Notes: generated by a model not told the origin, from the letters alone. DNA of 64,000 bases from a virus (IMGVR_UViG_3300042509_001112:33847-97846); one strand, 5' to 3'. Positions 1-64,000 are shown, numbered from the stretch's first letter. Numbers and translations are program-made.

Positions 1-205
1 TTCCATTTACAGGTGTCCACATTCTATCACATTCAAGTGGTTGTGTTGAGTGGGTGATTTTTATTTTATATCCTCCAGTAACATGATTATTACTACCAGT
101 TCTTATTTCTTTTTGTTTATCATCCCAATAATAATCTGTTTCAGAGAAATCTAAGGAATTATCTACAACAATATAGTAATCTGTGTTTATTTTTATTAGT
201 TTCAT
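1..205 (-). CDS. Hypothetical phage protein, C-terminus outside window
   Basis: The minus strand is open from an ATG at 205 to the window edge, giving 68 residues that begin MKLIKINTDYYIVVDNS and later read KITHSTQPL. The frame has no stop and starts 1 nt past the end of the radical SAM gene, in the same direction, so it is probably the next gene of the leftward operon. The ITHSTQPL stretch recalls a family of small phage proteins of unknown role that I have seen in crAss-like genomes. No function can be given. Confidence 0.75.
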   Translation of the reverse strand, partial: MKLIKINTDYYIVVDNSLDFSETDYYWDDKQKEIRTGSNNHVTGGYKIKITHSTQPLECDRMWTPVNG

Positions 206-206
206 A

Positions 207-1064
207 TTAAAATATATATCTTATTGTGTTCCATGGTATTATTTTATTGTGTAATTCAATCCATTGATTAATAAATTCAGCTTTTAATTTATGGTTGTAT
301 CTAATATTTTCCCCACCATATTGAGATATTTTAAATTCTTGTATTTCTGGTTTCCATAATAAATGCTCACCTGATAAGTTATTATCTAAATTATAATGAT
401 GTTTACTTGCATTATGAGTAAGAAATATTACTTCACATTTAACTATATCTTTGTAATCTACATAAGTATTAACATAATCAAATAAATCTTCATAATCTTG
501 TAACCAATTATCATATACAACTACAGGACTAAAGTTAATATGTACATCATAACCTGCATCTATAAAAGCATCAATAGCTTTGATTCTATCAATTATCTTA
601 GAAGTATTAGGTTCTAACTCATTTGATATGTTTTGAGGCATTAAACTAAATCTAATACGTATTTTACCTTCAGGATTAAATTTAGTTAAATTAGGATTTA
701 CATATTTAGTAGCTAAGCTACCCATTGCTATTGGATGTTCTTTAAAGAATTGAAATATTCTTTCCCATTCATGATATTTAGCATGCAAAGCAAAATCTTC
801 ATTACAAGATAAATCATATGTTACATATTGATGGTGAGTTTGATTAGGTTTATCTACACTAGCAAACCATGCATGATTATTAATTTCTGTTAATATATCA
901 TTAGTATTTTTAGATATAGATAATCCAGTATGGTTATGTCTTTTCATATAACAGTAAGAACAATTATATAAACAGCCATAACCAAAACTCGGACTAATAA
1001 AATCAGTAGACCTACCACTAGGTCTTATTAACATAGATTTTCTATTTATCTGTTTTATTATCAT
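207..1064 (-). CDS. Radical SAM protein, spore photoproduct lyase-like
   Basis: 285 aa. Near the N-terminus, GCLYNCSYCY supplies the CxxxCxxC cluster ligands (C31, C35, C38) of radical SAM enzymes, which bind a 4Fe-4S cluster and cleave S-adenosylmethionine to a radical. The GC-xxx-C-xYCY spacing and the length fit the spore photoproduct lyase-like branch; SPL itself repairs UV photoproducts in DNA. Whether this phage enzyme repairs or modifies nucleic acid, or does something else, is inference. The start overlaps the end of the upstream 68-aa gene by 23 nt, so the two are probably co-translated in the leftward operon. Confidence 0.85.
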   Translation of the reverse strand: MIIKQINRKSMLIRPSGRSTDFISPSFGYGCLYNCSYCYMKRHNHTGLSISKNTNDILTEINNHAWFASVDKPNQTHHQYVTYDLSCNEDFALHAKYHEWERIFQFFKEHPIAMGSLATKYVNPNLTKFNPEGKIRIRFSLMPQNISNELEPNTSKIIDRIKAIDAFIDAGYDVHINFSPVVVYDNWLQDYEDLFDYVNTYVDYKDIVKCEVIFLTHNASKHHYNLDNNLSGEHLLWKPEIQEFKISQYGGENIRYNHKLKAEFINQWIELHNKIIPWNTIRYIF

Positions 1065-1248
1065 TTTGTTTAATCAATGAACTTAAAAATATTTTCATTG
1101 TTCTACCACCATCTTGCATACTAATTTCTGCAATATCAAAATCACCTAACTCTTTATATAGAGTTAACATTCTACCAACAGAATAATCATTTTTAGCATG
1201 ATTAATTACTTCTATTCTTGTTATTTTACTATCATCAATTCCTTTCAT
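1042..1248 (-). CDS. Hypothetical small protein
   Basis: 68 aa, not recognised. The sequence is mixed charged/hydrophobic (ITRIEVINHAKNDYSVGRMLTLY, then EISMQDGGRTMKIFL) and ends in a lysine/asparagine-rich tail; it looks like a compact alpha/beta domain without signal or membrane segment. Its ATG shares one base with the stop of the upstream glucosaminidase-like gene (TAATG) and its end overlaps the radical SAM gene, so the three form one translationally coupled unit. Confidence 0.7.
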   Translation of the reverse strand: MKGIDDSKITRIEVINHAKNDYSVGRMLTLYKELGDFDIAEISMQDGGRTMKIFLSSLIKQNDNKTDK

Positions 1249-1772
1249 TATTTCATATTTTTAAGTTTATAAATATAACTACTATCTTCAGCATATTTAC
1301 CATCAATAGCTTTTAAATATCTATTTTGTATTTTTATATAATGTTCTAAACACTCAGTATAAGTATTATATACTCTGTATTTATTACCTTTTTTAATACC
1401 TAATAAGTTTTTATTAGTTTTAACTAATTTAGATGTATAATTACCTGATTCTAACTTAATTTGAGCTAATGCTACATTAGGTAATACACAACCTAATTCT
1501 ACTAATTTAACAGTAATAGCACTATCATTTAATTCAACATCTTGAACTTTATTAGTTTTAATAGTTTTAAATATTTTATAATCATTAGCTGAATTACAAG
1601 TAAATACTAATACAGTAATAACTGTTATTACAAGAAATAGTGTAATTGCTGTTACAACACTATCATTGTAAGTTTTACATTCATTTTTACATTTTTTACA
1701 AATGTATTTGTTGTCTACTACTTGCTTAACATTTTCATAACAACAACTTGATTTTAAGATTGGATTTTTCAT
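1248..1772 (-). CDS. Membrane-anchored glucosaminidase-like protein with N-terminal zinc ribbon
   Basis: 174 aa in three parts. Residues 10-32 carry CC...CKKC...C, a likely zinc ribbon. Residues about 40-58 are one hydrophobic helix (TAITLFLVITVITVLVF). Residues about 97-165 read VALAQIKLESGNYTS...NLLGIKKG, the signature of the glucosaminidase / Bax-like muramidase fold, with E108 of LESG the expected catalytic acid. The layout suggests a muralytic domain held in the inner membrane facing the periplasm, with the zinc ribbon in the cytoplasm. It sits among early-type leftward genes, far from the plus-strand lysis cassette, so a role other than lysis is possible. Domain call from motif only. 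Confidence 0.7.
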   Translation of the reverse strand: MKNPILKSSCCYENVKQVVDNKYICKKCKNECKTYNDSVVTAITLFLVITVITVLVFTCNSANDYKIFKTIKTNKVQDVELNDSAITVKLVELGCVLPNVALAQIKLESGNYTSKLVKTNKNLLGIKKGNKYRVYNTYTECLEHYIKIQNRYLKAIDGKYAEDSSYIYKLKNMK

Positions 1773-1793
1773 ATTATTTTATTTAATAATTTG

Positions 1794-1882
1794 TAGTCAG
1801 GACGAGATTTGAACTCGCATCTCCTATACTAATATAGGGCGTTACCAATTGTGGTATTTATTCCCACTTACGCCACCTGACC
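1794..1882 (-). tRNA. tRNA-like element 1 with hairpin inserted in the D-loop
   Basis: On the minus strand, GGTCAGG (1882-1876) pairs with CCTGACT (1801-1795) as a 7-bp acceptor stem. The T-arm is GCGAG-TTCAAAT-CTCGT. D-stem GCGT/ACGC (1873-1870 with 1842-1839) encloses a 27-nt loop that ends in the usual AATTGGTA but also contains an extra hairpin GTGG...CCAC (1867-1864 with 1854-1851). The anticodon arm CCTAT/ATAGG leaves a loop of only 6 nt, so no anticodon can be assigned. It is either a degenerate tRNA or a tRNA-derived RNA. CCA is not encoded. Confidence 0.5.
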
Positions 1883-1901
1883 ATTTTGCCACTTATTCTC
1901 T

Positions 1902-1962
1902 TACCCTTTTATATCGTGACTAACCTGCTTTACTTAAACGAGTTTTTCAAGGGTACAGGTTA
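1902..1962. repeat. Two interleaved 7-bp inverted repeats (possible pseudoknot)
   Basis: TACCCTT (1902-1908) is the exact reverse complement of AAGGGTA (1949-1955), and TAACCTG (1921-1927) of CAGGTTA (1956-1962). The pairs interleave, so they would form a pseudoknot or two mutually exclusive helices. The block fills the spacer between tRNA-like elements 1 and 2 and has no coding potential I can see. Strand of transcription is unknown but neighbours are leftward. Confidence 0.55.
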
Positions 1963-1966
1963 TTTG

Positions 1967-2048
1967 TAGTCAGGACAGGATTGATAGAAGTAACTACTCA
2001 TCCTCACTTACTTTTGATTGGATAAACTACCAATTCCGCCACCTGACT
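1967..2048 (-). ncRNA. tRNA-like element 2, interior not cloverleaf
   Basis: The ends match a tRNA: AGTCAGG-TG-GCGG-AATTGGTAG at the 5' side and CCTGACT at the 3' side, identical to the ends of element 3. The interior does not fold as a cloverleaf. Instead it has ATTGG/CCAAT (2017-2021 with 2030-2034), AAGTAA/TTACTT (1988-1993 with 2008-2013), and AGGAT/ATCCT (1977-1981 with 2000-2004), the last pairing the loop of the second hairpin to downstream sequence as a pseudoknot. A decayed tRNA or a tRNA-derived RNA; no anticodon is evident. Confidence 0.45.
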
Positions 2049-2055
2049 ATATTAT

Positions 2056-2310
2056 TTATACATTATGTGTTAATTCATCCATTGTTGGTGTGAACCTATA
2101 CGCAGCTTCTTGAAGAATTGAAAACTGAACCATCATCATACGTTCGTAAGTCTCTCCACCTGCAATCTTTTGAACCATTTTACACTTTTCCCTTATAATA
2201 CCTTCCATACGGATAATACCTTGGGGACCATCTTCTTTCATTTCTTGAATTACCTGAGCCAATTCTTCATCGGACATTTCAGAAAATACTTTTGTTACTT
2301 CGTTTACCAT
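2056..2310 (-). CDS. Hypothetical small acidic helical protein
   Basis: 84 aa, not recognised. It is predicted to be mostly helical (SDEELAQVIQEMKEDGP, then a second amphipathic helix with YERMMMVQFSILQEAAY) and has no membrane segment. It lies alone between tRNA-like elements 2 and 3. Its codons are richer in G and C than most of the genome, similar to the gene at 6534, which hints at a separate origin or strong expression. Confidence 0.65.
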   Translation of the reverse strand: MVNEVTKVFSEMSDEELAQVIQEMKEDGPQGIIRMEGIIREKCKMVQKIAGGETYERMMMVQFSILQEAAYRFTPTMDELTHNV

Positions 2311-2331
2311 GTTATTTGTTTTTAAATTTAG

Positions 2332-2491
2332 TAGTCAGGACAGGATTCGAACCTGTATGATAGTAGGGTATGTACACTCCCCATTTGAAGAACTACCTTA
2401 AGCGTCTACCAAGTTACATTGACCTCGTAGTGGATTCTAACCACATTATTTTTACGTCTAGAACGAGGTTGTAACATTCCGCCACCTGACT
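2332..2491 (-). tRNA. tRNA-like element 3 (Leu-type arms, large D-loop insertion)
   Basis: About 160 nt. Acceptor AGTCAGG/CCTGACT (2491-2485 with 2339-2333) and a perfect T-arm ACAGG-TTCGAAT-CCTGT (2356-2340) are intact. The D-region reads GGCGGAA then TTGGTAGACGC, as in bacterial tRNA-Leu, but about 64 nt (2413-2476) are inserted between them. The insert folds as nested helices GTTACA/TGTAAC, ACCTCGT/ACGAGGT and a GTGG/CCAC hairpin like that of element 1. The anticodon side is also enlarged (GGTAGT/ACTATC closing a 27-nt interior), so the anticodon is uncertain. Confidence 0.5.
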
Positions 2492-2496
2492 ATGTT

Positions 2497-2573
2497 GAGG
2501 ATGAGAAGTCCTCTGTGTTGTAGTGGCTTTTCCATTCCCACTCTCATTCATTCCTTTCTCAAGGGAACAACAC
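2497..2573 (-). ncRNA. Small three-way-junction RNA element
   Basis: GTGTTGT (2515-2521) pairs with ACAACAC (2567-2573), closing two hairpins: AGTGG/CCACT and CCTT/AAGG. Read on the minus strand the second has a GAGA (GNRA) tetraloop, which favours minus-strand transcription. A neighbouring hairpin GAGGA/TCCTC (2497-2501 with 2509-2513) links it to tRNA-like element 3. The 7-bp closing stem is acceptor-like, so this could be another tRNA-derived remnant. No coding potential seen. Confidence 0.4.
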
Positions 2574-2581
2574 ATTAATTA

Positions 2582-2607
2582 AGAGAGTAGTATTTCTACT
2601 ACTCTCT
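2582..2607 (-). terminator. 11-bp hairpin, probable terminator or processing site
   Basis: AGAGAGTAGTA (2582-2592) and TACTACTCTCT (2597-2607) are exact reverse complements around a 4-nt loop, GAAA when read on the minus strand. It lies 9 nt past the stop of the 199-aa leftward gene and is followed by TTAATTAAT, a poor but usable U-rich tail. It could end that transcript or separate the mRNA from the structured RNAs downstream. Confidence 0.65.
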
Positions 2608-2616
2608 ATTAATTGA

Positions 2617-3216
2617 TTAAGCTAAAGACTCTAATACAGCTTTAGTACTAGCTGCTACTGTAGCAGTAGGTACAGATACTTTAGTTTCAACTCTCATATC
2701 TACATCACCAAATACATTAGCATTTGCAGATTCTTTATGATTGGTATAATCATTTACAAAGAATCCAGTAGAATACTGAATAGGTTGAACTACATTACCA
2801 GCACTGTCTTTAATTACATGCTTATCTTGCAACTGTTCTTTAGTTACAATACCAGCACTTAGAGCATACTTTTGCTCATCTGTTAATACATCAACAAGTT
2901 TATTGCTGTATTTCTTGCAGATTCTAGCTTTAGGTTTAGTAGCAAGCATTGCTTCTACTTGTTCTTTAGTTACACCATTTGGAACTAATACCCATGCCAT
3001 ACGAGTACTCTTGTACTCAGTTCCTTCGATATTAAATGCTTCAATATCAAATAAACTATCAGACATACTATTCTCTACTTTCTTACCTGGATAAGTAGAA
3101 ATAATTATTTGTCTAATTTGAGCTTGCTTAAATTCAGGCCCTTTTAATGAATCTACAATACCATCTACAGTAATTGCGTTAAATTCTTTGCTGATTCCAT
3201 TTACAGTTGTTTTCAT
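2617..3216 (-). CDS. Conserved-looking hypothetical protein, probably abundant
   Basis: 199 aa, no domain recognised. It starts MKTTVNGISKEFNAITVDGIV, is soluble and mixed alpha/beta, with a central KPKARICKKYSNKLVDVLT stretch and a C-terminal TGFFVNDYTNHKESANANVFGDVDMR segment. It is flanked by its own strong hairpin at 2582-2607 and a 31-nt gap upstream, so it may be expressed as a separate, well-translated message. Single-stranded-DNA-binding or decoration roles are conceivable but nothing in the sequence shows them. Confidence 0.75.
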   Translation of the reverse strand: MKTTVNGISKEFNAITVDGIVDSLKGPEFKQAQIRQIIISTYPGKKVENSMSDSLFDIEAFNIEGTEYKSTRMAWVLVPNGVTKEQVEAMLATKPKARICKKYSNKLVDVLTDEQKYALSAGIVTKEQLQDKHVIKDSAGNVVQPIQYSTGFFVNDYTNHKESANANVFGDVDMRVETKVSVPTATVAASTKAVLESLA

Positions 3217-3247
3217 CTTGATTTAGTTTTAATAATTAATAATTAGT

Positions 3248-3610
3248 TTAATAGTTTGGTTCTTGTATAGCAATTTTAACTGCTTGTTTAAACTTTTGTT
3301 GAAATTTAGGAAACTTAATAAACATAAAGCAATCAGCTAGTTCATTTCGATGATTTAGTTCAATTTTAAATGCATCTAACCATTCTTTGCTATTACGCCC
3401 ATTAATTTTATCCTTAGGCTTATTTTGTAATTGTTTAATACAACTTCTGATATGATTGGTATCCATATATTTTAAATATGTATCACCCCATTTCCAGTTG
3501 CTAGAGCTACTAAATTTTCTAACAATACCATTTTCTTTTTGATAAATGCTAGAATTTAATTTAGCAAATCTTTCTTTAGGACTCATCTGAGTCTGTTGCG
3601 TATTTTTCAT
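3248..3610 (-). CDS. Hypothetical basic protein
   Basis: 120 aa, unrecognised, lysine-rich and helical (SPKERFAKLNSSIYQKENGIVRKF, later KIELNHRNELADCFMFIKFPKFQQKFKQAV). There is no signal or membrane segment. Its first 35 nt overlap the end of the upstream 80-aa gene in another frame, so the two are probably translationally coupled. Confidence 0.65.
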   Translation of the reverse strand: MKNTQQTQMSPKERFAKLNSSIYQKENGIVRKFSSSSNWKWGDTYLKYMDTNHIRSCIKQLQNKPKDKINGRNSKEWLDAFKIELNHRNELADCFMFIKFPKFQQKFKQAVKIAIQEPNY

Positions 3611-3818
3611 TGTTTTCTAATTGTTTTATATCAACAATATTTTGCTGATTGGTTTGTAATTCGTTTTCTGATTTAGTTTTCCAAATAGGTAGTCTATTAA
3701 CACAGATACCAATAGGAAGGTATAGAATACCTCCTATTGATTTTCCGTATTGCTTTAAATCAGACCATTTGCTAGCTTTAACAGTTAGCTTTGTATCTAT
3801 ATTTAAAGGTTCTTTCAT
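3576..3818 (-). CDS. Hypothetical protein
   Basis: 80 aa, unrecognised. An ordered N-terminal half (TVKASKWSDLKQYGKSIGGILYLPIGICVNRLP) is followed by a polar, probably disordered tail rich in N, Q and E. It overlaps the neighbouring genes at both ends (35 nt downstream, 4 nt upstream), typical of compact phage operons. Confidence 0.6.
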   Translation of the reverse strand: MKEPLNIDTKLTVKASKWSDLKQYGKSIGGILYLPIGICVNRLPIWKTKSENELQTNQQNIVDIKQLENNEKYATDSDES

Positions 3819-4099
3819 GCTACTTTAAGTACTATGTTGAACATTAATTTTCTTTTGTATCCAACAATAGCTTCAATAAATTGATCTCTTAAAGTTTTAT
3901 TGTAACTACTTAATTTAGCTTTTTTAATAAGAGCTCTTTCATTTTCAGATTTAGCTTCTCTTAAATCAGTTAATGGTAATAGGTGAGGAGGTCTAAGTCC
4001 TTCTTTAACCATTTGAGCATCATTAGAGCAATTAACTTGTAATTTAGCTAATTCAGGATCGTTTGGATGTCTTAATACAGATTTCATGTTATTCTTCAA
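3815..4099 (-). CDS. Hypothetical protein
   Basis: 94 aa, unrecognised. It has a polar N-terminal half (RHPNDPELAKLQVNCSNDAQMVKEGLRPPHLLPLTDLREAK is a loop-rich stretch) and a basic helical C-terminus. It overlaps its neighbours by 4 nt and 11 nt and shares the leftward operon. Confidence 0.6.
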   Translation of the reverse strand: MKNNMKSVLRHPNDPELAKLQVNCSNDAQMVKEGLRPPHLLPLTDLREAKSENERALIKKAKLSSYNKTLRDQFIEAIVGYKRKLMFNIVLKVA

Positions 4100-4280
4100 T
4101 TAATTGGTTAATAATGTCTTCCTCACTATTTAAGATTTCTCTTACATCATATAATTGTTCTTCTAAATCAGCTTTTTGTTCTAAAAAGTCTTCTTCAGTA
4201 ATACCAATCATTTGATCATAATCAGATTGTAGTGAATCAATTTGATTTTGTAAATCTTTTTCTAATTCAGATGCTGTCAT
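4089..4280 (-). CDS. Small acidic coiled-coil protein
   Basis: 63 aa, almost wholly acidic and helical, with heptad-like spacing of leucine and isoleucine (LEKDLQNQIDSLQSDYDQM, then LEQKADLEEQLYDV). It is probably a short dimeric coiled coil. It overlaps the downstream 94-aa gene by 11 nt. Function unknown. Confidence 0.6.
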   Translation of the reverse strand: MTASELEKDLQNQIDSLQSDYDQMIGITEEDFLEQKADLEEQLYDVREILNSEEDIINQLIEE

Positions 4281-4296
4281 GTTATTTGTTTTAAGG

Positions 4297-4521
4297 TTAA
4301 TAATTAGATTTCAATACGTGGTCAATGTAACTACCTGCAATTAGTGTACCTACAAATGTTGATGCCCAAAATGGAGGACAGCATACTGTACAATCTGCAA
4401 TTGTGTAATCTGTACCAATAGCTACAAAGAATGCAATTACAAATGGTACTAATGCTCCTAAGAATAGGGTAGATAGCAATATTACAGTTGCTTCTAATAC
4501 TTTGTTTAATAGTGTTTTCAT
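4297..4521 (-). CDS. Small membrane protein
   Basis: 74 aa from the ATG at 4521. An in-frame TTG at 4545 would add 8 residues, but the ATG with the common MKTLL start is preferred. It has two to three hydrophobic segments (about residues 10-38 and 50-66) separated by a cysteine-rich turn TIADCTVCCPPFW. A small inner-membrane protein of unknown role; holin-like size, but it lies far from the lysis genes. Confidence 0.6.
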   Translation of the reverse strand: MKTLLNKVLEATVILLSTLFLGALVPFVIAFFVAIGTDYTIADCTVCCPPFWASTFVGTLIAGSYIDHVLKSNY

Positions 4522-4580
4522 GTATTTTAGTATTAATAAGAACAAGACTTAATTAAAAGCCTTGTTCTTATAGTTAATAA

Positions 4581-5036
4581 TTAGATATTTAAATAACTAG
4601 CTGATATCCATGAATTACGTGTTTCCAATTCACCTTTTTTATTAGGTATTTGGTATTCTACGTGTAGTTGATTATCAGCATATTCGTTAATATCAATTAC
4701 TTTTACTTGTTTTACATAACCATAAACAGTATTATTTTGCTCTTTACTTTCTTCTGTCCAATAACCATATACTTTATAATCTTTAGTATGATATGTATTA
4801 CCTATTTCAGCAATAATTTCTTTTCTAAAGCCATTCATAGCAGACATTATTCTGCTTAGTAATATGGTATCTTTTGAAGATGCTCTACCAATAATTTGTT
4901 CTACAACAGTATCAGCATAAGGTGAATCTTCTTTAAACATTCCTCTTAATTGTTGAGCAATAGCATCTACTTCTATTTCAATGCTAATAGTTTGATTAAA
5001 TCTTTTCATTGTGTTTTGTGTTTTAATTGTTTTCAT
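4581..5036 (-). CDS. Hypothetical protein
   Basis: 151 aa from the ATG at 5036; a second ATG nine codons in (5009) is also possible. The N-terminal half is helical (IEIEVDAIAQQLRGMF, TILLSRIMSAMNGFRKEIIAEIGNTY) and the C-terminal half is beta-rich with several tyrosines (GYVKQVKVIDINEY, LHVEYQIPNKKGELETRNSWISASYL). No family recognised. It follows the large non-coding region at 5085-5545 in the leftward direction. Confidence 0.65.
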   Translation of the reverse strand: MKTIKTQNTMKRFNQTISIEIEVDAIAQQLRGMFKEDSPYADTVVEQIIGRASSKDTILLSRIMSAMNGFRKEIIAEIGNTYHTKDYKVYGYWTEESKEQNNTVYGYVKQVKVIDINEYADNQLHVEYQIPNKKGELETRNSWISASYLNI

Positions 5037-5084
5037 GTGTTTTTATTTGATTGTTAGTTAATTATTGTGTTTTACACCTAAAAC

Positions 5085-5545
5085 TTTGATATAGTACAGC
5101 AAGAGTTCTCTATTGTACTTTCATTCTTACTACCTTAACAGCTTCCTTTGTGCATATCTGCATCAACATCAGAGTTTCAGCTAATTAAGCTAAGGAGTAT
5201 AAGACCGACCTTACACTAACTTGTAATTAAATCTCAAAATATACCTTATAGGTGCTGAATGAGTATTACAATATTGTTAGTATATCAAAGAAACTGGTGT
5301 CCTCAACATCTTGGAAAGTTATTGAGTTTTTTAAAAATCCCTTTGCACTCAGTTGTAATAGAAAGACTGACGTCTTTTGAGTTGTAGTTCAGGGTGTTAA
5401 AGGTCCTGGTGGGCTACACATACTTACCCTTCAATTGGATATTACAACTGTTACCTTACGGTAGTGCATTGAGATGTGAGAAACAATAAGGCTGTTTATC
5501 CACAAACAACAAACGCTTTGTATTTAACACTACGGTTGTTTGTAT
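5085..5545. ncRNA. Large structured non-coding region, candidate ornate RNA
   Basis: There is no plausible gene in about 460 nt, but many exact helices: AGTACA/TGTACT (5093-5098 with 5114-5119) over AGAG/CTCT; CTTA, CCTT and AGCTT (5126-5144) with AAGCT, AAGG and TAAG (5187-5203); ACTAAC+TTGTAAT (5215-5227) with ATTACAA and GTTAGT (5265-5281, 4-nt bulge); CTCAA/TTGAG (5302-5326); CAGTTGTAATA/TATTACAACTG (5350-5360 with 5440-5450) enclosing AAAGAC/GTCTTT and AGGGT/ACCCT; ACAAACAAC/GTTGTTTGT (5502-5510 with 5535-5543). Neighbours are leftward, so minus-strand transcription is likelier. Size and phage setting recall large RNA classes such as ROOL or GOLLD, but no identity is claimed. Confidence 0.6.
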
Positions 5546-5563
5546 AACACTTATAGCACCTTA

Positions 5564-5899
5564 TTAAATGTATTTCCTAGGCATAGGCATTTCACCTCCT
5601 TGACGCAAACACCAATGGTAAGAACCAGAACTACATTCAGTTCGATAACCTGTACCAAGTTTACCATCAAAGACACAATCTTTAATTTCAGGAAGATAAT
5701 TCATAGATAAAAGTTGTTTGTTTGTTACAAACATTATTTTATACCATTTATTATCTCCATTGAAATTATTATTTGTCTTAACACGCTTAGCCGATATGTC
5801 TTTAAATACATAAATAACCTTCTTATAATAATCTTTATAAGCTGGTTTATTATTGTATAAGCCATAACTGTAATTTGAGTTTGTGTTATTAATAATCAT
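5564..5899 (-). CDS. Hypothetical basic protein
   Basis: 111 aa, unrecognised. It is tyrosine- and lysine-rich with a probable beta core (KKVIYVFKDISAKRVKT, NKWYKIMFVTNKQLLSM) and a C-terminus with two cysteines (TECSSGSYHWCLRQGG). It is isolated between the terminator at 5933-5955 and the structured region at 5085-5545, so it probably has its own promoter, not identified. Confidence 0.55.
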   Translation of the reverse strand: MIINNTNSNYSYGLYNNKPAYKDYYKKVIYVFKDISAKRVKTNNNFNGDNKWYKIMFVTNKQLLSMNYLPEIKDCVFDGKLGTGYRTECSSGSYHWCLRQGGEMPMPRKYI

Positions 5900-5918
5900 A
5901 ATTTATGGTTTAAATTGT

Positions 5919-5955
5919 TGAAAATAAAAAATGGATGTGTTTAACCTACACATCC
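5919..5955 (-). terminator. Rho-independent terminator, minus strand
   Basis: Read on the minus strand, GGATGTGT (5955-5948) pairs exactly with ACACATCC (5940-5933) over a 7-nt loop and is followed at once by ATTTTTTATTTT. This 8-bp stem with a U-run would end leftward transcripts arriving from 6250 or beyond and so define the 3' end of the non-coding region 5956-6250. Confidence 0.8.
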
Positions 5956-6250
5956 GTAGAACCTGCATTGTTTGGTTGATGCCAAAATACAGCTTATATA
6001 CTCTTTCTCATATCACTTTGCCAGTTTTGAAAGAATGTAAATCTCAGGCTGTTAAGAATAACAGTATTACTAATGCTCTAATTTCGTTCATTCAGCTGTT
6101 GGTTATAAATCAACAGCTCAGTCTTCTACGTTAGTTTGTTTCAACATAAAGAGTATCAATCTTTACGTTATACGCTTTTTAGCTCATAGTGGAGCCTGTT
6201 TATTTTGAAACATGGTAGGACAGAGCTCACGAAGAGATGTCCTTTAAACC
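5956..6250 (-). ncRNA. Candidate structured RNA ending at the 5919-5955 terminator
   Basis: About 300 nt without a convincing gene on the leftward strand. It contains an exact 8-bp hairpin AGCTGTTG/CAACAGCT (6094-6101 with 6111-6118) and a hairpin near 6212-6235 whose arms are AGGACA and TGTCCT with an inner CTC/GAG. It ends at a strong minus-strand terminator. This is what an independent small RNA or a long 3' leader would look like. A 67-codon plus-strand frame here is not credible as a gene. Confidence 0.45.
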
Positions 6251-6260
6251 ATGCAATATT

Positions 6261-6470
6261 TTAGAATATACTTGGAACAGCAATCCATTGTAAAGCACGA
6301 CCTTGATATTCTTTATCAACAATAACATATTGTATTGTATTACCTGCTAGTAAACTATTAAAGTGTTTACGAGAGATAAAGTAAGTATCCCATGTATTAT
6401 CAATATGAATACATACTGAAGCTCTGTTCATACGAATGAGTTGGATTTGGTTTTTAGATAGTGTTTTCAT
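6261..6470 (-). CDS. Hypothetical small protein
   Basis: 69 aa, unrecognised, probably a small beta-rich fold (RASVCIHIDNTWDTYFIS, NTIQYVIVDKEYQGRALQWIAVP). It begins MKTLSKNQIQLIRMNR. It lies between the 6511-6553 terminator and the 5956-6250 non-coding region, and upstream of its start there is a short TATC tandem repeat. Confidence 0.6.
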   Translation of the reverse strand: MKTLSKNQIQLIRMNRASVCIHIDNTWDTYFISRKHFNSLLAGNTIQYVIVDKEYQGRALQWIAVPSIF

Positions 6471-6510
6471 TGTGCTATATGTTTAGATGGTTAGTTTTTA
6501 GATAGATAGA

Positions 6511-6553
6511 TAAAAAAGTTTTAGTAATGTCCGTTAGGACACTACTAAAAACT
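6511..6553 (-). terminator. Strong terminator with the upstream gene's stop codon in its loop
   Basis: AGTTTTAGTAATGTCC (6517-6532) and GGACACTACTAAAAACT (6537-6553) pair over about 16 bp with one bulge and one wobble pair. On the minus strand the hairpin is followed by a run of six T. The 4-nt loop (6533-6536) contains the TAA stop of the 91-aa gene at 6534-6809, so that gene ends inside its own terminator and is likely a separate one-gene transcript. Confidence 0.8.
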
Positions 6554-6809
6554 CTAACTCTTTAAACTTGCAGACTTGGACAAGACCTGTAAGGTCGTCT
6601 AGGTCTGCACCACTCTTAACAGCAAGGCGCCAGCCGCCTGGCATTTGCAAATAGTAACTATCTTCTTTCTTCCCAGCCGTAGGCTCGGGAAGATTTTCAG
6701 GGTTGCTAATTTGCACCAAATCAGTGTACTCCGTTAAACTTACTTTATAACCTGCAGCTTCAGCAAAGGTTTTAAGTTTTTCAACGGTAGTTGTGGGTAA
6801 TTTTTTCAT
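6534..6809 (-). CDS. Hypothetical 91-aa protein with foreign-looking composition
   Basis: 91 aa starting MKKLPTTTVEKLKTFAEAAGYKV. It is an acidic alpha/beta sequence with a W-R turn (LQMPGGWRLAVKSGADLDDLTGLVQV) and no motif I recognise. Codons are markedly richer in G and C (GCC, GGC, CTC, CCG) than its neighbours, and it has a separate leader with GC-rich hairpins and its own terminator. That arrangement is typical of an acquired single-gene cassette; it is the first leftward gene from the divergent control region, so it is probably expressed early. Confidence 0.65.
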   Translation of the reverse strand: MKKLPTTTVEKLKTFAEAAGYKVSLTEYTDLVQISNPENLPEPTAGKKEDSYYLQMPGGWRLAVKSGADLDDLTGLVQVCKFKELEFLVVS

Positions 6810-6840
6810 AATTTTATTTATTAACTTGTTAATAATCTAG

Positions 6841-6901
6841 GCAGGGCACTATGCCCCGCAATATTTAGGGTGAGTGGGCTTAAAGGAGGAGGTCCTCCCA
6901 C
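6841..6901 (-). promoter_or_regulatory. GC-rich leader hairpins upstream of the 91-aa gene
   Basis: Two strong hairpins stand out in A+T-rich surroundings: GGGCA-CTA-TGCCC (6844-6856) and GGAGG-AGGT-CCTCC (6885-6898, with GTGGG/CCCAC as an alternative outer pairing). They lie 34-90 nt upstream of the ATG at 6809 and would form part of its 5' leader. A role in RNA stability or attenuation is inferred; the pair could equally be remnants of the element that brought the gene. Confidence 0.45.
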
Positions 6902-6914
6902 ATATATTCTCAAA

Positions 6915-6957
6915 ACAATTTTTAAAATTTTCTAAAAAATTTTCTAAAAAATTTTAT
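6915..6957. repeat. A+T tandem repeat in the divergent control region
   Basis: AAAATTTTCT-type units repeat with a period of about 12 nt, giving alternating A-runs and T-runs close to helical phase. Such tracts are often bent and promote melting or protein binding. The site lies between the two divergent transcription units; a promoter-enhancing role is inference. Confidence 0.5.
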
Positions 6958-7011
6958 TTTTTTAATTACATTTAGCTATTTATTGCTTAACATTCTTTAA
7001 CAATAAATCAC

Positions 7012-7055
7012 TTGACTTTTTAATATTATGATATATATTGTACACGTATCATAAT
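7012..7055 (+). promoter_or_regulatory. Rightward promoter inside a 9-bp inverted repeat (operator-like)
   Basis: TTGACT (7012-7017) with TATATT (7034-7039) at 16-nt spacing resembles a sigma70 promoter. It overlaps an exact inverted repeat, ATTATGATA (7025-7033) and TATCATAAT (7047-7055), 13 nt apart, which flanks the -10 box and the expected start near 7046. A dimeric repressor or activator bound there would control rightward transcription of the plus-strand genes. Confidence 0.55.
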
Positions 7056-7387
7056 TAGTAAGGTAATGGCTTACGAATTATACCAGTGAATACTAATAAG
7101 TAGGATCTTAGAAGTTGGATAGTAATCCGCAGCCTTGAGATAATAGGTAAACATAGCAGATGAGGTTTCTCCAATAGGTACACAAGGACTTGAGTAAAGT
7201 AAGGTATGGCACTCTAGGGTAAAAAACAACAGTAGTAGAGATACTCCCCTAATGGTTATGATTGAGTGTGTAGGCTAAAAACGGATACTTGAAATAAAAC
7301 TTAAGTCTGAATAATTTAAATTACTAGGGGTAAGTGTGTCTTATTCTGAAGTAGTATATAAGAGTATTAATATTCTAACTTAGGGAA
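7056..7387 (+). promoter_or_regulatory. Long 5' leader of the rightward operon
   Basis: About 330 nt with no gene. It contains a hairpin GTAAG/CTTAC (near 7058-7074), the near-repeat AGTAAGGTAATGGC / AGTAAGGTATGGC (about 7057 and 7198), a long-range pairing CCCCTA/TAGGGG (near 7256 and 7325) that interleaves with GAATAA/TTATTC (near 7309 and 7341), and AATCCGCAGCC near 7124, which resembles the Q element of group I introns although the rest of such a core was not found. It is probably a structured leader affecting expression of the packaging and head genes. Confidence 0.4.
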
Positions 7388-7771
7388 ATGAAAATAGAAA
7401 TTAATAATACTCGTGATAAGATTATAGAGCAATACTATACTCTTGTTAATCCTTTATTAGGTAAGGATAAATTGGGTCCTGTTGAGATTAAAGTCTTGAG
7501 TAAAATGGCTTTAATATATAATACGTATCAACATCTAGGAGAAGAAGCTGCAAATCTTCTATTATTCCATACACAAAGTAGAAAACAAATTAGAGAGGCT
7601 GTTGCTAAAGACTTACAAAGTGCTTTTAGTAGGAATAGTCATGAAGCTATTTTATCTCGTCTTAGGAAGAAGAATTTAATTACTAAGAATAAGATATTAT
7701 ATTTACCTCCTATTAAGGATGGTAAGGTTAGTGTAGATATTAAACTTAATATTGTTAATGTAGATGAGTAA
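7388..7771 (+). CDS. Hypothetical protein, first gene of the rightward operon
   Basis: 127 aa, helical and basic in the middle (HTQSRKQIREAVAKDLQSAFSRNSHEAILSRLRKKNLI), ending in a beta stretch. The central part looks like a helix-turn-helix or winged-helix arrangement with a basic recognition region, but no specific family is recognised. AGGG lies 5 nt upstream of the ATG. Being the first gene after the leader, it may be regulatory. It overlaps the next gene by 8 nt. Confidence 0.65.
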   Translation: MKIEINNTRDKIIEQYYTLVNPLLGKDKLGPVEIKVLSKMALIYNTYQHLGEEAANLLLFHTQSRKQIREAVAKDLQSAFSRNSHEAILSRLRKKNLITKNKILYLPPIKDGKVSVDIKLNIVNVDE

Positions 7772-8012
7772 TAAGTTTATTGAGTCTATTATTAAGGAAG
7801 TAGCTGAAGAAGAAGGTTTACCTGAATATGTTGTAGAAGAAATCTACGATTCTCCTTTTAAGTTTATGAAAGAGAATACTAAAAGATTTGCTAGTTGGAA
7901 AATATACTTAGTAAATGGATTAGGTAAGTTTATGCCTTATAATACTATTCTTAATAAGGTTAAGAATGGTGAGCATATTAATAATGTTAAAAAATTAGAT
8001 TATGAAGAATAA
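7764..8012 (+). CDS. Hypothetical small protein
   Basis: 82 aa, unrecognised. An acidic N-terminal helix (FIESIIKEVAEEEGLPEYVVEEIY) is followed by a short basic part (WKIYLVNGLGKFMPYNTILNKVKNG). The E-GLP-YVVEEIY pattern is common in small conserved phage proteins found near terminase genes, where a role in head assembly is suspected but not known. It overlaps both neighbours. Confidence 0.65.
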   Translation: MSNKFIESIIKEVAEEEGLPEYVVEEIYDSPFKFMKENTKRFASWKIYLVNGLGKFMPYNTILNKVKNGEHINNVKKLDYEE

Positions 8013-8427
8013 ATCAATTGATATTGATAAGCAAGATAATAAGTTAGTTATATCTGTTTATCCTAAGTTTTATAAAGATGAACAAGTAAATACCGTAACT
8101 CCTACTGTAATTACTTTAGATAGTAATAAGATTAAGGTTACTATGGATTTTGATATTAATATAACTAATAATGAGTACGATGAGATATTAGGTATAGATA
8201 CTAAGAAAGATGAGAATTATCTTAATAAAGGTACTTGGATTAGTAAGAAACATTTTGTTACTAATATATCTAGTGTTGTAAATAGACTTGAGTTAGAAAA
8301 TGATGAAGTTGATTTAGAATACGTAGTACAAATTACTACTTATGGTAATATAATTAATATTAGAACTAAGAATGAAGAGATTCAAGATCAATTACTAACT
8401 TTATTAGAAGAGTGGTACAATGAGTAA
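8002..8427 (+). CDS. Hypothetical beta-rich protein
   Basis: 141 aa, unrecognised. It alternates beta-like segments (NKLVISVYPKFY, KIKVTMDFDINITN) with acidic loops and ends LLEEWYNE. It overlaps the upstream gene by 11 nt and the downstream gene by 8 nt, in the pre-terminase operon. Confidence 0.65.
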   Translation: MKNKSIDIDKQDNKLVISVYPKFYKDEQVNTVTPTVITLDSNKIKVTMDFDINITNNEYDEILGIDTKKDENYLNKGTWISKKHFVTNISSVVNRLELENDEVDLEYVVQITTYGNIINIRTKNEEIQDQLLTLLEEWYNE

Positions 8428-8647
8428 ATACAGATATACAATAACTTTAGATAATCCTGTAAGAGAAGAAGATGGTTATATTCATATTTATATAGATGAT
8501 AGGTTAATAAGGATAGAAAGAGAAGCTCCTTTTGAATTTACTACTCCAGAACAACTTTCTGATGATGAATTAAAAAGTAAATTAAATAAAATGAAACATA
8601 ACTATACTGCAAAAGTTGGTTTAAATACATTATATAAAAATGAGTAA
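8420..8647 (+). CDS. Hypothetical small protein
   Basis: 75 aa, unrecognised, with a short beta-rich N-terminus (YRYTITLDNP, GYIHIYIDDRLIRIE) and a lysine-rich helical C-terminus. It overlaps neighbours by 8 nt on both sides, so it is translated with them. Confidence 0.6.
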   Translation: MSKYRYTITLDNPVREEDGYIHIYIDDRLIRIEREAPFEFTTPEQLSDDELKSKLNKMKHNYTAKVGLNTLYKNE

Positions 8648-8933
8648 TTATACTGAAATAGTTGAAGGTTGGGGTAATTATATATTCCCTAATAAGAAGG
8701 TAGAATATATTGCTAAATCTAGAGCTTTAATATGTGCTGAATGTCCTTTAAATGTATTAGGAATTTGTAGTCCTTTAAAGAAAGGTAAAGTTGTTAAAGA
8801 CTTTACTTATAAAAATAAACTAAGAAAAGAAGGAGATGAGTATGCTGGTTGTGGATGTCCTATAGCTACTAAAACTAGAAGTTTAACAAGTAAATGTCCT
8901 TTAGGTAAATTCTTAGAAGAATCAATAGATTAA
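8640..8933 (+). CDS. Cysteine-rich, probable zinc-binding protein
   Basis: 97 aa with ordered cysteines: CAECPLNVLGIC in the middle, then GCGCPIATKTRS and KCP near the end. These would suit one or two zinc sites. The N-terminus (EIVEGWGNYIFPNKKVEYIAKSRALICAECP) matches a pattern I associate with small conserved phage proteins encoded near packaging genes, role unknown. It overlaps the preceding gene by 8 nt. Confidence 0.65.
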   Translation: MSNYTEIVEGWGNYIFPNKKVEYIAKSRALICAECPLNVLGICSPLKKGKVVKDFTYKNKLRKEGDEYAGCGCPIATKTRSLTSKCPLGKFLEESID

Positions 8934-8966
8934 TAAATTATAAATAAACAATTAATAAATTATAGA

Positions 8967-9305
8967 ATGGAAACAAAACAAAACGAGTTAAAAGGAATTA
9001 CCCCATTAAATGGTACAGTTATCTTAGAAATGCCTACTAAAACTGCTAGTGGTATTTTATTGAATACCGATGTTAATAAATATCAAGGTGTATTTAGAGT
9101 AGTAGCTGTAGCTGATGATGTTACTAGTATTAAAGTAGGTGACTATGTATTAGGAGCTGGTAGTGTTATGCCTTTAACTGTTAAACAAAATAATATTAAA
9201 ACTGAGTATGCTCAAGTATATAAATCTGCTATCTATACTATTATAGATAAAGATCTTGTAGAAGATGCGTACTTTGGTACTATTGAATCAGGTCATAATG
9301 ATTAA
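8967..9305 (+). CDS. GroES-like co-chaperonin
   Basis: 112 aa. TPLNGTVILEM, SGILLN and GVFRVVAVADDVTSIKVGDYVLG follow the Cpn10 pattern (start strand, mobile-loop region, then the VxxGDxVL strand). Known GroES-like phage proteins such as T4 gp31 replace the host GroES on GroEL so that large capsid proteins fold; its position just before terminase and capsid genes fits that role. The mobile loop is short, so interaction with host GroEL is inferred. It is preceded by a 33-nt gap and followed 2 nt later by the next gene. Confidence 0.7.
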   Translation: METKQNELKGITPLNGTVILEMPTKTASGILLNTDVNKYQGVFRVVAVADDVTSIKVGDYVLGAGSVMPLTVKQNNIKTEYAQVYKSAIYTIIDKDLVEDAYFGTIESGHND

Positions 9306-9307
9306 TT

Positions 9308-9829
9308 ATGAGAATATTCCAACAAAAGGATAATAATATAATTGTTTCTCCAGAGATACTAACTATACCAGAGTTTAGTGCTATTTGGAAAGCAGATAAA
9401 ACTAAAGATAAGGTAGAGGCTTTCAAAGCCTTTACCTATATCTATCATACAGTAGATTATAACTCTCCTTATAGTAACTATCCTAAAGATAAAAAGGATG
9501 ACTCTATTAAGCAAGATATGCTTGGTGATCCTCAATATAAAATAAGTGATAAAGTTACTAACGCATTAGCTAAGTATAAACAGTTACAAGAAACTCCTTT
9601 ACAAAGGTTAATGCAAGCTGCTAAGAATAAAATAGATGATATAGCAACTTATTTAGAAACTACTAGTGTTGATGATGAATCAATTAAGTTAGTGTTAGAG
9701 GTATATAAAAATATATCAACTGCTGTAAGTAATTTTGATAAGCTACAACAAGCTGTTGAAAAAGAAGTAGAAAAACAAACTAGCAGAAACCGTGGTGATA
9801 TACAAGTTAATAGTGAATATAATGAATAA
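9308..9829 (+). CDS. Hypothetical helical protein upstream of terminase
   Basis: 173 aa, unrecognised. The N-terminal part (IIVSPEILTIPEFSAIWKADKTKDKVEAFKAFTYIYHTVDYNSPY) is compact and aromatic, followed by long helices (LQRLMQAAKNKIDDIATYLE, VSNFDKLQQAVEKEVEKQ). It sits where many phages encode the small terminase subunit, but no DNA-binding domain is evident, so that is only a possibility. Similar IPEF-aromatic proteins occur in this position in crAss-like phages, as I recall. Confidence 0.65.
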   Translation: MRIFQQKDNNIIVSPEILTIPEFSAIWKADKTKDKVEAFKAFTYIYHTVDYNSPYSNYPKDKKDDSIKQDMLGDPQYKISDKVTNALAKYKQLQETPLQRLMQAAKNKIDDIATYLETTSVDDESIKLVLEVYKNISTAVSNFDKLQQAVEKEVEKQTSRNRGDIQVNSEYNE

Positions 9830-9902
9830 GCTTAAACGTAAATTTAAGCGAGTTAAGCGAGTTAAGCAAACTAAACATTTTGAATCTGAATACGGATGTT
9901 AA
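9822..9902 (+). CDS. 26-aa highly basic micro-ORF
   Basis: An ATG at 9822 opens a 26-residue frame with 10 lysines or arginines in its first half (NKLKRKFKRVKRVKQTK), ending at TAA 9900-9902. It overlaps the stop of the preceding gene (ATGAATAA) and spans the TerL start, so it would couple translation of the two. The charge suggests nucleic-acid or prohead binding. Too short to prove from sequence alone. Confidence 0.4.
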   Translation: MNKLKRKFKRVKRVKQTKHFESEYGC

Positions 9903-11890
9903 TAGGAACTAATCAATTTCTTGAAACTAGACAATTCTTTGAAAAGCATGATATGTATACTAAGGCTTTACCTGGTACTTATCAGTATAAAGAGTTTTGG
10001 GATGAACAAGTAAATAGATGTTTAAATGGATATCAAATAGGTAATCTATGGATACCTGGTCCATACTACTTCTATTTAAACTTCTTTCCAATCTTAGGTA
10101 AGGATCCTGTTACTGGTAGAAAGAAAAAGATATTTCCTAAGTTTACTGATGTGGATTTAGAATATTTTCTTATATTAGAAGAAGCTAGGAAACAAAAGAA
10201 AGGTGTTATTATGACTAAACCTAGACGTACAGGTTTCTCTTATAAGAATGCTGCTGTAGTAGTCCATGAATATAACTTCTATAAAGATGCTAAATGTGTT
10301 ATTGGAGCTTATGAAAAGAAGCTATCTGAGAATACAATGAATATGGCTTTAGAAGGATTAAACTTTCTTAATAAGAGTACAGTGTGGTTTAAACCACGTA
10401 ATCCTGATACTAAAGAACATGTTATGGCTAGACATCAAAAAGTAGTTGATGGTGTACCACAATGGGCTGGTTATAATTCAGAGATTAGACGTTTAACATT
10501 TCAAGATAATCCCTTCTCCTCAATTGGTTTAAGTGCTAACATATTCCTATTTGAAGAAGCTGGTCTATTTGCTAATATTAAGGAGTCTTATAATATATCT
10601 GAACCTACTTGGAAAGATGGTGATGATATGATTGGATTACCTATCTTATTTGGTACAGCTGGTGATATGGATAAAGGCTCTTTACAGTTCTCTGAGATGT
10701 TTTATAATCCTGAGAAGTTTAATCTATTAGCTTTTGATAATATTTGGGATAAAGAAAAGACTGGTACTAAATGTGGTTGGTTCTTACCTGCTAGTAAACA
10801 AAGGTTTGGTAACTATCCTGATCCTAATAACAATAATAAGGTAACTCCTATGGTAGATGAAGATGGTAACTCTAATCAAAAGTTAGCTACCTTATCTATT
10901 CTAAAGTATAGAGAGAGTAAGAAAGGTGATATGAAAGCTTTTAGAGATAGTATTACCCAGTACCCTCTTACTACCATGGAAGCATTCCTAGTTAAAGGTA
11001 ATAATATCTTTCCTACTGATTTAGCTCAAGATAGATTAGCCGAGTTAGAATCTAATAAGATAATTACTGATTCTTATTGGTCAGCTGATTTAAAACAAAC
11101 TGAAACTGGTGTAGAATTTAAATTAACTGATAAATTACCTATATCAAAGTTTCCTTTACAAGCTGATGATGATAAAGAAGGTTGTATACAAATCTTTGAA
11201 CAACCCTATACTGATAAACCTGTACATGGTATGTATATTGCTGGTATTGACCCTTATGATGATGATCAGTCTAGTACTGATTCATTAGGTAGTATATTTA
11301 TTATGCATTCCTTAACAAGTAGAATAGTAGCTGAATATACAGGTAGACCACAGACTGCTAAAGAGTTTTTTGAGATTTGTAGGAAGCTAATGGTATATTA
11401 TAATGCTGTTGGTAACTATGAAAACAATAAAAAAGGTCTATTTGCTTACTTTGAGCAAAGAAATTGCTTACATTTACTCTGTAATACACCTAAAATACTT
11501 AAAGATCAACAAATTATTACCATTATAAGGGATTCTGGTAACACTAGTAAGGGTACTAATGCCTCTAAAGAGGTAAATAAGTACGCTAGACAGCTAATTA
11601 GAAGCTATATGCTTGATCAAGCTTACAATAAAGAGGGTGGAATTACAAATACACACACAATTCCTAGTATTCCTCTATTAAAAGAGATAATTTATTGGAA
11701 TGAAAATGGTAATTTTGATAGAGTTAGTAGTTTAGGTATGCTTTTAATACTTAAAGAAGATAGAATTAAACTAATTGTTGAAGAAGAGGAGGAAGAAGAG
11801 GATAAATTTAGATCTTTTTTTAATAGATATACCAATACAAACAATAGCTATATACCCAGTGGAATAACTTTTGGACATGAATACCGATAA
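9896..11890 (+). CDS. terL: Terminase large subunit
   Basis: 664 aa. The ATPase of the DNA-packaging motor plus headful nuclease. The Walker A-like segment is TKPRRTGFSYKN (about 107-118), where the usual lysine is missing (GFS instead of GKS) and preceding arginines may substitute. Walker B is IFLFEEAG with E220/E221. The C-terminal RNase H-like nuclease begins at AGIDPYDDD (D452) with further acidic residues toward the C-terminus. The protein ends in an unusual run of glutamates (EEEEEEED) and a polar tail. The start at 9896 overlaps the 26-aa frame. Followed 32 nt later by the portal gene. Confidence 0.92.
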   Translation: MLIGTNQFLETRQFFEKHDMYTKALPGTYQYKEFWDEQVNRCLNGYQIGNLWIPGPYYFYLNFFPILGKDPVTGRKKKIFPKFTDVDLEYFLILEEARKQKKGVIMTKPRRTGFSYKNAAVVVHEYNFYKDAKCVIGAYEKKLSENTMNMALEGLNFLNKSTVWFKPRNPDTKEHVMARHQKVVDGVPQWAGYNSEIRRLTFQDNPFSSIGLSANIFLFEEAGLFANIKESYNISEPTWKDGDDMIGLPILFGTAGDMDKGSLQFSEMFYNPEKFNLLAFDNIWDKEKTGTKCGWFLPASKQRFGNYPDPNNNNKVTPMVDEDGNSNQKLATLSILKYRESKKGDMKAFRDSITQYPLTTMEAFLVKGNNIFPTDLAQDRLAELESNKIITDSYWSADLKQTETGVEFKLTDKLPISKFPLQADDDKEGCIQIFEQPYTDKPVHGMYIAGIDPYDDDQSSTDSLGSIFIMHSLTSRIVAEYTGRPQTAKEFFEICRKLMVYYNAVGNYENNKKGLFAYFEQRNCLHLLCNTPKILKDQQIITIIRDSGNTSKGTNASKEVNKYARQLIRSYMLDQAYNKEGGITNTHTIPSIPLLKEIIYWNENGNFDRVSSLGMLLILKEDRIKLIVEEEEEEEDKFRSFFNRYTNTNNSYIPSGITFGHEYR

Positions 11891-11922
11891 TTATATATAA
11901 GTAATACATTACAATTTTTCAT

Positions 11923-14493
11923 ATGAACAAATTCAACTTAAATATTACTTTTCCTAACCAGAAACTACCAGAATCATCTAAAAATGAGGAATGGCGTAAG
12001 CAAAATGTAGATGCTGCTGAAACTTTGATATTGAATCAAAACCAATATACAAGAAATTCTAGGTATTCTAAGCTGGTTAACTACGATTTATATGCAGGTA
12101 AGCTCCATCCTAGTGATATGGAACTTATTATGAATCCTTTGGGGTTAAAAGATGTACATTTTCCTGCAAGACCTTTAAATCACTCTATTATTAATCCTTA
12201 TATTAAGACTTTAATAGGTGAGGAAATTAAAAGAAGGTTTGATTACCATCTTAAAGTTAATAATGAAGATGCTATTAGTGAAAAAGAGAAAGCTCAAATA
12301 CAATCTTATCAACAATTAATTGAGCAAATATTACTTGAAGGTTTAGAACAACCTCAAGAGCAAACTGAGGAAGCTAAAGCTGCTTTTGAAGCTGAAGTTG
12401 AGAAAAGACTTAGACAAAAGAAACAATACATGACCTATGAGTGGCAAGATGTTAGAGAAATTGCTGGTACTAGGTTATTAAAATATTATACACAAAAGAA
12501 TAACTTACCTGATGCCTTTATGAGAGGGTTTGAGGATAGTTTAATTTGTGCTGAAGAAATCTATAGAATAGATGTAGAGAACAACGAACCTGTTGTTTAC
12601 AAATGTAATCCTCTTAATACTTATTTTTTACTACCTCCTAACTCTAATAAAGTAGAGGACTGTGATATTATTATTGAGGAGGATTATGTACCTGTTAGTA
12701 AGATTATAGATGATTATTATGAATACCTTAAACCATCTGAAATTGATTGGTTAGGTGAACGTACTATGTATAAAGCTAAAGGTACTTATGGTGGACCTGT
12801 TAACTATGAGTTACAAGATCCTACCTTTGCAATACCATTTGGTTTTACTAATAGTATTAATATTAATCAAGTAAATGTATCTGCTAATAGTTATCTTGCA
12901 TTTGATTCACAAAACAATGTAAGACGTGTTAAAGTTGTATGGAGAAGTCTTAAGAAAGTAGGTGTATTATCTTATATAGATGAGTTAGGACAACCTCAAG
13001 AAACTTATGTACCTGAAACATATAAGGTAAACAAAGAAGCTGGAGAATCAGTTAAATGGATTTGGATTGGTGAGTGGTGGGAAGGTACTAAACTTGCTAA
13101 TGATATCTATATTAAGATGCAACCTAGACCAATCCAGTTTAGAACTTTAAATAACTTATCTAAATGTGCTAGCGGATATGTTGGTACTATTTACAAAACT
13201 AATAGTTCTCAACCTCAATCTCTATTAGACATTATGAAGTCTTATCAATACTTATATAATGTTATTTATCATAGAACCCAATTAGCTTTTGCTAAGAATA
13301 TTGGTAAGGTAGCTAACTTAGATTTAGCTAAAATGCCTGCTGGATGGGAACCTGATAAGTGGTTATACTATATGAGAGAGATGGGATTAGCTGTAACTGA
13401 TAGTTTTAATGAAGCTAAAAAAGGTGCTGCTACTGGTAAGTTAGCTGGTAATATGTCTAGTAATCAAGCTGTGTTAGATTTGGATATGGGTAACTATATT
13501 CAACAACATATTGAGATGCTACAATATATTAAAACTGAACTTGATTTAGTAACTGGTATTACTCCACAAAGACGTGGACAATATACTTCATCTGATCAAG
13601 GATTAGGTGTAACACAAGAAAATAAGTTAGCTAGTTCTAATATTACTGAATGGTATTATAAGATCCATGATAACACTAAAGTTAGGGTATTATCCCACTT
13701 ACTAGAAACAGCTAAATACTGTTTACGTAATGGTAATAAGAATATCCAATATATAGAAGATGATTATACTACTAAAATATATCAAGTTGATGGAGAGCTT
13801 GTAAATGAATCAGAATACGATTTATTTATTAGAGATGCTGTAGAGGATGGACAAGCTATTGAAATGTTACGTAGAGCTACAGAAATAGGTTTACAAACTG
13901 GTCAGGTTAATATTATCCAATTGATGGATATCTATAGTAATCAATCATTAGCTTCTATTAGAAGAAAGATTGAGAGATCTGTAGCTGAAGCACAAGAGCA
14001 AGCTCAACAAGCTCAAGAAATGCAATTACAACAGCAAAAGGCTATTGAAGATCAAAAAGCTCAAATTGAAATGGAAAAGCTTAGACTTAAGCAATATGAA
14101 ATTGATCAAAACAATCAGACTAAGATTGCTATTGCTGAGATGCAAGCTTATGCTATGGATGAAGGATCTTCTCCAGAGTTAATTGATAGGACTGCAGAAT
14201 ATGCATTTAAACAACAAGAAATATCTCAAAAAGCATTTAATGAGCAAGAAAAGCTTAGACATGCTAAAGAAGTAAAAGATAAAGAACTTGATCTTAAGCG
14301 TAGAGAACTTGATGAAAGGATGAAGATTGAGAATAAGAAACTAGAGCAAATTGAAGTACAAAATAAAAACCAAGAGTACTTAAAAGAGCTTGATGTTAAG
14401 ATGAAGAAAGAAGAACTTAACGCTAAGAAAGAGATTGAAAAAATAAAACTACAAGCAGCTAAATCTAAAGCTAGATCTTCAACTAAAAAGTAA
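11923..14493 (+). CDS. Portal protein
   Basis: 856 aa. Position directly after terL, length, and the pattern NPYIKTLIGEEIKRRFD...CAEEIYRIDVENNEPVVYKCNPLNTYFLLPPNSNKVEDCD identify the crAss-like portal, the dodecameric channel through which DNA enters and leaves. The last 230 residues are very long charged helices (repeated Q, E and K; about residues 685-850) that probably form the portal barrel or coiled coil extending into the capsid. It ends 1 nt before the next start. Confidence 0.88.
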   Translation: MNKFNLNITFPNQKLPESSKNEEWRKQNVDAAETLILNQNQYTRNSRYSKLVNYDLYAGKLHPSDMELIMNPLGLKDVHFPARPLNHSIINPYIKTLIGEEIKRRFDYHLKVNNEDAISEKEKAQIQSYQQLIEQILLEGLEQPQEQTEEAKAAFEAEVEKRLRQKKQYMTYEWQDVREIAGTRLLKYYTQKNNLPDAFMRGFEDSLICAEEIYRIDVENNEPVVYKCNPLNTYFLLPPNSNKVEDCDIIIEEDYVPVSKIIDDYYEYLKPSEIDWLGERTMYKAKGTYGGPVNYELQDPTFAIPFGFTNSININQVNVSANSYLAFDSQNNVRRVKVVWRSLKKVGVLSYIDELGQPQETYVPETYKVNKEAGESVKWIWIGEWWEGTKLANDIYIKMQPRPIQFRTLNNLSKCASGYVGTIYKTNSSQPQSLLDIMKSYQYLYNVIYHRTQLAFAKNIGKVANLDLAKMPAGWEPDKWLYYMREMGLAVTDSFNEAKKGAATGKLAGNMSSNQAVLDLDMGNYIQQHIEMLQYIKTELDLVTGITPQRRGQYTSSDQGLGVTQENKLASSNITEWYYKIHDNTKVRVLSHLLETAKYCLRNGNKNIQYIEDDYTTKIYQVDGELVNESEYDLFIRDAVEDGQAIEMLRRATEIGLQTGQVNIIQLMDIYSNQSLASIRRKIERSVAEAQEQAQQAQEMQLQQQKAIEDQKAQIEMEKLRLKQYEIDQNNQTKIAIAEMQAYAMDEGSSPELIDRTAEYAFKQQEISQKAFNEQEKLRHAKEVKDKELDLKRRELDERMKIENKKLEQIEVQNKNQEYLKELDVKMKKEELNAKKEIEKIKLQAAKSKARSSTKK

Positions 14494-14494
14494 T

Positions 14495-17149
14495 ATGTTA
14501 CTAAATAATAAGCATTACTATAATCTACCTCCACAAGAAAGAAAAGACTTGTGGAAACACTATAAAAAAGTATATCCTAATATGGGGTATACTGATATGG
14601 TTAAACATTTTAATGGTGAAGTAGAGAACTATCAATTTGGTGGTAGAACTGATTATTTTGATAGTGATGTTAAGAAGTTTGCTGATGGTGGAGAAACTAA
14701 TGATAATAAAAATAATGCTCCATATAGACAATTATCTATTCCAATGGAAGGATATGAGCCAGATCCATTATTTTATAATACTTTATCTAAAACTGAAACT
14801 AAAAAACTAAATACAAAAACTAATACAAAAACTAATACTCAAAAATCTGAAACTTCAGATTTAACAAAATATTTATTAAATAAATATAAAAATCAAAATT
14901 CACAATATACACAACCTAGATATGTAGCTGAACCAAGTACTACAAGTACAGCTAAACCTGTAATTATTAATCAAGATTTAATACAGCAAAGTAATTTAAA
15001 TAAAAATAAAGGTACTTTAAAAGGTATAGATAAAATGCCTGAACAACCTCTTACTAGAGAAGAAGTTAGGAAAGGTATAAAATTTACAACTGATGTAGCT
15101 GGTTTATTATATCCTCCAGCAGCTATTGCTGGATCTGCTATGGATATGTATCAAGGAGATAAAACAGGTGCTTTATTAGGTTTAATACCTGGAACTAAAG
15201 ATTTTTTAGCTAGTAAAAATATGGCTACTAAATTTGCTACAAAAGCTTTTAATTTAGGAATACCTAATAAAGTAATACAACCATCTAAAAAAGTAATTAG
15301 AGAAGCTGGTAAATATATTAAAGGATCTGCTGAAGTAGTTGATGCTAAAGATGATATAGGTAAACCTATAGTAGAAACATTAAAATCTAAGTACAAACAA
15401 GGTGGTTTAATTAAAAAATATGAAGATGGTGGTACAGATAAACCTAAAGTAAACTCTAAAATACTTAGTGGATTAGCAAATAACATACCAAAAAATAGAC
15501 TTGAAGCTGAAAGTAGAGAAGAATATAAAAGAATGCATCCTGAAATAGAAGCAGCAAACTTTTATAATAAGATACAAAAAAATATAAATCAAACTTCTGA
15601 AATATATCAATCTGGTCCTAAAAAAGGTCAACCTACAGGTAAAGGTGCTTTAGAACCATCTTATCCTGAAATGATGTTAATGCCAGGTAGTTTACCTATT
15701 AAAGCTGCTAGTAAAATAGGTAAGGCAGCCGTAGGTGTGGCAGAAGCATTAAACCCTATAGGAGGAATGAAAAGTTTAAAACCTACATCTGTAAGTTCAT
15801 CTGTAGATGATATTGGTAGAAATTTAGCAGATTTACAAAAAGCTCAAAAGTTTGCACAACAGTATGGGTATGAGTTACCTGCAAATTTAGAAAGAATATC
15901 TCAGTCAAATATGCTTACTGATAGAACTATTAGAGGTATGATGGATAGGCATAATACTTTTGTAAGAGGTGTTAGTACAAATTGGGATGAAATTGCAAAA
16001 AGAAATCCAGAGATATTAAGACATCTTGAAAGTAAAGGAATTGATTGGCAAAATAATCCTAAAGCAGCAGCAGAATATATGGCTACTCACATTCCTATTA
16101 ATACTGGATATGGTAGAGCATCTTTAAATACTGAAGTTTTTGATAGAGGGTTACAAGGATTATACACATCTAACTCTATACCTACAGCTGAAGGTTATAC
16201 TTACGGTCAAGGTTTTATTACAAAGGTGAAAAAACCTACAGACTTTTTTTCCCCTAATAGACAAGATTGGATTACTAAAAATAATCCGCATTATAGAGAT
16301 GAAGATAAATTTAGAGAATTAATGTTTCCTCTTTCAGATGAAACTAAATATGCAATTCATTCTTCTAAATCTAAAATGTGGACACCTAAAAGTGCAGATG
16401 AAAAATTATTAAAAAATGCTACTTCTAAACAGAAAGCAATCAAAGAGGTAGAGTATAGAATAGAACAACTTAAAAAAGATATTTCTGAAATTGAACCAAA
16501 TAAAGATAAGTGGATTGATGCTCCAGAAGTAATTTATTCTAAAAAAGAATTAGTAAAACAATTAGAAAATGATATAAAATATTTAGAAAAACATGGGGAT
16601 GAAATACTACAAACTCCTGGAGAATTTAATCTTTTAAGAACTGAAAGAAGTAATCTACCTACAGATCCCTATAATTTTTTAATAGCTAAAGAAGGAAATG
16701 CAAAAAGACTTTCTGAATGGTTAAAAAAACAACCTTACCAAGAAAAAATGAGAGAGGTAAATGATCTTGGTGAATCTTTAAGAAAATATAGTTGGGATGA
16801 ACAACAACCAATTAGAGCAAAAATAAAAGAGTTACAAGATGAAGTAAATGCTTTGTATAATCAAAGTGTTCAAGATTATATGAAAGCTAATCATCCTGAC
16901 TATGATCCTATTAATAAATATGCTCATTACATACATTTAGGTACACCTGGACAAAAAGTATTAGAACCTATTAAAAGTTGGGAGATTACTCCTGAGATAT
17001 GGAAAAATAAATCAAGGGCACACACTAATAAATATTCTAAAAAATTTAGTGCGTTAAAATATGGAGGATTTATAGGAATAGGAGGAGCAGGATTATTAGG
17101 AGCAGGAGCATTACAACAAAATAAAAAGAAGGGAGGATTAATTAAATGA
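14495..17149 (+). CDS. Virion (cargo-like) protein with ADP-ribosyltransferase-like domain and KxGG repeats
   Basis: 884 aa. The N-terminus (YYNLPPQERKDLWKHYKKVYPNMGY) resembles virion proteins of crAss-like phages. Short glycine-glycine segments recur: YQFGGRT, KFADGGE, YKQGGLIKKYEDGGT, LKYGGF and terminal KKKGGLIK. Residues about 485-720 look like an ADP-ribosyltransferase: FVRGVS (R491), LYTSNSIPTAEGY (S559, S561) and a later acidic segment ending RTE (E717) would be the R, S and E motifs. A hydrophobic glycine-rich segment near 855-875 could insert in a membrane. I infer an internal virion protein injected with DNA. It overlaps the following zincin gene by 4 nt. Confidence 0.7.
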   Translation: MLLNNKHYYNLPPQERKDLWKHYKKVYPNMGYTDMVKHFNGEVENYQFGGRTDYFDSDVKKFADGGETNDNKNNAPYRQLSIPMEGYEPDPLFYNTLSKTETKKLNTKTNTKTNTQKSETSDLTKYLLNKYKNQNSQYTQPRYVAEPSTTSTAKPVIINQDLIQQSNLNKNKGTLKGIDKMPEQPLTREEVRKGIKFTTDVAGLLYPPAAIAGSAMDMYQGDKTGALLGLIPGTKDFLASKNMATKFATKAFNLGIPNKVIQPSKKVIREAGKYIKGSAEVVDAKDDIGKPIVETLKSKYKQGGLIKKYEDGGTDKPKVNSKILSGLANNIPKNRLEAESREEYKRMHPEIEAANFYNKIQKNINQTSEIYQSGPKKGQPTGKGALEPSYPEMMLMPGSLPIKAASKIGKAAVGVAEALNPIGGMKSLKPTSVSSSVDDIGRNLADLQKAQKFAQQYGYELPANLERISQSNMLTDRTIRGMMDRHNTFVRGVSTNWDEIAKRNPEILRHLESKGIDWQNNPKAAAEYMATHIPINTGYGRASLNTEVFDRGLQGLYTSNSIPTAEGYTYGQGFITKVKKPTDFFSPNRQDWITKNNPHYRDEDKFRELMFPLSDETKYAIHSSKSKMWTPKSADEKLLKNATSKQKAIKEVEYRIEQLKKDISEIEPNKDKWIDAPEVIYSKKELVKQLENDIKYLEKHGDEILQTPGEFNLLRTERSNLPTDPYNFLIAKEGNAKRLSEWLKKQPYQEKMREVNDLGESLRKYSWDEQQPIRAKIKELQDEVNALYNQSVQDYMKANHPDYDPINKYAHYIHLGTPGQKVLEPIKSWEITPEIWKNKSRAHTNKYSKKFSALKYGGFIGIGGAGLLGAGALQQNKKKGGLIK

Positions 17150-17439
17150 TAACTAACTTCAACATATTTGGACAACTTATTAAGATAGAAACTCGTAAGT
17201 CTTTATACAAAAAGAAGTGTTTAGGTATGTGGTTAGCTAATGAAAATACAATTCTTATACAAGAGAATACTGATAAATATCCTCTTAATGATGATATAAT
17301 TAATCAAACTACTTGTCATGAAATTATACATGCTTGGTTAGATAAATGTAATTATCATAAGCTTTCTGATGATGAACAATTAGTTGATTTACTAGGTAGT
17401 TGTTTACATGAATTCTTAACTTCACAAAGTAAAAACTAG
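17146..17439 (+). CDS. Small HExxH metallopeptidase (zincin)
   Basis: 97 aa. TTCHEIIHAWLDKCNY holds the zinc motif HEIIH (H58, E59, H62); the following SDDEQLVDLLGSCLHEFL provides likely third-ligand acidic residues, a layout seen in small phage zincins. The gene overlaps the 884-aa cargo gene by 4 nt and precedes scaffold and capsid genes, so maturation of head or cargo proteins is a plausible role. Neither a signal nor a membrane segment is present. Confidence 0.75.
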   Translation: MITNFNIFGQLIKIETRKSLYKKKCLGMWLANENTILIQENTDKYPLNDDIINQTTCHEIIHAWLDKCNYHKLSDDEQLVDLLGSCLHEFLTSQSKN

Positions 17440-17517
17440 ATATTAAGCTATTAACAGAAAAAATATAAAATAAATAATTATAATACAAATTATAAATAAA
17501 CTAATATATTAACTAAC

Positions 17518-18669
17518 ATGACTGAAAAAAACGAATTATTTGAAGGGTTAGGGTCCTTTCTTTTAAATCAAGATTCTGTAAGTGTTGATTCTTTAGAAGG
17601 TGCTAATACACCACCTGCTGCTGAAGAAGAAACTACTACTACAGAAACCCCAAATGCTAATGTTGTTACGCTAGATGAATTAGAGGCAGATCTAGCTGGA
17701 CAAGCAGAAGAAACTAGTACTGAAGAAACAACTGTTGAATCTACAGATGATATAGATGATTCTGAAAAAGTAACTACTGAGTCTAAAGACTCAACAATCT
17801 ACAAAACTTTATCTGAGTTTCTTAAAGAAGAAGGTATAGTTGATGAAGTGTTTGAAGATAAAGATTCATTATTTAACTACTTCAAATCAGTAGCTGAGAA
17901 TGAAATAAAAGAGTGGAGAAGTAATTTACCTGAAGAGATTACAACTATTATTGAGAACTATGAACAAGGAGTACCTTTTGATGAGTTGCTTAGTATTACT
18001 TCTAATCAAATTAGATTAGATTCAATTGATGATGAAGTGTTATCTGATAATCTTGAATTACAAAAAAACCTAGTTAGAAATTATTACCTTAATAAAGGTT
18101 TTAATGAATCTAAGATTGAAAAGATGATTAGTAAGTCTTTAGAATTAGATGAACTAGAAGAAGAAGCAACTGAAGCTTTAAGTGAACTTAAAGAATTAGA
18201 AGCTCAAAGATTAGAAGAACTAAAAGAAAGAACTAAACAAGAACAAGAAGAACAACGTCTTGCTTATGAACAAACTATTAATAACTTGAATAACACTATT
18301 AAGGAAACTAAAGAAATTATTCCAGGTATTAAACTTGATGATAAAGCTAAGAAAGATCTTTTTAATATGATTACAAAACCTGCAACTCAAAAAGATGGTG
18401 TAAACTATTCTCAAGTAATGTTGCTAAGAGAGAAAGATCCTATTGGTTTTGAAGTAAAACTTAATTATTATGCTAAACTAGGATTGTTTGATGAAAACCC
18501 TAAGTTTGATTTAATAACTAAAAAGAGTGAAACTAAAGCATTAAATAAACTAGAAAAACAATTAGAAGAAGATTTAAAATCAAGAATCAACAAATCTAAT
18601 GCTAATTCTAGAAATTCTGATGATAATTCAGATGTACTTGATGCTTTAAAAACAGTATTTAAAAAATAA
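17518..18669 (+). CDS. Probable capsid scaffold protein
   Basis: 383 aa, strongly acidic. The first 110 residues are low-complexity T, E and S (disordered); the rest is helical with a long charged coiled coil at about 215-265 (EEEATEALSELKELEAQRLEELKER). Position immediately before the major capsid gene, acidity and helix content fit a scaffolding protein that guides prohead assembly and is then removed. No protease domain is fused. Preceded by a 78-nt gap of A+T-rich DNA. Confidence 0.7.
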   Translation: MTEKNELFEGLGSFLLNQDSVSVDSLEGANTPPAAEEETTTTETPNANVVTLDELEADLAGQAEETSTEETTVESTDDIDDSEKVTTESKDSTIYKTLSEFLKEEGIVDEVFEDKDSLFNYFKSVAENEIKEWRSNLPEEITTIIENYEQGVPFDELLSITSNQIRLDSIDDEVLSDNLELQKNLVRNYYLNKGFNESKIEKMISKSLELDELEEEATEALSELKELEAQRLEELKERTKQEQEEQRLAYEQTINNLNNTIKETKEIIPGIKLDDKAKKDLFNMITKPATQKDGVNYSQVMLLREKDPIGFEVKLNYYAKLGLFDENPKFDLITKKSETKALNKLEKQLEEDLKSRINKSNANSRNSDDNSDVLDALKTVFKK

Positions 18670-18702
18670 AATTAACCCTTAACAATATAAATTTTAAAAT
18701 TA

Positions 18703-20196
18703 ATGAGTCAAATTATTAACCAATTGCAAAAATTTAGTCCTAAGGATTGGAGTGGTTTAACCACAAAAAATCACATTGGGGCTATGTATGGTGAACAACC
18801 TATCATGGTGTCTGAATTGATCAGTAATATCTACGATGTTAATCTAGGATTAGATTTCGATAGATTTATGGAACAATTTGAAACTATGGAAATTGAAAGA
18901 GATGCTCCTTTTGAATGGATGCTTAACTCTCAATCACCTTTCAAAAACATTCCATTACTTGCGTATTACACTGATGTAGCTTTAACTAGTCCTGCTACAA
19001 GTGCTACTCCTGGTATTGGTAATTCAAGTTTTTACTTGGAATTTCCTGATCGTATTTTTGAGTATTCTGATGTAATTGCTCCTGCTAGCTATGCAAAAGA
19101 AACTTATCAAATGCGTGTTATGTCTGATCCTAAGCCTAATGGTGCTAACTGGTGCTATGAAGTAGCTTTAGTATCTGGTGATGCTAACTTGTTTGTTCCT
19201 GTAAGTGAACTTACAAATGGTGTACGTTTTGTTAAAATGTATGCTTTAGCTGAACAAACTCTTTCTCAACGTGGTTCTAGTTCATTGAACTTCAGTTCAC
19301 CGTTTAGAATGCAAAATCGTTGCTCATTCATGCGTTCTGAGTACTTAGTACCTGGTGATATGATTGATCAAAAAGAAAATGCTCCACTTGGATTCTTCTT
19401 TGTAGATGCTCAAGGTAAACGTCATACTACCTGGTTAGGTAAACTTGACTACGACTTTATGGTATCTTGGAAGAGAATGAAGTCTATGGCTCAGTTGTAT
19501 GGAAAATCTTTGAAAAACTCTCAAGGTTCTTACACCATGAAGGGAGATTCAGGATATGAAATCAAAACTGGTTACGGACTTTTGGATCAAATTTCTCCTT
19601 CAAATGTACACTACTACACTACATTTAATATTGATGTATTAAGTGAAATCTTAATGAGTTTATCAGTAGGTAAACTTCCTGAAGATCAACGTAGATTTGT
19701 ACTTGGTACAGGTGAGTATGGTATGCGTCAGTTCCACAAAGCTGTTGAAACCAAAGCTGTAACATTTGCTCCTTCAAGAGAAGAAATTCGTATTGGTGGT
19801 ACACTTACTAATATGAGTTATGGAGGTCAATTTAAGAAGTATTCATTTATCAATGGTATTGAAATTGAATTGATGCACATTCCTTTCTTGGATGATCCTA
19901 GCTTGTGTGCTATTCAACATCCTGATGGTGGTATCTTAAGTTCATATGAATACTTAATTCTTGACTTTGGTACTTCACAAGGTAAACCAAACATTCAAAA
20001 AGTAACTGTAAAAGGTTCTCAAGATGTTTACAAATACATTCCTGGATTGCGTGATCCATTTAGTCCATCTAATAGTGGTACTAAACCTGGTATGACTGTA
20101 TCTAAGGTTGATGGTTATGAAGTAGTTCGTGCTTGTACCCTAGGTATTAAAGTACATAATCCAATGAGATTAGCTCGTTTCATTCCTAATCTATAA
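18703..20196 (+). CDS. Major capsid protein
   Basis: 497 aa. Length, position and segments such as WSGLTTKNHIGAMYGEQPIMVSELI, LGTGEYGMRQFHKAVE and the C-terminal VHNPMRLARFIPNL fit the HK97-fold capsid proteins of crAss-like phages. Codon choice differs visibly from neighbours: arginine is mostly CGT rather than AGA and TTG leucine is frequent, as expected for the most abundant virion protein. A strong terminator follows 13 nt after the stop, separating it from the connector genes. Confidence 0.9.
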   Translation: MSQIINQLQKFSPKDWSGLTTKNHIGAMYGEQPIMVSELISNIYDVNLGLDFDRFMEQFETMEIERDAPFEWMLNSQSPFKNIPLLAYYTDVALTSPATSATPGIGNSSFYLEFPDRIFEYSDVIAPASYAKETYQMRVMSDPKPNGANWCYEVALVSGDANLFVPVSELTNGVRFVKMYALAEQTLSQRGSSSLNFSSPFRMQNRCSFMRSEYLVPGDMIDQKENAPLGFFFVDAQGKRHTTWLGKLDYDFMVSWKRMKSMAQLYGKSLKNSQGSYTMKGDSGYEIKTGYGLLDQISPSNVHYYTTFNIDVLSEILMSLSVGKLPEDQRRFVLGTGEYGMRQFHKAVETKAVTFAPSREEIRIGGTLTNMSYGGQFKKYSFINGIEIELMHIPFLDDPSLCAIQHPDGGILSSYEYLILDFGTSQGKPNIQKVTVKGSQDVYKYIPGLRDPFSPSNSGTKPGMTVSKVDGYEVVRACTLGIKVHNPMRLARFIPNL

Positions 20197-20208
20197 TTTA
20201 AAATTTAG

Positions 20209-20242
20209 TAGGGTGGGTTTTTACCCACTCTACTTTATTTAT
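20209..20242 (+). terminator. Rho-independent terminator after the capsid gene
   Basis: TAGGGTGGGT (20209-20218) pairs with ACCCACTCTA (20223-20232) with one G-T pair and a T4 loop, followed by CTTTATTTAT. It would end or attenuate the head transcript just past the major capsid gene. Confidence 0.85.
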
Positions 20243-20276
20243 ATAAAAAGAAACAAATTAATTATATATAAAAACT

Positions 20277-21131
20277 ATGGGGATAGTAGAAAAAGAACCT
20301 GTCACAATTGACAGTATTTTAAAAAACAAAAAGATTTTAGTAAAACCAATTCTAAGAAATAATGGTAACTTTCCTAAAGGACATGACGGAGAGTTTATGT
20401 ATACTGATACAGTATGGTCTACAGATTTAAGACCTGAACCAGGTACAACCAGATATAAATCAGTATTGTCTGAACCAGAAAGAAAAGCATTTGAAGATGC
20501 TCTTAATCTTGAACCAGGTAATATGTCTTTTTATAAGAAGAATGGATTTTGGTCTACATTTAGAGTTAAACTAAATAAAGAAGGTAAGACTTTAGATTTA
20601 AATGACCCACTTCAATACTTAGAATATTTAGTATTAAAAAATGATAGAAGGATTGCTTCTAATTGGAATACTAAATATGATAGTGGAGAATACAAGTTTG
20701 CTTTAGTAGATGAAGATGAAACTATTAAAGATAATATAACTAAAACTGAAATTAATAAGAAAGCTTATAAGTATTTTGGTAAGATTGAAGATTCTGTTGA
20801 AGAAATGGCTATGGTAATTAGATTAATTACTAATAGAATAGTTAAGAATAGTGATGTAGAGTTTTTAAAATCTGAAATACAAAAAATAATTGATACAAAT
20901 ATTAAAGGATTTGTTGAAATTATGGAAGATAAACACTTTGCAACTAAAGCATTTATTAGTAAGGCTGTTGATGCTAAAGCAATTGATAGAACTACTAAAG
21001 GTGGTTATTCTCTTAAAGGTGGAGATGAAATTGGTAGAACTTTACAAGAAACTGTAGAATTCTTAGAATCTCCTAAAAATCAAGACATCTATTTGAAGAT
21101 TAAAGCTCAAATAGAAAACAGTAAAAAGTAA
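20277..21131 (+). CDS. Structural protein, unassigned
   Basis: 284 aa, hydrophilic and helical in the second half. KGHDGEFMYTDTVWSTDLRPEPGTTRYKSVLSEPERKAFEDALNLEPGNMSFYKKNGFW is a distinctive segment I associate with crAss-like virion proteins encoded right after the capsid gene. The role is not known to me; head completion or decoration would fit the position. The start is a unique ATG after a 34-nt gap that follows the terminator. Confidence 0.65.
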   Translation: MGIVEKEPVTIDSILKNKKILVKPILRNNGNFPKGHDGEFMYTDTVWSTDLRPEPGTTRYKSVLSEPERKAFEDALNLEPGNMSFYKKNGFWSTFRVKLNKEGKTLDLNDPLQYLEYLVLKNDRRIASNWNTKYDSGEYKFALVDEDETIKDNITKTEINKKAYKYFGKIEDSVEEMAMVIRLITNRIVKNSDVEFLKSEIQKIIDTNIKGFVEIMEDKHFATKAFISKAVDAKAIDRTTKGGYSLKGGDEIGRTLQETVEFLESPKNQDIYLKIKAQIENSKK

Positions 21132-21142
21132 TTTATTAACCT

Positions 21143-21176
21143 ACTTAGGAGTGAAACAATTAAACAGACCCTAAGT
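21143..21176 (+). promoter_or_regulatory. Intergenic 7-bp hairpin
   Basis: ACTTAGG (21143-21149) and CCTAAGT (21170-21176) are exact reverse complements 20 nt apart, in the 65-nt gap between two structural genes. There is no T-run, so it is more likely an RNA-processing or stability element than a terminator. Confidence 0.4.
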
Positions 21177-21196
21177 TAATATATAATTAAGTAGCA

Positions 21197-21913
21197 ATGA
21201 CAAAACAAGAGTTCTTGAACAACTTTTATCTACAATTTGATAAATTAGCAAGTCAAGCTTTGCCAGGTTATGAGCCTGCCGAAATTTCAGCCATGGCAAC
21301 AGAAGCTCAAGAACTCTTGGTTGTTACTTATTATACAGGTAATAACTCTACTGGAAAGTCTTTTGAACAGACTGAAAAAAGAATACAGGACTTAGGTGAG
21401 TTAGTTAAACATGCAATGCTAACACCACTTCCTTATAATCCTCTACTAAATATGCCTAATGGTGTATTTGTAGAGCTACCTAATACACTATTAGATAATC
21501 CTACAGATTATTCTGATGTTCACTGGTTTACTGTATATGAAGAAGTATTAACTAGTGATAAGTGTACTCCTCGTAAGTATGTTTTAGAGATTAATCATAA
21601 CGAATATGTTAGAGCTCTAGACAATCCTTACAACAAACCTAATAAAAACAAAGTTTGGAGGATGAGAATTGAAGGTAGAAAACATGAATTAATTACAGAT
21701 GGTTCTTATAACATACAAAAATATGTATTTAGATATGTTAAGAAACCTAACCCAATTGATTTAACTACTAATTTAAATGATCAAGTAAGTCAACTATCTG
21801 ATCATATTCATAGAGAGTTAGTTAGAAAAACTGTAGAAATAGCTGTTAAAGATATTGAAGCTTATAATAGAATGCAAGCTGAGATTAGTACAAATAACAC
21901 ATACAGGGAATAA
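21197..21913 (+). CDS. Connector / ring protein (head-tail joining), probable
   Basis: 238 aa. The start TKQEFLNNFYLQFDKLASQALPGYEPAEISAMATEAQELLVVTYY, then GVFVELPNTLLDNPTDY and PYNKPNKNKVWRM, fits the small connector proteins that follow the capsid gene in crAss-like phages and stack under the portal. The C-terminal helix (HIHRELVRKTVEIAVKDIEAY) is typical of adaptor proteins. Assignment is by pattern and position, not by search. Confidence 0.65.
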   Translation: MTKQEFLNNFYLQFDKLASQALPGYEPAEISAMATEAQELLVVTYYTGNNSTGKSFEQTEKRIQDLGELVKHAMLTPLPYNPLLNMPNGVFVELPNTLLDNPTDYSDVHWFTVYEEVLTSDKCTPRKYVLEINHNEYVRALDNPYNKPNKNKVWRMRIEGRKHELITDGSYNIQKYVFRYVKKPNPIDLTTNLNDQVSQLSDHIHRELVRKTVEIAVKDIEAYNRMQAEISTNNTYRE

Positions 21914-21993
21914 GCTATAGTTACACAAATTAATTCTTTAAAAATAACAATAACAAATCAATTTATTAATATATTAATTAAAAAATCAAAGAA

Positions 21994-22428
21994 ATGTCTT
22001 TAAACAAAATTTCAAGTGCAAATAGAGCTGAAGTAAGAAGCTCATTAGATGAAGCTCTACCTGCTGTAGGTGGTGATGTTAATCCAATTGTAGATTATAT
22101 CAACAATAGTTTTACACCAAGCACGGTTACTCAAGCTACTAGTATTACTACAGGAGTTACTTTAAACTCTAAATCTGGAGTTATTACTACAGTATCTACT
22201 ACATTAGCAGCTGGTGCTTCAGCTAGTGCTTTTACATTAACAAACTCTACAATAACTTCTAGTTCTGTTATTTTAACAAACTGTGAACAAGGAGCTACAG
22301 GTTCATCTGTAAATGCTTTAGTTAGTAGTATTGCTAATGGAAGTTGTAATATTACATTAACTAATGTTGGTGGTACTACTACAGGAGCAGCTACTGTTAA
22401 AATTCACTTTTTAATAATTAACAATTAA
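21994..22428 (+). CDS. Probable capsid decoration / virion surface protein
   Basis: 144 aa. After a 45-residue N-terminal segment it reads TQATSITTGVTLNSKSGVITT, then LAAGASASAFTLTNSTI and INITLTN-like strands. This T-x-A-T-S...TGVTLN...SG-I-TT...FTLTNS pattern recurs in beta-sandwich domains of phage head decoration and fibre proteins. It is small and serine/threonine-rich and has no catalytic motif. It lies between connector and a larger structural gene. Confidence 0.65.
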   Translation: MSLNKISSANRAEVRSSLDEALPAVGGDVNPIVDYINNSFTPSTVTQATSITTGVTLNSKSGVITTVSTTLAAGASASAFTLTNSTITSSSVILTNCEQGATGSSVNALVSSIANGSCNITLTNVGGTTTGAATVKIHFLIINN

Positions 22429-22466
22429 TTAATCAAATTATTTATAAACATTAAACAAATTAAACA

Positions 22467-23840
22467 ATGTCATTACAAAACGTAAGTAATCACAAACAAT
22501 TACTCATAGGTAAAAATGCCGCTACTAATCCAACAGCAGGTCAAGTAGCTAGCCCAAGTACTCTTGCTGATGGGGCTGTAGCTCTTACTACAATGGATGG
22601 AGTTATTCTTAGTAGTACATCTGCAGATGATGTAGCAAGCACTACTCCTGTAGTATTAGTACAAGGTCAAGGTGCTAATAAACCTTTAATTAAGTCTGCT
22701 CCTTTTACAAGAGAAAGTCTTCTTTCATGGAAAGCTAAAAAATTTGCACCTGCTGCTCAACAAGTATCAACTGTAGGTTACAATGGAACCTCTGGAAATA
22801 TTGTTAATCCTGGTGTAGGTACTAGTATTATTTTGCGTAATACTTTTAAAACTAACTTCTATCAATTTAGTGATAAATTAATGGAGTCTATCGTTGGTTA
22901 CAAAGTAACTGCTGCTGATACTATTTTTACATTAGCAGATGCTCTAACTAAACGCGCTATTCAAGATGTACAAAAATATGTAAATATTCCTTATAAAGTA
23001 GAAAGGTTATTTAACGGTACTAGAACAGCTGCTACTGCTGCTACTACTGGTACTAGTAGATCTATTGTGGTTGTTGCTGCTGGTACTCCAGTTGTTAGTA
23101 TAGCTGCTACAAATGCGTCATCTGTAGTAACTTTATCTGTAGCTACTTCTACAATTTCTTCAGTTAACTTTGTTGCTGGTGATTATATTGAATTAGCAGG
23201 TAAAACATATAAAATTGTTACTGTAGGTGCCACTGGAGGTGCTAGTATGTCTTTAACATTAGATGTAGCTTACCAAGGCCCAACAGCTACTATAGCTGCT
23301 GCTAATATAAAATTCTGGAACGGTACTCCTGATTACACAGCTTGCGGTATTCAATTTACAGGTCTTCCTCAAACTAAATTTGCTCCAAATATCTTCCGTT
23401 ATGAAACTTCTAAGTTTGTAACTACTGCAACTAACTTTAGTACTACTGAAGTAGTTAATGCTGCTACAGTTCCAACTGAAGGTTCTGGTGTATATGAGCA
23501 AATTGCTGAAGAAGAATTCTTCTTCCAATTGTTTGAAGGTATGCATGATGCTAACTTGATTCAGGTTCCTCCTGTAACAATGCGTTCTAATGTTGAACTT
23601 ACTGGATACTACTCAATCATTGATCTTGAAGTAGCTACTCAGTCTGGTACTATGAGCTTTATTAATAATCCAATTGCTCGTAAACAAGTTAGACTTGCTG
23701 TTAATGGTGGTTCTATTACTGGTGGTACACCTGTATCTCCTTCAAGTACATCTGCTGAATTAACTTATATTGCAGCTGTATTAGATGCTTTTATTACTGC
23801 AGGTACTACTTCAACTCCGTTGACTACTCAGTTAACCTAA
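22467..23840 (+). CDS. Structural virion protein, unassigned
   Basis: 457 aa, rich in A, T, S and V. A central segment (DTIFTLADALTKRAIQDVQKYVNIPYKVERLFNGT) is probably helical, followed by long beta regions with an inserted domain (about 185-275) and a conserved-looking acidic turn GVYEQIAEEEFFFQLFEGMHD. Arginine is often CGT, as in the capsid gene, which suggests high copy number. Capsid auxiliary protein is my best guess. A terminator follows 22 nt after the stop. Confidence 0.6.
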   Translation: MSLQNVSNHKQLLIGKNAATNPTAGQVASPSTLADGAVALTTMDGVILSSTSADDVASTTPVVLVQGQGANKPLIKSAPFTRESLLSWKAKKFAPAAQQVSTVGYNGTSGNIVNPGVGTSIILRNTFKTNFYQFSDKLMESIVGYKVTAADTIFTLADALTKRAIQDVQKYVNIPYKVERLFNGTRTAATAATTGTSRSIVVVAAGTPVVSIAATNASSVVTLSVATSTISSVNFVAGDYIELAGKTYKIVTVGATGGASMSLTLDVAYQGPTATIAAANIKFWNGTPDYTACGIQFTGLPQTKFAPNIFRYETSKFVTTATNFSTTEVVNAATVPTEGSGVYEQIAEEEFFFQLFEGMHDANLIQVPPVTMRSNVELTGYYSIIDLEVATQSGTMSFINNPIARKQVRLAVNGGSITGGTPVSPSSTSAELTYIAAVLDAFITAGTTSTPLTTQLT

Positions 23841-23861
23841 TAACAACTTTTAAATTTTAAT

Positions 23862-23898
23862 AAAAAGGCTATGGCTAGTTATAGCTGTAGCCTTTTTT
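23862..23898 (+). terminator. Strong rho-independent terminator
   Basis: AAAAAGGCTA (23862-23871) and TAGCCTTTTT (23888-23897) pair around an inner GGCTA/TAGCT helix with a 4-nt loop; the A-run and T-run make it potentially bidirectional. It ends the capsid accessory unit before the fibre genes. Confidence 0.9.
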
Positions 23899-23912
23899 AA
23901 TATAATTAATCC

Positions 23913-24482
23913 ATGGCTTTACAATTAAATATAAATATAACTGAATATATTAATCAAGAATGGTTAACTTTTAAAGAGTTAACTGGTCTATACTCTTTAG
24001 CTAATACAACTGGTTGGGGTACTCCTAATCCAGCTACTGGTTCAGCTACTGCAGCAACTTTAGAAATGCAAGATATTAATGGTAACAGTTTAGGAATAGT
24101 TGATGTTTTTACTTACTTTCCTACCTCTGATACTAATTTTGAATTAAATATACTAGCAAGTGATTTTAATGGTAACACAACTAAGTTTAATGATGGTGTA
24201 TATCAATTTATTTATAGAGTAGTTACTCCAACTGGTAACTATGAAAAACGTATTTGGATAGTATTTAAATGTGCTGCTGAGTGTAAAATGCAAAACTTAT
24301 TATTAAAGCTTGTACAAGATTTTTGTGATACTTGTGAAGATGATGGTAGTGTATTAAAATATACTCAAGCTAGAATGATTTTAGATGCTGCTGAGAGTGC
24401 TGCTCAATGTGGAGATATTATTAGAGCTAGTTCTTTAATGGATATGTTCAATAGATTAAAGATTGAATATTGCTGCGATTAA
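23913..24482 (+). CDS. Structural protein, beta-sandwich with cysteine-rich C-terminus
   Basis: 189 aa. The N-terminal 120 residues are beta-rich (LNINITEYINQEWLTFKELTGLYSL, YEKRIWIVFKC) and the C-terminal 70 residues carry many cysteines (CAAEC, FCDTCEDD, AAQCGD, YCCD) in helices. I recall proteins of this layout preceding fibre genes in crAss-like phages; a fibre-attachment or chaperone role is inference. Short spacing to the next gene (33 nt). Confidence 0.6.
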   Translation: MALQLNINITEYINQEWLTFKELTGLYSLANTTGWGTPNPATGSATAATLEMQDINGNSLGIVDVFTYFPTSDTNFELNILASDFNGNTTKFNDGVYQFIYRVVTPTGNYEKRIWIVFKCAAECKMQNLLLKLVQDFCDTCEDDGSVLKYTQARMILDAAESAAQCGDIIRASSLMDMFNRLKIEYCCD

Positions 24483-24515
24483 TAGATTTATAAACAATTT
24501 AATATAATATATAAA

Positions 24516-25505
24516 ATGAGTTGCAACGGATGTGACGAAATAATAACAACTGGTAATCAAGGTTATGATGGCTGGAGTCCTGTATTAGCTTTAAGTGAAG
24601 ATTGTGCTGGTAAAATAGTACATAGACTTATTAGCTGGATTGATGGTACTGGTACAAAACCTGATTACAATAGTAATATAATGACTGATGCTTGGTTATT
24701 AGTTAATCCTATTTATTTAAGTGCAAGTGGATTTACTGATGACTGTGATCAAGCTGTTAATTTACAACCTAGTAATGGTACTAACGGTACTAACGGTACT
24801 AATGGTACACAAGGACCTCCTGGTGAAGATGGTTGTACTCCTGAAATAAGTTTTACTGCTATTATAGTAGGAGAAGTAGAAAGTACTCCTTTAACAGTAG
24901 TACCTACTAGTGATGTACCTTGTGCTCCTAGTTTTGAAATAGAATTTCCTGAAGAGTTTTTTACTAGTGATACTGTAGTAGACGCTGTAACAGGTAGTGA
25001 AACATTTACTACTGCTGTAGAAAATGCTGTTGATGGTGTACTTAATGTAACACCTATATCTGTACCTGTAACTATAAGTACAGGTAGTTCTACTTTATTA
25101 CAGTATGATAGTAGTGGAAATGGTATTGATCCAGCTCCAACTCTTTCATTATATACTACAGCTGGTAATAGTTGGTTTGATTATTATATAATAGGAAATC
25201 AAATGACTATTCAGTTTAGATTTGTATTATTTAGTAATTATTCAGGTACAATAAAATTACATGTAAAAATTCCAGCAAATAAAACTTCTTTATTAGGTAC
25301 TGGAACTCCTATAATGATGAATAGAGCTACTAGTGAATTAAGAGTTCCTCAAATAAGTGATGCTTCAGATGTTGGACCAGGATGGTTAAGAATAAACGAC
25401 AGATATGATAATAGTTCAACATACCGTTTTTGGGTTCCTCAATCTGTAGCACCAAGCCAATCACCAATAATTATTGCAGGTACGTATACTTTTTTAATAA
25501 ATTAA
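24516..25505 (+). CDS. Fibre protein with attachment domain and short collagen-like segment
   Basis: 329 aa. Residues about 15-60 read GYDGWSPVLALSEDC...ISWIDGTGTKPDYNSN, matching the GWSPVLA...DW-GG-G-KP module found at the N-terminus of many phage fibres and thought to anchor them. Then (NGT)n-QGPPGEDG (about 88-108) is a short collagen-like triplet run, typical of a trimeric stalk. The remainder is a beta-rich distal domain ending in an aromatic strand. Probable head or tail fibre. Confidence 0.7.
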   Translation: MSCNGCDEIITTGNQGYDGWSPVLALSEDCAGKIVHRLISWIDGTGTKPDYNSNIMTDAWLLVNPIYLSASGFTDDCDQAVNLQPSNGTNGTNGTNGTQGPPGEDGCTPEISFTAIIVGEVESTPLTVVPTSDVPCAPSFEIEFPEEFFTSDTVVDAVTGSETFTTAVENAVDGVLNVTPISVPVTISTGSSTLLQYDSSGNGIDPAPTLSLYTTAGNSWFDYYIIGNQMTIQFRFVLFSNYSGTIKLHVKIPANKTSLLGTGTPIMMNRATSELRVPQISDASDVGPGWLRINDRYDNSSTYRFWVPQSVAPSQSPIIIAGTYTFLIN

Positions 25506-25506
25506 T

Positions 25507-26433
25507 ATGGAAATAAATATAAATTTTTCGGGTGCTACTATTAGTTTAACTAATGCTATGGAAAGTGTTCCTTTTATAATAACAGGAACAGGTACATTAA
25601 CTTCTAATTATATAATTACTACAACAGGTTCTTTTGATGAAGGATCTACATTCACTTTTTATTATAAAGGTGTAGTTGATAAAGCTACTTATAATTTTAA
25701 TATATTAGGTACTAATCTTAGTTCTGCTCAATTAAATAGAGAATCTACAATAGTAGCTGTTTATAATGGAGTTACTTGGGATGTTAATCTTTATATTAAT
25801 GCAGTTAATGATAACTGGATAACTTCATCTATAGCTGGTACTTGGCAAAATATACCTTATGATGATGGTGATATTATTAACTCTGGTTCAACTACAGGTA
25901 CTTATACAAATACTACTGGTACTGAAGGTGCTAACTATTTAGGTCAGTGGAAAGCTTATAAAGCTAATGCTGCTAATTATTCTAATTCAGTTCCTTCAGC
26001 TAGAAGATTAAAATATAGAAAAAACTTAGATGGTACTGTACAAATTATGGGTCATTTAAGAAAGCAATTTGCTGTACCTGCAGCTACTACTAGTATTAAA
26101 TTAGATAATAGTTTATACTCTAATACAATTACATCTCCTGCAGCTATAATTATGGATACTAAAGTATTATGGTATTATCAATTACCTAGTCCTATATTAG
26201 ATTTAGGAAGTAATTTAGTACAAATATTACCTTGTGATTTATATGTAGAAGATACTACAGCTGATAATAATGATGTGTTTAGCAGTAATGCTAAAATATG
26301 GATAGGTCAAGGTACTTTAATAGTTCATAATTCATTTTTAAGTTTATACTCAGCTGCTACTATTACAGGATTAACAGCTAGTAGAAATTATACTTTATCA
26401 GCAATTATTAATGCGTCTTATATAGATCTATAA
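25507..26433 (+). CDS. Fibre-associated structural protein
   Basis: 308 aa, beta-rich, low in charge, with many T, S and N. The N-terminal 100 residues (INFSGATISLTNAMESVPFIITGTGTLTSNYIITTTGSFDEG) resemble a beta-sandwich stalk; the second half (KAYKANAANYSNSVPSARRLKYRKNLDGTVQIMGHLRKQF) looks like a receptor-proximal domain. It is 1 nt from the upstream fibre gene and 1 nt from the next, so the fibre genes form one translation unit. Confidence 0.6.
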   Translation: MEININFSGATISLTNAMESVPFIITGTGTLTSNYIITTTGSFDEGSTFTFYYKGVVDKATYNFNILGTNLSSAQLNRESTIVAVYNGVTWDVNLYINAVNDNWITSSIAGTWQNIPYDDGDIINSGSTTGTYTNTTGTEGANYLGQWKAYKANAANYSNSVPSARRLKYRKNLDGTVQIMGHLRKQFAVPAATTSIKLDNSLYSNTITSPAAIIMDTKVLWYYQLPSPILDLGSNLVQILPCDLYVEDTTADNNDVFSSNAKIWIGQGTLIVHNSFLSLYSAATITGLTASRNYTLSAIINASYIDL

Positions 26434-26434
26434 C

Positions 26435-28402
26435 ATGCAAAGAATTAACTTTACAGAATCTACTTTAAATACATTAAAGAAAACAGCTAACTGTTCATTT
26501 GCTAATGCTGTATACAAACTTACCATGAAGGCTCAACAAGGTCTTAAGTGTGATGATTTGTATAAGAAATCTGTGCTTATGAATGATGTTAATAAGATTC
26601 TTTGTAATTATAAGTTAGATACTTGTATATCATTTCATCCAGCTTTAGAAGGAGGAACTAATACTTGGACATTTGGTCTTGGTAGTTTTACTGGTACAAT
26701 ATCTTATTATCTTAATATAGATGGAGTAAATGTTTTTATTGGAGCAGGTAATTCTGCTGCAAACATTGTAACTGATATAATTAATAATAGTGATGGTACA
26801 GGTGTTACTGCTAGTTTAGATGGTAGTTATATTACAATAACAAGTCCTGTAGGATGTTTTGTAGAAGAAGATTTAACATCCATTAAAACACCTGCTGGTA
26901 CTATACCAGCAACACCACTAGTATTTTTAGCTAGCAAATGTGCTCAAGAAGAAACTTGTATAGATTATACAGAAGAACAACTTAATTGTATTACTCCACA
27001 AGATTTACAAGTATTATATGAGTTTACTCATAAATATAAAGAAACCTTAGCTAAGTCTACTAAAAAGATATCTAATCCTAGTTCTAATACTAATACAAGT
27101 AATTCAACTGATTGTTGTACTTGGGGTAGTATAGGTGGTAGTATAGGTAATCAATCTGATTTGGTTAATTATCTAGCTACTGTTGAAAAGAATATGATAT
27201 CTGTTAAAGATGAAGGTACTGAGATAACTGGTGATGTTAAAAGTATTAATTTTGTTGGAAGTGGTGTAACTGCTGCTAGTGTTAATAGTAATGTTACTGT
27301 TACTATACCTGGTGGTGGAGGTGGAAGTACTTTTGAATGTTCTGATTTAGTAGGTTGTGATGTTAGTCTATTAAATAACGATGCTGGTTATATTACTGAA
27401 GTTCCTAAATATACTGTTGACAATGGATTAACTGAAAGTCCTGCTAATAATTTTCAATTGGGAGGTATTTTAATTCAAAATACTACTATTGATACTGATA
27501 CTAATGAATTATTAATAACAACTAGCACATCACCAAGTGCTCCTTTAGCAGTAGAAAATCTTAATTCTGATGACTCTACTGATGTAGATGGTATTGATGT
27601 TTACTCAGAAGTTGGTGTTGCTGGTGTATTTGAAATAAATCATTATAGTGATTCTAATATATTTCCAGTATTAGAACTTAAAAGAAATAGCTCAACTTCT
27701 TCTAGAAACTATGATGGTTTAGGTGGAGCTATTGATTTTTATTTAAGAAAAAATGATGGAACTTATACAGGTTATCCAACCGCTAGAATAGCAGCTAAAT
27801 GGCTTGCTTCAGCTACCACTGATAGTCAAATAGAATTATGGGCACATTCTAATGGATTTCAAAAAAGAATTGCTACTTTTAATATTGATACTACTCCTAG
27901 ATCAGGTCAAATAAACTTTGAAGAATATGGACTTGGTAATTTTGCTGTTAGTAATCCTGATTATTTATTAGCCGTTAATGGAGCTGGTGATATTATAGAA
28001 AGTGAAAATGTTGTTAAAACTTTTAAAAGAATAATAACAAGTGCTGAATTAGCATCTGTTGGTGCAAATCAAATAATAGCTGCTCCTGGTGCTGGTAAAG
28101 CAATAAATGTTATTGAAGCTAGTATTAAATTAGATTATAACGGTATTGCGTATACTCCAGTACTTGCTGGTATTGGTACTACTGGTGGTGGTTTATTTGG
28201 AATACCAACATCATTTTTTACAGCAACAAGTAATCAATTTGCAAAAATGTATGATATTAATACTTATCAATATGCTGATAGTACAACTTATATATCTAAC
28301 TTAGTTGAAAATTCACCTATAAATTTTACAGTTGTAACACCTTCTAGTGTTGGTAATAGTACTATTACAGTTTATGGTTTATACAGAATAATAGATTTAT
28401 AA
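26435..28402 (+). CDS. Tail/head fibre protein
   Basis: 655 aa. A cysteine-containing N-terminal domain (about 1-200) precedes a low-complexity linker (SNPSSNTNTSNSTDCC) and WGSIGGSIGNQSDLVNYL, a motif common in phage fibres. GGGGGSTFECSDLVGCDVSLLNNDAGYIT then begins repeated beta-helix-like segments, and the C-terminus (about 530-655) is a compact beta domain ending YGLYRIIDL. Such modular layout is typical of receptor-binding fibres. No enzymatic motif seen. Confidence 0.65.
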   Translation: MQRINFTESTLNTLKKTANCSFANAVYKLTMKAQQGLKCDDLYKKSVLMNDVNKILCNYKLDTCISFHPALEGGTNTWTFGLGSFTGTISYYLNIDGVNVFIGAGNSAANIVTDIINNSDGTGVTASLDGSYITITSPVGCFVEEDLTSIKTPAGTIPATPLVFLASKCAQEETCIDYTEEQLNCITPQDLQVLYEFTHKYKETLAKSTKKISNPSSNTNTSNSTDCCTWGSIGGSIGNQSDLVNYLATVEKNMISVKDEGTEITGDVKSINFVGSGVTAASVNSNVTVTIPGGGGGSTFECSDLVGCDVSLLNNDAGYITEVPKYTVDNGLTESPANNFQLGGILIQNTTIDTDTNELLITTSTSPSAPLAVENLNSDDSTDVDGIDVYSEVGVAGVFEINHYSDSNIFPVLELKRNSSTSSRNYDGLGGAIDFYLRKNDGTYTGYPTARIAAKWLASATTDSQIELWAHSNGFQKRIATFNIDTTPRSGQINFEEYGLGNFAVSNPDYLLAVNGAGDIIESENVVKTFKRIITSAELASVGANQIIAAPGAGKAINVIEASIKLDYNGIAYTPVLAGIGTTGGGLFGIPTSFFTATSNQFAKMYDINTYQYADSTTYISNLVENSPINFTVVTPSSVGNSTITVYGLYRIIDL

Positions 28403-28403
28403 T

Positions 28404-28715
28404 ATGAGTAATGATATATTATTAAACATAAAAAAGTTATTAGACTATCCTCAAGCTCTTGGTAATGAAACAATATTATTAGGTACTGGATATATATCTT
28501 TACTAACTGTACCTGAAATTGCTAACTATGCAATTATGACAATAGATAGTGGAGAAGGTAGAGTATGGTGGACTGGTACTAATCCTAGTGCAACTAGTGG
28601 TTTATCTTTACAAGCATTTGATGTTACAGGTAGACAGAATCTGCTTAACTTTAGAGCTATTGGTACAATAGGTACACCTTTATTAAATATTCAATATTTT
28701 TACTTACAAGCATGA
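28404..28715 (+). CDS. Small beta-rich fibre-associated protein
   Basis: 103 aa. It reads like a free-standing distal beta domain: TGYISLLTVPEIANYAIMTIDSGEGRVWWTGTNPSATSGLSLQAFD. Similar domains with the A-IMTID...G-G-R-W-TG pattern occur fused to fibre proteins. It overlaps the next fibre gene by 4 nt, so it is probably part of the same fibre assembly. Confidence 0.6.
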   Translation: MSNDILLNIKKLLDYPQALGNETILLGTGYISLLTVPEIANYAIMTIDSGEGRVWWTGTNPSATSGLSLQAFDVTGRQNLLNFRAIGTIGTPLLNIQYFYLQA

Positions 28716-30409
28716 CATTCTTTAATAAAAAATCTACATTTGTACCTTATATTAAGGGTAGAGAGATTACAACAGTAGCTAATTATGCTGCTTTACCTGA
28801 TCCAACAACTGTAGGAGATAAGTTTTATTGGTGTGAAAATAGTCAAGGAACTGCTTGGTTACCTGGATCATTAGGAGGTACTTACTATCCTAGAGGATTG
28901 TATTATTCCAATGGTACTACTTGGGAGTATATGGAAACTCCTATTCAAGCTACTCAAGCTGAAGTTGATGCTGGTATTATTGATGATAGATTTGTTAGTC
29001 CTAATACTTTATATAATGCTGATCAATGGAATAGTGTTAAAATAAAACTTTACACTAACGGAAATCTTAATAATGAACCAAATACATTAAATCTTGTAGA
29101 AGGTACTAATATGACTATTACAGATGATGGTAGTGGTAATATAACATTTGATGCTACAGGTGGAGGTGGGGGTAGTGGTATACCTAAAGCAACCGCAGCA
29201 GGTACGGATACGTACACAACAACAATAACAGGTGTTACAGGTTATGTTGATGGGGACGCTTACTTAATACGATTTACCAACGGCAACACAACAGGGGCAA
29301 CGCTGGATATTAACGATGGGACTTCGTTCCTTGGTGCAAAAACACTATACCGCAATAACGATGGCGCAATAATAGGCGGTGACATTTGGGCGGGTGCTGA
29401 AATGCTTTGCGTGTTTAACTCAACTCTTGATGGGTTTCAATGTATCGGTACATCACCGAATAGCTTGTTTGCCTACGTTGTAAACGCTGACTCGGTGACA
29501 ATAAATAGAGGTCAACCTGTGTATGCTTTTGGTAGTACAGGCAACAGAATGAGCGTTAAGTTGGCGAACAACCAAAGTGATTTAACATCTGCACAAACTT
29601 ACGGACTTGTTTATAGCACATCAATAGCAGCAGGTCAAAAAGGCATCATCATTATTCAAGGTGTTTTAGATGGGTTAAATTTGGGCGGTACTTGGGCAGA
29701 TGGTGATCCTGTTTATTTAGGAGCATCAGCAGGGGCAATAACCAAAACAAAGCCATACGCACCTGACCATTTAGTGTATTTGGGTGTTGTTGAACGTGCA
29801 AACGCTGGTAATGGTATTATGTATGTTAGAGTACAGAACGGATATGAACTTGATGAATTACATGATGTGTCAGCGCAAACACCTGCAGACAATAACACAT
29901 TGATTTATAATTCATCAAACAATTTATGGGAAGCTAAAGCAATAAAAGTAACTGACATATCAAATGGAACGGTAGTAACAGGAACTGTAAATAACACGCT
30001 TTCAAAAAGTTTGCTTGTAAAGGCAAACACACTTAAAGCAGGTTCAGCAGCTCAATTTATTGTAAGAGCGGCTAAAACAGGCAATGCGGGAACTATACAA
30101 CTGCGCTTATATTGGAACACAAGTCCGTCTTTAATAGGAGCGATTTTATTAGCCACTACGGCAGCTAACGCAGCAAGTAGTGTTTTTTCGCAAATGTCAA
30201 GGTGGATACCTGTTGAGGTGGCAAACGGAACAGTAAATGGAACACGTATGTTCACACCCACAACATTTGCAGCATCTGACTTCGGAGTATCAACTGCTGC
30301 GATTTCTACATTAGCATTAAATTGGACTGTTGATAGCTACTTAATATGCGCTATTCAAAATGGTGCAGCGGGTGATAGTTCAGTATGTAATTTTTTAGCA
30401 TTAGTATAA
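28712..30409 (+). CDS. Fibre protein with compositionally foreign distal part
   Basis: 565 aa. The N-terminus shows fibre motifs: TTVANYAALPDPTTVGDKFYW, PRGLYYSNGTTWEYM, ATQAEVDAGIIDDRFVSPNTLYN. From about residue 155 (29175 onward) base composition and codons change abruptly toward G and C (GGC, GCG, ACG, CGC) while the reading frame is unbroken. The distal part contains beta segments such as RGQPVYAFGSTGNRMSVKLANNQSD and AGQKGIIIIQGVLDGLNLGGTWADGDPVYLGASAGAIT, seen in other fibre stalk modules. This looks like a recently acquired receptor-binding module. Confidence 0.72.
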   Translation: MTFFNKKSTFVPYIKGREITTVANYAALPDPTTVGDKFYWCENSQGTAWLPGSLGGTYYPRGLYYSNGTTWEYMETPIQATQAEVDAGIIDDRFVSPNTLYNADQWNSVKIKLYTNGNLNNEPNTLNLVEGTNMTITDDGSGNITFDATGGGGGSGIPKATAAGTDTYTTTITGVTGYVDGDAYLIRFTNGNTTGATLDINDGTSFLGAKTLYRNNDGAIIGGDIWAGAEMLCVFNSTLDGFQCIGTSPNSLFAYVVNADSVTINRGQPVYAFGSTGNRMSVKLANNQSDLTSAQTYGLVYSTSIAAGQKGIIIIQGVLDGLNLGGTWADGDPVYLGASAGAITKTKPYAPDHLVYLGVVERANAGNGIMYVRVQNGYELDELHDVSAQTPADNNTLIYNSSNNLWEAKAIKVTDISNGTVVTGTVNNTLSKSLLVKANTLKAGSAAQFIVRAAKTGNAGTIQLRLYWNTSPSLIGAILLATTAANAASSVFSQMSRWIPVEVANGTVNGTRMFTPTTFAASDFGVSTAAISTLALNWTVDSYLICAIQNGAAGDSSVCNFLALV

Positions 30410-30410
30410 T

Positions 30411-30578
30411 ATGACAATATACAACAAGCAAGTAACAAGCACATATTTTGAGCAGATAGATGAATTGGGATGCCACATTGAACTTGATGGCTGCATCACA
30501 TTCGTTTATTTAAGAGATACTACTTATTCAACAATGGATGAATTAAAACAAGCAATAGAATCTTTAAAATTTGATTAA
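30411..30578 (+). CDS. 55-aa protein following the fibre gene
   Basis: An ATG at 30411, 1 nt after the fibre stop, opens 55 codons ending TAA at 30576-30578. The product (MTIYNKQVTSTYFEQIDELG...CITFVYLRDTTYSTMDELKQAIES) looks like a small folded domain. It keeps the G+C-richer composition of the fibre's distal part, so it probably arrived with it and may be a fibre chaperone or distal subunit. It ends 1 nt before the ATG of the holin-like gene. Confidence 0.6.
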   Translation: MTIYNKQVTSTYFEQIDELGCHIELDGCITFVYLRDTTYSTMDELKQAIESLKFD

Positions 30579-30579
30579 T

Positions 30580-30816
30580 ATGAAAAAATATTTAACTTTC
30601 TTATTTACTAAAAGACCTTGGGCTGTAGTAGTTAATGCATTTATACTACTATTCTTTACAATAGGATTACCTGGTTATTATCATAACGAATGGATTGTTA
30701 CTACTATATGGGATATAGAAGGAACAACATCTAAAGTACTATTTAGTTTATTTCTTGTTTTAACAGGAATAGCTTGTTTACTACAAGTTTATGATGAGTT
30801 TAAAAATAATAAATGA
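30580..30816 (+). CDS. Small two-helix membrane protein, holin-like
   Basis: 78 aa from the ATG at 30580; a TTG nine bases upstream is an unlikely start. Two hydrophobic segments (about 14-30, AVVVNAFILLFFTIGLPGY, and 50-69, KVLFSLFLVLTGIACLLQVY) with a charged tail. It opens the membrane-protein block before the endolysin, so a holin or lysis-accessory role is plausible. ATGA overlap with the next gene. Confidence 0.6.
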   Translation: MKKYLTFLFTKRPWAVVVNAFILLFFTIGLPGYYHNEWIVTTIWDIEGTTSKVLFSLFLVLTGIACLLQVYDEFKNNK

Positions 30817-31022
30817 ACTCAATATTAATATTAATAATTGGTTTACCAATAGCAGTTATACTAGGAGCATATTTAGCAACAAAAAAATTAAATAAAGAAC
30901 TAAATGAATCACTTAAAAAAATTGGATATAAGATACTTTGTGTTTTTGCTATTTTTAATTTATTTGATAACAGCTCTAGTGAAGTGCAGGACAACCAAGA
31001 ATCCAACAAAAAGACAGATTAA
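30813..31022 (+). CDS. Small membrane protein with polar tail
   Basis: 69 aa. An N-terminal hydrophobic helix (SILILIIGLPIAVILGAYL) is followed by a lysine-rich part, a second hydrophobic stretch and an acidic tail ending in DNQESNKKTD. It overlaps the upstream gene by 4 nt and the following frame by 119 nt in a different phase. Lysis-region placement suggests a membrane role; no family recognised. Confidence 0.5.
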   Translation: MNSILILIIGLPIAVILGAYLATKKLNKELNESLKKIGYKILCVFAIFNLFDNSSSEVQDNQESNKKTD

Positions 31023-31104
31023 AAACACTATTAAATGCGTTTATAATGATAACAATATTTATTATACTAAGTTGGATAAGCTACGGAATTATATCTTCTG
31101 CTAA
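30904..31104 (+). CDS. Overlapping small membrane protein
   Basis: 66 aa, lying largely inside the preceding and following genes in another phase. It has a hydrophobic N-terminal segment (YFVFLLFLIYLITALV) followed by KC and a basic region. The LVKC sequence resembles a lipobox but lysine before cysteine is unfavourable. The nested arrangement recalls Rz/Rz1 spanin pairs; however, a one-component spanin is encoded at 32509. Could also be non-coding. Confidence 0.35.
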   Translation: MNHLKKLDIRYFVFLLFLIYLITALVKCRTTKNPTKRQIKNTIKCVYNDNNIYYTKLDKLRNYIFC

Positions 31105-31543
31105 AGGAATATATGATGGTTATTTATGGCATTATTGGCTAGAGTCTTGGTTTAAAAAGATACTAAATAGTAATACATCTCTTAAAGGTATGCAAAATGA
31201 AGGTAAGTATTTACACAAAATTGGTAGTTATTTAACTGCTTTACCCTTATTAATAATACTATTAGGTGCTTTAGCTTTAAACTTTAGTATACTTAAACTA
31301 TTGTTTTTAGGTATTAGCTTATCTACAGTTAATCCTTTATTTCATTTAGGGTATATGTTTTATACTAGAAACAAACTAAATAATAAAACCTATACAGATA
31401 GTTTTAAATCAACTCACACCATATCTGATGGTAATACAGATAAGTTTAAAAAACTAACGGTTAAGCTATTCAATACTTATAAAAAAAGAGTTATTTTTGC
31501 AATTATAAGCATAATTACATTATTATTGTCAATCTTTATTTAA
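31046..31543 (+). CDS. Multi-pass membrane protein
   Basis: 165 aa with an N-terminal hydrophobic segment (TIFIILSWISYGIISSAKGI), a central pair (LTALPLLIILLGALALNFSILKLLFLGISL) and a C-terminal one (RVIFAIISIITLLLSIFI). There is an aromatic loop LWHYWLESWFKK. Not recognised. It lies in the lysis cassette, upstream of the holin-like and endolysin genes, and may modulate lysis. Confidence 0.6.
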   Translation: MITIFIILSWISYGIISSAKGIYDGYLWHYWLESWFKKILNSNTSLKGMQNEGKYLHKIGSYLTALPLLIILLGALALNFSILKLLFLGISLSTVNPLFHLGYMFYTRNKLNNKTYTDSFKSTHTISDGNTDKFKKLTVKLFNTYKKRVIFAIISIITLLLSIFI

Positions 31544-31547
31544 AACT

Positions 31548-31880
31548 ATGATACAACACTACCAAGAAGAACTTAAAAATTTTATAGAAGAAGCAGCCAA
31601 ATTCTTTGGTGTAGCTACTATGGGAATATATGGACAATTCATTGTAATGCTAGGAACACTTAGCTTTGTAAGTTATGGAGAAGCTACTTTTTTATCAGAT
31701 GTCCATTCAGGTAATGACCTCTTAAAAATCTTTTTAGAATTTATAAACTATGGTGCTAAGTTCTTTACAATGTGTGTAGGTGCTATTACAACTTATAAAT
31801 TTGTAGAAAGTATTGGTATTAAAATTACTAAGTTTATAAAAAGTAAAAAACATGTTAACAACCCAACAGATAATAAGTAA
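31548..31880 (+). CDS. Putative holin
   Basis: 110 aa with two hydrophobic helices (IYGQFIVMLGTLSFVSYG near 27-44 and FFTMCVGAITTYKFVESIG near 72-90), an amphipathic N-terminus and a strongly basic C-terminal tail (KFIKSKKHVNN). Size, topology and 29-nt overlap with the endolysin gene fit a holin, which forms inner-membrane lesions that release the endolysin. Confidence 0.6.
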   Translation: MIQHYQEELKNFIEEAAKFFGVATMGIYGQFIVMLGTLSFVSYGEATFLSDVHSGNDLLKIFLEFINYGAKFFTMCVGAITTYKFVESIGIKITKFIKSKKHVNNPTDNK

Positions 31881-32319
31881 ATATGGTAAACCAACTCAAA
31901 ATGGTTCACCTTATTTAGTTTCAATCAAATTACCTTATCCTATGAGATTAGCTTGGGATAAGAATACTAAAGTAACTACTATGAGATGTCATAGACTAGT
32001 AGCTGATAAGTTTCTTGCTGTATTTAATGATATATTAAGAACTTATGGTTATGCTAAAATAGTAGAATTAGGTATTGATTTATTTGGAGGATGTTTTAAT
32101 TTTAGAGCTATGAGAGGTGGTTCTGATTATTCAAGACACTCTTGGGGAATAGCAATAGATTTAGATCCTGAAAGAAATCAATTAAACGAAACTAGTAGAA
32201 CAGCTAGATTTGCTAGACCTGAGTATAAACCTATGTTAGAAGCTTTCTATAGAAATGGTTTTATAGGACTAGGACCTGAAAAAAATTATGATTGGATGCA
32301 CTTTGAAATTAAAGATTAA
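31852..32319 (+). CDS. Endolysin, M15 (VanY-type) peptidase
   Basis: 155 aa. SRHSWGIAIDLD (H96, D103) and DWMHFEI (D147, H150) are the zinc-binding signatures of M15 D-Ala-D-Ala carboxypeptidase / L-Ala-D-Glu endopeptidases; these cut peptide stems of peptidoglycan. FRAMRGGSDYSRHSWG and ERNQLNETS are typical of phage versions. There is no signal peptide, so holin-dependent release is expected. It starts inside the putative holin gene and ends one base into the next gene. Confidence 0.9.
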   Translation: MLTTQQIISKYGKPTQNGSPYLVSIKLPYPMRLAWDKNTKVTTMRCHRLVADKFLAVFNDILRTYGYAKIVELGIDLFGGCFNFRAMRGGSDYSRHSWGIAIDLDPERNQLNETSRTARFARPEYKPMLEAFYRNGFIGLGPEKNYDWMHFEIKD

Positions 32320-32519
32320 TGGAAATAAAACTTAAACAAAATAACTATATAGTAGTTAAGAATATACTAAGAATATGTAAAGCTGCATTAGGAGCTATTG
32401 GTATGACTTTTGTAGTAACTGATTATAAATGGACAGGCGTAATCATATTAGTATTAGCTGCTGTTTGTAATGAGAGTTTAGATATAATTAAAGAAACTGA
32501 AGAACAACATGAAAATTAA
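32319..32519 (+). CDS. Small membrane protein in the lysis cassette
   Basis: 66 aa with two hydrophobic stretches (LRICKAALGAIGMTFVV and WTGVIILVLAAVCN) and charged ends. It overlaps the endolysin stop by one base (TAATG) and the spanin start by 11 nt. Likely a second holin, antiholin or other lysis accessory; not resolvable from sequence. Confidence 0.6.
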   Translation: MEIKLKQNNYIVVKNILRICKAALGAIGMTFVVTDYKWTGVIILVLAAVCNESLDIIKETEEQHEN

Positions 32520-33108
32520 AGCGTATAAGAGAGTTTTAATAGTATTAGGTATATTACTATTCCTAATTTGTTTAGGTAGCTGTAATGCAACAAAAAGAGC
32601 TGAAAAGAAATTTCAAAAGGCTATTAACAAGTTTGGGCAGAAAGAATCTGCTAACTATATAATAACAAAATATCCTGAATACTTTAAAACTAAAACTATT
32701 CATGACACTACAATAGTTAAAATACCTGTCATTATACCAGGTGATACACTTAATGTAGGATTTAATTGTGACAGTTTAGTACAATCTTTACAAGATGGTA
32801 CAACAGTTGCTTTGGGTGAAAATAAGAAACTTAAACTTGAAGTAGAGAAATTAGGTAAAAGACTTAAGATTAAAAGTACTTTAAAACCTGATACTATAGT
32901 AGTACATGACACTATTCCAGTTACTGTACAAGTACCTTGTCCTGATATAGATATGTTATCTACAAAAGATGTAGAACTATTAACAGAACAATTAAAACAT
33001 AAAAAAGCTCAAGTTACTAACTTGTATCTTATTATAGCCCTATTAATAGCTGGTTTTATTGGATTTGAATATTTTAAATATAATAAAAAACAAGATAAAA
33101 CTATTTAA
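32509..33108 (+). CDS. Probable one-component spanin (u-spanin)
   Basis: 199 aa. The N-terminus is a lipoprotein signal (RVLIVLGILLFLICLGSC, lipobox cysteine C25). The middle is polar with helices and beta segments (DTIVVHDTIPVTVQVPCPD). The C-terminus has a single transmembrane helix (about 170-188, NLYLIIALLIAGFIGFEYF) and a short basic tail. An outer-membrane lipid anchor plus inner-membrane C-terminal anchor is the known topology of unimolecular spanins, which fuse the two membranes in the last lysis step. Supports a Gram-negative host. Followed by a terminator. Confidence 0.75.
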   Translation: MKIKAYKRVLIVLGILLFLICLGSCNATKRAEKKFQKAINKFGQKESANYIITKYPEYFKTKTIHDTTIVKIPVIIPGDTLNVGFNCDSLVQSLQDGTTVALGENKKLKLEVEKLGKRLKIKSTLKPDTIVVHDTIPVTVQVPCPDIDMLSTKDVELLTEQLKHKKAQVTNLYLIIALLIAGFIGFEYFKYNKKQDKTI

Positions 33109-33158
33109 TTTAATAGATTTGATTTGTATAAACACATTATATTACTTTATTAACATAC

Positions 33159-33186
33159 AGGCTCTTACTCAAGTATGAGCCTTTTT
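33159..33186 (+). terminator. Rho-independent terminator ending the lysis unit
   Basis: AGGCTC-T-TAC (33159-33168) pairs with GTA-T-GAGCCT (33173-33182) over a TCAA loop with one mismatch, followed by TTTTT. It separates the lysis genes from the tail ring genes. Confidence 0.85.
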
Positions 33187-33197
33187 ACTTAAAATAA

Positions 33198-33908
33198 ATG
33201 GCTACAACAACATCTTTAGATCATATTGTATATTTAGTACTTGACCAAATTAGAGGTAGATCAGTAGTTACTGATACTATATTACCTGAGCAAGTTGAAC
33301 AAATAGTAATTAATTTAAGATCTCAACTTATTAAACAAGATTCTAATAAAGGTTATACAGCTGATCCTTACATTATTCAAGACTTAGGTTGTGTTGAAAT
33401 GGAAGTAGTAGATGCAGCTGAATCTTGTATTATTGAAGCAGGTTGTAATTTATTAAGAAGTGTTAAACCTATACCAAGCACAATAGAACTTCATCATAGT
33501 CAATTATTTACTAGAGTAGGACCTGTTAATAAGGGATTACCTGGTTATGATTATGTGCATTATGAAAGAATACCTTATGTATTAAATAACAAATATACTA
33601 AAAATAGAGTTAAGTATTATATGCAAAATACTAACGGTTATTTGTATCTTATAGTACCTAACAATATATTACAGGTATTAAAGTTTATAAATATACAAGG
33701 TGTATTTGAAGATCCAAGAGATGCTTATAACTTTGAAGATTGTGATGGAAAACCTTGCTATTCTTCAACAGATCCTTTCCCAATTAAAAACTGGATGGTT
33801 AATAGTATAGTAGATATGGCTGTTAAATTGTTCTTAGCTACACAAGCTTCAGTAGCTGAAGATACTACTAATAATAATGAAAATGATTACACAACACAAG
33901 CTAAGTAA
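33198..33908 (+). CDS. Tail ring / adaptor protein, probable
   Basis: 236 aa. The start (SLDHIVYLVLDQIRGRSVVTDTILPEQVEQIVINLRSQLIKQD) and the later RVKYYMQNTNGYLYLIVPNNILQVLKFINIQGVFEDPRDAYNF match the pattern of crAss-like tail ring proteins that lie before the muzzle gene. Such proteins form rings between portal and muzzle. Assigned by position and pattern. It overlaps the next gene by 32 nt in another frame. Confidence 0.68.
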   Translation: MATTTSLDHIVYLVLDQIRGRSVVTDTILPEQVEQIVINLRSQLIKQDSNKGYTADPYIIQDLGCVEMEVVDAAESCIIEAGCNLLRSVKPIPSTIELHHSQLFTRVGPVNKGLPGYDYVHYERIPYVLNNKYTKNRVKYYMQNTNGYLYLIVPNNILQVLKFINIQGVFEDPRDAYNFEDCDGKPCYSSTDPFPIKNWMVNSIVDMAVKLFLATQASVAEDTTNNNENDYTTQAK

Positions 33909-34482
33909 TACTGAATTAGGTATTAAAGAAAGAGGTAAAGGTAAGTATCTTGCTGATTATGGATTAGGAGATTATTATAAATATTATTTAAATAATCTTA
34001 GTAAAGCTGAATTACCATTAGGAACTGATTTAAAAGATTTAAAATACAATGTATCTTTTAATAAGTATAGAAGTGTGCTTATGAAGATATTTAGAAAAGC
34101 TAGAACTAAAATGATTCTTACTAATTCTGAATATCCACTACCTTGTAAGATGGGTAGAATTATGATACAGAAAGTTAGAAAAAAACTACAATTAGATGAG
34201 AATGGTAATGTAATTAAACGAGTACCTATTAATTATAAAGCAACTAGAGAATTGTGGGCTACTGATCCTGAAGCTAAAGAGAAAAGATTAAAAATATATC
34301 AGTTTAATGATCATACTAATGGTTACAGATTAAAGATAGTATGGTTAAAAAAGAATTGTAATATGAATAAAAAGAAATATTACAAACTTACAGCTGTAAG
34401 AGAATTTAAAAGACAAGTACCTGAACTAATTAAAAAACATCCTGAGTTAGATTTTTTTGTAAGTCCTTTCTCAGATTACTAA
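33877..34482 (+). CDS. Conserved-looking basic protein between ring genes
   Basis: 201 aa, rich in lysine and arginine, no recognised fold. KYLADYGLGDYYKYYLNN, YRSVLMKIFRKARTKMILTNSEYPLPCKMGRIMIQK and KRLKIYQFNDHTNGYRLKIVWLKK are characteristic stretches that I recall from crAss-like tail gene blocks. The start may be the first ATG (33877) or the second (33883). Its role in tail assembly is inferred from neighbours only. Confidence 0.65.
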   Translation: MKMITQHKLSNTELGIKERGKGKYLADYGLGDYYKYYLNNLSKAELPLGTDLKDLKYNVSFNKYRSVLMKIFRKARTKMILTNSEYPLPCKMGRIMIQKVRKKLQLDENGNVIKRVPINYKATRELWATDPEAKEKRLKIYQFNDHTNGYRLKIVWLKKNCNMNKKKYYKLTAVREFKRQVPELIKKHPELDFFVSPFSDY

Positions 34483-34497
34483 TATACAAATTAAAAT

Positions 34498-35349
34498 ATG
34501 GCATTAAATGGTAAGTTAATTTCAGTTAATGAAGTTATAAACAATGTACTTAGAGATAACCAATATAAGAATCAACAGTTTGAAGTAGGAAGTTTTGTAG
34601 AATGGGCTAATGAAGCTTGTGATTTAATAGGTGTACCTTATAATCTTATTAATGATTATGCAATTATTGATATTGAGAATCATAAAGGATTTATACCTTG
34701 TAACCTACATACTTTAGATCAAGCTATGGTACTTACTAAAAATGGTGTAATAGTACCTATGAGAGGTTCAACTTCTACTACTCATCCTTGGAACATTAAT
34801 AACATTAATGACTATCCTTTAGTTAATCCTGTACAACCTGTAGGATTTGATCCTGATGGTAATCCTATTATTAACTTTAATAATTATGATAATGCTATTA
34901 CTAAAGGATTAATTAATAACTTACCTTACACATTAAGAGATATTACTTATAATGTTCAAGGTAATTATATATTCACCTCTTTTAAAGATGGTGCTCAAGT
35001 AATTATGTTTTATAAAGCTTTTCCAGTTGATCAAGAGGGTTACCCTCTTATACCTGATGATATTAGCTTTAAACAAGCTGTACAATCTTATATAAGACTT
35101 AAAGTAGATTACTTACTATGGAGAAGAAATATTATTGCTAGAGATGTATTTGAATACTCTGAAAGAGAGTGGATGTGGTATGTAGGTCAAGCTAAAACTA
35201 AAGCTCTTACTCCTAATTATGATATGATGGAATCTTGGAAAAATCAACACCTTACACTTATGCCTAGAATTAATGAACAAGCTAGAAACTTTGAAGGTAT
35301 TGGTCAATCTCAATATATTAACTTTGGTATGAGAAACTATAGATATTAA
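34498..35349 (+). CDS. Tail ring / adaptor protein, probable
   Basis: 283 aa. It reads VNEVINNVLRDNQYKNQQFEVGSFVEWANEACDLIGVPYNL, then DQEGYPLIPDDISFKQAVQSYIRLKVDYLLWRRNII and EREWMWYVGQAKTKALTPNYDMMESWKNQHLTLMPR. These helix-rich segments are typical of the ring protein encoded directly before the muzzle in crAss-like phages. Starts 15 nt after the upstream stop and ends 5 nt before the muzzle gene. Confidence 0.7.
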   Translation: MALNGKLISVNEVINNVLRDNQYKNQQFEVGSFVEWANEACDLIGVPYNLINDYAIIDIENHKGFIPCNLHTLDQAMVLTKNGVIVPMRGSTSTTHPWNINNINDYPLVNPVQPVGFDPDGNPIINFNNYDNAITKGLINNLPYTLRDITYNVQGNYIFTSFKDGAQVIMFYKAFPVDQEGYPLIPDDISFKQAVQSYIRLKVDYLLWRRNIIARDVFEYSEREWMWYVGQAKTKALTPNYDMMESWKNQHLTLMPRINEQARNFEGIGQSQYINFGMRNYRY

Positions 35350-35354
35350 TACTA

Positions 35355-38300
35355 ATGGCTCAAGAAAAAGAACAAGAACAAGGTGGTCAAACTAATGGTA
35401 TTGCAATAAATACTTTTACTGGAGGTATTAACCAAGACTTAGCTAAGACTATATATAAACAAGGTAATTATTTAGATGCTCTAAATATTACTTTACTTAC
35501 TGATGGTGGATTAAGTACAGCTGTTGTACAAAATAAGAAGGGAACTAAACTACAAATTCAGTTTCCTACAACTATTCCAGCTGCTACTTATGAATCTAAT
35601 AGAGAATATCCTCAAGTTGTACCTGCTCAAGAAAATATAAAAGTTATTGAAGGTTTAGCAATAACTGATGGTAGTGGAGTACAAAACTTATTCTTTATTA
35701 CAAAGAGTAATGCTGTAGGTAATCCTAATGATAATGGTTATGGTCAAATATGGAAATGTAATTTTTTAGGTACTAGTGATAATATAGCAGGTGCTATTAA
35801 TGGTTTTGAATTAACTGTTAATAATCATATGATGTATAATAGAGATCTTAACTTTAAGTTTGTAGAAAGAATTAAAACTATTGGTAAGTATGAGAATGAA
35901 AACTTTTCTAGAATATACTGGACTGATGGTATTAATCCATTAAGAAGTATTAATACAATAGGTTCTTTACAATCTTTATTAAATATACCTGTTAGAACTT
36001 TAAATATAGTATCTGAATCTAATTTAGATACTCCTGTTATTAGTAGATTAATTAAAGGTAGTTTACCTGAAGGTAAATATCAATTAGCTTATAGATTATT
36101 AAGTAAAAGTGGAGATTTAACTAACTTCAGTACTTGTAGTAATTTAATAGATGTTATTGAAGGTAATGAGTTTAATAGTGAACTTGGATACCCATTAGCT
36201 GATACAATAGAGTATACTACAGATGTTATGGCTGCTACAGATAATAAAGAAGTTATTGACTCTGATAAAGGTATTGAGTTTTATATACCTCGTATTGATA
36301 AAGATTATGAAATGATTCAATACGCTTTAATATATTATAGTCAACCTAATTTACCTGAAATATTTGTATATCCTTATAAAGAAATATCTTTATATAGAAA
36401 TCAATATGAAAGCTTTACTGATTTATTTAGTGATACTTTTCTATTAACTACAGAAGAGTTTAATATAATGTATGCTCCATTTGAAAAAGTAGGTACTATT
36501 GAAGTTAAAGATAATATCTTATTTGCTGCTAATACTACTAACGAAATGTTTAAGGTTAATATAGATTACAGAGCTTATAGATATAATGATAGTGGTGAAT
36601 GTACTACTTATGAATTAGATGGTAATACAAATACTTTTACTACTAACTATCCTAATAATGATTTATTAGATGTTATTAATCCTTATAATGATGAGAGTGG
36701 TAAGATATTTGGTTTAAATAATGTAGGTAATCCTACAACTTGGTATAATAATCATCAATATAAATATAAACAAGATGGTGTTACTTTAGGTGGTCAAGGT
36801 CCTAATATTGGTTATACTTTTGGTACAACTAGTATAGTTGTGGATACTAATCTTACCCAACAACTTAATAGAGCTCCTTTAATTAAAACTGATGTAGATT
36901 ATACTGATACACTTACAAGTGTACCTAATCATATTACAGGTAACAATGGTAGCTTTAGTAGTTTAAAATCTCCTTATAAAGCTAGCTGTCAAGTATCTTG
37001 GCAACGTGGAGAAGTATATAGGTTTGGTATTACTTTTTATAATAAGAAAGGACAAGCTTCTTATGTTAACTGGATAGGTGATATTAAGATGCCTGACTTT
37101 AATGAAACTAATAATCCTGCTTGTTTACTATCAAATTATAATGTTGGTAAATTAACAATGTATTCTACTTATATAGATTTTGATGTTAATGTACCTCAAG
37201 ATTTAGCTAAAGAAATTAGTGGATTTAGAATAGTATATGTTGAAAGACAAGAAAATGATAAGACTAGGTTTGGTACTGCCATTACTGGTGGTATGCAAAC
37301 TTTTGATAGAATGAATATCAATAATAACCAATTTGGTATAGATTATACTATATCAATTATAGCAACTGTTATTTGTTATAAAATAGGTAATTACGTAGAT
37401 GATTTAACTGATTTAGGTGGACAAGATCCTTTTGGTATTAAACAAGATATTAGAGGAAAAGTAATGCGAGCAGCTGCAGCAGCTATTTATAAAAAAATAG
37501 ATAATATGCCTTCAGCAGCTCAACAAAGAATAACTAGTTCTGAAGATTTAGCTGACTTTTTAGATTCTGTTTTAGATGGAGCTACTAATAATGCAGGTGG
37601 ATGGATGACTGCTTTAGCTGGAGGTAATTTACTTAAAATGTTATTTCCTAAAACTATTGAAAAAATTAAAGAATCTATTAAAGAAGATTTAAGAAAATTA
37701 TTAGCTTATAAAGTAGCTGGATTACATCCTAACGTATATTCTTTAGGTCAAGTAGGATTTGCTAATGCTGCAATAGCTAGTTCTTCTTTAGCTCATATAG
37801 GATACACAATATCTCCTAATGTTGACTTTAATAAATATGAATTTAAACAAGGAGATTATTTAAAACCTATTAATACATTTAAACAAGGTAATAAAATTGT
37901 AAATGAATTACATAGAGATTCTACTGTAGGAGTATACAATATATTAGATAGTTCTGCTTACTTAAGAAAATGGTATAAAGGTACTACTTTATCTTGGAAT
38001 CAAGTAGCTGATAGTGATGCTAGAAGAATATATATTAATAATCAAAAAGTACTTATACCTGGTGAATTATTAGGATCTGGTTTTGATAGTGTAATGATTA
38101 GTCAAAATGCTGAAGGCATAGATTTAGATTTTTTAATATCTAATAGTTATATATCTTCAATACCTCAAGCTAATAAAGCGGGTATGTTAATTACTGATAG
38201 TAATCTTAATTTAAATGATGTTATATCTGCTGTTGAAACTGGTATTACAAGTGCTGGTGGAACATATGTTAAAGTTGAAGGCGAAGCTTTTTTAAATAAA

Positions 38301-40217
38301 ATAGTAAGACCTCACCTTGTATTAGGTATAGGAGATAAAAAACATATGATTATTACTAATGCTTTATTTGGTGATAATGGTATACCTGTAGAAAATTGGT
38401 TTGAAAATTATGAAGAAGAATCTTATAAATATGAATTAGATACTTTAAATGATGTTTACAAAGCAAAGCATGCTCTTAGATTTAAAGATCATGGTGGAGA
38501 TTATACAGTAACTTATTGTAGACCTATAAGTAATAATCAATATGGTGGAGTAGGTTATAGTAGTAGAGCTAATAATGAGTATATACCTGCGAGTGAATAT
38601 TATTCTTATACAACTAGATTAGGTAAAACTGTAAATATGAAAGCTGGTTTAGGTGATACTTATGTAGGAGTATATGATGCAGTTAATTACTGTTATTACT
38701 ATAATCAAGTAAGACCAGCTGGTTATCAAGATCCTATTAGAAGTAAGAAAGGAATGTATGAAATATTTCCTTGTGAAGCTAGTTTTAACTTTAGTTTAAG
38801 AGAAGGTAATCACCCAATTATTAGTTTATCTCCAGATGATTTAAAAGAGAATTCTGATTTTAAAACTGAAAGTATTAGTAATCCTGATCAAAGTAAGTTA
38901 TTTAATTTTGTAACAAAAGCCATACCTAAAATTAAAAGAGTAGTTTTTGGAATTTTTACAGCTGGTGGTTCTGAATTTATGTATTATTTAAAAAAACGTA
39001 TGATTAAAAATGGTCCTGATACTGCTAATTTAGTATTAAGAAATGAAAGATTCTTATTATCTGAGTTTAAGTATAATGATGTGTTTAATCAAAAATATAA
39101 CATTCAAAAGTATTTTCCACCTAGTTTATTTTATGATAATGAAGTAGATCAATATACTAATAGAATATGGCATTCTGCTCCTAAAATAGATGGTGAGGTA
39201 ATTGATAGTTGGAGAAACTTTCAATTTGTAGATTACTTAGATGTTGAAGGTACACTAGGTCCTATTATAGAATTAGTTGTTAATAAGAATAAAATATTTT
39301 ATTATCAAACAAATGGTGTAGGTGTTGCTAGTAGTAATGAAAGAGGAGCTGTTCAAGGATCTGAAGGTAATATAATTTTAAGTAATAATAAAATATTATT
39401 AAGATATGATTACATTACTAAGGAAACTGGTACATCACAACAGTATAGTGTTATTAATACTAATAGTGCAATATATCATTATGATAATAATCTTAAAAAG
39501 ATATTTAAACTAGGAGAAGGATTAGAATGTATATCTGATAACTTAGGTTTATTTAGTAAACTACAAAGTGTAAATAATGATATTAATAAAACACTTAATA
39601 CTGTCCATGGTATATATGATACAGAATATCAAACAATATACTTTACATTCTTAGATCCAGTTAATTCTCAAAATAGTTTTACTATTGGATATAATGAAAA
39701 GTTAAATGTATTTGAAAGTTTCTATAGTTTTAAACCTAAGACTTACTTTAGAATGAATACTATGGTATTTGGTAGTATGAGTAATAATCAATGTTATTGG
39801 CATAATAAAGGTGATTATGGTAGTTTTTATGGTACTACTTATCCAAGTAAAATTAAAGTATTAACTAATGATGCACCATTAACTACTAAAGTATGGGATA
39901 ATCAAAAGTTTCAAACACAAGTATATAATACTAATGGAGTATTACTTAATAATGATACATTTGATTTTATTCAACATAAAACTGAAAATCAAGATACAGG
40001 TTTAATTACATTAACTCCACAAAGTAATATAGTTAAGAAAGAAAGAGATTGGAAATTGATTATACCTAGAGATATTAATAATGCTACATTTAGTACTTTA
40101 AGTAAACCTAGATTAAGAGATATGTATTTAGAAACTGAAATAACTTATACTAATGCAAATAATCAAAGATTTATTTTACATCCAATAACAACATTTTATA
40201 GACAATCAATACATTAA
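35355..40217 (+). CDS. Tail stabilisation (muzzle) protein, P22 gp10-like
   Basis: 1620 aa. INTFTGGINQDLAKTIYKQGNYLDALNITLLTDGGLSTAVVQNKKGT at residues about 18-65 is the N-terminal signature of the P22 gp10-like packaged-DNA stabilisation proteins, which in crAss-like phages form the distal tail (muzzle). Most of the chain is beta-rich, probably propeller-like, with one helical, alanine-rich insertion (about 690-830, IRGKVMRAAAAAIYKKIDNMPS) that may be a plug or membrane-active segment. The gene follows the ring genes and precedes the cargo gene by 3 nt. Confidence 0.85.
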   Translation: MAQEKEQEQGGQTNGIAINTFTGGINQDLAKTIYKQGNYLDALNITLLTDGGLSTAVVQNKKGTKLQIQFPTTIPAATYESNREYPQVVPAQENIKVIEGLAITDGSGVQNLFFITKSNAVGNPNDNGYGQIWKCNFLGTSDNIAGAINGFELTVNNHMMYNRDLNFKFVERIKTIGKYENENFSRIYWTDGINPLRSINTIGSLQSLLNIPVRTLNIVSESNLDTPVISRLIKGSLPEGKYQLAYRLLSKSGDLTNFSTCSNLIDVIEGNEFNSELGYPLADTIEYTTDVMAATDNKEVIDSDKGIEFYIPRIDKDYEMIQYALIYYSQPNLPEIFVYPYKEISLYRNQYESFTDLFSDTFLLTTEEFNIMYAPFEKVGTIEVKDNILFAANTTNEMFKVNIDYRAYRYNDSGECTTYELDGNTNTFTTNYPNNDLLDVINPYNDESGKIFGLNNVGNPTTWYNNHQYKYKQDGVTLGGQGPNIGYTFGTTSIVVDTNLTQQLNRAPLIKTDVDYTDTLTSVPNHITGNNGSFSSLKSPYKASCQVSWQRGEVYRFGITFYNKKGQASYVNWIGDIKMPDFNETNNPACLLSNYNVGKLTMYSTYIDFDVNVPQDLAKEISGFRIVYVERQENDKTRFGTAITGGMQTFDRMNINNNQFGIDYTISIIATVICYKIGNYVDDLTDLGGQDPFGIKQDIRGKVMRAAAAAIYKKIDNMPSAAQQRITSSEDLADFLDSVLDGATNNAGGWMTALAGGNLLKMLFPKTIEKIKESIKEDLRKLLAYKVAGLHPNVYSLGQVGFANAAIASSSLAHIGYTISPNVDFNKYEFKQGDYLKPINTFKQGNKIVNELHRDSTVGVYNILDSSAYLRKWYKGTTLSWNQVADSDARRIYINNQKVLIPGELLGSGFDSVMISQNAEGIDLDFLISNSYISSIPQANKAGMLITDSNLNLNDVISAVETGITSAGGTYVKVEGEAFLNKIVRPHLVLGIGDKKHMIITNALFGDNGIPVENWFENYEEESYKYELDTLNDVYKAKHALRFKDHGGDYTVTYCRPISNNQYGGVGYSSRANNEYIPASEYYSYTTRLGKTVNMKAGLGDTYVGVYDAVNYCYYYNQVRPAGYQDPIRSKKGMYEIFPCEASFNFSLREGNHPIISLSPDDLKENSDFKTESISNPDQSKLFNFVTKAIPKIKRVVFGIFTAGGSEFMYYLKKRMIKNGPDTANLVLRNERFLLSEFKYNDVFNQKYNIQKYFPPSLFYDNEVDQYTNRIWHSAPKIDGEVIDSWRNFQFVDYLDVEGTLGPIIELVVNKNKIFYYQTNGVGVASSNERGAVQGSEGNIILSNNKILLRYDYITKETGTSQQYSVINTNSAIYHYDNNLKKIFKLGEGLECISDNLGLFSKLQSVNNDINKTLNTVHGIYDTEYQTIYFTFLDPVNSQNSFTIGYNEKLNVFESFYSFKPKTYFRMNTMVFGSMSNNQCYWHNKGDYGSFYGTTYPSKIKVLTNDAPLTTKVWDNQKFQTQVYNTNGVLLNNDTFDFIQHKTENQDTGLITLTPQSNIVKKERDWKLIIPRDINNATFSTLSKPRLRDMYLETEITYTNANNQRFILHPITTFYRQSIH

Positions 40218-40220
40218 GAT

Positions 40221-43106
40221 ATGCCAGATAAGAAACAAGAAATAATACAAGAACCTATGAATAAAAAACAAACATATACAGCATCTCCCAATCTTAAAAA
40301 GATGGGTAAATCTACAGGTAGAGAATATGTAGATGGACAATGGATAGAAACTAAATCTAAAGGTGGAACAGTTAAAAAATATGCACTTGCAGGAACTATA
40401 CCTCCTATAGATGCACTAAATACAGCAGGAGCAGCTGGTGCCACAGGTGCTGCTGGAAAATTTAAAAATTATTTTAAATCTGATGCTGGTAAATCAGATA
40501 TTAAATCAATAATACAAGGATTACCTAGTTTAACTGATGGAAATCAACAACAAACTTCACAAGATCCTAATGCTCCTGTTAAAAAAAGTACAGGTAAAAC
40601 TATAGGTGGAATTGCTGGTGGAATTGCTGGTCTAGCATTAGCTCCATTTACTGGAGGAATTAGTACCGTAGTAGGTCCTGCATTAGGAAGTATGATTGGT
40701 GGAGGAATAGATAATGTTCAGTACAAAAATAAAACTAAAGATTATAATGATCAACAAAATGCAATGACTTCTAATATAGCTGGTAACTTTAATCCTAATG
40801 CTCAAACTAAGCAATTTAAAAAAGGTGGTGAGTTAATTAAACGTGCAGATGGTTCTTATTCTCAAAGAGGTCTTTGGGATAATATAAGAGCTAATAAAGG
40901 TAGTGGTAAAACTCCTACTAAAGAGATGCTTAAACAAGAAAAAAAGATTAAAGCTAAAATGGCTAAAGGTGGTATAGATACTAGTAACTCTATGAGTGGT
41001 CCTAAGTATGCTAAAGGTGGTTTTGATGCTAATAATCCTGCTATGGGTAATACTACACAATATGCACCTGATGCAGAATTTTTTACTAATAGTGAAGCTC
41101 CTGCAAGTGCTAGTAATTTTGCTGTAGATTATGGAAGTAGAAGAAGTCCTGCTCAAACTCAAACTCAATCAAAACAAAAACCTGCTATTAATGTAACAGA
41201 TCCTAATGATCCTAGATTAAAAGCTTATAATGATAGTTTAAATTTAAATAAAAATTATACCAATCAAATAAATTCATTAAGAGAAGAACTTAAGTCAGAT
41301 AATCAACAACTAAAAACTAAAGGTTCTATACCATTTCAAAGATTTGAATTTAGAAATAATTATATGAATGATCCTATAAAACCTTCTCAAATTATGTATT
41401 TTGATAATGGAATTGAAAATTTTGAAGATTATTATTATTGGGAATTTCCTTATTACAAAGCTCCAGTACAACCGTATAAACTTGTTTCTCCTTCAATTAC
41501 AAATAAACCAACAACACCAAAATCTAATAATTTAGTAAAACCTGCTCCAAGAGAAACTTTAAATAAAATGCCTATATCACCAATTAAAAAATTAGATACT
41601 AATTCAATTCAAGCACAACCTAATTTACAAACTAAAGAAATTCCTACAACACCTTCTTCAAATATTAAAGACCAACGTACTTACACTGCTTCTAAAATGT
41701 TAGGAAAAATGAATAAACCTACTGGATATATTAATGAAGGTATGAATGAAGGAAGACAAGAAATTACTAAATCTAAAGGTGGTGTAGTTAAAAAGTATGT
41801 GAAAGGTGGTATGCTTAAACCTATGGGTAATGATATGTATGAAGTTAAATCATATAAGAAAGGTACTGATAAGGTAGAGTACAGACCTAATGTATTTATT
41901 GATAATAAAGAGATTATACGCAAGAATCCTGATGGATCTACTCAAATACTTAGTGATGATTTAGGATACGCTAAAGTAGCTAAAAACATTGCTAGAGCTA
42001 AAGGTGGTAATATAACTGATAATCAATTTGATCAATTATATATGAATCAAGAAATGTCTAAAGCTAGTAAAGGTAAAGGTAATAAATATGTGGAAGGTGG
42101 TACTGATGGTCCTAAAGATACTAAAAATTTTCAAGATTGGTTAGATATAAATCAACCTACTTGGCTAAAAGGTAAATCTTTAAATAAAGGTGCTGGTTAT
42201 GGTACTTATGGACCTAATACAACTGCTGCTTATAAAAAGTATGGTAATGTTTATGAAGCTAGATTTACTCCTCCTGAAGTTAAAGATGAAGGATTTGTTA
42301 ATTTAGATGGTACTAAAGAACCTATATTATCATCACCTACTGTAAGTAAAGATTTAGAAAATAGTATATTAAAAGGTCCTAGTGATGGTTATTCATGGCA
42401 ACCTTCAAATTTATCAACAAAACCGCCTAAAGATAAAAAATCTCTTGATACTAAAGTTAACCCATTAGGTTATTTATCTAGTCTTGCTGGACCTGCTTAT
42501 AATATTGCTCAAGGTTTAAAAGGTGGTGATCCAGTTGATTTTGAAAGAATGAATACTAAGTATCAATTTGCTGATCCTAGAGGTGCTATGGCTGCAGCTA
42601 GTAGAGGAGTAACATCTGCTTACAATGCTGCTAAAAATGCTGCTAAAACTACAACTACTAGTGCTGGTGAGTATCTTGCTAATATGGGAAATTTAGCTAG
42701 TAAAGAAGGTATGGATAGAGCTAGTGCTTTAACTGCTATTAAAGCTCAATATGATATGGCTAATACACAAGGTTTAAATCAAACTAACTTAGCTAAAGAT
42801 CAATATAATGCTCAAACTCAAATGCAAGAATCTATTGCTAGACAACAAGAACAAGATGCAGCTAGAAATGCTCTTAGTCAAGGTTTAAGTAATATAGGTC
42901 AAAATACTATGGGTTATACTTCTGAAAGAAATAGAGCTAAATCTGATAAATTAATGGCTGGAATGCTTAATGAAAATTATGAAGTAGTATATAATAAAGA
43001 TACTGATAGTTATGAGATACAACCTAAGAAAGGGAAAAAATCAGGATCTAATGTTATAAGTACTTTTGGTGAACCTCCTAAAAAAGAAGAATCTTCTAAT
43101 AAATAA
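40221..43106 (+). CDS. Virion cargo-like protein with KxGG repeats and internal duplication
   Basis: 961 aa. A TYTAS...GK...TKSKGG-VKKY segment occurs twice (about residues 16-58 and 485-533), and KGG-type motifs recur at least eight times (KKGGELIK, AKGGIDT, AKGGFDA, VKGGMLK, AKGGNITD, VEGGTDG). A glycine-zipper helix (IGGIAGGIAGLALAPFTGGIS, about 130-165) could insert in a membrane. The last 200 residues are alanine-rich helices ending before a lysine-rich tail. These features and the place after the muzzle suggest an internal protein ejected with the DNA. Confidence 0.7.
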   Translation: MPDKKQEIIQEPMNKKQTYTASPNLKKMGKSTGREYVDGQWIETKSKGGTVKKYALAGTIPPIDALNTAGAAGATGAAGKFKNYFKSDAGKSDIKSIIQGLPSLTDGNQQQTSQDPNAPVKKSTGKTIGGIAGGIAGLALAPFTGGISTVVGPALGSMIGGGIDNVQYKNKTKDYNDQQNAMTSNIAGNFNPNAQTKQFKKGGELIKRADGSYSQRGLWDNIRANKGSGKTPTKEMLKQEKKIKAKMAKGGIDTSNSMSGPKYAKGGFDANNPAMGNTTQYAPDAEFFTNSEAPASASNFAVDYGSRRSPAQTQTQSKQKPAINVTDPNDPRLKAYNDSLNLNKNYTNQINSLREELKSDNQQLKTKGSIPFQRFEFRNNYMNDPIKPSQIMYFDNGIENFEDYYYWEFPYYKAPVQPYKLVSPSITNKPTTPKSNNLVKPAPRETLNKMPISPIKKLDTNSIQAQPNLQTKEIPTTPSSNIKDQRTYTASKMLGKMNKPTGYINEGMNEGRQEITKSKGGVVKKYVKGGMLKPMGNDMYEVKSYKKGTDKVEYRPNVFIDNKEIIRKNPDGSTQILSDDLGYAKVAKNIARAKGGNITDNQFDQLYMNQEMSKASKGKGNKYVEGGTDGPKDTKNFQDWLDINQPTWLKGKSLNKGAGYGTYGPNTTAAYKKYGNVYEARFTPPEVKDEGFVNLDGTKEPILSSPTVSKDLENSILKGPSDGYSWQPSNLSTKPPKDKKSLDTKVNPLGYLSSLAGPAYNIAQGLKGGDPVDFERMNTKYQFADPRGAMAAASRGVTSAYNAAKNAAKTTTTSAGEYLANMGNLASKEGMDRASALTAIKAQYDMANTQGLNQTNLAKDQYNAQTQMQESIARQQEQDAARNALSQGLSNIGQNTMGYTSERNRAKSDKLMAGMLNENYEVVYNKDTDSYEIQPKKGKKSGSNVISTFGEPPKKEESSNK

Positions 43107-43130
43107 ATAATTAATAACTATAATAAAAAT

Positions 43131-43167
43131 AATAATAGTAGTCTTAATAAATAGGACTACTATTATT
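43131..43167 (+). terminator. 13-bp intergenic hairpin
   Basis: AATAATAGTAGTC (43131-43143) and GACTACTATTATT (43155-43167) are exact reverse complements with an 11-nt loop, in the 84-nt gap before the next giant gene. The downstream sequence is A+T-rich without a clean T-run, so it may be a weak terminator or an RNA-processing stem. Confidence 0.6.
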
Positions 43168-43190
43168 ATATTAATAATAAAAAAATAAAC

Positions 43191-45254
43191 ATGAGATTTT
43201 TTCAACCAACACCAACTCAATATGTACCTCAATATACTCCTTTAAATTTAGAGTTAATGAAACAAACTTTAGATGCTAGAGAGATGCAAGATTTAAAAGC
43301 TGAAGATGCATTAGCAGAAGCTGCTAATAGTCTTGTAGTGAAAGGAGGAATGTACACTAAGCCTGAAGAAATAGAAGAAGTAAATAATTATTTACAATCT
43401 AATATAAATAATGTTGCTCAAAAATTGCATGCTGGTGATATTGATGCTAAAGATGCTGTATTAAATATTAATAGATTAAAAACATTCTATAATACACATC
43501 CAAGTGTACAGTTTTTTAAAGAAGATGAAAATTTAACTAATCTTACTAGAACAGCAATGACTCAAGGCAAACTAAACAATGCTGTAAGTCCTGGTGCTAC
43601 ATATTTTGATAATCAACTTAAAATCAATAGACCTATTAGTTGGAAAGAAGGTAAAGAAAGTTTAGCTAATGCTTACAATTTTAAAACTCCTACAAGTATT
43701 GATGCTGAACAAAATTATGGTAAAAGATATGCTGATATAAAACCTAGTTCGCTTATACAAGAATATGCTAATCAAAATGGATTTACATTTCAACGTGATT
43801 CAGCAACTGGATTACCTTTAGTAATAGATAAAAAAACAGGAAGAGTTGATGAGCAAGTTACATGGCAAATGTTATATGATGCTGGATTAACAATGGCTCC
43901 TGATGAATTAAAAAATTCAGCTACTGATTATGTTCAATATCAAAAAGCAAGATATAAAAATTATACACCACAACAATTTGCTAGAGAATTTGCTAATGCA
44001 GGTGCTGCTAAAATATTTACTAAGACAGGTATAACTAGTGAAAACAAATATAATGTTTTAGAATCTTTATATAATGCAGAACAAGCTGCTGCTGCGGCTG
44101 CTGCTATAAATCAAGATTTTGAAGCTCCTACAGCTAATATTATTCCAAGTGATCAAGAATGGGGAATAAGACAAGGTAAATTTATTACCAATCCGTTTGG
44201 TTCTCCAGATAATTTACCTGATAATATGAATATAAATGATTTAGATAATCCTAATAGTACTACAGGATTAATAATAGCAAAAATTGCAACACCTGATGAA
44301 AGACATCAATATATTATAAATAACCCTAAAGCATCTTCAGAAGAAACTACTCCTAATTGGAATTTAGTACAACCATATGATTTACCTGAAACAGAAAAAA
44401 AATATTTTGAAAACTGGTTAAAAAATAATAAAAAACATGGATATATGTATGATAACTACATAGTAAATAATCCTAATAAAGTGGATATAAATCCTAAAAA
44501 ACTTGCTGGAATATATAAAGATTTCTTTAATGATATGAAAGAATATACTCAAGATATTGTTAAAACAGCTTCTACAGCATCACAAGTTAATTATTATTCA
44601 GATGCTTCTATAAATGATGATTTGAAAAAAGGTCAATACGGTGAAGCTCGATATAAACAACAAGCTCAAAGAGTTTGGACAACATATGTAGGTAATAAAT
44701 CTACTGGTACAATATCTGATGTATTAATAAATGCAGCAAATAATAAAAGTAGAATATGGAGTATAACTGATAAAAAGTTTATCGATCCTAATAGTAAAGA
44801 ATGGATAGCAATAAATACAGATCATGGTAAAGTATCAGTACCTTCTTTAGGTAGAACTAATCCTGAAAATTTACTTAATGTGCTTACTGGTGATGAAACA
44901 TTTAAAAATGGTATAACATTTTCTACACCTGATGGTAAACAATATTTAATTGAAGATCGCACATATGGTGTTGGTGATTATAATAAAGCTGAACCATTTG
45001 TTACTGAACTTTATAGAAAAGGTAAAATGGCTTTAGGACAACCTGTAAAAACAAATTGGGATAATGATAATGATATAATATATAAAATTGATAAAGATAA
45101 TCAAGTTATCTTATTAGATAAAACAGGTACTAAAGATATTGGAGTATTTAAAAATACTGCTGATATGAGTTATCAATTAGTGCAAAAAAATAATCCATTT
45201 GTTAAAGAAGCTTTAGTACCAAAAAAAACTAAATCTACTACTGGAAAAAAGTAG
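43191..45254 (+). CDS. Giant virion protein, zero-frame part (687 aa) of a frameshift pair
   Basis: 687 aa ending at TAG 45252-45254. It starts MRFFQPTPTQYVPQYTPLNLELMKQTLDAREMQDLKAEDALAEA, a pattern I associate with crAss-like virion proteins placed after the cargo gene, and is helical and hydrophilic throughout, with an alanine run (EQAAAAAAAINQ, about 300). The C-terminus VPKKTKSTTGKK is a flexible linker, not a domain end, and the stop lies directly on the slippery A-AAA-AAG. I infer that a share of ribosomes shift -1 and make a 1201-aa fusion with the downstream frame; this 687-aa form would be the more abundant product. Confidence 0.78.
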   Translation: MRFFQPTPTQYVPQYTPLNLELMKQTLDAREMQDLKAEDALAEAANSLVVKGGMYTKPEEIEEVNNYLQSNINNVAQKLHAGDIDAKDAVLNINRLKTFYNTHPSVQFFKEDENLTNLTRTAMTQGKLNNAVSPGATYFDNQLKINRPISWKEGKESLANAYNFKTPTSIDAEQNYGKRYADIKPSSLIQEYANQNGFTFQRDSATGLPLVIDKKTGRVDEQVTWQMLYDAGLTMAPDELKNSATDYVQYQKARYKNYTPQQFAREFANAGAAKIFTKTGITSENKYNVLESLYNAEQAAAAAAAINQDFEAPTANIIPSDQEWGIRQGKFITNPFGSPDNLPDNMNINDLDNPNSTTGLIIAKIATPDERHQYIINNPKASSEETTPNWNLVQPYDLPETEKKYFENWLKNNKKHGYMYDNYIVNNPNKVDINPKKLAGIYKDFFNDMKEYTQDIVKTASTASQVNYYSDASINDDLKKGQYGEARYKQQAQRVWTTYVGNKSTGTISDVLINAANNKSRIWSITDKKFIDPNSKEWIAINTDHGKVSVPSLGRTNPENLLNVLTGDETFKNGITFSTPDGKQYLIEDRTYGVGDYNKAEPFVTELYRKGKMALGQPVKTNWDNDNDIIYKIDKDNQVILLDKTGTKDIGVFKNTADMSYQLVQKNNPFVKEALVPKKTKSTTGKK

Positions 45255-45290
45255 AATCTCCAGTAGAGGTTAAAGCTCGACCTGCTGGAG
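45245..45290 (+). promoter_or_regulatory. -1 programmed ribosomal frameshift signal
   Basis: A-AAA-AAG (45245-45251), the dnaX-type slippery heptamer, is in the correct phase and is followed at once by the zero-frame TAG. After a 6-nt spacer comes a stem-loop: CTCCAG (45258-45263) with CTGGAG (45285-45290) and inner AGGT (45267-45270) with ACCT (45280-45283). The -1 frame is closed by TAA at 45230-45232 upstream, so a shift can only happen in 45233-45251, exactly where the heptamer lies. Confidence 0.8.
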
Positions 45291-46795
45291 TTACTAGAGC
45301 TGAAAGTAATAACAATCCTGGAAATTTAAGAGGATGGGATATGCAATTACCTAAAGATGATAAAGGTTTTGATCAATTTCCTACTTTACAAAATGGATGG
45401 AGTGCTTTAAATAGACAAGTTAAAAAAGATGCTTTACCTGAAAGAAAGCATACTGTAGATACTTTTATTGAAAAGTATGCTCCTGCTTCAGATAATAATA
45501 AGCATAAAAACTATGTTAATTATTTTGTAGAAAATGTTAATAACGCAGCTAGAGAATTAGGTAAAGTTATAAAATTTACTGCTGATACACCTTTAAAAAC
45601 TATAGTAGATACTATAGGAGAGAAAGAAGTATCTAAAATTATATCTAAGAAAGAAGATATTAAAACTTATAAAAAGTTAGAGCAAGCTAATTTCTTTGAA
45701 ACTAAACCTGTAGTTAAACCAACAGTACCTGCTAAAAGAGATTTAAGTTTTATACCAACTAAAAAAGTTACTAAAAGTATAAAAGAAACAACTACAGATA
45801 AAGTAGTTGATTATATTAATAAAGCTCCTTGGTCAGAGCCTTCTAAATTAATTACTTATTTTTCAACTGTATATGATACCAAACAAAGAAGTGAAGGTAA
45901 AAATTTAAAAGAAGAAACTAAAGTTAAAACTCCAGTTGTAAATATAACTAATAAAGATAAAGTAAAATTAGGAAGTTCTTATAAAGATAGTAATGGGTTA
46001 GTTTATGGTAAAAGTGTAGTAGATATGTCTAATGGTATATATGTTACTTATCAACCTAGAAATGAAAAATCTAAAAACAGAAAAGATATTAATAACGCTA
46101 TTATGATTTCTGATTATCTATATGATATGGATTTTACAGATAATACAAATCATGAACATGCTCAAAATAGTTTAAATAAATTAAAATCTGGTAAAACAAC
46201 TCAAAAATTTGTTCAAGTGAGAGAACCTTCTAAAACAAAAGGAGAATATATAGTTAAAATTAAAAAAGTATCTGACTTAACAGAAAATGATTTTAAAAAT
46301 AATAATATATATAGACAGTCTTATGCTAAATTAAGTGATCTTGATATTACACCTGATGGTAAAAAAATTAAATTAACTAATTATGCTAAAAAATGGAATG
46401 TTGCTTTATTTGTAAATCAAGGCTTACCGTTTCATGAAGCAGTTGGTAGTGAGCATAATTTAAGATTGCCTGGAGGTAAGGGTAATTATGGTAAATATCA
46501 AAATATATCAGAACTAAAACAATTTGGACCTTATTTAGGAGGAACTGTAACTATAATATCAGATGATGGTAAAATAGTTAAAAAAGTTACTGGTGGTGTA
46601 GGAGATATAGTTGAAGAAGCTCAAAGAATTAAAAAACAAACTGATGGAAAAGAAGTTTATTTTTTACAATCCGATGCTGGAAGTATGAATGTTAAAGCTT
46701 TTGCTAAAAATAATAAACTTACAAAAGATCAATTAGGAATACTTAGAAATTTAGAACCACAAGCTGGAGCTGCTGAGATTTTATTAAATAAATAA
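45251..46795 (+). CDS. Frameshift extension: lysozyme-like / structural protein domain (514 aa)
   Basis: In the -1 frame the reading is open from 45233 to 46795. The first ATG is at 45341, but the sequence before it already codes protein: VESPVEVKARPAGVTRAE, then SNNNPGNLRGWD, continuing after the ATG as FDQFPTLQNGWSALNRQV and TVDTFIEKYAPASDNNKHKNYVNYF. The ESNNNPGNLR...F-F...G..AL...YAP pattern is that of phage virion muralytic (lysozyme-like) proteins. No ATG, GTG or TTG exists between 45233 and 45341, so the full domain is reached only by frameshifting. Toward the C-terminus there is an L,D-transpeptidase- or protease-like unknown region (VAL-FVNQGLPFHEAVGSEHNLRLPGGKGNYGKYQ). Confidence 0.72.
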   Translation, partial: VESPVEVKARPAGVTRAESNNNPGNLRGWDMQLPKDDKGFDQFPTLQNGWSALNRQVKKDALPERKHTVDTFIEKYAPASDNNKHKNYVNYFVENVNNAARELGKVIKFTADTPLKTIVDTIGEKEVSKIISKKEDIKTYKKLEQANFFETKPVVKPTVPAKRDLSFIPTKKVTKSIKETTTDKVVDYINKAPWSEPSKLITYFSTVYDTKQRSEGKNLKEETKVKTPVVNITNKDKVKLGSSYKDSNGLVYGKSVVDMSNGIYVTYQPRNEKSKNRKDINNAIMISDYLYDMDFTDNTNHEHAQNSLNKLKSGKTTQKFVQVREPSKTKGEYIVKIKKVSDLTENDFKNNNIYRQSYAKLSDLDITPDGKKIKLTNYAKKWNVALFVNQGLPFHEAVGSEHNLRLPGGKGNYGKYQNISELKQFGPYLGGTVTIISDDGKIVKKVTGGVGDIVEEAQRIKKQTDGKEVYFLQSDAGSMNVKAFAKNNKLTKDQLGILRNLEPQAGAAEILLNK

Positions 46796-46801
46796 AATTA
46801 A

Positions 46802-46817
46802 CAAATAGAAATATTTG
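46802..46817 (+). repeat. Small intergenic hairpin
   Basis: CAAATA (46802-46807) and TATTTG (46812-46817) pair exactly around a GAAA (GNRA) tetraloop, 7 nt after the stop of the frameshift extension. There is no T-run; a 3'-end stabilising stem is the most that can be suggested. Confidence 0.4.
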
Positions 46818-46848
46818 ATTTAATAATACCAATAAATAAATAAATAAC

Positions 46849-49800
46849 ATGCCTGAAAATAATAATACATATTTATCTCAATTTAAACCTCAAGATTTTA
46901 GTGGTTTATTAGCAGTTGCACCAAAAGGTGCTACTACTATGTATGGATTTAAAGAATCTCAATACGCAAAGGATTTTAATGTACCTATGTATGGTGAGAT
47001 GTCTGATAAAGTAGCTGCATTACAAGAAGCTAGAGCTCAAGAACAACCTTTTTATGATAAACTTGCTAACAGTACACTTAAATTAGCTGCTGTTGCTGGT
47101 ACTACATTTGTAGATATATATGCTGGTACTGCTACAGGTTTAATTAACATGGGATTAAAAAGTACTGAATTATTAATTGATAATAAAGAAGATAATTGGT
47201 GGGATGCAACTAAATCTGTTGTTAATGCTTTTGTTAATAATCCTACATCTGTAGCTCTTAATAGTTTTAATGATTGGCTTGATAGTGATGTTTTAGTTAA
47301 TTATAGAACTAAAAAAGAAATGGATAATGAGTGGTGGCAAAATGCTTTAAGTGCTGAAGGTGCTGCTAACTTTTGGGGAGAAAATATATTAAAGAATGCT
47401 GGTTTTATGGTAGGTGCTATGAGTGCTAGTAAATTAGTTGGAGCTGGATTATCTAGATTAGTTAAATTAGAAGCAGCAAGAACTGAATTTAAAACCATAC
47501 AAAATGCTGCTACAAAATTAGGATTAGGTGAAGATATAGCTGCTAAAAATATGGATGAAATTATGAATATTGCTAGAAATAATCCAGCAATGTATGGAGC
47601 AGCATCTGAATCTGTTATAAAAGATTTAGGAAATGCAGCTCAAAAAGTTAGAGCTAAAACTTTTCAAGTACAAGCAGGAGCAGCAACATTAGGTGCTTTT
47701 GGTGAAGCTAGAATGGAAGCTATTGGTAATGGTAATCAATATAGAGAATCTTTATTAATGCCTTTAAATCAAAAATATAAACAAGGTTTAATTACTGAAG
47801 ATGAATATAATGAAGAGTTAAAAAAGATTGATAAACAAGTAGAAGCATATCAAAATGTTTCTTGGTTATCAAATGCTTTATTATTAACTGGAAGTAATTA
47901 TTTAGGATGGAGAGATAGCTTTTTAAAACCTTATGATTATAATGCAAAAAATATAATAGGTAAAAGAGAAGGTAGTATTGCTAAAGGATATAATTATGTA
48001 GCCCCACCAATATTTACAACAGCACTTAAAAGAAAAGCTGTTGATGCTTTCAGAGAATCTCAAGAAGAACAAGCACAGTTTTTTATAGATAAAGCTACAG
48101 GTAGTTATATTAATGCATTATATAATGGTAATGATTATGCACAAAGTTTAGGTAAAGCATTATCTGAAGGTTTTTCTGAAACTTATGGTTCTGCTGAAGG
48201 TTGGGAGAATGCATTTGCTGGAGCTTTATTTGGTGCAGTAGGTGTACCAGGTGTTGGTGGTGGTTTTAGGAGTGAATATAAAAATCTTAAAGCTAAAACT
48301 GCTGAAGAAGCTGCTGCTATAGAAAATCTTAATAAGTTTATTCAAGAAGGTAATTTAACTAATAATAAAGATTCTATATTAGCTAAAGCTTTTTATAGTA
48401 ATATTGCTTTATCAGGTGATCAAAATAATGCTGTTCTTGAAAATGATAGAAAAGCATATGAAGATTTAAAACATCAAAAGTTTTTTAATTTAGCTAATGC
48501 TTTTATTGATGCAGGTAAGTATGAAGATTTTTTAGATTTAATAGAATCTGAAGCAGATTTAGATGTTGAAGAAATTAAAAAGAAATATAGTTATAAAAAT
48601 TCTGATGGTGTAGAAGTAAGTTATTTTGAAAATAAAGATGCTAGTGAAATTAAATCAACTATTGCTAGTACAATTAATAAAGTTAAAACAGAGTATCAAA
48701 ACCTTAGAGATTTAAAAGATAGTTTATCAACTCTATATCAAAATACTTTTGTTAAAATAAAAGATGAGAATGGTAAAGATGTTGAAATATTAGCTAGAGA
48801 TATGATTACCCAAATGTTTTATATGGGTAAAAAAAGAGATGAAAGGATAACAGATTTAAGAGCTAAAATATCTGATATATTAACTAGAAACTATAAAGTA
48901 AGTAGTGATAAAAATGCTGATCAAGTAAGTAATGTAATGAACTTACAAAAACTTGTTGATGATAGTTTTACAAAAGATTTTGAAGGAGGTAAAGCTAATA
49001 GAAATGCTATTATTGATGAGTTTAATAAATTTACAAATACTCTTGATGATAAACTCAATGGTGTTGATATTAAACAAACTAGACAATTATTTCAAGATTA
49101 TCTAGATTTAATTACTGAAAGAGCAATTGCTAATATTAATTTAGCTCAACTTAGTAAGAATGATTTTTCTGATTTAGTAACTGCAATTAATAAAAGAATT
49201 GAAGAAGCTAATGCAGCTAAAAATCAAAAAGAAATGAATGAGTTTAATGCTGAATTAGATGATGAAGCTAAACTTAATTTTGTTAAAAATAAAGCTAAAG
49301 AAGCTGGTTATGTAGATAAAGATGGTAATCCTTATTTTGGTAAATTCTTTACCATGACTGATAGTAAAGGTACTAGAACATTTGAAATAGATCCTAGTAA
49401 TGCTGTTGAGATTAGAAAAGATTTAATTGCTGAAAGAGATGGTATTATAGCTGAGATGGATCCTAAGAATGTAGATGGTATAAAACAAGTTACACTTGAT
49501 TATGAAGAATTAATTGCACAAGCAATTGCTGCTAATACAGCAGGAGGATTTATTAAAAATCTTGAAGATAATGCTTATATTGTAGGTAAAGATGGTAAAG
49601 AAATTTCTTTTGATGATAAATTTGCTATTGAATATTATAATAAAATAAAATTTTTATCTAAAGAAGAAGCTAAAGCATTAAAAATTAAATTAAATATTAT
49701 AAGAACTAATCAAGCTAAAATTGATGCTTTGCAAAAATTAGCTAATGAATTAGATCGTGATATTGTAAAAGAAGTTGATAGTATTAAAAATGAATTACTT

Positions 49801-52800
49801 AATAGAAGTATATTAGAAAAAGAATTAGAACAAGCTAAATTATTAGCTGAGCAAGTAAAAGATAATGTTGTTGATAAAGAATTTATTGATAATTTAATTA
49901 AATCTCTTACTGAACAATTAGAAGCTTGTAATAAAGCAATTGAAAGAGTTGAAAAGTCTAAACAAGCTATTTATAGACAACAAGAAGAAATAACTCAATT
50001 AGTTAATTTAATTAAAGAATCTTTAGAAAAAGAGAACTTTTCTATTAGGCAATTTTTAGATACTTTAGAAAGTGGATTTATAGATAATATAGATAGAGTA
50101 ATGGGTTTAAGTCTTGTTGAAGATTTAGAAACATTAGCTAATATGACTGATTATAATGAAGCTTTAAGTAATCTAGAAACATTAAAAAGCAGTGTTCAAG
50201 ATAGGATTAACGTCTTAACTAAGAAAATAGATTTTCTTGAAGCTTTAAAAACTAAATCAATTAGTTATAAAAATTTAATTGTCGGTACCAAACAAGCTAA
50301 TATGCCTAATTGGTTTACTGAAAAATGGAAAGTGTTTTACCCTGTATCTGGTAATAATATTGAGAATTTACTTAAAGATCCTAAAAAATTTGCTAGATTT
50401 CAATATGGTATAAATAAGTATGCTGAACGTAATAACATAACACCTAATCAAGCTTATGATAGGTTTATGCAAGATTACTATAAAGTGCAACAAGAACTTG
50501 AAATTCAAGCTAATTATGCTGAACAACAAAGTATTGATAATGAAATATTAATTATTAAACAAGATCTTGATCTTTTAAATAGACAATTAAGAGCAATTGA
50601 TAATGTTACTGAATTTAAGCGTCAAGAATCTTTTGTAGATAATTTAAAAGCTACTATAGATAAAATATCAATAGATTATGCTATTGCTTTAAATCGTGCA
50701 TTAAGAGCAATTAAAATACCTCTTAGTCAAGAGAGTGATCCTAAGTTTAGTCAAGATAATCCTCCTACTCAACAAGCATCTGCTAATTTACATAAAGGTG
50801 CTTTAAGTAGTAATTTATATTATACAACTAATAAAGTTGTTGAATATTTACCAGGATCTAAAACATTTCAAACTTTATATGATGATGAAGGTAAACCTAT
50901 ACTTAATTCTAATGATGACTCTAGAAGATGGAATTCATTCTTAGAAATGAATCCTGATATTAAAGATCCATATAAGAGAGCTAAATATACTTTACAAGCA
51001 TTTCATTATAAAACAGATGATCAGATGCCTGATGATCTAAAGAAAGCTGTTAAAAATGCATTAAAAGGTAATGAAACAGATAATACTATAGTAGTTGCTA
51101 TGGTATCTACTGAAAATGGTTCATTTATTAAAGCTGATGTTAATGGTAAACTTGATGGAGATGGTGGATATGTATTTACATTTTTACCTGAATCTGATAA
51201 TTTATTTGCTGGTACTTTAAAGAAAGATGGTTCTATTGATAAAATCAATATGACAGGTTTATTAGACTTTTATAAAAAACATAGTGGTCATAAAGAAGTA
51301 ATACCTTATAGTGCTATCACAAATACCAAACATGATCCTTTATTTAAATTAAGTTGGAAAAAACCTGAAAATAGAGTACCTTTATTTGAAATAAGAGAAG
51401 AAATTGTTAATTTTGCTATTAATAAACATAAAGAATCTATTAGTAAAATTATTAATGATTTACAAGAAGGTGAAGTATATTTACCTATTGAATCAGTTAC
51501 TAATGGTATATTATTAACTACTAATAATAAAGATGCTGAAGGTAATAAAATTAATAATTATGTACCTGTAAGAAATGTTCTTAGATATAAAAGAGGTATT
51601 GATGTTTCAACAGAAAAAGGTTTAGATAAAGTAACTGTAACAGTAGTTACTAAATCTATACAAACATTAAATGGTAGTAATGTTATAGTTAAAAATGCTA
51701 AGATAGGTTCAGTTATTGTTTATAATAAAGAAACAAAAGAATATTTTTATGCTACACAAAGGTTTGTAAATAGCGATGAGATTGATTTAATATTACATAT
51801 TATTCAAAAGTATGGTGGTAATAAAGATGAAGCTTTACAAGATTTATTTGTTAATATAAATAATTCTAAAACAAATGAATATTATTACGATAAAAAACAA
51901 GGTAGTAAATTACCTGTTTTTATGTCTTCTAATAGATTATCTTTAATGAATAATATTATTTATTGGGGAGTACCTAAAAATGCTACTAAAAGTGGTAAAG
52001 GTAAATTAAATAAGAATAATATTTATATTCAAGGTGGTAAAGTACATTTTCCTAATATTGATAATAATAATATATTTACTTCTGTAAATATTGCTGATTT
52101 AGGAAGAGATACTGCAGAACGTAGAAGACTTATTGCTTTTTTAGCTACTAAAAGAATTAATGTACCAACATCAATGTTACAAACAGCTGCTGGTAGAGGA
52201 GGAATTTATTACAAACCTTATTTAAATAAAGCAACAAATGAAATATCTTGGGAACAAATAGAAGGAGGATATCTTTCTTATTTGTTTAATGGAGGTAAAG
52301 CAAGTGATCCAATATTAACTACAAATGCTATATCAGAACCTTTACAAACCGCTGATTCAAAAACTAAGTCTGAAGATATATTATTTGCTTCAAAAAATGT
52401 TATATTAAAAACAGATGAAAATGGTTTAATAAAAACTAAAAATACTTTTGTAGCAGATCAACCTTTAGCAAAAACTGAGAAAAAAACATATAAAGGTAAA
52501 AGAACTGCTAGTAAAGATAAAACTACAAAAACTAGTAATCAAGCAGCTGAAACAACTACTGAAGAAGCTAAAGAACAACAAGAAAATTGTAAGACAGGTG
52601 GTGGTAAAAAAAGCAATAGTAAAGAAAGTACTGGTAAAAAAAGAACTGCTGGTGAAATGACTGAAGAAGAAATGGAAGCTTATGCAAAGGATATGGCACA
52701 AGGAATGGCACATTTTGGTTTTAAATCAAAAAAGACAACTACTAGTACTGATATAAATGATGATATATTAGCACCTGCACCTGAATCTACTAAATTAAAT

Positions 52801-52824
52801 AAAAAACCTAGAACAAAAAATTAA
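46849..52824 (+). CDS. Giant virion protein (1991 aa), probably injected
   Basis: 1991 aa. The N-terminal 450 residues carry several weakly hydrophobic, glycine/alanine-rich helices (LAAVAGTTFVDIYAGTATGLINMG, AGFMVGAMSASKLVGAG, AGALFGAVGVPGVGGGF) like ejection proteins that cross or line the cell envelope. Residues about 480-1280 are long charged helices and coiled coils; about 1330-1850 is a mixed alpha/beta domain; the tail is disordered and lysine-rich. It lies directly before the RNA polymerase gene (8 nt). In relatives the proteins at this place are packaged with the polymerase; whether this one contributes to RNA synthesis is unknown. Confidence 0.7.
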   Translation: MPENNNTYLSQFKPQDFSGLLAVAPKGATTMYGFKESQYAKDFNVPMYGEMSDKVAALQEARAQEQPFYDKLANSTLKLAAVAGTTFVDIYAGTATGLINMGLKSTELLIDNKEDNWWDATKSVVNAFVNNPTSVALNSFNDWLDSDVLVNYRTKKEMDNEWWQNALSAEGAANFWGENILKNAGFMVGAMSASKLVGAGLSRLVKLEAARTEFKTIQNAATKLGLGEDIAAKNMDEIMNIARNNPAMYGAASESVIKDLGNAAQKVRAKTFQVQAGAATLGAFGEARMEAIGNGNQYRESLLMPLNQKYKQGLITEDEYNEELKKIDKQVEAYQNVSWLSNALLLTGSNYLGWRDSFLKPYDYNAKNIIGKREGSIAKGYNYVAPPIFTTALKRKAVDAFRESQEEQAQFFIDKATGSYINALYNGNDYAQSLGKALSEGFSETYGSAEGWENAFAGALFGAVGVPGVGGGFRSEYKNLKAKTAEEAAAIENLNKFIQEGNLTNNKDSILAKAFYSNIALSGDQNNAVLENDRKAYEDLKHQKFFNLANAFIDAGKYEDFLDLIESEADLDVEEIKKKYSYKNSDGVEVSYFENKDASEIKSTIASTINKVKTEYQNLRDLKDSLSTLYQNTFVKIKDENGKDVEILARDMITQMFYMGKKRDERITDLRAKISDILTRNYKVSSDKNADQVSNVMNLQKLVDDSFTKDFEGGKANRNAIIDEFNKFTNTLDDKLNGVDIKQTRQLFQDYLDLITERAIANINLAQLSKNDFSDLVTAINKRIEEANAAKNQKEMNEFNAELDDEAKLNFVKNKAKEAGYVDKDGNPYFGKFFTMTDSKGTRTFEIDPSNAVEIRKDLIAERDGIIAEMDPKNVDGIKQVTLDYEELIAQAIAANTAGGFIKNLEDNAYIVGKDGKEISFDDKFAIEYYNKIKFLSKEEAKALKIKLNIIRTNQAKIDALQKLANELDRDIVKEVDSIKNELLNRSILEKELEQAKLLAEQVKDNVVDKEFIDNLIKSLTEQLEACNKAIERVEKSKQAIYRQQEEITQLVNLIKESLEKENFSIRQFLDTLESGFIDNIDRVMGLSLVEDLETLANMTDYNEALSNLETLKSSVQDRINVLTKKIDFLEALKTKSISYKNLIVGTKQANMPNWFTEKWKVFYPVSGNNIENLLKDPKKFARFQYGINKYAERNNITPNQAYDRFMQDYYKVQQELEIQANYAEQQSIDNEILIIKQDLDLLNRQLRAIDNVTEFKRQESFVDNLKATIDKISIDYAIALNRALRAIKIPLSQESDPKFSQDNPPTQQASANLHKGALSSNLYYTTNKVVEYLPGSKTFQTLYDDEGKPILNSNDDSRRWNSFLEMNPDIKDPYKRAKYTLQAFHYKTDDQMPDDLKKAVKNALKGNETDNTIVVAMVSTENGSFIKADVNGKLDGDGGYVFTFLPESDNLFAGTLKKDGSIDKINMTGLLDFYKKHSGHKEVIPYSAITNTKHDPLFKLSWKKPENRVPLFEIREEIVNFAINKHKESISKIINDLQEGEVYLPIESVTNGILLTTNNKDAEGNKINNYVPVRNVLRYKRGIDVSTEKGLDKVTVTVVTKSIQTLNGSNVIVKNAKIGSVIVYNKETKEYFYATQRFVNSDEIDLILHIIQKYGGNKDEALQDLFVNINNSKTNEYYYDKKQGSKLPVFMSSNRLSLMNNIIYWGVPKNATKSGKGKLNKNNIYIQGGKVHFPNIDNNNIFTSVNIADLGRDTAERRRLIAFLATKRINVPTSMLQTAAGRGGIYYKPYLNKATNEISWEQIEGGYLSYLFNGGKASDPILTTNAISEPLQTADSKTKSEDILFASKNVILKTDENGLIKTKNTFVADQPLAKTEKKTYKGKRTASKDKTTKTSNQAAETTTEEAKEQQENCKTGGGKKSNSKESTGKKRTAGEMTEEEMEAYAKDMAQGMAHFGFKSKKTTTSTDINDDILAPAPESTKLNKKPRTKN

Positions 52825-52832
52825 ATTTTAAT

Positions 52833-55800
52833 ATGACGTGTCCTAATATAAATACTGATGAATGGAAAGCTTTAGAAGCTAAGTATGATGAAGATAAAGC
52901 TTATCTTTTATATTATAGAAATAATGGTGTTATACCTTCATTAAAAGAAGCTGATAAAATAATTAAACAAACACCTGATATACTTAATAAATTTATTTTT
53001 GAAGGTGTAGAATTAAATGCTGCTCAAAGAAATGAATTGTTTAGTAGTTTAAAATATTATTTTATTGCTAATTTAGTTAATGATTTAGATAATAGTCAAG
53101 ACTATGCTAATCTTTTAGATGATAGTATTGATGCAGCTGAAATTTTTCAACAAGTATATGAAACATCATTAGATGATGTTATTAATAGTTTACCAGAACA
53201 GCATGATGAAATTTCTATTGCTTTAGCTCAAGATTATGCTAATAATAATTTAGCTAAAGACTTAGGTGTTGATCCTTCAGAAGGTAGTCATCGTAATGCA
53301 GTATATGAGCAATTTAAAACTTATATGAGTACTGTATTAAATTTTAAAGAAAATCAAGAAGATGATGATAAAGATACTCAAAACAATAATAATAAAGAAC
53401 AAATTAAAGATAGTTGGATAAAAGAATCTATTGAACAAAATAGAAAAGATAGTTTCTCTAGAGGTATTAAATTATTATTATCAGGTGTTCCTAGATTATT
53501 AGATGCTGAAGATTTAAAAGATTTCTCTAGTTATGATATTAATGAATCTAAAGATGCATTAGGATTAATTAGATCTATAGATCAAAGTGAAATTAATAAT
53601 ACATTAACTAATTTATTTGCTAATGTAACTCCAACAATAGAAAACTTTATAGATGTTATAGAAAATAATAAAGATCAATTTCCAGAATTACAATGGATAT
53701 ACAATAAAGTATTTAATGCTGTAGATATTATTTCAGATGATGAAGGTAATAGTATTGCTGAGTTAAAGGATAATAGTATAACATCTTTACCAAAGATTAA
53801 TTTAATGATTAAGTTTTTACAATCATTTAGTAATAATAAGTATAACTTAATAACTTATGTAGTACAACCTGCTGAAAATGGTTATATAATTAAACCTCAA
53901 GATGCTGATAGTAATAGCATTCAGCGTAAGATGGTAGAAGAATGGAGAAGTAATTTATTAAACACAATTATTGATAAAAATTTTATTACTAAATTAAAAG
54001 AATTAATTGAAGATAAACAAAATGATAACCGTGCTGAAGAAATTTTAAATTTGTTAGAATTTCCTATGGCTAATTATGATTTGTTAGATCCTAATTCATC
54101 AGTATTTAATAATACCATACTTATTAAAGGTAGTGATAATAAATTTATTGATGTCGCATCAGATTTTATAGATGAGTTAGAAGCTAATTTAAAAAGAGAA
54201 GACTTTAGTTTTGAAGAATTTTTTAATCCTAAAGTAAATAAAGACTTATATGTATTAAGTTTTGGTTTAATAGAACATAATAGTCCTTTTAGACAAGATT
54301 ATGATGGTCAGTTATTTAATAGTGATGGTAATCTTGTATCTAAAAATAACTTAAATAGTTATCAAACTTTGTTATTAAACAGAGTTAAAAATACTATTAA
54401 TAAAGTTAGAAAAAATAATTCTAATAAAAAAGGTAATAATAAACTTAATGATAATAAACTTAAAGAACTAATTTTAAAACAATTAGAAATTGAAACTCCT
54501 GAAATATTAAATCTATGGTCATCAGATAGTATAATTCTTGAAAGATTAATAGATGGTGAAAATATTGAGTTTTCTCTTTTAGATGGTATGAAATCTACAA
54601 CTAAAAATGAGAATAGTACTACAGGAGCAATGGTTGAAACAGATCTTTGGTCTACATTTATCAATAGTAATTTACATAATATATTAACACCAGTTAAACA
54701 TTCAGATAGAAGTAGTTTTCTTGGTATTAAAATGCCTTATGGTTCTACTGATATTTTAGGTAATGGAGGTGAATTTTATTCTACATCTAATTGGGAAGAT
54801 ATATTTAAAACTTATATATATCAATATTTAAAAACTGAACTTAAAAGAATTAAATCAGTTAGAACTACTAAAACTGGTATACCTTTAATGGATAAACAAG
54901 GAGTTAACTTTGTTTTATTTGATGGTTTATTTGATAAAAGTGAAAATAGTAAAAAGATATTAGATAAATTACTTAAAGAAAATCTTAATACTTATAACTT
55001 ATCAAGTGATATAAATGTTCAAAAGTTAGTTGATAAGTGGGTAAATAATTATCTTACAACTAGTGTTGAAAAAGCTCGAATGGCTCAAATAAATAGTACA
55101 GGTAAAGGAGAAAGTATTGATACAGTAATAGCTCAAGAATATTTTAAACGTATTCCTGCTATTAAAAATAACTATGATAAGCTTATAGAAATTGCTGCAG
55201 CTAAACATTTTATTAGTGCTGTAGAACAATCTAAACTATTCTTTGGTGATCCTGCTCTATATGGTATTAAAGAAAAAGATGGTATTTTAATCTATGATAT
55301 GATTAAAAGGTTAAACATGCAGTCATCTACTAAACAAGTATCTGTTGTTGATAATACTACTAATAGTTTCTTAAATTCAATTTTAAAGTCAGATGATTTT
55401 AAAATTACTTTAAATGGCAAAACATTTGAATACAAAAAAGATTTTAATGGTGATATTAATGAATTAGTTATTAATGATCCTGAAACAATAAGTTCTATTG
55501 GTAATGAACTTAAAATATTGTTTGGTGAAGATTCACCTGAATATAAAGCTTATGCTAAAGGATTTGAAGAATCAGATGGTTATAGTATAGGTAATATATT
55601 CTTTGCTATAGAAACTTTATTTAGAACTGAAGGTATTAATCCTGGTAGATTAGAATTAGCTAAAAAAGAAATTAAAGCAATTAGTGCTACTCAAGAAGAG
55701 TTTTATAATCTGTATACTGTACCTGAAGGTATGGAAACTAAAGATTATATAAACAATAATTTAAGACCTTTTACACAACAAAAGTTTCAATATGTAGGTC

Positions 55801-58800
55801 CTAACTATCAAAAAAGTAGACAAGATTATATTGCAGAAGGTACTGATAGTAATTGGCAAGATAGGATAGGAGTTGTTGCAGGTAGAAAAACATCTTATGG
55901 ATTTTTAATGCCTAGTATGATTAAAGGTACTATATTAGAACAACTCAATAACTTTATGTTAGAGAATGGTATAGACGTTATACATTTTAGTTCTGCTGCT
56001 AAATTTGGTGCTGCTAATTCTAGAGATTTTTATAATACTATAAAAACTGAAGATGGTGAATATACTGTTGGATTTAATACACTTGCTATTGAAGATAATG
56101 AGAGAGGTGTATTAGATTTTAGATATATGGGTAAGCAACAAGAAATTGCTTATGAAACTAAAAATAAAATAGTTGATTCTACACAGGCTAGAAAAAATGA
56201 GAATGCTGGTATTATGTTAGCTGGTGAATTACCTATTGATTTTAATGGTACTTTAGAAGAATGGAATAGTTTATCTTATGAAGAAAAAAGACAACAGTCT
56301 GATTTATTTGATCTTTTAGAAGAAAAAGATCAAGCAGTTAGTGATTATGTTAATAAATTAACTAATACTTTATTTAATGAGTATAAAATAGATAATGCTA
56401 ATAATATAACTGATCCTATAGCATTTGTTAATCTTATTAAAAATGCTGCTGTTGAAAGAGGTACAGCAGATAATATTATAGATGCTATTGTAAATTGGTT
56501 AGATTCTGATGAAAACTTAAAACCAATTGAATCATTACCTGATTTTAAGAAAGTACAATATATTTTAACTAGTATTATTACTAATAATATTCTTATATTA
56601 AAGAGAAATGGTACTATGTTACCACAAGCACCTAGTACTGGATGGGAAAGTGTTAGTAGACAAGTACTTGATGGTAAATTTACAGCAGGTAGTTATTTAA
56701 AGTATTATCAACCTATACTTGATGAGAATGGTGATGTGTTAGAATTAATACCTGCAGAATGTGCAATGCCTTTAAATCCTGATGATATAGATAAGTTATT
56801 TAAACAATATCCACAAGCTAATAGAAATATTAATAAACTATTAGATATCTTAAATGCTGAATTAGATGAAAAGTTTAAGTCAGGTAATCTTAGTGATGTA
56901 CCTATGATAAAAGCACTTAGGATTCCACATCAGCAATTATCTAGTACAGATGTACTCAGAGTAAGGAGATGGTTAAATCCTATCTATAATCAAACAATAT
57001 TAGTTCCTAATGAGTTTATTGTAAAAAATGGATCGGATTATGATATTGATAAATTAACTATCTATATGCCTAATTTAAACGATAGTAATGAACCTTATCA
57101 ATATGAATATAATAAAGAAAATTTATTTAATGATTGGTTTTACAATACTATAGGTGAAGAAGTTTTAAATAATGATCAAGATTATTCAGCATTAGTTGAA
57201 GATTTAGTTGATATTAAAGAACAAGAATTAGCTGATAAATTAAATGTTAAAGAAGAATTTAAACAGTTTTATAATTTTGTAGAAAATATTACTGGTTCTA
57301 AAACAAATAACATTAAAGATGCTTTTGATGCACTTAATAAAGCTAGAAAAGAAAAGCGTGATAAAGCTATAGAAATAAGTAATTACTTAAAAAAAGTATA
57401 TAGACAAACTAGAAGTGAAGCTAAAGAAGCTAAAACTTATATTGAAAACTTTGAAGAGTTAGCTGAAACAAGAAAACAATTGTCTGAAGATGTAAAACAT
57501 ATACAAATAGTTATTGATAATATTTTATTATATAATAAACAAAGTAAGCAAAGAAAAACTGATATTGATACTCAGAAAAAAAATGTAAAAGAATTATTAT
57601 ATATTAATAGAGAAGCTATTAAAGATTCTTATAGAGATCAATTTAATGACTTAAGTATTATTGATCTTAACACAAAACAAGCTCATGAAAATAGACTTCT
57701 TGATATAGAATTAAAATTATTACTTCATCCTGCTAGAGCTAAAAGATTTTTAACTCCTGTAATTGAAGGTAGTTTTAAACAGATTGCTAAAGATAAACAA
57801 AAGCAAAAAGTCCAAGAAGAAAAAAATAAAGTTAATAAGACAGTTAATAAACCTGGTGTTAATATGTTTCAGCTTGATGCTTTAGTTGACGGAGTTTTAA
57901 ACTTTACTGGTGGTAAGAAAGGTGTAGGTATTATTGCTACTTGGATTACATTTCAAAATCTTGTTGAAAGATATAATATTAGACTTAAATCTAGTGCTAA
58001 ATTAAATATACCTGGTATTAATAATACTCAAATTGGTAATTATATTCAATTAGCTAATACTACTACTACTGATTTACAAGAACAAGTAGAAAATATATAT
58101 AGTGCTTTAATGACTAGTCAAGTAGATATTGTTAAAGATGATTATGCTGCATTTGTTAATATATGTCTTAATACTCTAAATACTGTTTGTTATTTAGTAA
58201 GTAGAGGTACTCCAACTCAAAATATTATTAGTATTATAGATTCTGAAGCTGTTGTAGAATATTTAAAAATAAAAAATGCTAGACGTGCTTTATCAACAAA
58301 TGCTTATTCAGGATTATCTTCAAATAAGAACATAATAGAGTATTTAGGAACAAAATATAGTAAAAATGAAATCAGTAATCTTTTAACTTATATTGCAGCT
58401 TCAGATCAAGCTAAAGCAATAACTAAAGTTAAAGATTTAATTTCTGCTGATACAAGGTATTTAAAAAGTCCTTCTGAAGTAGATGATGTTACTATTAACT
58501 TATATGCAGAGGTTATGTCTGATGAGGGTATTATACCTCAAGAAGACGTAGAAAAGCTTTTAAATGAAACATTATTAGCTCCATTTGTTAATAGTAGACA
58601 ATCTATTAGTGATGTATTTGGTAAACTATATATTACTAGACAAAATGATAAAGTTAAAGAAAAATTAAATCAAATAAAACTTAATTTATTTTCTCATATA
58701 TTTACAAATGAAGAAAAGAAGAAAGCAATACAAAAGTTTGATGAAAGTTTAATTACTTATTTAATACAAAATGAATCAGGTAAATTTAAAGATAGATTTA

Positions 58801-60329
58801 ATAAATTATTTACAGGTAAGAATAGTCTTCCTAGAAAGATTCAAGATATTAAATATGATGAAAAATATATAAACAATCCTATTATTCAAAACTTAGTACC
58901 AATATTAAATAAGAAAATAGGTAATAATGTTGAAAGAGATATAGCAATTGATAACTTAAAAATGTTTTTAACTCAATTAACTGTAGGTGAATCAAACAGT
59001 TTAATTGAAGCTTATCAAGAATTAAAAAGTCTTAATCCAAGTTTATATAATGATTTAGTAATTTTTAATATATTTCAATCAGGTATTAGTAATGGTACTT
59101 ATCAATACTCTAAAGTGATATCTTATGAAGCACAAAAAAATATCCTAGAGGCGTTAGTTAATTTAGATCCTAAATCAATTACTGATGAGAAATTAGCAGA
59201 TTTTACTGTTAAGTTTATGCTAAGTAATTCATTTAATGAGAAAGTATATAAAAATAAAATTGGTGGTTATTTTAATAAACTTAGACAAGAAGAACTTGAA
59301 AATGAAGCTTTAGAAGTATTAGCTGGTATGGGTGGTGTTGAGAATGAATCGCTTTTTGATCCAGATGATTTTGCTTTTTCTCCATATAATGAAGATGCTT
59401 CATATAATCCTGATGAAGATCTATATAACCCAAATGAGGAAGAAATTAATCCGTTTAAAATATTTAGAACTTTTAGATATAGTAATGGTAAAATAAAGTT
59501 AGTAAATATTGTAACAGATGAAATTATAAATCCAATAGGTGGGTATGATGGTATGGATTATACTCAAGATATAAGTAAGTTTAAAGATTTAGTTTATAAA
59601 ATAAAAAATACAATTAAACAATCAGTTAATAAATCTACTAAACCTGCTCAATCTACTCAACCTACTACACCTACTCAACCATCTACTAGTGTTGAAATAA
59701 CTAAATCAAATTATACAAGACAAGAAGTTCAAAACAATCCTGATACTGCTTATGTATTTACAGAAAATACGCACAGTATTACAGCATTTCCAAATAGATC
59801 TGGTGGAGGTTCTGCAGTAATAAGACCTGAACCTAATGCTTTTGCTATTGTAACTAAAAAGAAATACGATTATAATACTAGAGAAAATGTAGATTATTCT
59901 GATACAGAAGCTGATTTTAAAGAATTTACAGAAGTTAATACTAGATTAATAAATGAACTTAAAAACTCTGGTAAATCTAAAATTAAATTTCCTCAAGGGT
60001 TTGCTACAGACAAAGCTAAAATGCCTACAAGATTTGCTGAATGGTTGCAAAAAGCTTTGTTAGATAATTTTGGATTAGTTACAGAACTAAATTCTACTAA
60101 AACAGGATTGATTAGTAAATCTACTCAACCATCTACTAGTGTTTCTACAGAAGCTGATACATTTTATAATCTTAAAGAGTTTTCAGATGAAGAGAAATTT
60201 ACTATATTGGATAATATAATACTTAAAGGAACAGCAACTACTGAAGATAATGCTATTGATCAATTAAATGATATGTTAATATCTGATAGAGAATTTGCTA
60301 TTGAATTTATGAAATCTTGTTTAACTTAA
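52833..60329 (+). CDS. Virion-type single-chain DNA-dependent RNA polymerase
   Basis: 2498 aa. NGSDYDIDKLTIYMPN carries D1402-x-D1404-x-D1406, the metal-binding DxDxD of the double-psi beta-barrel polymerases; crAss-like relatives such as phi14:2 gp66 are single-chain enzymes of this class, delivered with the genome to transcribe early genes. Preceding segments (ALRIPHQQLSSTDVLRVRRWLNPIYNQTILVP) fit the region before the catalytic barrel. A separate C-terminal domain (about 2285-2435, KSNYTRQEVQNNPDTAYVF...GGGSAVIRPEPNAFAIVTKK...FPQGFATDKAKMP) resembles small alpha/beta nucleotide-binding modules and is unexplained, flanked by two STQPTTP-type linkers. Confidence 0.85.
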   Translation: MTCPNINTDEWKALEAKYDEDKAYLLYYRNNGVIPSLKEADKIIKQTPDILNKFIFEGVELNAAQRNELFSSLKYYFIANLVNDLDNSQDYANLLDDSIDAAEIFQQVYETSLDDVINSLPEQHDEISIALAQDYANNNLAKDLGVDPSEGSHRNAVYEQFKTYMSTVLNFKENQEDDDKDTQNNNNKEQIKDSWIKESIEQNRKDSFSRGIKLLLSGVPRLLDAEDLKDFSSYDINESKDALGLIRSIDQSEINNTLTNLFANVTPTIENFIDVIENNKDQFPELQWIYNKVFNAVDIISDDEGNSIAELKDNSITSLPKINLMIKFLQSFSNNKYNLITYVVQPAENGYIIKPQDADSNSIQRKMVEEWRSNLLNTIIDKNFITKLKELIEDKQNDNRAEEILNLLEFPMANYDLLDPNSSVFNNTILIKGSDNKFIDVASDFIDELEANLKREDFSFEEFFNPKVNKDLYVLSFGLIEHNSPFRQDYDGQLFNSDGNLVSKNNLNSYQTLLLNRVKNTINKVRKNNSNKKGNNKLNDNKLKELILKQLEIETPEILNLWSSDSIILERLIDGENIEFSLLDGMKSTTKNENSTTGAMVETDLWSTFINSNLHNILTPVKHSDRSSFLGIKMPYGSTDILGNGGEFYSTSNWEDIFKTYIYQYLKTELKRIKSVRTTKTGIPLMDKQGVNFVLFDGLFDKSENSKKILDKLLKENLNTYNLSSDINVQKLVDKWVNNYLTTSVEKARMAQINSTGKGESIDTVIAQEYFKRIPAIKNNYDKLIEIAAAKHFISAVEQSKLFFGDPALYGIKEKDGILIYDMIKRLNMQSSTKQVSVVDNTTNSFLNSILKSDDFKITLNGKTFEYKKDFNGDINELVINDPETISSIGNELKILFGEDSPEYKAYAKGFEESDGYSIGNIFFAIETLFRTEGINPGRLELAKKEIKAISATQEEFYNLYTVPEGMETKDYINNNLRPFTQQKFQYVGPNYQKSRQDYIAEGTDSNWQDRIGVVAGRKTSYGFLMPSMIKGTILEQLNNFMLENGIDVIHFSSAAKFGAANSRDFYNTIKTEDGEYTVGFNTLAIEDNERGVLDFRYMGKQQEIAYETKNKIVDSTQARKNENAGIMLAGELPIDFNGTLEEWNSLSYEEKRQQSDLFDLLEEKDQAVSDYVNKLTNTLFNEYKIDNANNITDPIAFVNLIKNAAVERGTADNIIDAIVNWLDSDENLKPIESLPDFKKVQYILTSIITNNILILKRNGTMLPQAPSTGWESVSRQVLDGKFTAGSYLKYYQPILDENGDVLELIPAECAMPLNPDDIDKLFKQYPQANRNINKLLDILNAELDEKFKSGNLSDVPMIKALRIPHQQLSSTDVLRVRRWLNPIYNQTILVPNEFIVKNGSDYDIDKLTIYMPNLNDSNEPYQYEYNKENLFNDWFYNTIGEEVLNNDQDYSALVEDLVDIKEQELADKLNVKEEFKQFYNFVENITGSKTNNIKDAFDALNKARKEKRDKAIEISNYLKKVYRQTRSEAKEAKTYIENFEELAETRKQLSEDVKHIQIVIDNILLYNKQSKQRKTDIDTQKKNVKELLYINREAIKDSYRDQFNDLSIIDLNTKQAHENRLLDIELKLLLHPARAKRFLTPVIEGSFKQIAKDKQKQKVQEEKNKVNKTVNKPGVNMFQLDALVDGVLNFTGGKKGVGIIATWITFQNLVERYNIRLKSSAKLNIPGINNTQIGNYIQLANTTTTDLQEQVENIYSALMTSQVDIVKDDYAAFVNICLNTLNTVCYLVSRGTPTQNIISIIDSEAVVEYLKIKNARRALSTNAYSGLSSNKNIIEYLGTKYSKNEISNLLTYIAASDQAKAITKVKDLISADTRYLKSPSEVDDVTINLYAEVMSDEGIIPQEDVEKLLNETLLAPFVNSRQSISDVFGKLYITRQNDKVKEKLNQIKLNLFSHIFTNEEKKKAIQKFDESLITYLIQNESGKFKDRFNKLFTGKNSLPRKIQDIKYDEKYINNPIIQNLVPILNKKIGNNVERDIAIDNLKMFLTQLTVGESNSLIEAYQELKSLNPSLYNDLVIFNIFQSGISNGTYQYSKVISYEAQKNILEALVNLDPKSITDEKLADFTVKFMLSNSFNEKVYKNKIGGYFNKLRQEELENEALEVLAGMGGVENESLFDPDDFAFSPYNEDASYNPDEDLYNPNEEEINPFKIFRTFRYSNGKIKLVNIVTDEIINPIGGYDGMDYTQDISKFKDLVYKIKNTIKQSVNKSTKPAQSTQPTTPTQPSTSVEITKSNYTRQEVQNNPDTAYVFTENTHSITAFPNRSGGGSAVIRPEPNAFAIVTKKKYDYNTRENVDYSDTEADFKEFTEVNTRLINELKNSGKSKIKFPQGFATDKAKMPTRFAEWLQKALLDNFGLVTELNSTKTGLISKSTQPSTSVSTEADTFYNLKEFSDEEKFTILDNIILKGTATTEDNAIDQLNDMLISDREFAIEFMKSCLT

Positions 60330-60341
60330 AAATATAAATAA

Positions 60342-60752
60342 ATGTTACCTAAATTAAAAGGAACTCAAATGGAACCTGCTGGTTCAACTAAAACAGCTGT
60401 ACAAGCTATATCACAATGTTTGTTTGAAATTGAGATTCAAGCACATATAATTCATTTACAAGCAAGAGATAAGTCATTTGCTATGCATGAAGCACTTGGT
60501 GCATTCTACTCATCACTAGCTGATCTTAATGATGATTTAGTAGAAAAGAGTTTTGTTAAGACTGGTCTTATGATGAACTACACTAATATGAATATTACTA
60601 ATAATGTAGAACCTATTTCTTATATTAAGAAAGAAATGGCTAAGATTGAATCTATGAGAACTAAAATCTCTGAAGGTTATATTCAACAAATAGTTGATAA
60701 TATATTAGAGCAATTTGCTCATGTTACGTATAAACTTGAAAACTTACACTAA
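60342..60752 (+). CDS. Small helical protein, DUF5856-like
   Basis: 136 aa, all-helical. QAHIIHLQARDKSFAMHEALGAFYSSLADLNDDLVEKSF matches the H...T/S-x-A-x-H-x-AL-x-x-FY pattern of DUF5856-type phage proteins, which look like a ferritin or Dps-like four-helix bundle with conserved histidines and acidic residues. Metal binding is plausible; function unknown. Its stop overlaps the next start by one base. Confidence 0.7.
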   Translation: MLPKLKGTQMEPAGSTKTAVQAISQCLFEIEIQAHIIHLQARDKSFAMHEALGAFYSSLADLNDDLVEKSFVKTGLMMNYTNMNITNNVEPISYIKKEMAKIESMRTKISEGYIQQIVDNILEQFAHVTYKLENLH

Positions 60753-62551
60753 TGGCTGTATTTTGTATAACAAGTAGTAACCCTGAGTTTCAAAAGTTAC
60801 TAGCTGAAAGTGGACAAAAACCACTAGTATTTGAAATGATGGTGTCTAAGTGGATGACTAATAATGAAGTATATGATAGATACCCAACTTTAGAAGAGTT
60901 GGGTATTTCTCAATCTATGCCTCAAATTAAACCAGGAGTAGAAGAACTATTTGATGAGAATCCTGAATTAGCTAATCAAGTATATGAAGCTTTAGGGTTT
61001 GAAATACCTACTACAAAGTTACAAGGTAAACAATTTGAATACGGTGAACCAAGATTTTTTGATGTGGTTGAAGAACTTGCTTCTGGAGAAAGAGCAAATT
61101 TACCAAGTTCTATTTTAATAAATAAATTATTAAAAGGGAAATATTTACCTGAAATAAAAGAATCTCAAATTATTTTAGGTCTTTCAGAAGCAGGAATTTG
61201 GCGACCTAATATTAAAAAAATAGAAGCATTTGGAGAAAATAAATCTACACTTGCTAAAAAAATAGGACATGAGTTACTTCATTCTGTAACTAATAATATA
61301 ATATTAAGTTATCAGAATTTAAAAGGAGTAGTAGATTTTACTGATAAATATTACAAAGATTTTATTAAACAAGGTTATATAAAACCTGTTGATTTGAGTA
61401 AATCTCAAATAGAAGCTTTAGATAATTTAGTTAGAATAAGAAATAAAGTAGTATCTTATGTAGAACAAAATAAAGATAAAATACAAAAACAAGATAGGGG
61501 ATTTGGTACGTATGATTATTTTATAAGAACAAATTATACCGAGTCTGAAACAGATTTACATGAGTTTATTTCTGAAGTATTTACAAACCCTGAGTTAATA
61601 AATATACTTAAAGAAATACCTACAGAAGGTAAAAAATCTAACTTATTTAAAGATTTTGTAGATGCTGTTGCTAAAATACTGGGGTTTACAAACACTTCTA
61701 TTTTAGAAGATGTAATAGCATATTCTGAAGAAGCTTTTTTTAAACAACCTCAAATAACTCCACAACAAAAGCAACAAGCTCAACAACTATACTCTCAATA
61801 TCTTGATACTATATTTCCTAATAGTAAAGTAAAAGATATTGTTTATCATATCGGAGGTATAAATAAAAACGATAAATTTGATAGATTAAAAATAGGACCT
61901 TATTCTAAATTAGATATGTTTTATTTTTCATCTTCTGATAGCATTTTTCATATTAAAAATGAACTAGATTATTTAAAATATTGGGTTTTGTATGGTACAA
62001 CTTCTAAATCAACAAAAGATTTAGTACTAAAAGCTAAAACAAAAGAGGAAGTTATTAAAATAGCAAGAGAAAATATAAAATCTTCTAATTTAGAATCTAA
62101 CATAAAACAAGGGTTAAATCAAGGTACAACTCCTTGGCTTTCGTATGAAAATATGAAAGATACTATATATGGATGGGGAGATTTTTCTACAAAAAGTAAA
62201 GACATAGTAAGAGCTTTAATAAATGTTAAAAATCCTATAACAGAAAGCACCAAAAATGCTTATATTGAAAATCCAAAAAAAGGCTTAGAAAATATTGGTA
62301 AATATCCTTCTAGTACTTATGTAACTATTGGAGAATACGATTCTTATCTTATTTCTAAACAAGATATAGGAGTTAAGAACCCAGAACAAATTCACATATT
62401 AGGTTCTAAACAAGATATAGAAGGATTTAAAGAGTTTGTAGGCAATGTTGAAGATGTAGCTACTGATATTGGGTTAGATATGTCTAGTGATGAAGCTAAA
62501 GCTTTTAACAGTTTAGTAAATGATGGTACAATATCAATTAAATGTGAATAA
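60752..62551 (+). CDS. Polyvalent protein: HExxH metallopeptidase plus ADP-ribosyltransferase-like domain
   Basis: 599 aa. After an N-terminal segment (ITSSNPEFQKLLAESGQKP, EVYDRYPTLEELG), KKIGHELLHSVTNNI holds a zincin motif (H173, E174, H177), with SETDLHEFISEVFTNPE (about 268-284) as the likely third-ligand region. From about 362, VYHIGGINKNDKFDRLKIGPYSKLDMFYFS, then LINVKNPI, YDSYLIS and VKNPEQIHILGS resemble the ADP-ribosyltransferase-like domain of phage polyvalent proteins. Such proteins enter the cell with the DNA to protect it or alter host proteins. Both activities are inferred from motifs. Confidence 0.68.
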   Translation: MAVFCITSSNPEFQKLLAESGQKPLVFEMMVSKWMTNNEVYDRYPTLEELGISQSMPQIKPGVEELFDENPELANQVYEALGFEIPTTKLQGKQFEYGEPRFFDVVEELASGERANLPSSILINKLLKGKYLPEIKESQIILGLSEAGIWRPNIKKIEAFGENKSTLAKKIGHELLHSVTNNIILSYQNLKGVVDFTDKYYKDFIKQGYIKPVDLSKSQIEALDNLVRIRNKVVSYVEQNKDKIQKQDRGFGTYDYFIRTNYTESETDLHEFISEVFTNPELINILKEIPTEGKKSNLFKDFVDAVAKILGFTNTSILEDVIAYSEEAFFKQPQITPQQKQQAQQLYSQYLDTIFPNSKVKDIVYHIGGINKNDKFDRLKIGPYSKLDMFYFSSSDSIFHIKNELDYLKYWVLYGTTSKSTKDLVLKAKTKEEVIKIARENIKSSNLESNIKQGLNQGTTPWLSYENMKDTIYGWGDFSTKSKDIVRALINVKNPITESTKNAYIENPKKGLENIGKYPSSTYVTIGEYDSYLISKQDIGVKNPEQIHILGSKQDIEGFKEFVGNVEDVATDIGLDMSSDEAKAFNSLVNDGTISIKCE

Positions 62552-62781
62552 TGTTATTACAATTAAACCCAACAATACCTGTATATATTCCTGAGTTTGA
62601 TGCTGAAGGATATGCATTTTTAGTTAATGAAACACATGAAGAAGATTATCTTTATTTTACTGTTGCTTTAGATAATGGTGAGATATGGATACTTGATAAT
62701 AGAAGAGTTAGATTTTGTGTTAATAGAACTAAATCTAGAAATAAAATAAATAAATTAAATAAATCAGAATACATAAAATGA
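62551..62781 (+). CDS. Small conserved phage protein of unknown function
   Basis: 76 aa. LQLNPTIPVYIPEFDAEGYAFLV, then DNGEIWILDNRRVRFCVNRTKSR, follow a pattern (LQLNPPIPV...DGEIW...N..VR..N.T.GR) found in many unrelated phages; no function is established that I know of. It is a small beta-rich protein. It overlaps neighbours by one base (TAATG) and by ATGA, so is tightly co-translated with the metallopeptidase and nuclease genes. Confidence 0.7.
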   Translation: MLLQLNPTIPVYIPEFDAEGYAFLVNETHEEDYLYFTVALDNGEIWILDNRRVRFCVNRTKSRNKINKLNKSEYIK

Positions 62782-64000
62782 GTTGTTCAATAGATCCAAA
62801 TAAAACAACAATTGCTGAAGTTAGAGATGCTGTTAATAATAAGATAACAAATAATTGGTTATCATCTGATCCTAATGAAAAAACACAAGATGTTTTTAAT
62901 AGACTTAAAGTAATACAAGATAAGCTAACTACTGAATTAGTAGATAATACACAATTAACTAAAGGATATCATTTAGATCCTAGTGGTAAGACTATGCGTT
63001 ATGTATGGTTAGATACTAAAGAACTAGCATTTAAAGGTAGAACTACAGATATTACTAAAATTAAATATACTAGAAGAAGAGGTGTTAATACTGCTGATGA
63101 AGAAACTAAACTTCCTGATAATGAAATTAAAGCTAATGTTGGTACTAAAGTACATAAAGCAATAGAAGATTTATTTAGATTTTTTATTGCTAATGATTCT
63201 TCAGGTTATTTAGAACCTATATATGATAAAACTAAAGTTAAATCTCAACAAACTATTTTAAAAGAATTAGAATTACCTTCTAATACTGATTGGAAATCAT
63301 TAGTTACTGAAGTTGAAAATAATATTAAATTTATTATTGAAACTCAGAAAAAAATAGACCCTAAAGGTAAAGCTTTATTACAAGTTGAAGCTACCTTATT
63401 TAATAAACTTAAAAATATAGGTGGTACTGCTGACGTTCATGTTGTTTTTTCAGATAAAACTGGTGGTCTTATAGATTGGAAAACTATTACTCCTAAACTA
63501 TCTACTCTTAAAGCAGGAAAAATTGTAGATCCTAATTGGATTCCTGATTATAAGATGGAAGATTTTAATGCTCAGATACCATTACTTATGGAAATGGGTA
63601 AGACTTTAGGTGTTACTAGTTATAGATTTGCTAGAGTTGCTCCTATTCAAATGAATATTCAAGCTAAAGCTAAAACAGATCCGACTAATAAAATTGGTCA
63701 AACACTTACTAATAAAATAAGAAGTGTTAAAATTGGTACTGCAGCTAATGAATATTTACAACAAATTCCTATTATATTAGAAGATACTGGTAGTAAAGCA
63801 TTAAATGAAAGTTTAGAAGATGCTTTAATTCTTAGAAATAATTTAACTAAACGTGCTCAAGGACTTGTACAAAGTTCTCCTGAGTATAAAAAACTTATGA
63901 TTAGAATTAGAAACTTAAATACTAGTATTAGTCAGTTAATGTTATCTAAAGATTTTGAGTATGTAAAAAAAGAATATCAAACTATTGTTAATAATTATTT
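62778..64000 (+). CDS. PD-(D/E)XK nuclease domain protein, C-terminus outside window
   Basis: The ATG at 62778 opens a frame with no stop before the window ends (407 codons). The product contains a RecB-like nuclease: VGTKVHKAIEDLF (H126), QVEATLF (E204), GGTADVHVVF (D219) and GGLIDWKT (D233, K235), the classical PD-(D/E)XK set for metal-dependent DNA cleavage. The frame continues with helical sequence past residue 330, so the nuclease is the N-terminal part of a larger protein. Sited with giant virion proteins, it may act on DNA after injection or during packaging. Confidence 0.78.
   Translation, partial: MSCSIDPNKTTIAEVRDAVNNKITNNWLSSDPNEKTQDVFNRLKVIQDKLTTELVDNTQLTKGYHLDPSGKTMRYVWLDTKELAFKGRTTDITKIKYTRRRGVNTADEETKLPDNEIKANVGTKVHKAIEDLFRFFIANDSSGYLEPIYDKTKVKSQQTILKELELPSNTDWKSLVTEVENNIKFIIETQKKIDPKGKALLQVEATLFNKLKNIGGTADVHVVFSDKTGGLIDWKTITPKLSTLKAGKIVDPNWIPDYKMEDFNAQIPLLMEMGKTLGVTSYRFARVAPIQMNIQAKAKTDPTNKIGQTLTNKIRSVKIGTAANEYLQQIPIILEDTGSKALNESLEDALILRNNLTKRAQGLVQSSPEYKKLMIRIRNLNTSISQLMLSKDFEYVKKEYQTIVNNY

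Follow-up and report, generated by a model that had tools for sequence, protein, structure and literature searches.

A cargo-position gene of an environmental crAss-like phage very likely ends in a signal for programmed -1 ribosomal frameshifting. The gene lies in the window, the whole stretch of 64,000 nucleotides that was analysed, which belongs to an IMG/VR virus record of 97,846 bp. It occupies the position of crassvirus cargo gene C2, and we assign a probability of about 0.9 to the reading in which a minority of ribosomes shift at its end to make an enzyme-bearing form of 1201 amino acids. Programmed -1 frameshifting is the best reading on comparative evidence and is well supported. It is supported by the anatomy of the site, its conservation, selection on the -1 frame, and the recurrence of the arrangement in relatives that have another heptamer and another enzyme.

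In the human gut no viruses are more abundant than crassviruses, which have been widely studied. Two proteins of the window support its membership in Crassvirales. One is a muzzle protein of 1620 amino acids (35355-40217; all features of the window given here are on the + strand), which matches the Pfam families crAss_MUZ (E = 1e-145) and crAss_MUZ_C (E = 3.7e-16). The other is a major capsid protein that shares 32.6% full-length identity with its counterpart in crassvirus cr85_1. With the muzzle gene as the anchor, the genes that follow code for a 961-amino-acid protein (40221-43106), the split gene whose zero frame codes for 687 amino acids (43191-45254), a 1991-amino-acid protein with its own ATG (46849-52824), and a protein of 2498 amino acids. 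The order in crAss001 is muzzle (gp44), cargo C1 (gp45), cargo C2 (gp46), and the RNA-polymerase-associated gp47 (PMC10172136). Because this order matches, the split gene, which is found in the ORF list two genes after the muzzle gene and has homologues in relatives, is placed in the C2 position; the 961-amino-acid protein is assigned to C1 by gene order, and the 1991-amino-acid protein to the position of gp47 by position only.

Like the split gene, crAss001 gp46 comes after the muzzle and C1 genes and before the RNA-polymerase-associated cargo genes. However, gp46 is about 534 amino acids long, carries neither an extension nor a frameshift, and has no detectable similarity to the zero-frame protein (hhalign probability 0.1%, from a single sequence against a shallow profile). 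The label of virion protein, used in a preliminary description of this DNA, thus follows from gene position and not from a sequence match.

The zero frame ends in GGA AAA AAG TAG. The slippery heptamer A AAA AAG (45245-45251) is in the zero-frame phase, and the TAG stop codon (45252-45254) lies directly 3' of it. A spacer of 6 nucleotides (TAGAAT, 45252-45257) separates the heptamer from a stem-loop (45258-45290). The preliminary description had noted the phase, the immediate stop, and the spacer, and all can be read directly from the DNA. It had also proposed a stem in which CTCCAG (45258-45263) pairs with CTGGAG (45285-45290), extended by an inner AGGT/ACCT pairing. The outer pairing stands, but the inner one is not conserved in the two relatives with the same enzyme described below. 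The conserved stem has 9 base pairs (45258-45266 with 45282-45290), formed by the arms CTCCAGTAG and CTGCTGGAG. This stem is only moderately better than shuffled sequences (z = -1.9, with 10 of 200 shuffles as good). When a ribosome sits on AAA AAG, the stem would presumably start at the edge of the mRNA entry channel, a geometry that fits frameshifting. An upstream hairpin that encloses the heptamer was discounted, since it would come apart under a ribosome positioned at the heptamer.

The -1 frame (45233-46795) follows a TAA at 45230-45232 and is then open for 520 codons to a stop at 46793-46795. It has no ATG, GTG, or TTG over its first 36 codons, and its earliest start is the ATG at 45341. 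The part read after a shift begins at 45251 and codes for 514 amino acids, which gives products of 687 and 687 + 514 = 1201 amino acids. These frame boundaries and product lengths agree with those reported earlier. So does the claim that the shift region holds a single heptamer, as A AAA AAG is the sole in-phase canonical heptamer in the overlap of the window and of both relatives with the same enzyme. The window holds five in-phase A AAA AAG sites in 16,025 codon positions, so that about 0.002 would be expected per 6-codon overlap. After the other four sites the -1 frame meets a stop within 3-5 codons, versus 516 open codons here. The possibility that TAG is read as an amino acid was rejected, both because further zero-frame stops, a second TAG followed by a TAA, come within about 75 nucleotides and because the conserved protein is in the -1 frame.

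Two relatives from other metagenomes, L004 and L006, were fetched with the conserved C-terminal part of the C1-position protein as the query. Both carry the split with the identical string GGAAAAAAGTAGAA, including the same heptamer and an invariant TAG, followed by a 6-nucleotide spacer and a 9-bp stem. All 27 of the 27 cells of the stem alignment are paired across the three sequences, and two pairs have a one-sided change that preserves pairing. No compensatory base changes were found among these three, the only comparable sequences. The zero-frame protein has diverged to 63% identity with the window in L004 and 22% in L006 (25% and 17% in two further relatives, L005 and L001). Past the shift, the window and L006 share 82% identity in the lytic domain, against the 22% of their upstream proteins. 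To judge from these comparisons, the heptamer is kept, or travels with the enzyme, amid strong divergence. The preliminary description had pointed to two observations that would count against frameshifting, namely relatives with one continuous frame, or relatives that keep both frames and lose the heptamer and stem. Neither was found: L004 and L006 keep an identical -1 split, and two more distant relatives have another heptamer and a different stem in the same place.

The region at 45302-45703 codes for a predicted muralytic domain of lysozyme fold that resembles the Enc34 endolysin (PHA02564-type), as had been suggested. A domain profile built with five more distant phage homologues matches 7q47, the catalytic domain of the Enc34 endolysin (E = 2e-5), and 9vvp, the first 120 residues of the 1295-amino-acid phage protein Gp29 (E = 1.6e-9); PHROGs 873 and 2276 are also matched. 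The Enc34 endolysin domain has a lysozyme fold, muralytic activity, and Glu131 as its catalytic residue (PMC8943055). In the profile alignment only, this residue aligns with an invariant Glu of the window (residue 135 counted from 45251; about 45653-45655). We therefore regard the enzyme as a putative muralytic domain of the Enc34 endolysin family in which the catalytic Glu is kept. The structure model of the domain is modest (pLDDT 64) and its Foldseek match to the 7q47 fold is weak (E = 0.04), so the assignment rests on the sequence profile. A model of the whole -1 product was too poor for use (pLDDT 35). Beyond the lytic domain lies a C-terminal module (45720-46792) that is replaced in L004 and L006.

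If the shift is real, the enzyme might still act in lysis at the end of infection and not in entry from the virion, an idea made plausible by the true endolysins in this domain family, such as that of Enc34 (PMC8943055). However, the domain here is fused to a cargo-position gene between the muzzle and RNA-polymerase-like genes, and its best solved match, the start of Gp29, has the layout of a virion entry enzyme. We consider a lysis role improbable, though worth keeping in mind.

A second alternative is that the -1 frame is a separate gene with a start codon of its own, either the ATG at 45341, which gene callers would pick, or a non-standard ATT at 45233 just after the -1 stop, ATT being a rare permitted start. 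The ATG is inside the lytic domain. In other phages the domain begins M-xxx-AEFNNNPGN, and the conserved first element with NNNPGN lies before that ATG, which upholds the earlier view that a start there would cut the domain. Selection gives the same answer. Over the 90 nucleotides from the heptamer to this ATG (45251-45340), pairwise comparisons in the -1 frame yield dN/dS values of 0.33, 0.24, and 0.10, whereas the two other frames give ratios near or above 1, computed over the whole 450-nucleotide module. The stretch before the ATG thus appears to be under purifying selection in the -1 frame and to be translated as part of a functional protein, and a start at 45341 does not explain this. In L004 and L006 the first ATG, GTG, or TTG of the -1 frame is 648 and 471 nucleotides past the zero-frame stop, respectively, beyond the whole lytic domain; ordinary initiation thus could not give access to the domain there. 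Directly after the -1 stop, L004 codes for Ala and L006 for Thr, where an ATT would code for Ile. A separate gene would also leave the heptamer, TAG, and stem of every extended case unexplained, and we judge it very unlikely.

Two other relatives carry a different enzyme at the same place. L001 has the C-terminal module of the window at 84% identity, and between the junction and this module it has a different domain with the metallopeptidase motif H-x6-D ... H-x-H. The join is again -1, and the overlap holds G GGA AAG (5503-5509), followed by a 5-nucleotide spacer and a 7-bp stem. L039 is a remote contig whose upstream protein is homologous (hhalign probability 95%, E = 2.1e-8). It has a peptidase of the L001 type in the -1 frame, with G GGA AAG at 4137-4143 and a stem about 7 nucleotides on. 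The frames of L039 overlap by 36 codons, a region that also contains CCCGGGA and an earlier GTG of the -1 frame (4074); because of this GTG, the shift is not strictly the sole way in. By its motif, the enzyme of both relatives is a predicted LAS-type (LAS/M15) peptidase. No Pfam match for this identity was obtained for either one, and the L039 peptidase has a weak match to a PHROG of endolysins (E = 0.00095). Matches of L001 to WD-40 proteins were dismissed as an artefact of a 20-residue repeat. We take the G GGA AAG of L001 and L039 to be the same heptamer as the GGGAAAG of the phage lambda G/T genes.

This second heptamer bears on another explanation, that RNA polymerase slips on the run of six A residues to make mRNAs with one A added or two lost, which would join the frames. 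Six A residues are few for transcriptional slippage to be efficient in bacteria, and G GGA AAG has only three A residues. Slippage also accounts neither for the precise phase of the site nor for the TAG right behind it and the stem on its 3' side; this explanation has only a slight chance of being correct. That the split reflects an error of sequencing or assembly, or the decay of a formerly in-line gene into a pseudogene, is a negligible prospect even though single-base homopolymer indels are common artefacts, given that the same split with the same bases is kept by L004 and L006, so that three records from different metagenomes agree at dS of about 0.2-0.4, that purifying selection persists downstream, and that no in-line homologue was found.

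Among the extended C2-type genes found, five of five have a heptamer and a split into the -1 frame, and no in-line fusion of the two frames is present among them. The stimulatory stems begin 6, 6, 6, 5, and about 7 nucleotides after the heptamer in the window, L004, L006, L001, and L039, with folding z values of -1.9, -1.4, -2.3, -1.9, and -3.0, respectively, which are modest, single-sequence scores. The window, L004, and L006 represent one cassette family and L001 and L039 probably a second, which puts the number of independent origins closer to two than to five. In four relatives (L005, L031, L033, and L036) the C2-position gene lacks any extension, and therefore the zero-frame product is complete by itself. 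Neither an Enc34-type domain nor an L001-type peptidase was found elsewhere in these four records. A frameshift common to all crassviruses was rejected for cr1_1, cr113_1, phi14:2, and crAss001, which have closely spaced genes and no orphan frame behind the muzzle. DNA- and protein-level searches of an annotated phage collection with the split gene gave no match, a scan of genome contigs with the lytic domain gave no relative, and a viral scan with the zero-frame protein gave nothing.

In the mechanism we propose, most ribosomes would stop at the TAG and release the 687-amino-acid cargo protein. A minority would stall at the downstream stem-loop with lysine tRNAs on AAA AAG; the tRNAs would re-pair one base back on AAA AAA, and translation would run on to 46795. 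The 1201-amino-acid form would then end in a lysozyme-fold cell-wall hydrolase followed by a further module. Both forms would be packaged in the virion, and upon infection the long form might be ejected and make an opening in the peptidoglycan for the channel, the role proposed for the transglycosylase domain of T7 gp16. We infer each of these steps, from the occurrence of the shift and its minority rate to the entry of both forms into the virion and the role in ejection.

Several known systems share parts of this arrangement. Gene 10 of phages T7 and T3 (10A/10B), Lactobacillus phage A2, and Listeria phages make a virion protein in a short form and a longer frameshifted form (PMC5009743). The split gene would likewise yield short and longer frameshifted forms of one protein. 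However, these phages extend the protein by a domain on the capsid surface (Ig-like in T3 and A2), whereas the split gene would add a cell-wall hydrolase to a protein in an internal-cargo position, with the enzyme exchanged between relatives. The lambda G/GT frames are also joined by a -1 shift, close to where the upstream frame ends, and the principle of tail-assembly frameshifting is conserved despite low sequence similarity (PMC5009743). Unlike the predicted products of the split gene, gpG and gpGT are assembly chaperones that are absent from the mature virion, and no enzyme is added. In dnaX, the slippery heptamer is followed by a stem-loop, the shift yields the shorter product, and an upstream Shine-Dalgarno sequence acts as a stimulator. 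The shift here would yield the longer product, and no Shine-Dalgarno-like element was seen upstream of the heptamer in the window. The heptamer of E. coli dnaX (tau/gamma) is A AAA AAG, as in the window (PMC5009743). T7 gp16 and related ejection proteins are ejected from the virion with a cell-wall hydrolase, and the hydrolase domain can move between ejection proteins (PMC8954989). Every copy of gp16 has the enzyme in-line, whereas only the frameshifted fraction of the split gene product would have it.

Frameshifted virion extensions and in-line entry enzymes are thus already known, and their combination is seemingly new. In the open-licence literature we found no paper linking crAss-like phages to programmed frameshifting, and no hydrolase that is added by recoding to an internal-cargo-position protein and kept through exchange of the enzyme.

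A broader proposal, which we favor slightly over its negation, is that the end of C2 serves as a modular socket. Unrelated hydrolases, an Enc34-type glycosidase or a LAS-type peptidase, would always be attached through a -1 shift and never in-line, because infection would need a mixed cargo with few enzyme-bearing copies. Selection would then act on the ratio, which either A AAA AAG or G GGA AAG could set interchangeably. In phage structural genes, recoding has been described for tail chaperones and for capsid extensions, and in this case it would control how much of a wall-cutting enzyme is borne by a protein of the particle. Since the shift persists across exchanged enzymes, the ratio of plain to enzyme-bearing forms can be tested for its importance in infection. 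Such an entry enzyme is hidden in annotations, because gene callers split the gene and start its second half inside the enzyme.

The module that follows the enzyme in the -1 frame is mosaic, as is the enzyme itself. One such module is common to the window (45720-46792) and to L001 (6001-7071), a relative with a putative LAS-type peptidase, where the two copies share 84% identity and the enzymes ahead of them differ. Another module, located 3' of the lytic domain, is common to the relatives L004 and L006, and the enzyme ahead of it is the same as that of the window. This Enc34-type domain is also found at the extreme N-terminal end of 430-640 aa proteins in the phages L012, L013, L014 and L015 (gene starts at 8010, 5662, 3659 and 7995, respectively). 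Those of these proteins that were checked received no family name from NCBIfam or Pfam. Their genes adjoin other large genes.

The window heptamer is enclosed by a predicted alternative hairpin (45232-45271), wherein ATCTACTACTGG upstream pairs with CCAGTAGAGGT downstream, and the 3' stem is a competing structure. Judged by eye, the alternative hairpin is apparently retained in L004 and weaker in L006. In both L001 and L039, another relative with a putative peptidase of this type, the zero frame ends with AGA AAG TAG (5525-5533 and 4159-4167, respectively), about 20 nt downstream of the G GGA AAG heptamer. The A_AAG beside this TAG may act as an additional slip site of lesser strength.

The C1-gene region, upstream of the split gene, varies strongly in length and gene number among relatives. 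Within this region, a small ORF in L027 (14298-14894) and also in L008 (6257-6853) looks, by its sequence, like an HNH-type homing endonuclease.
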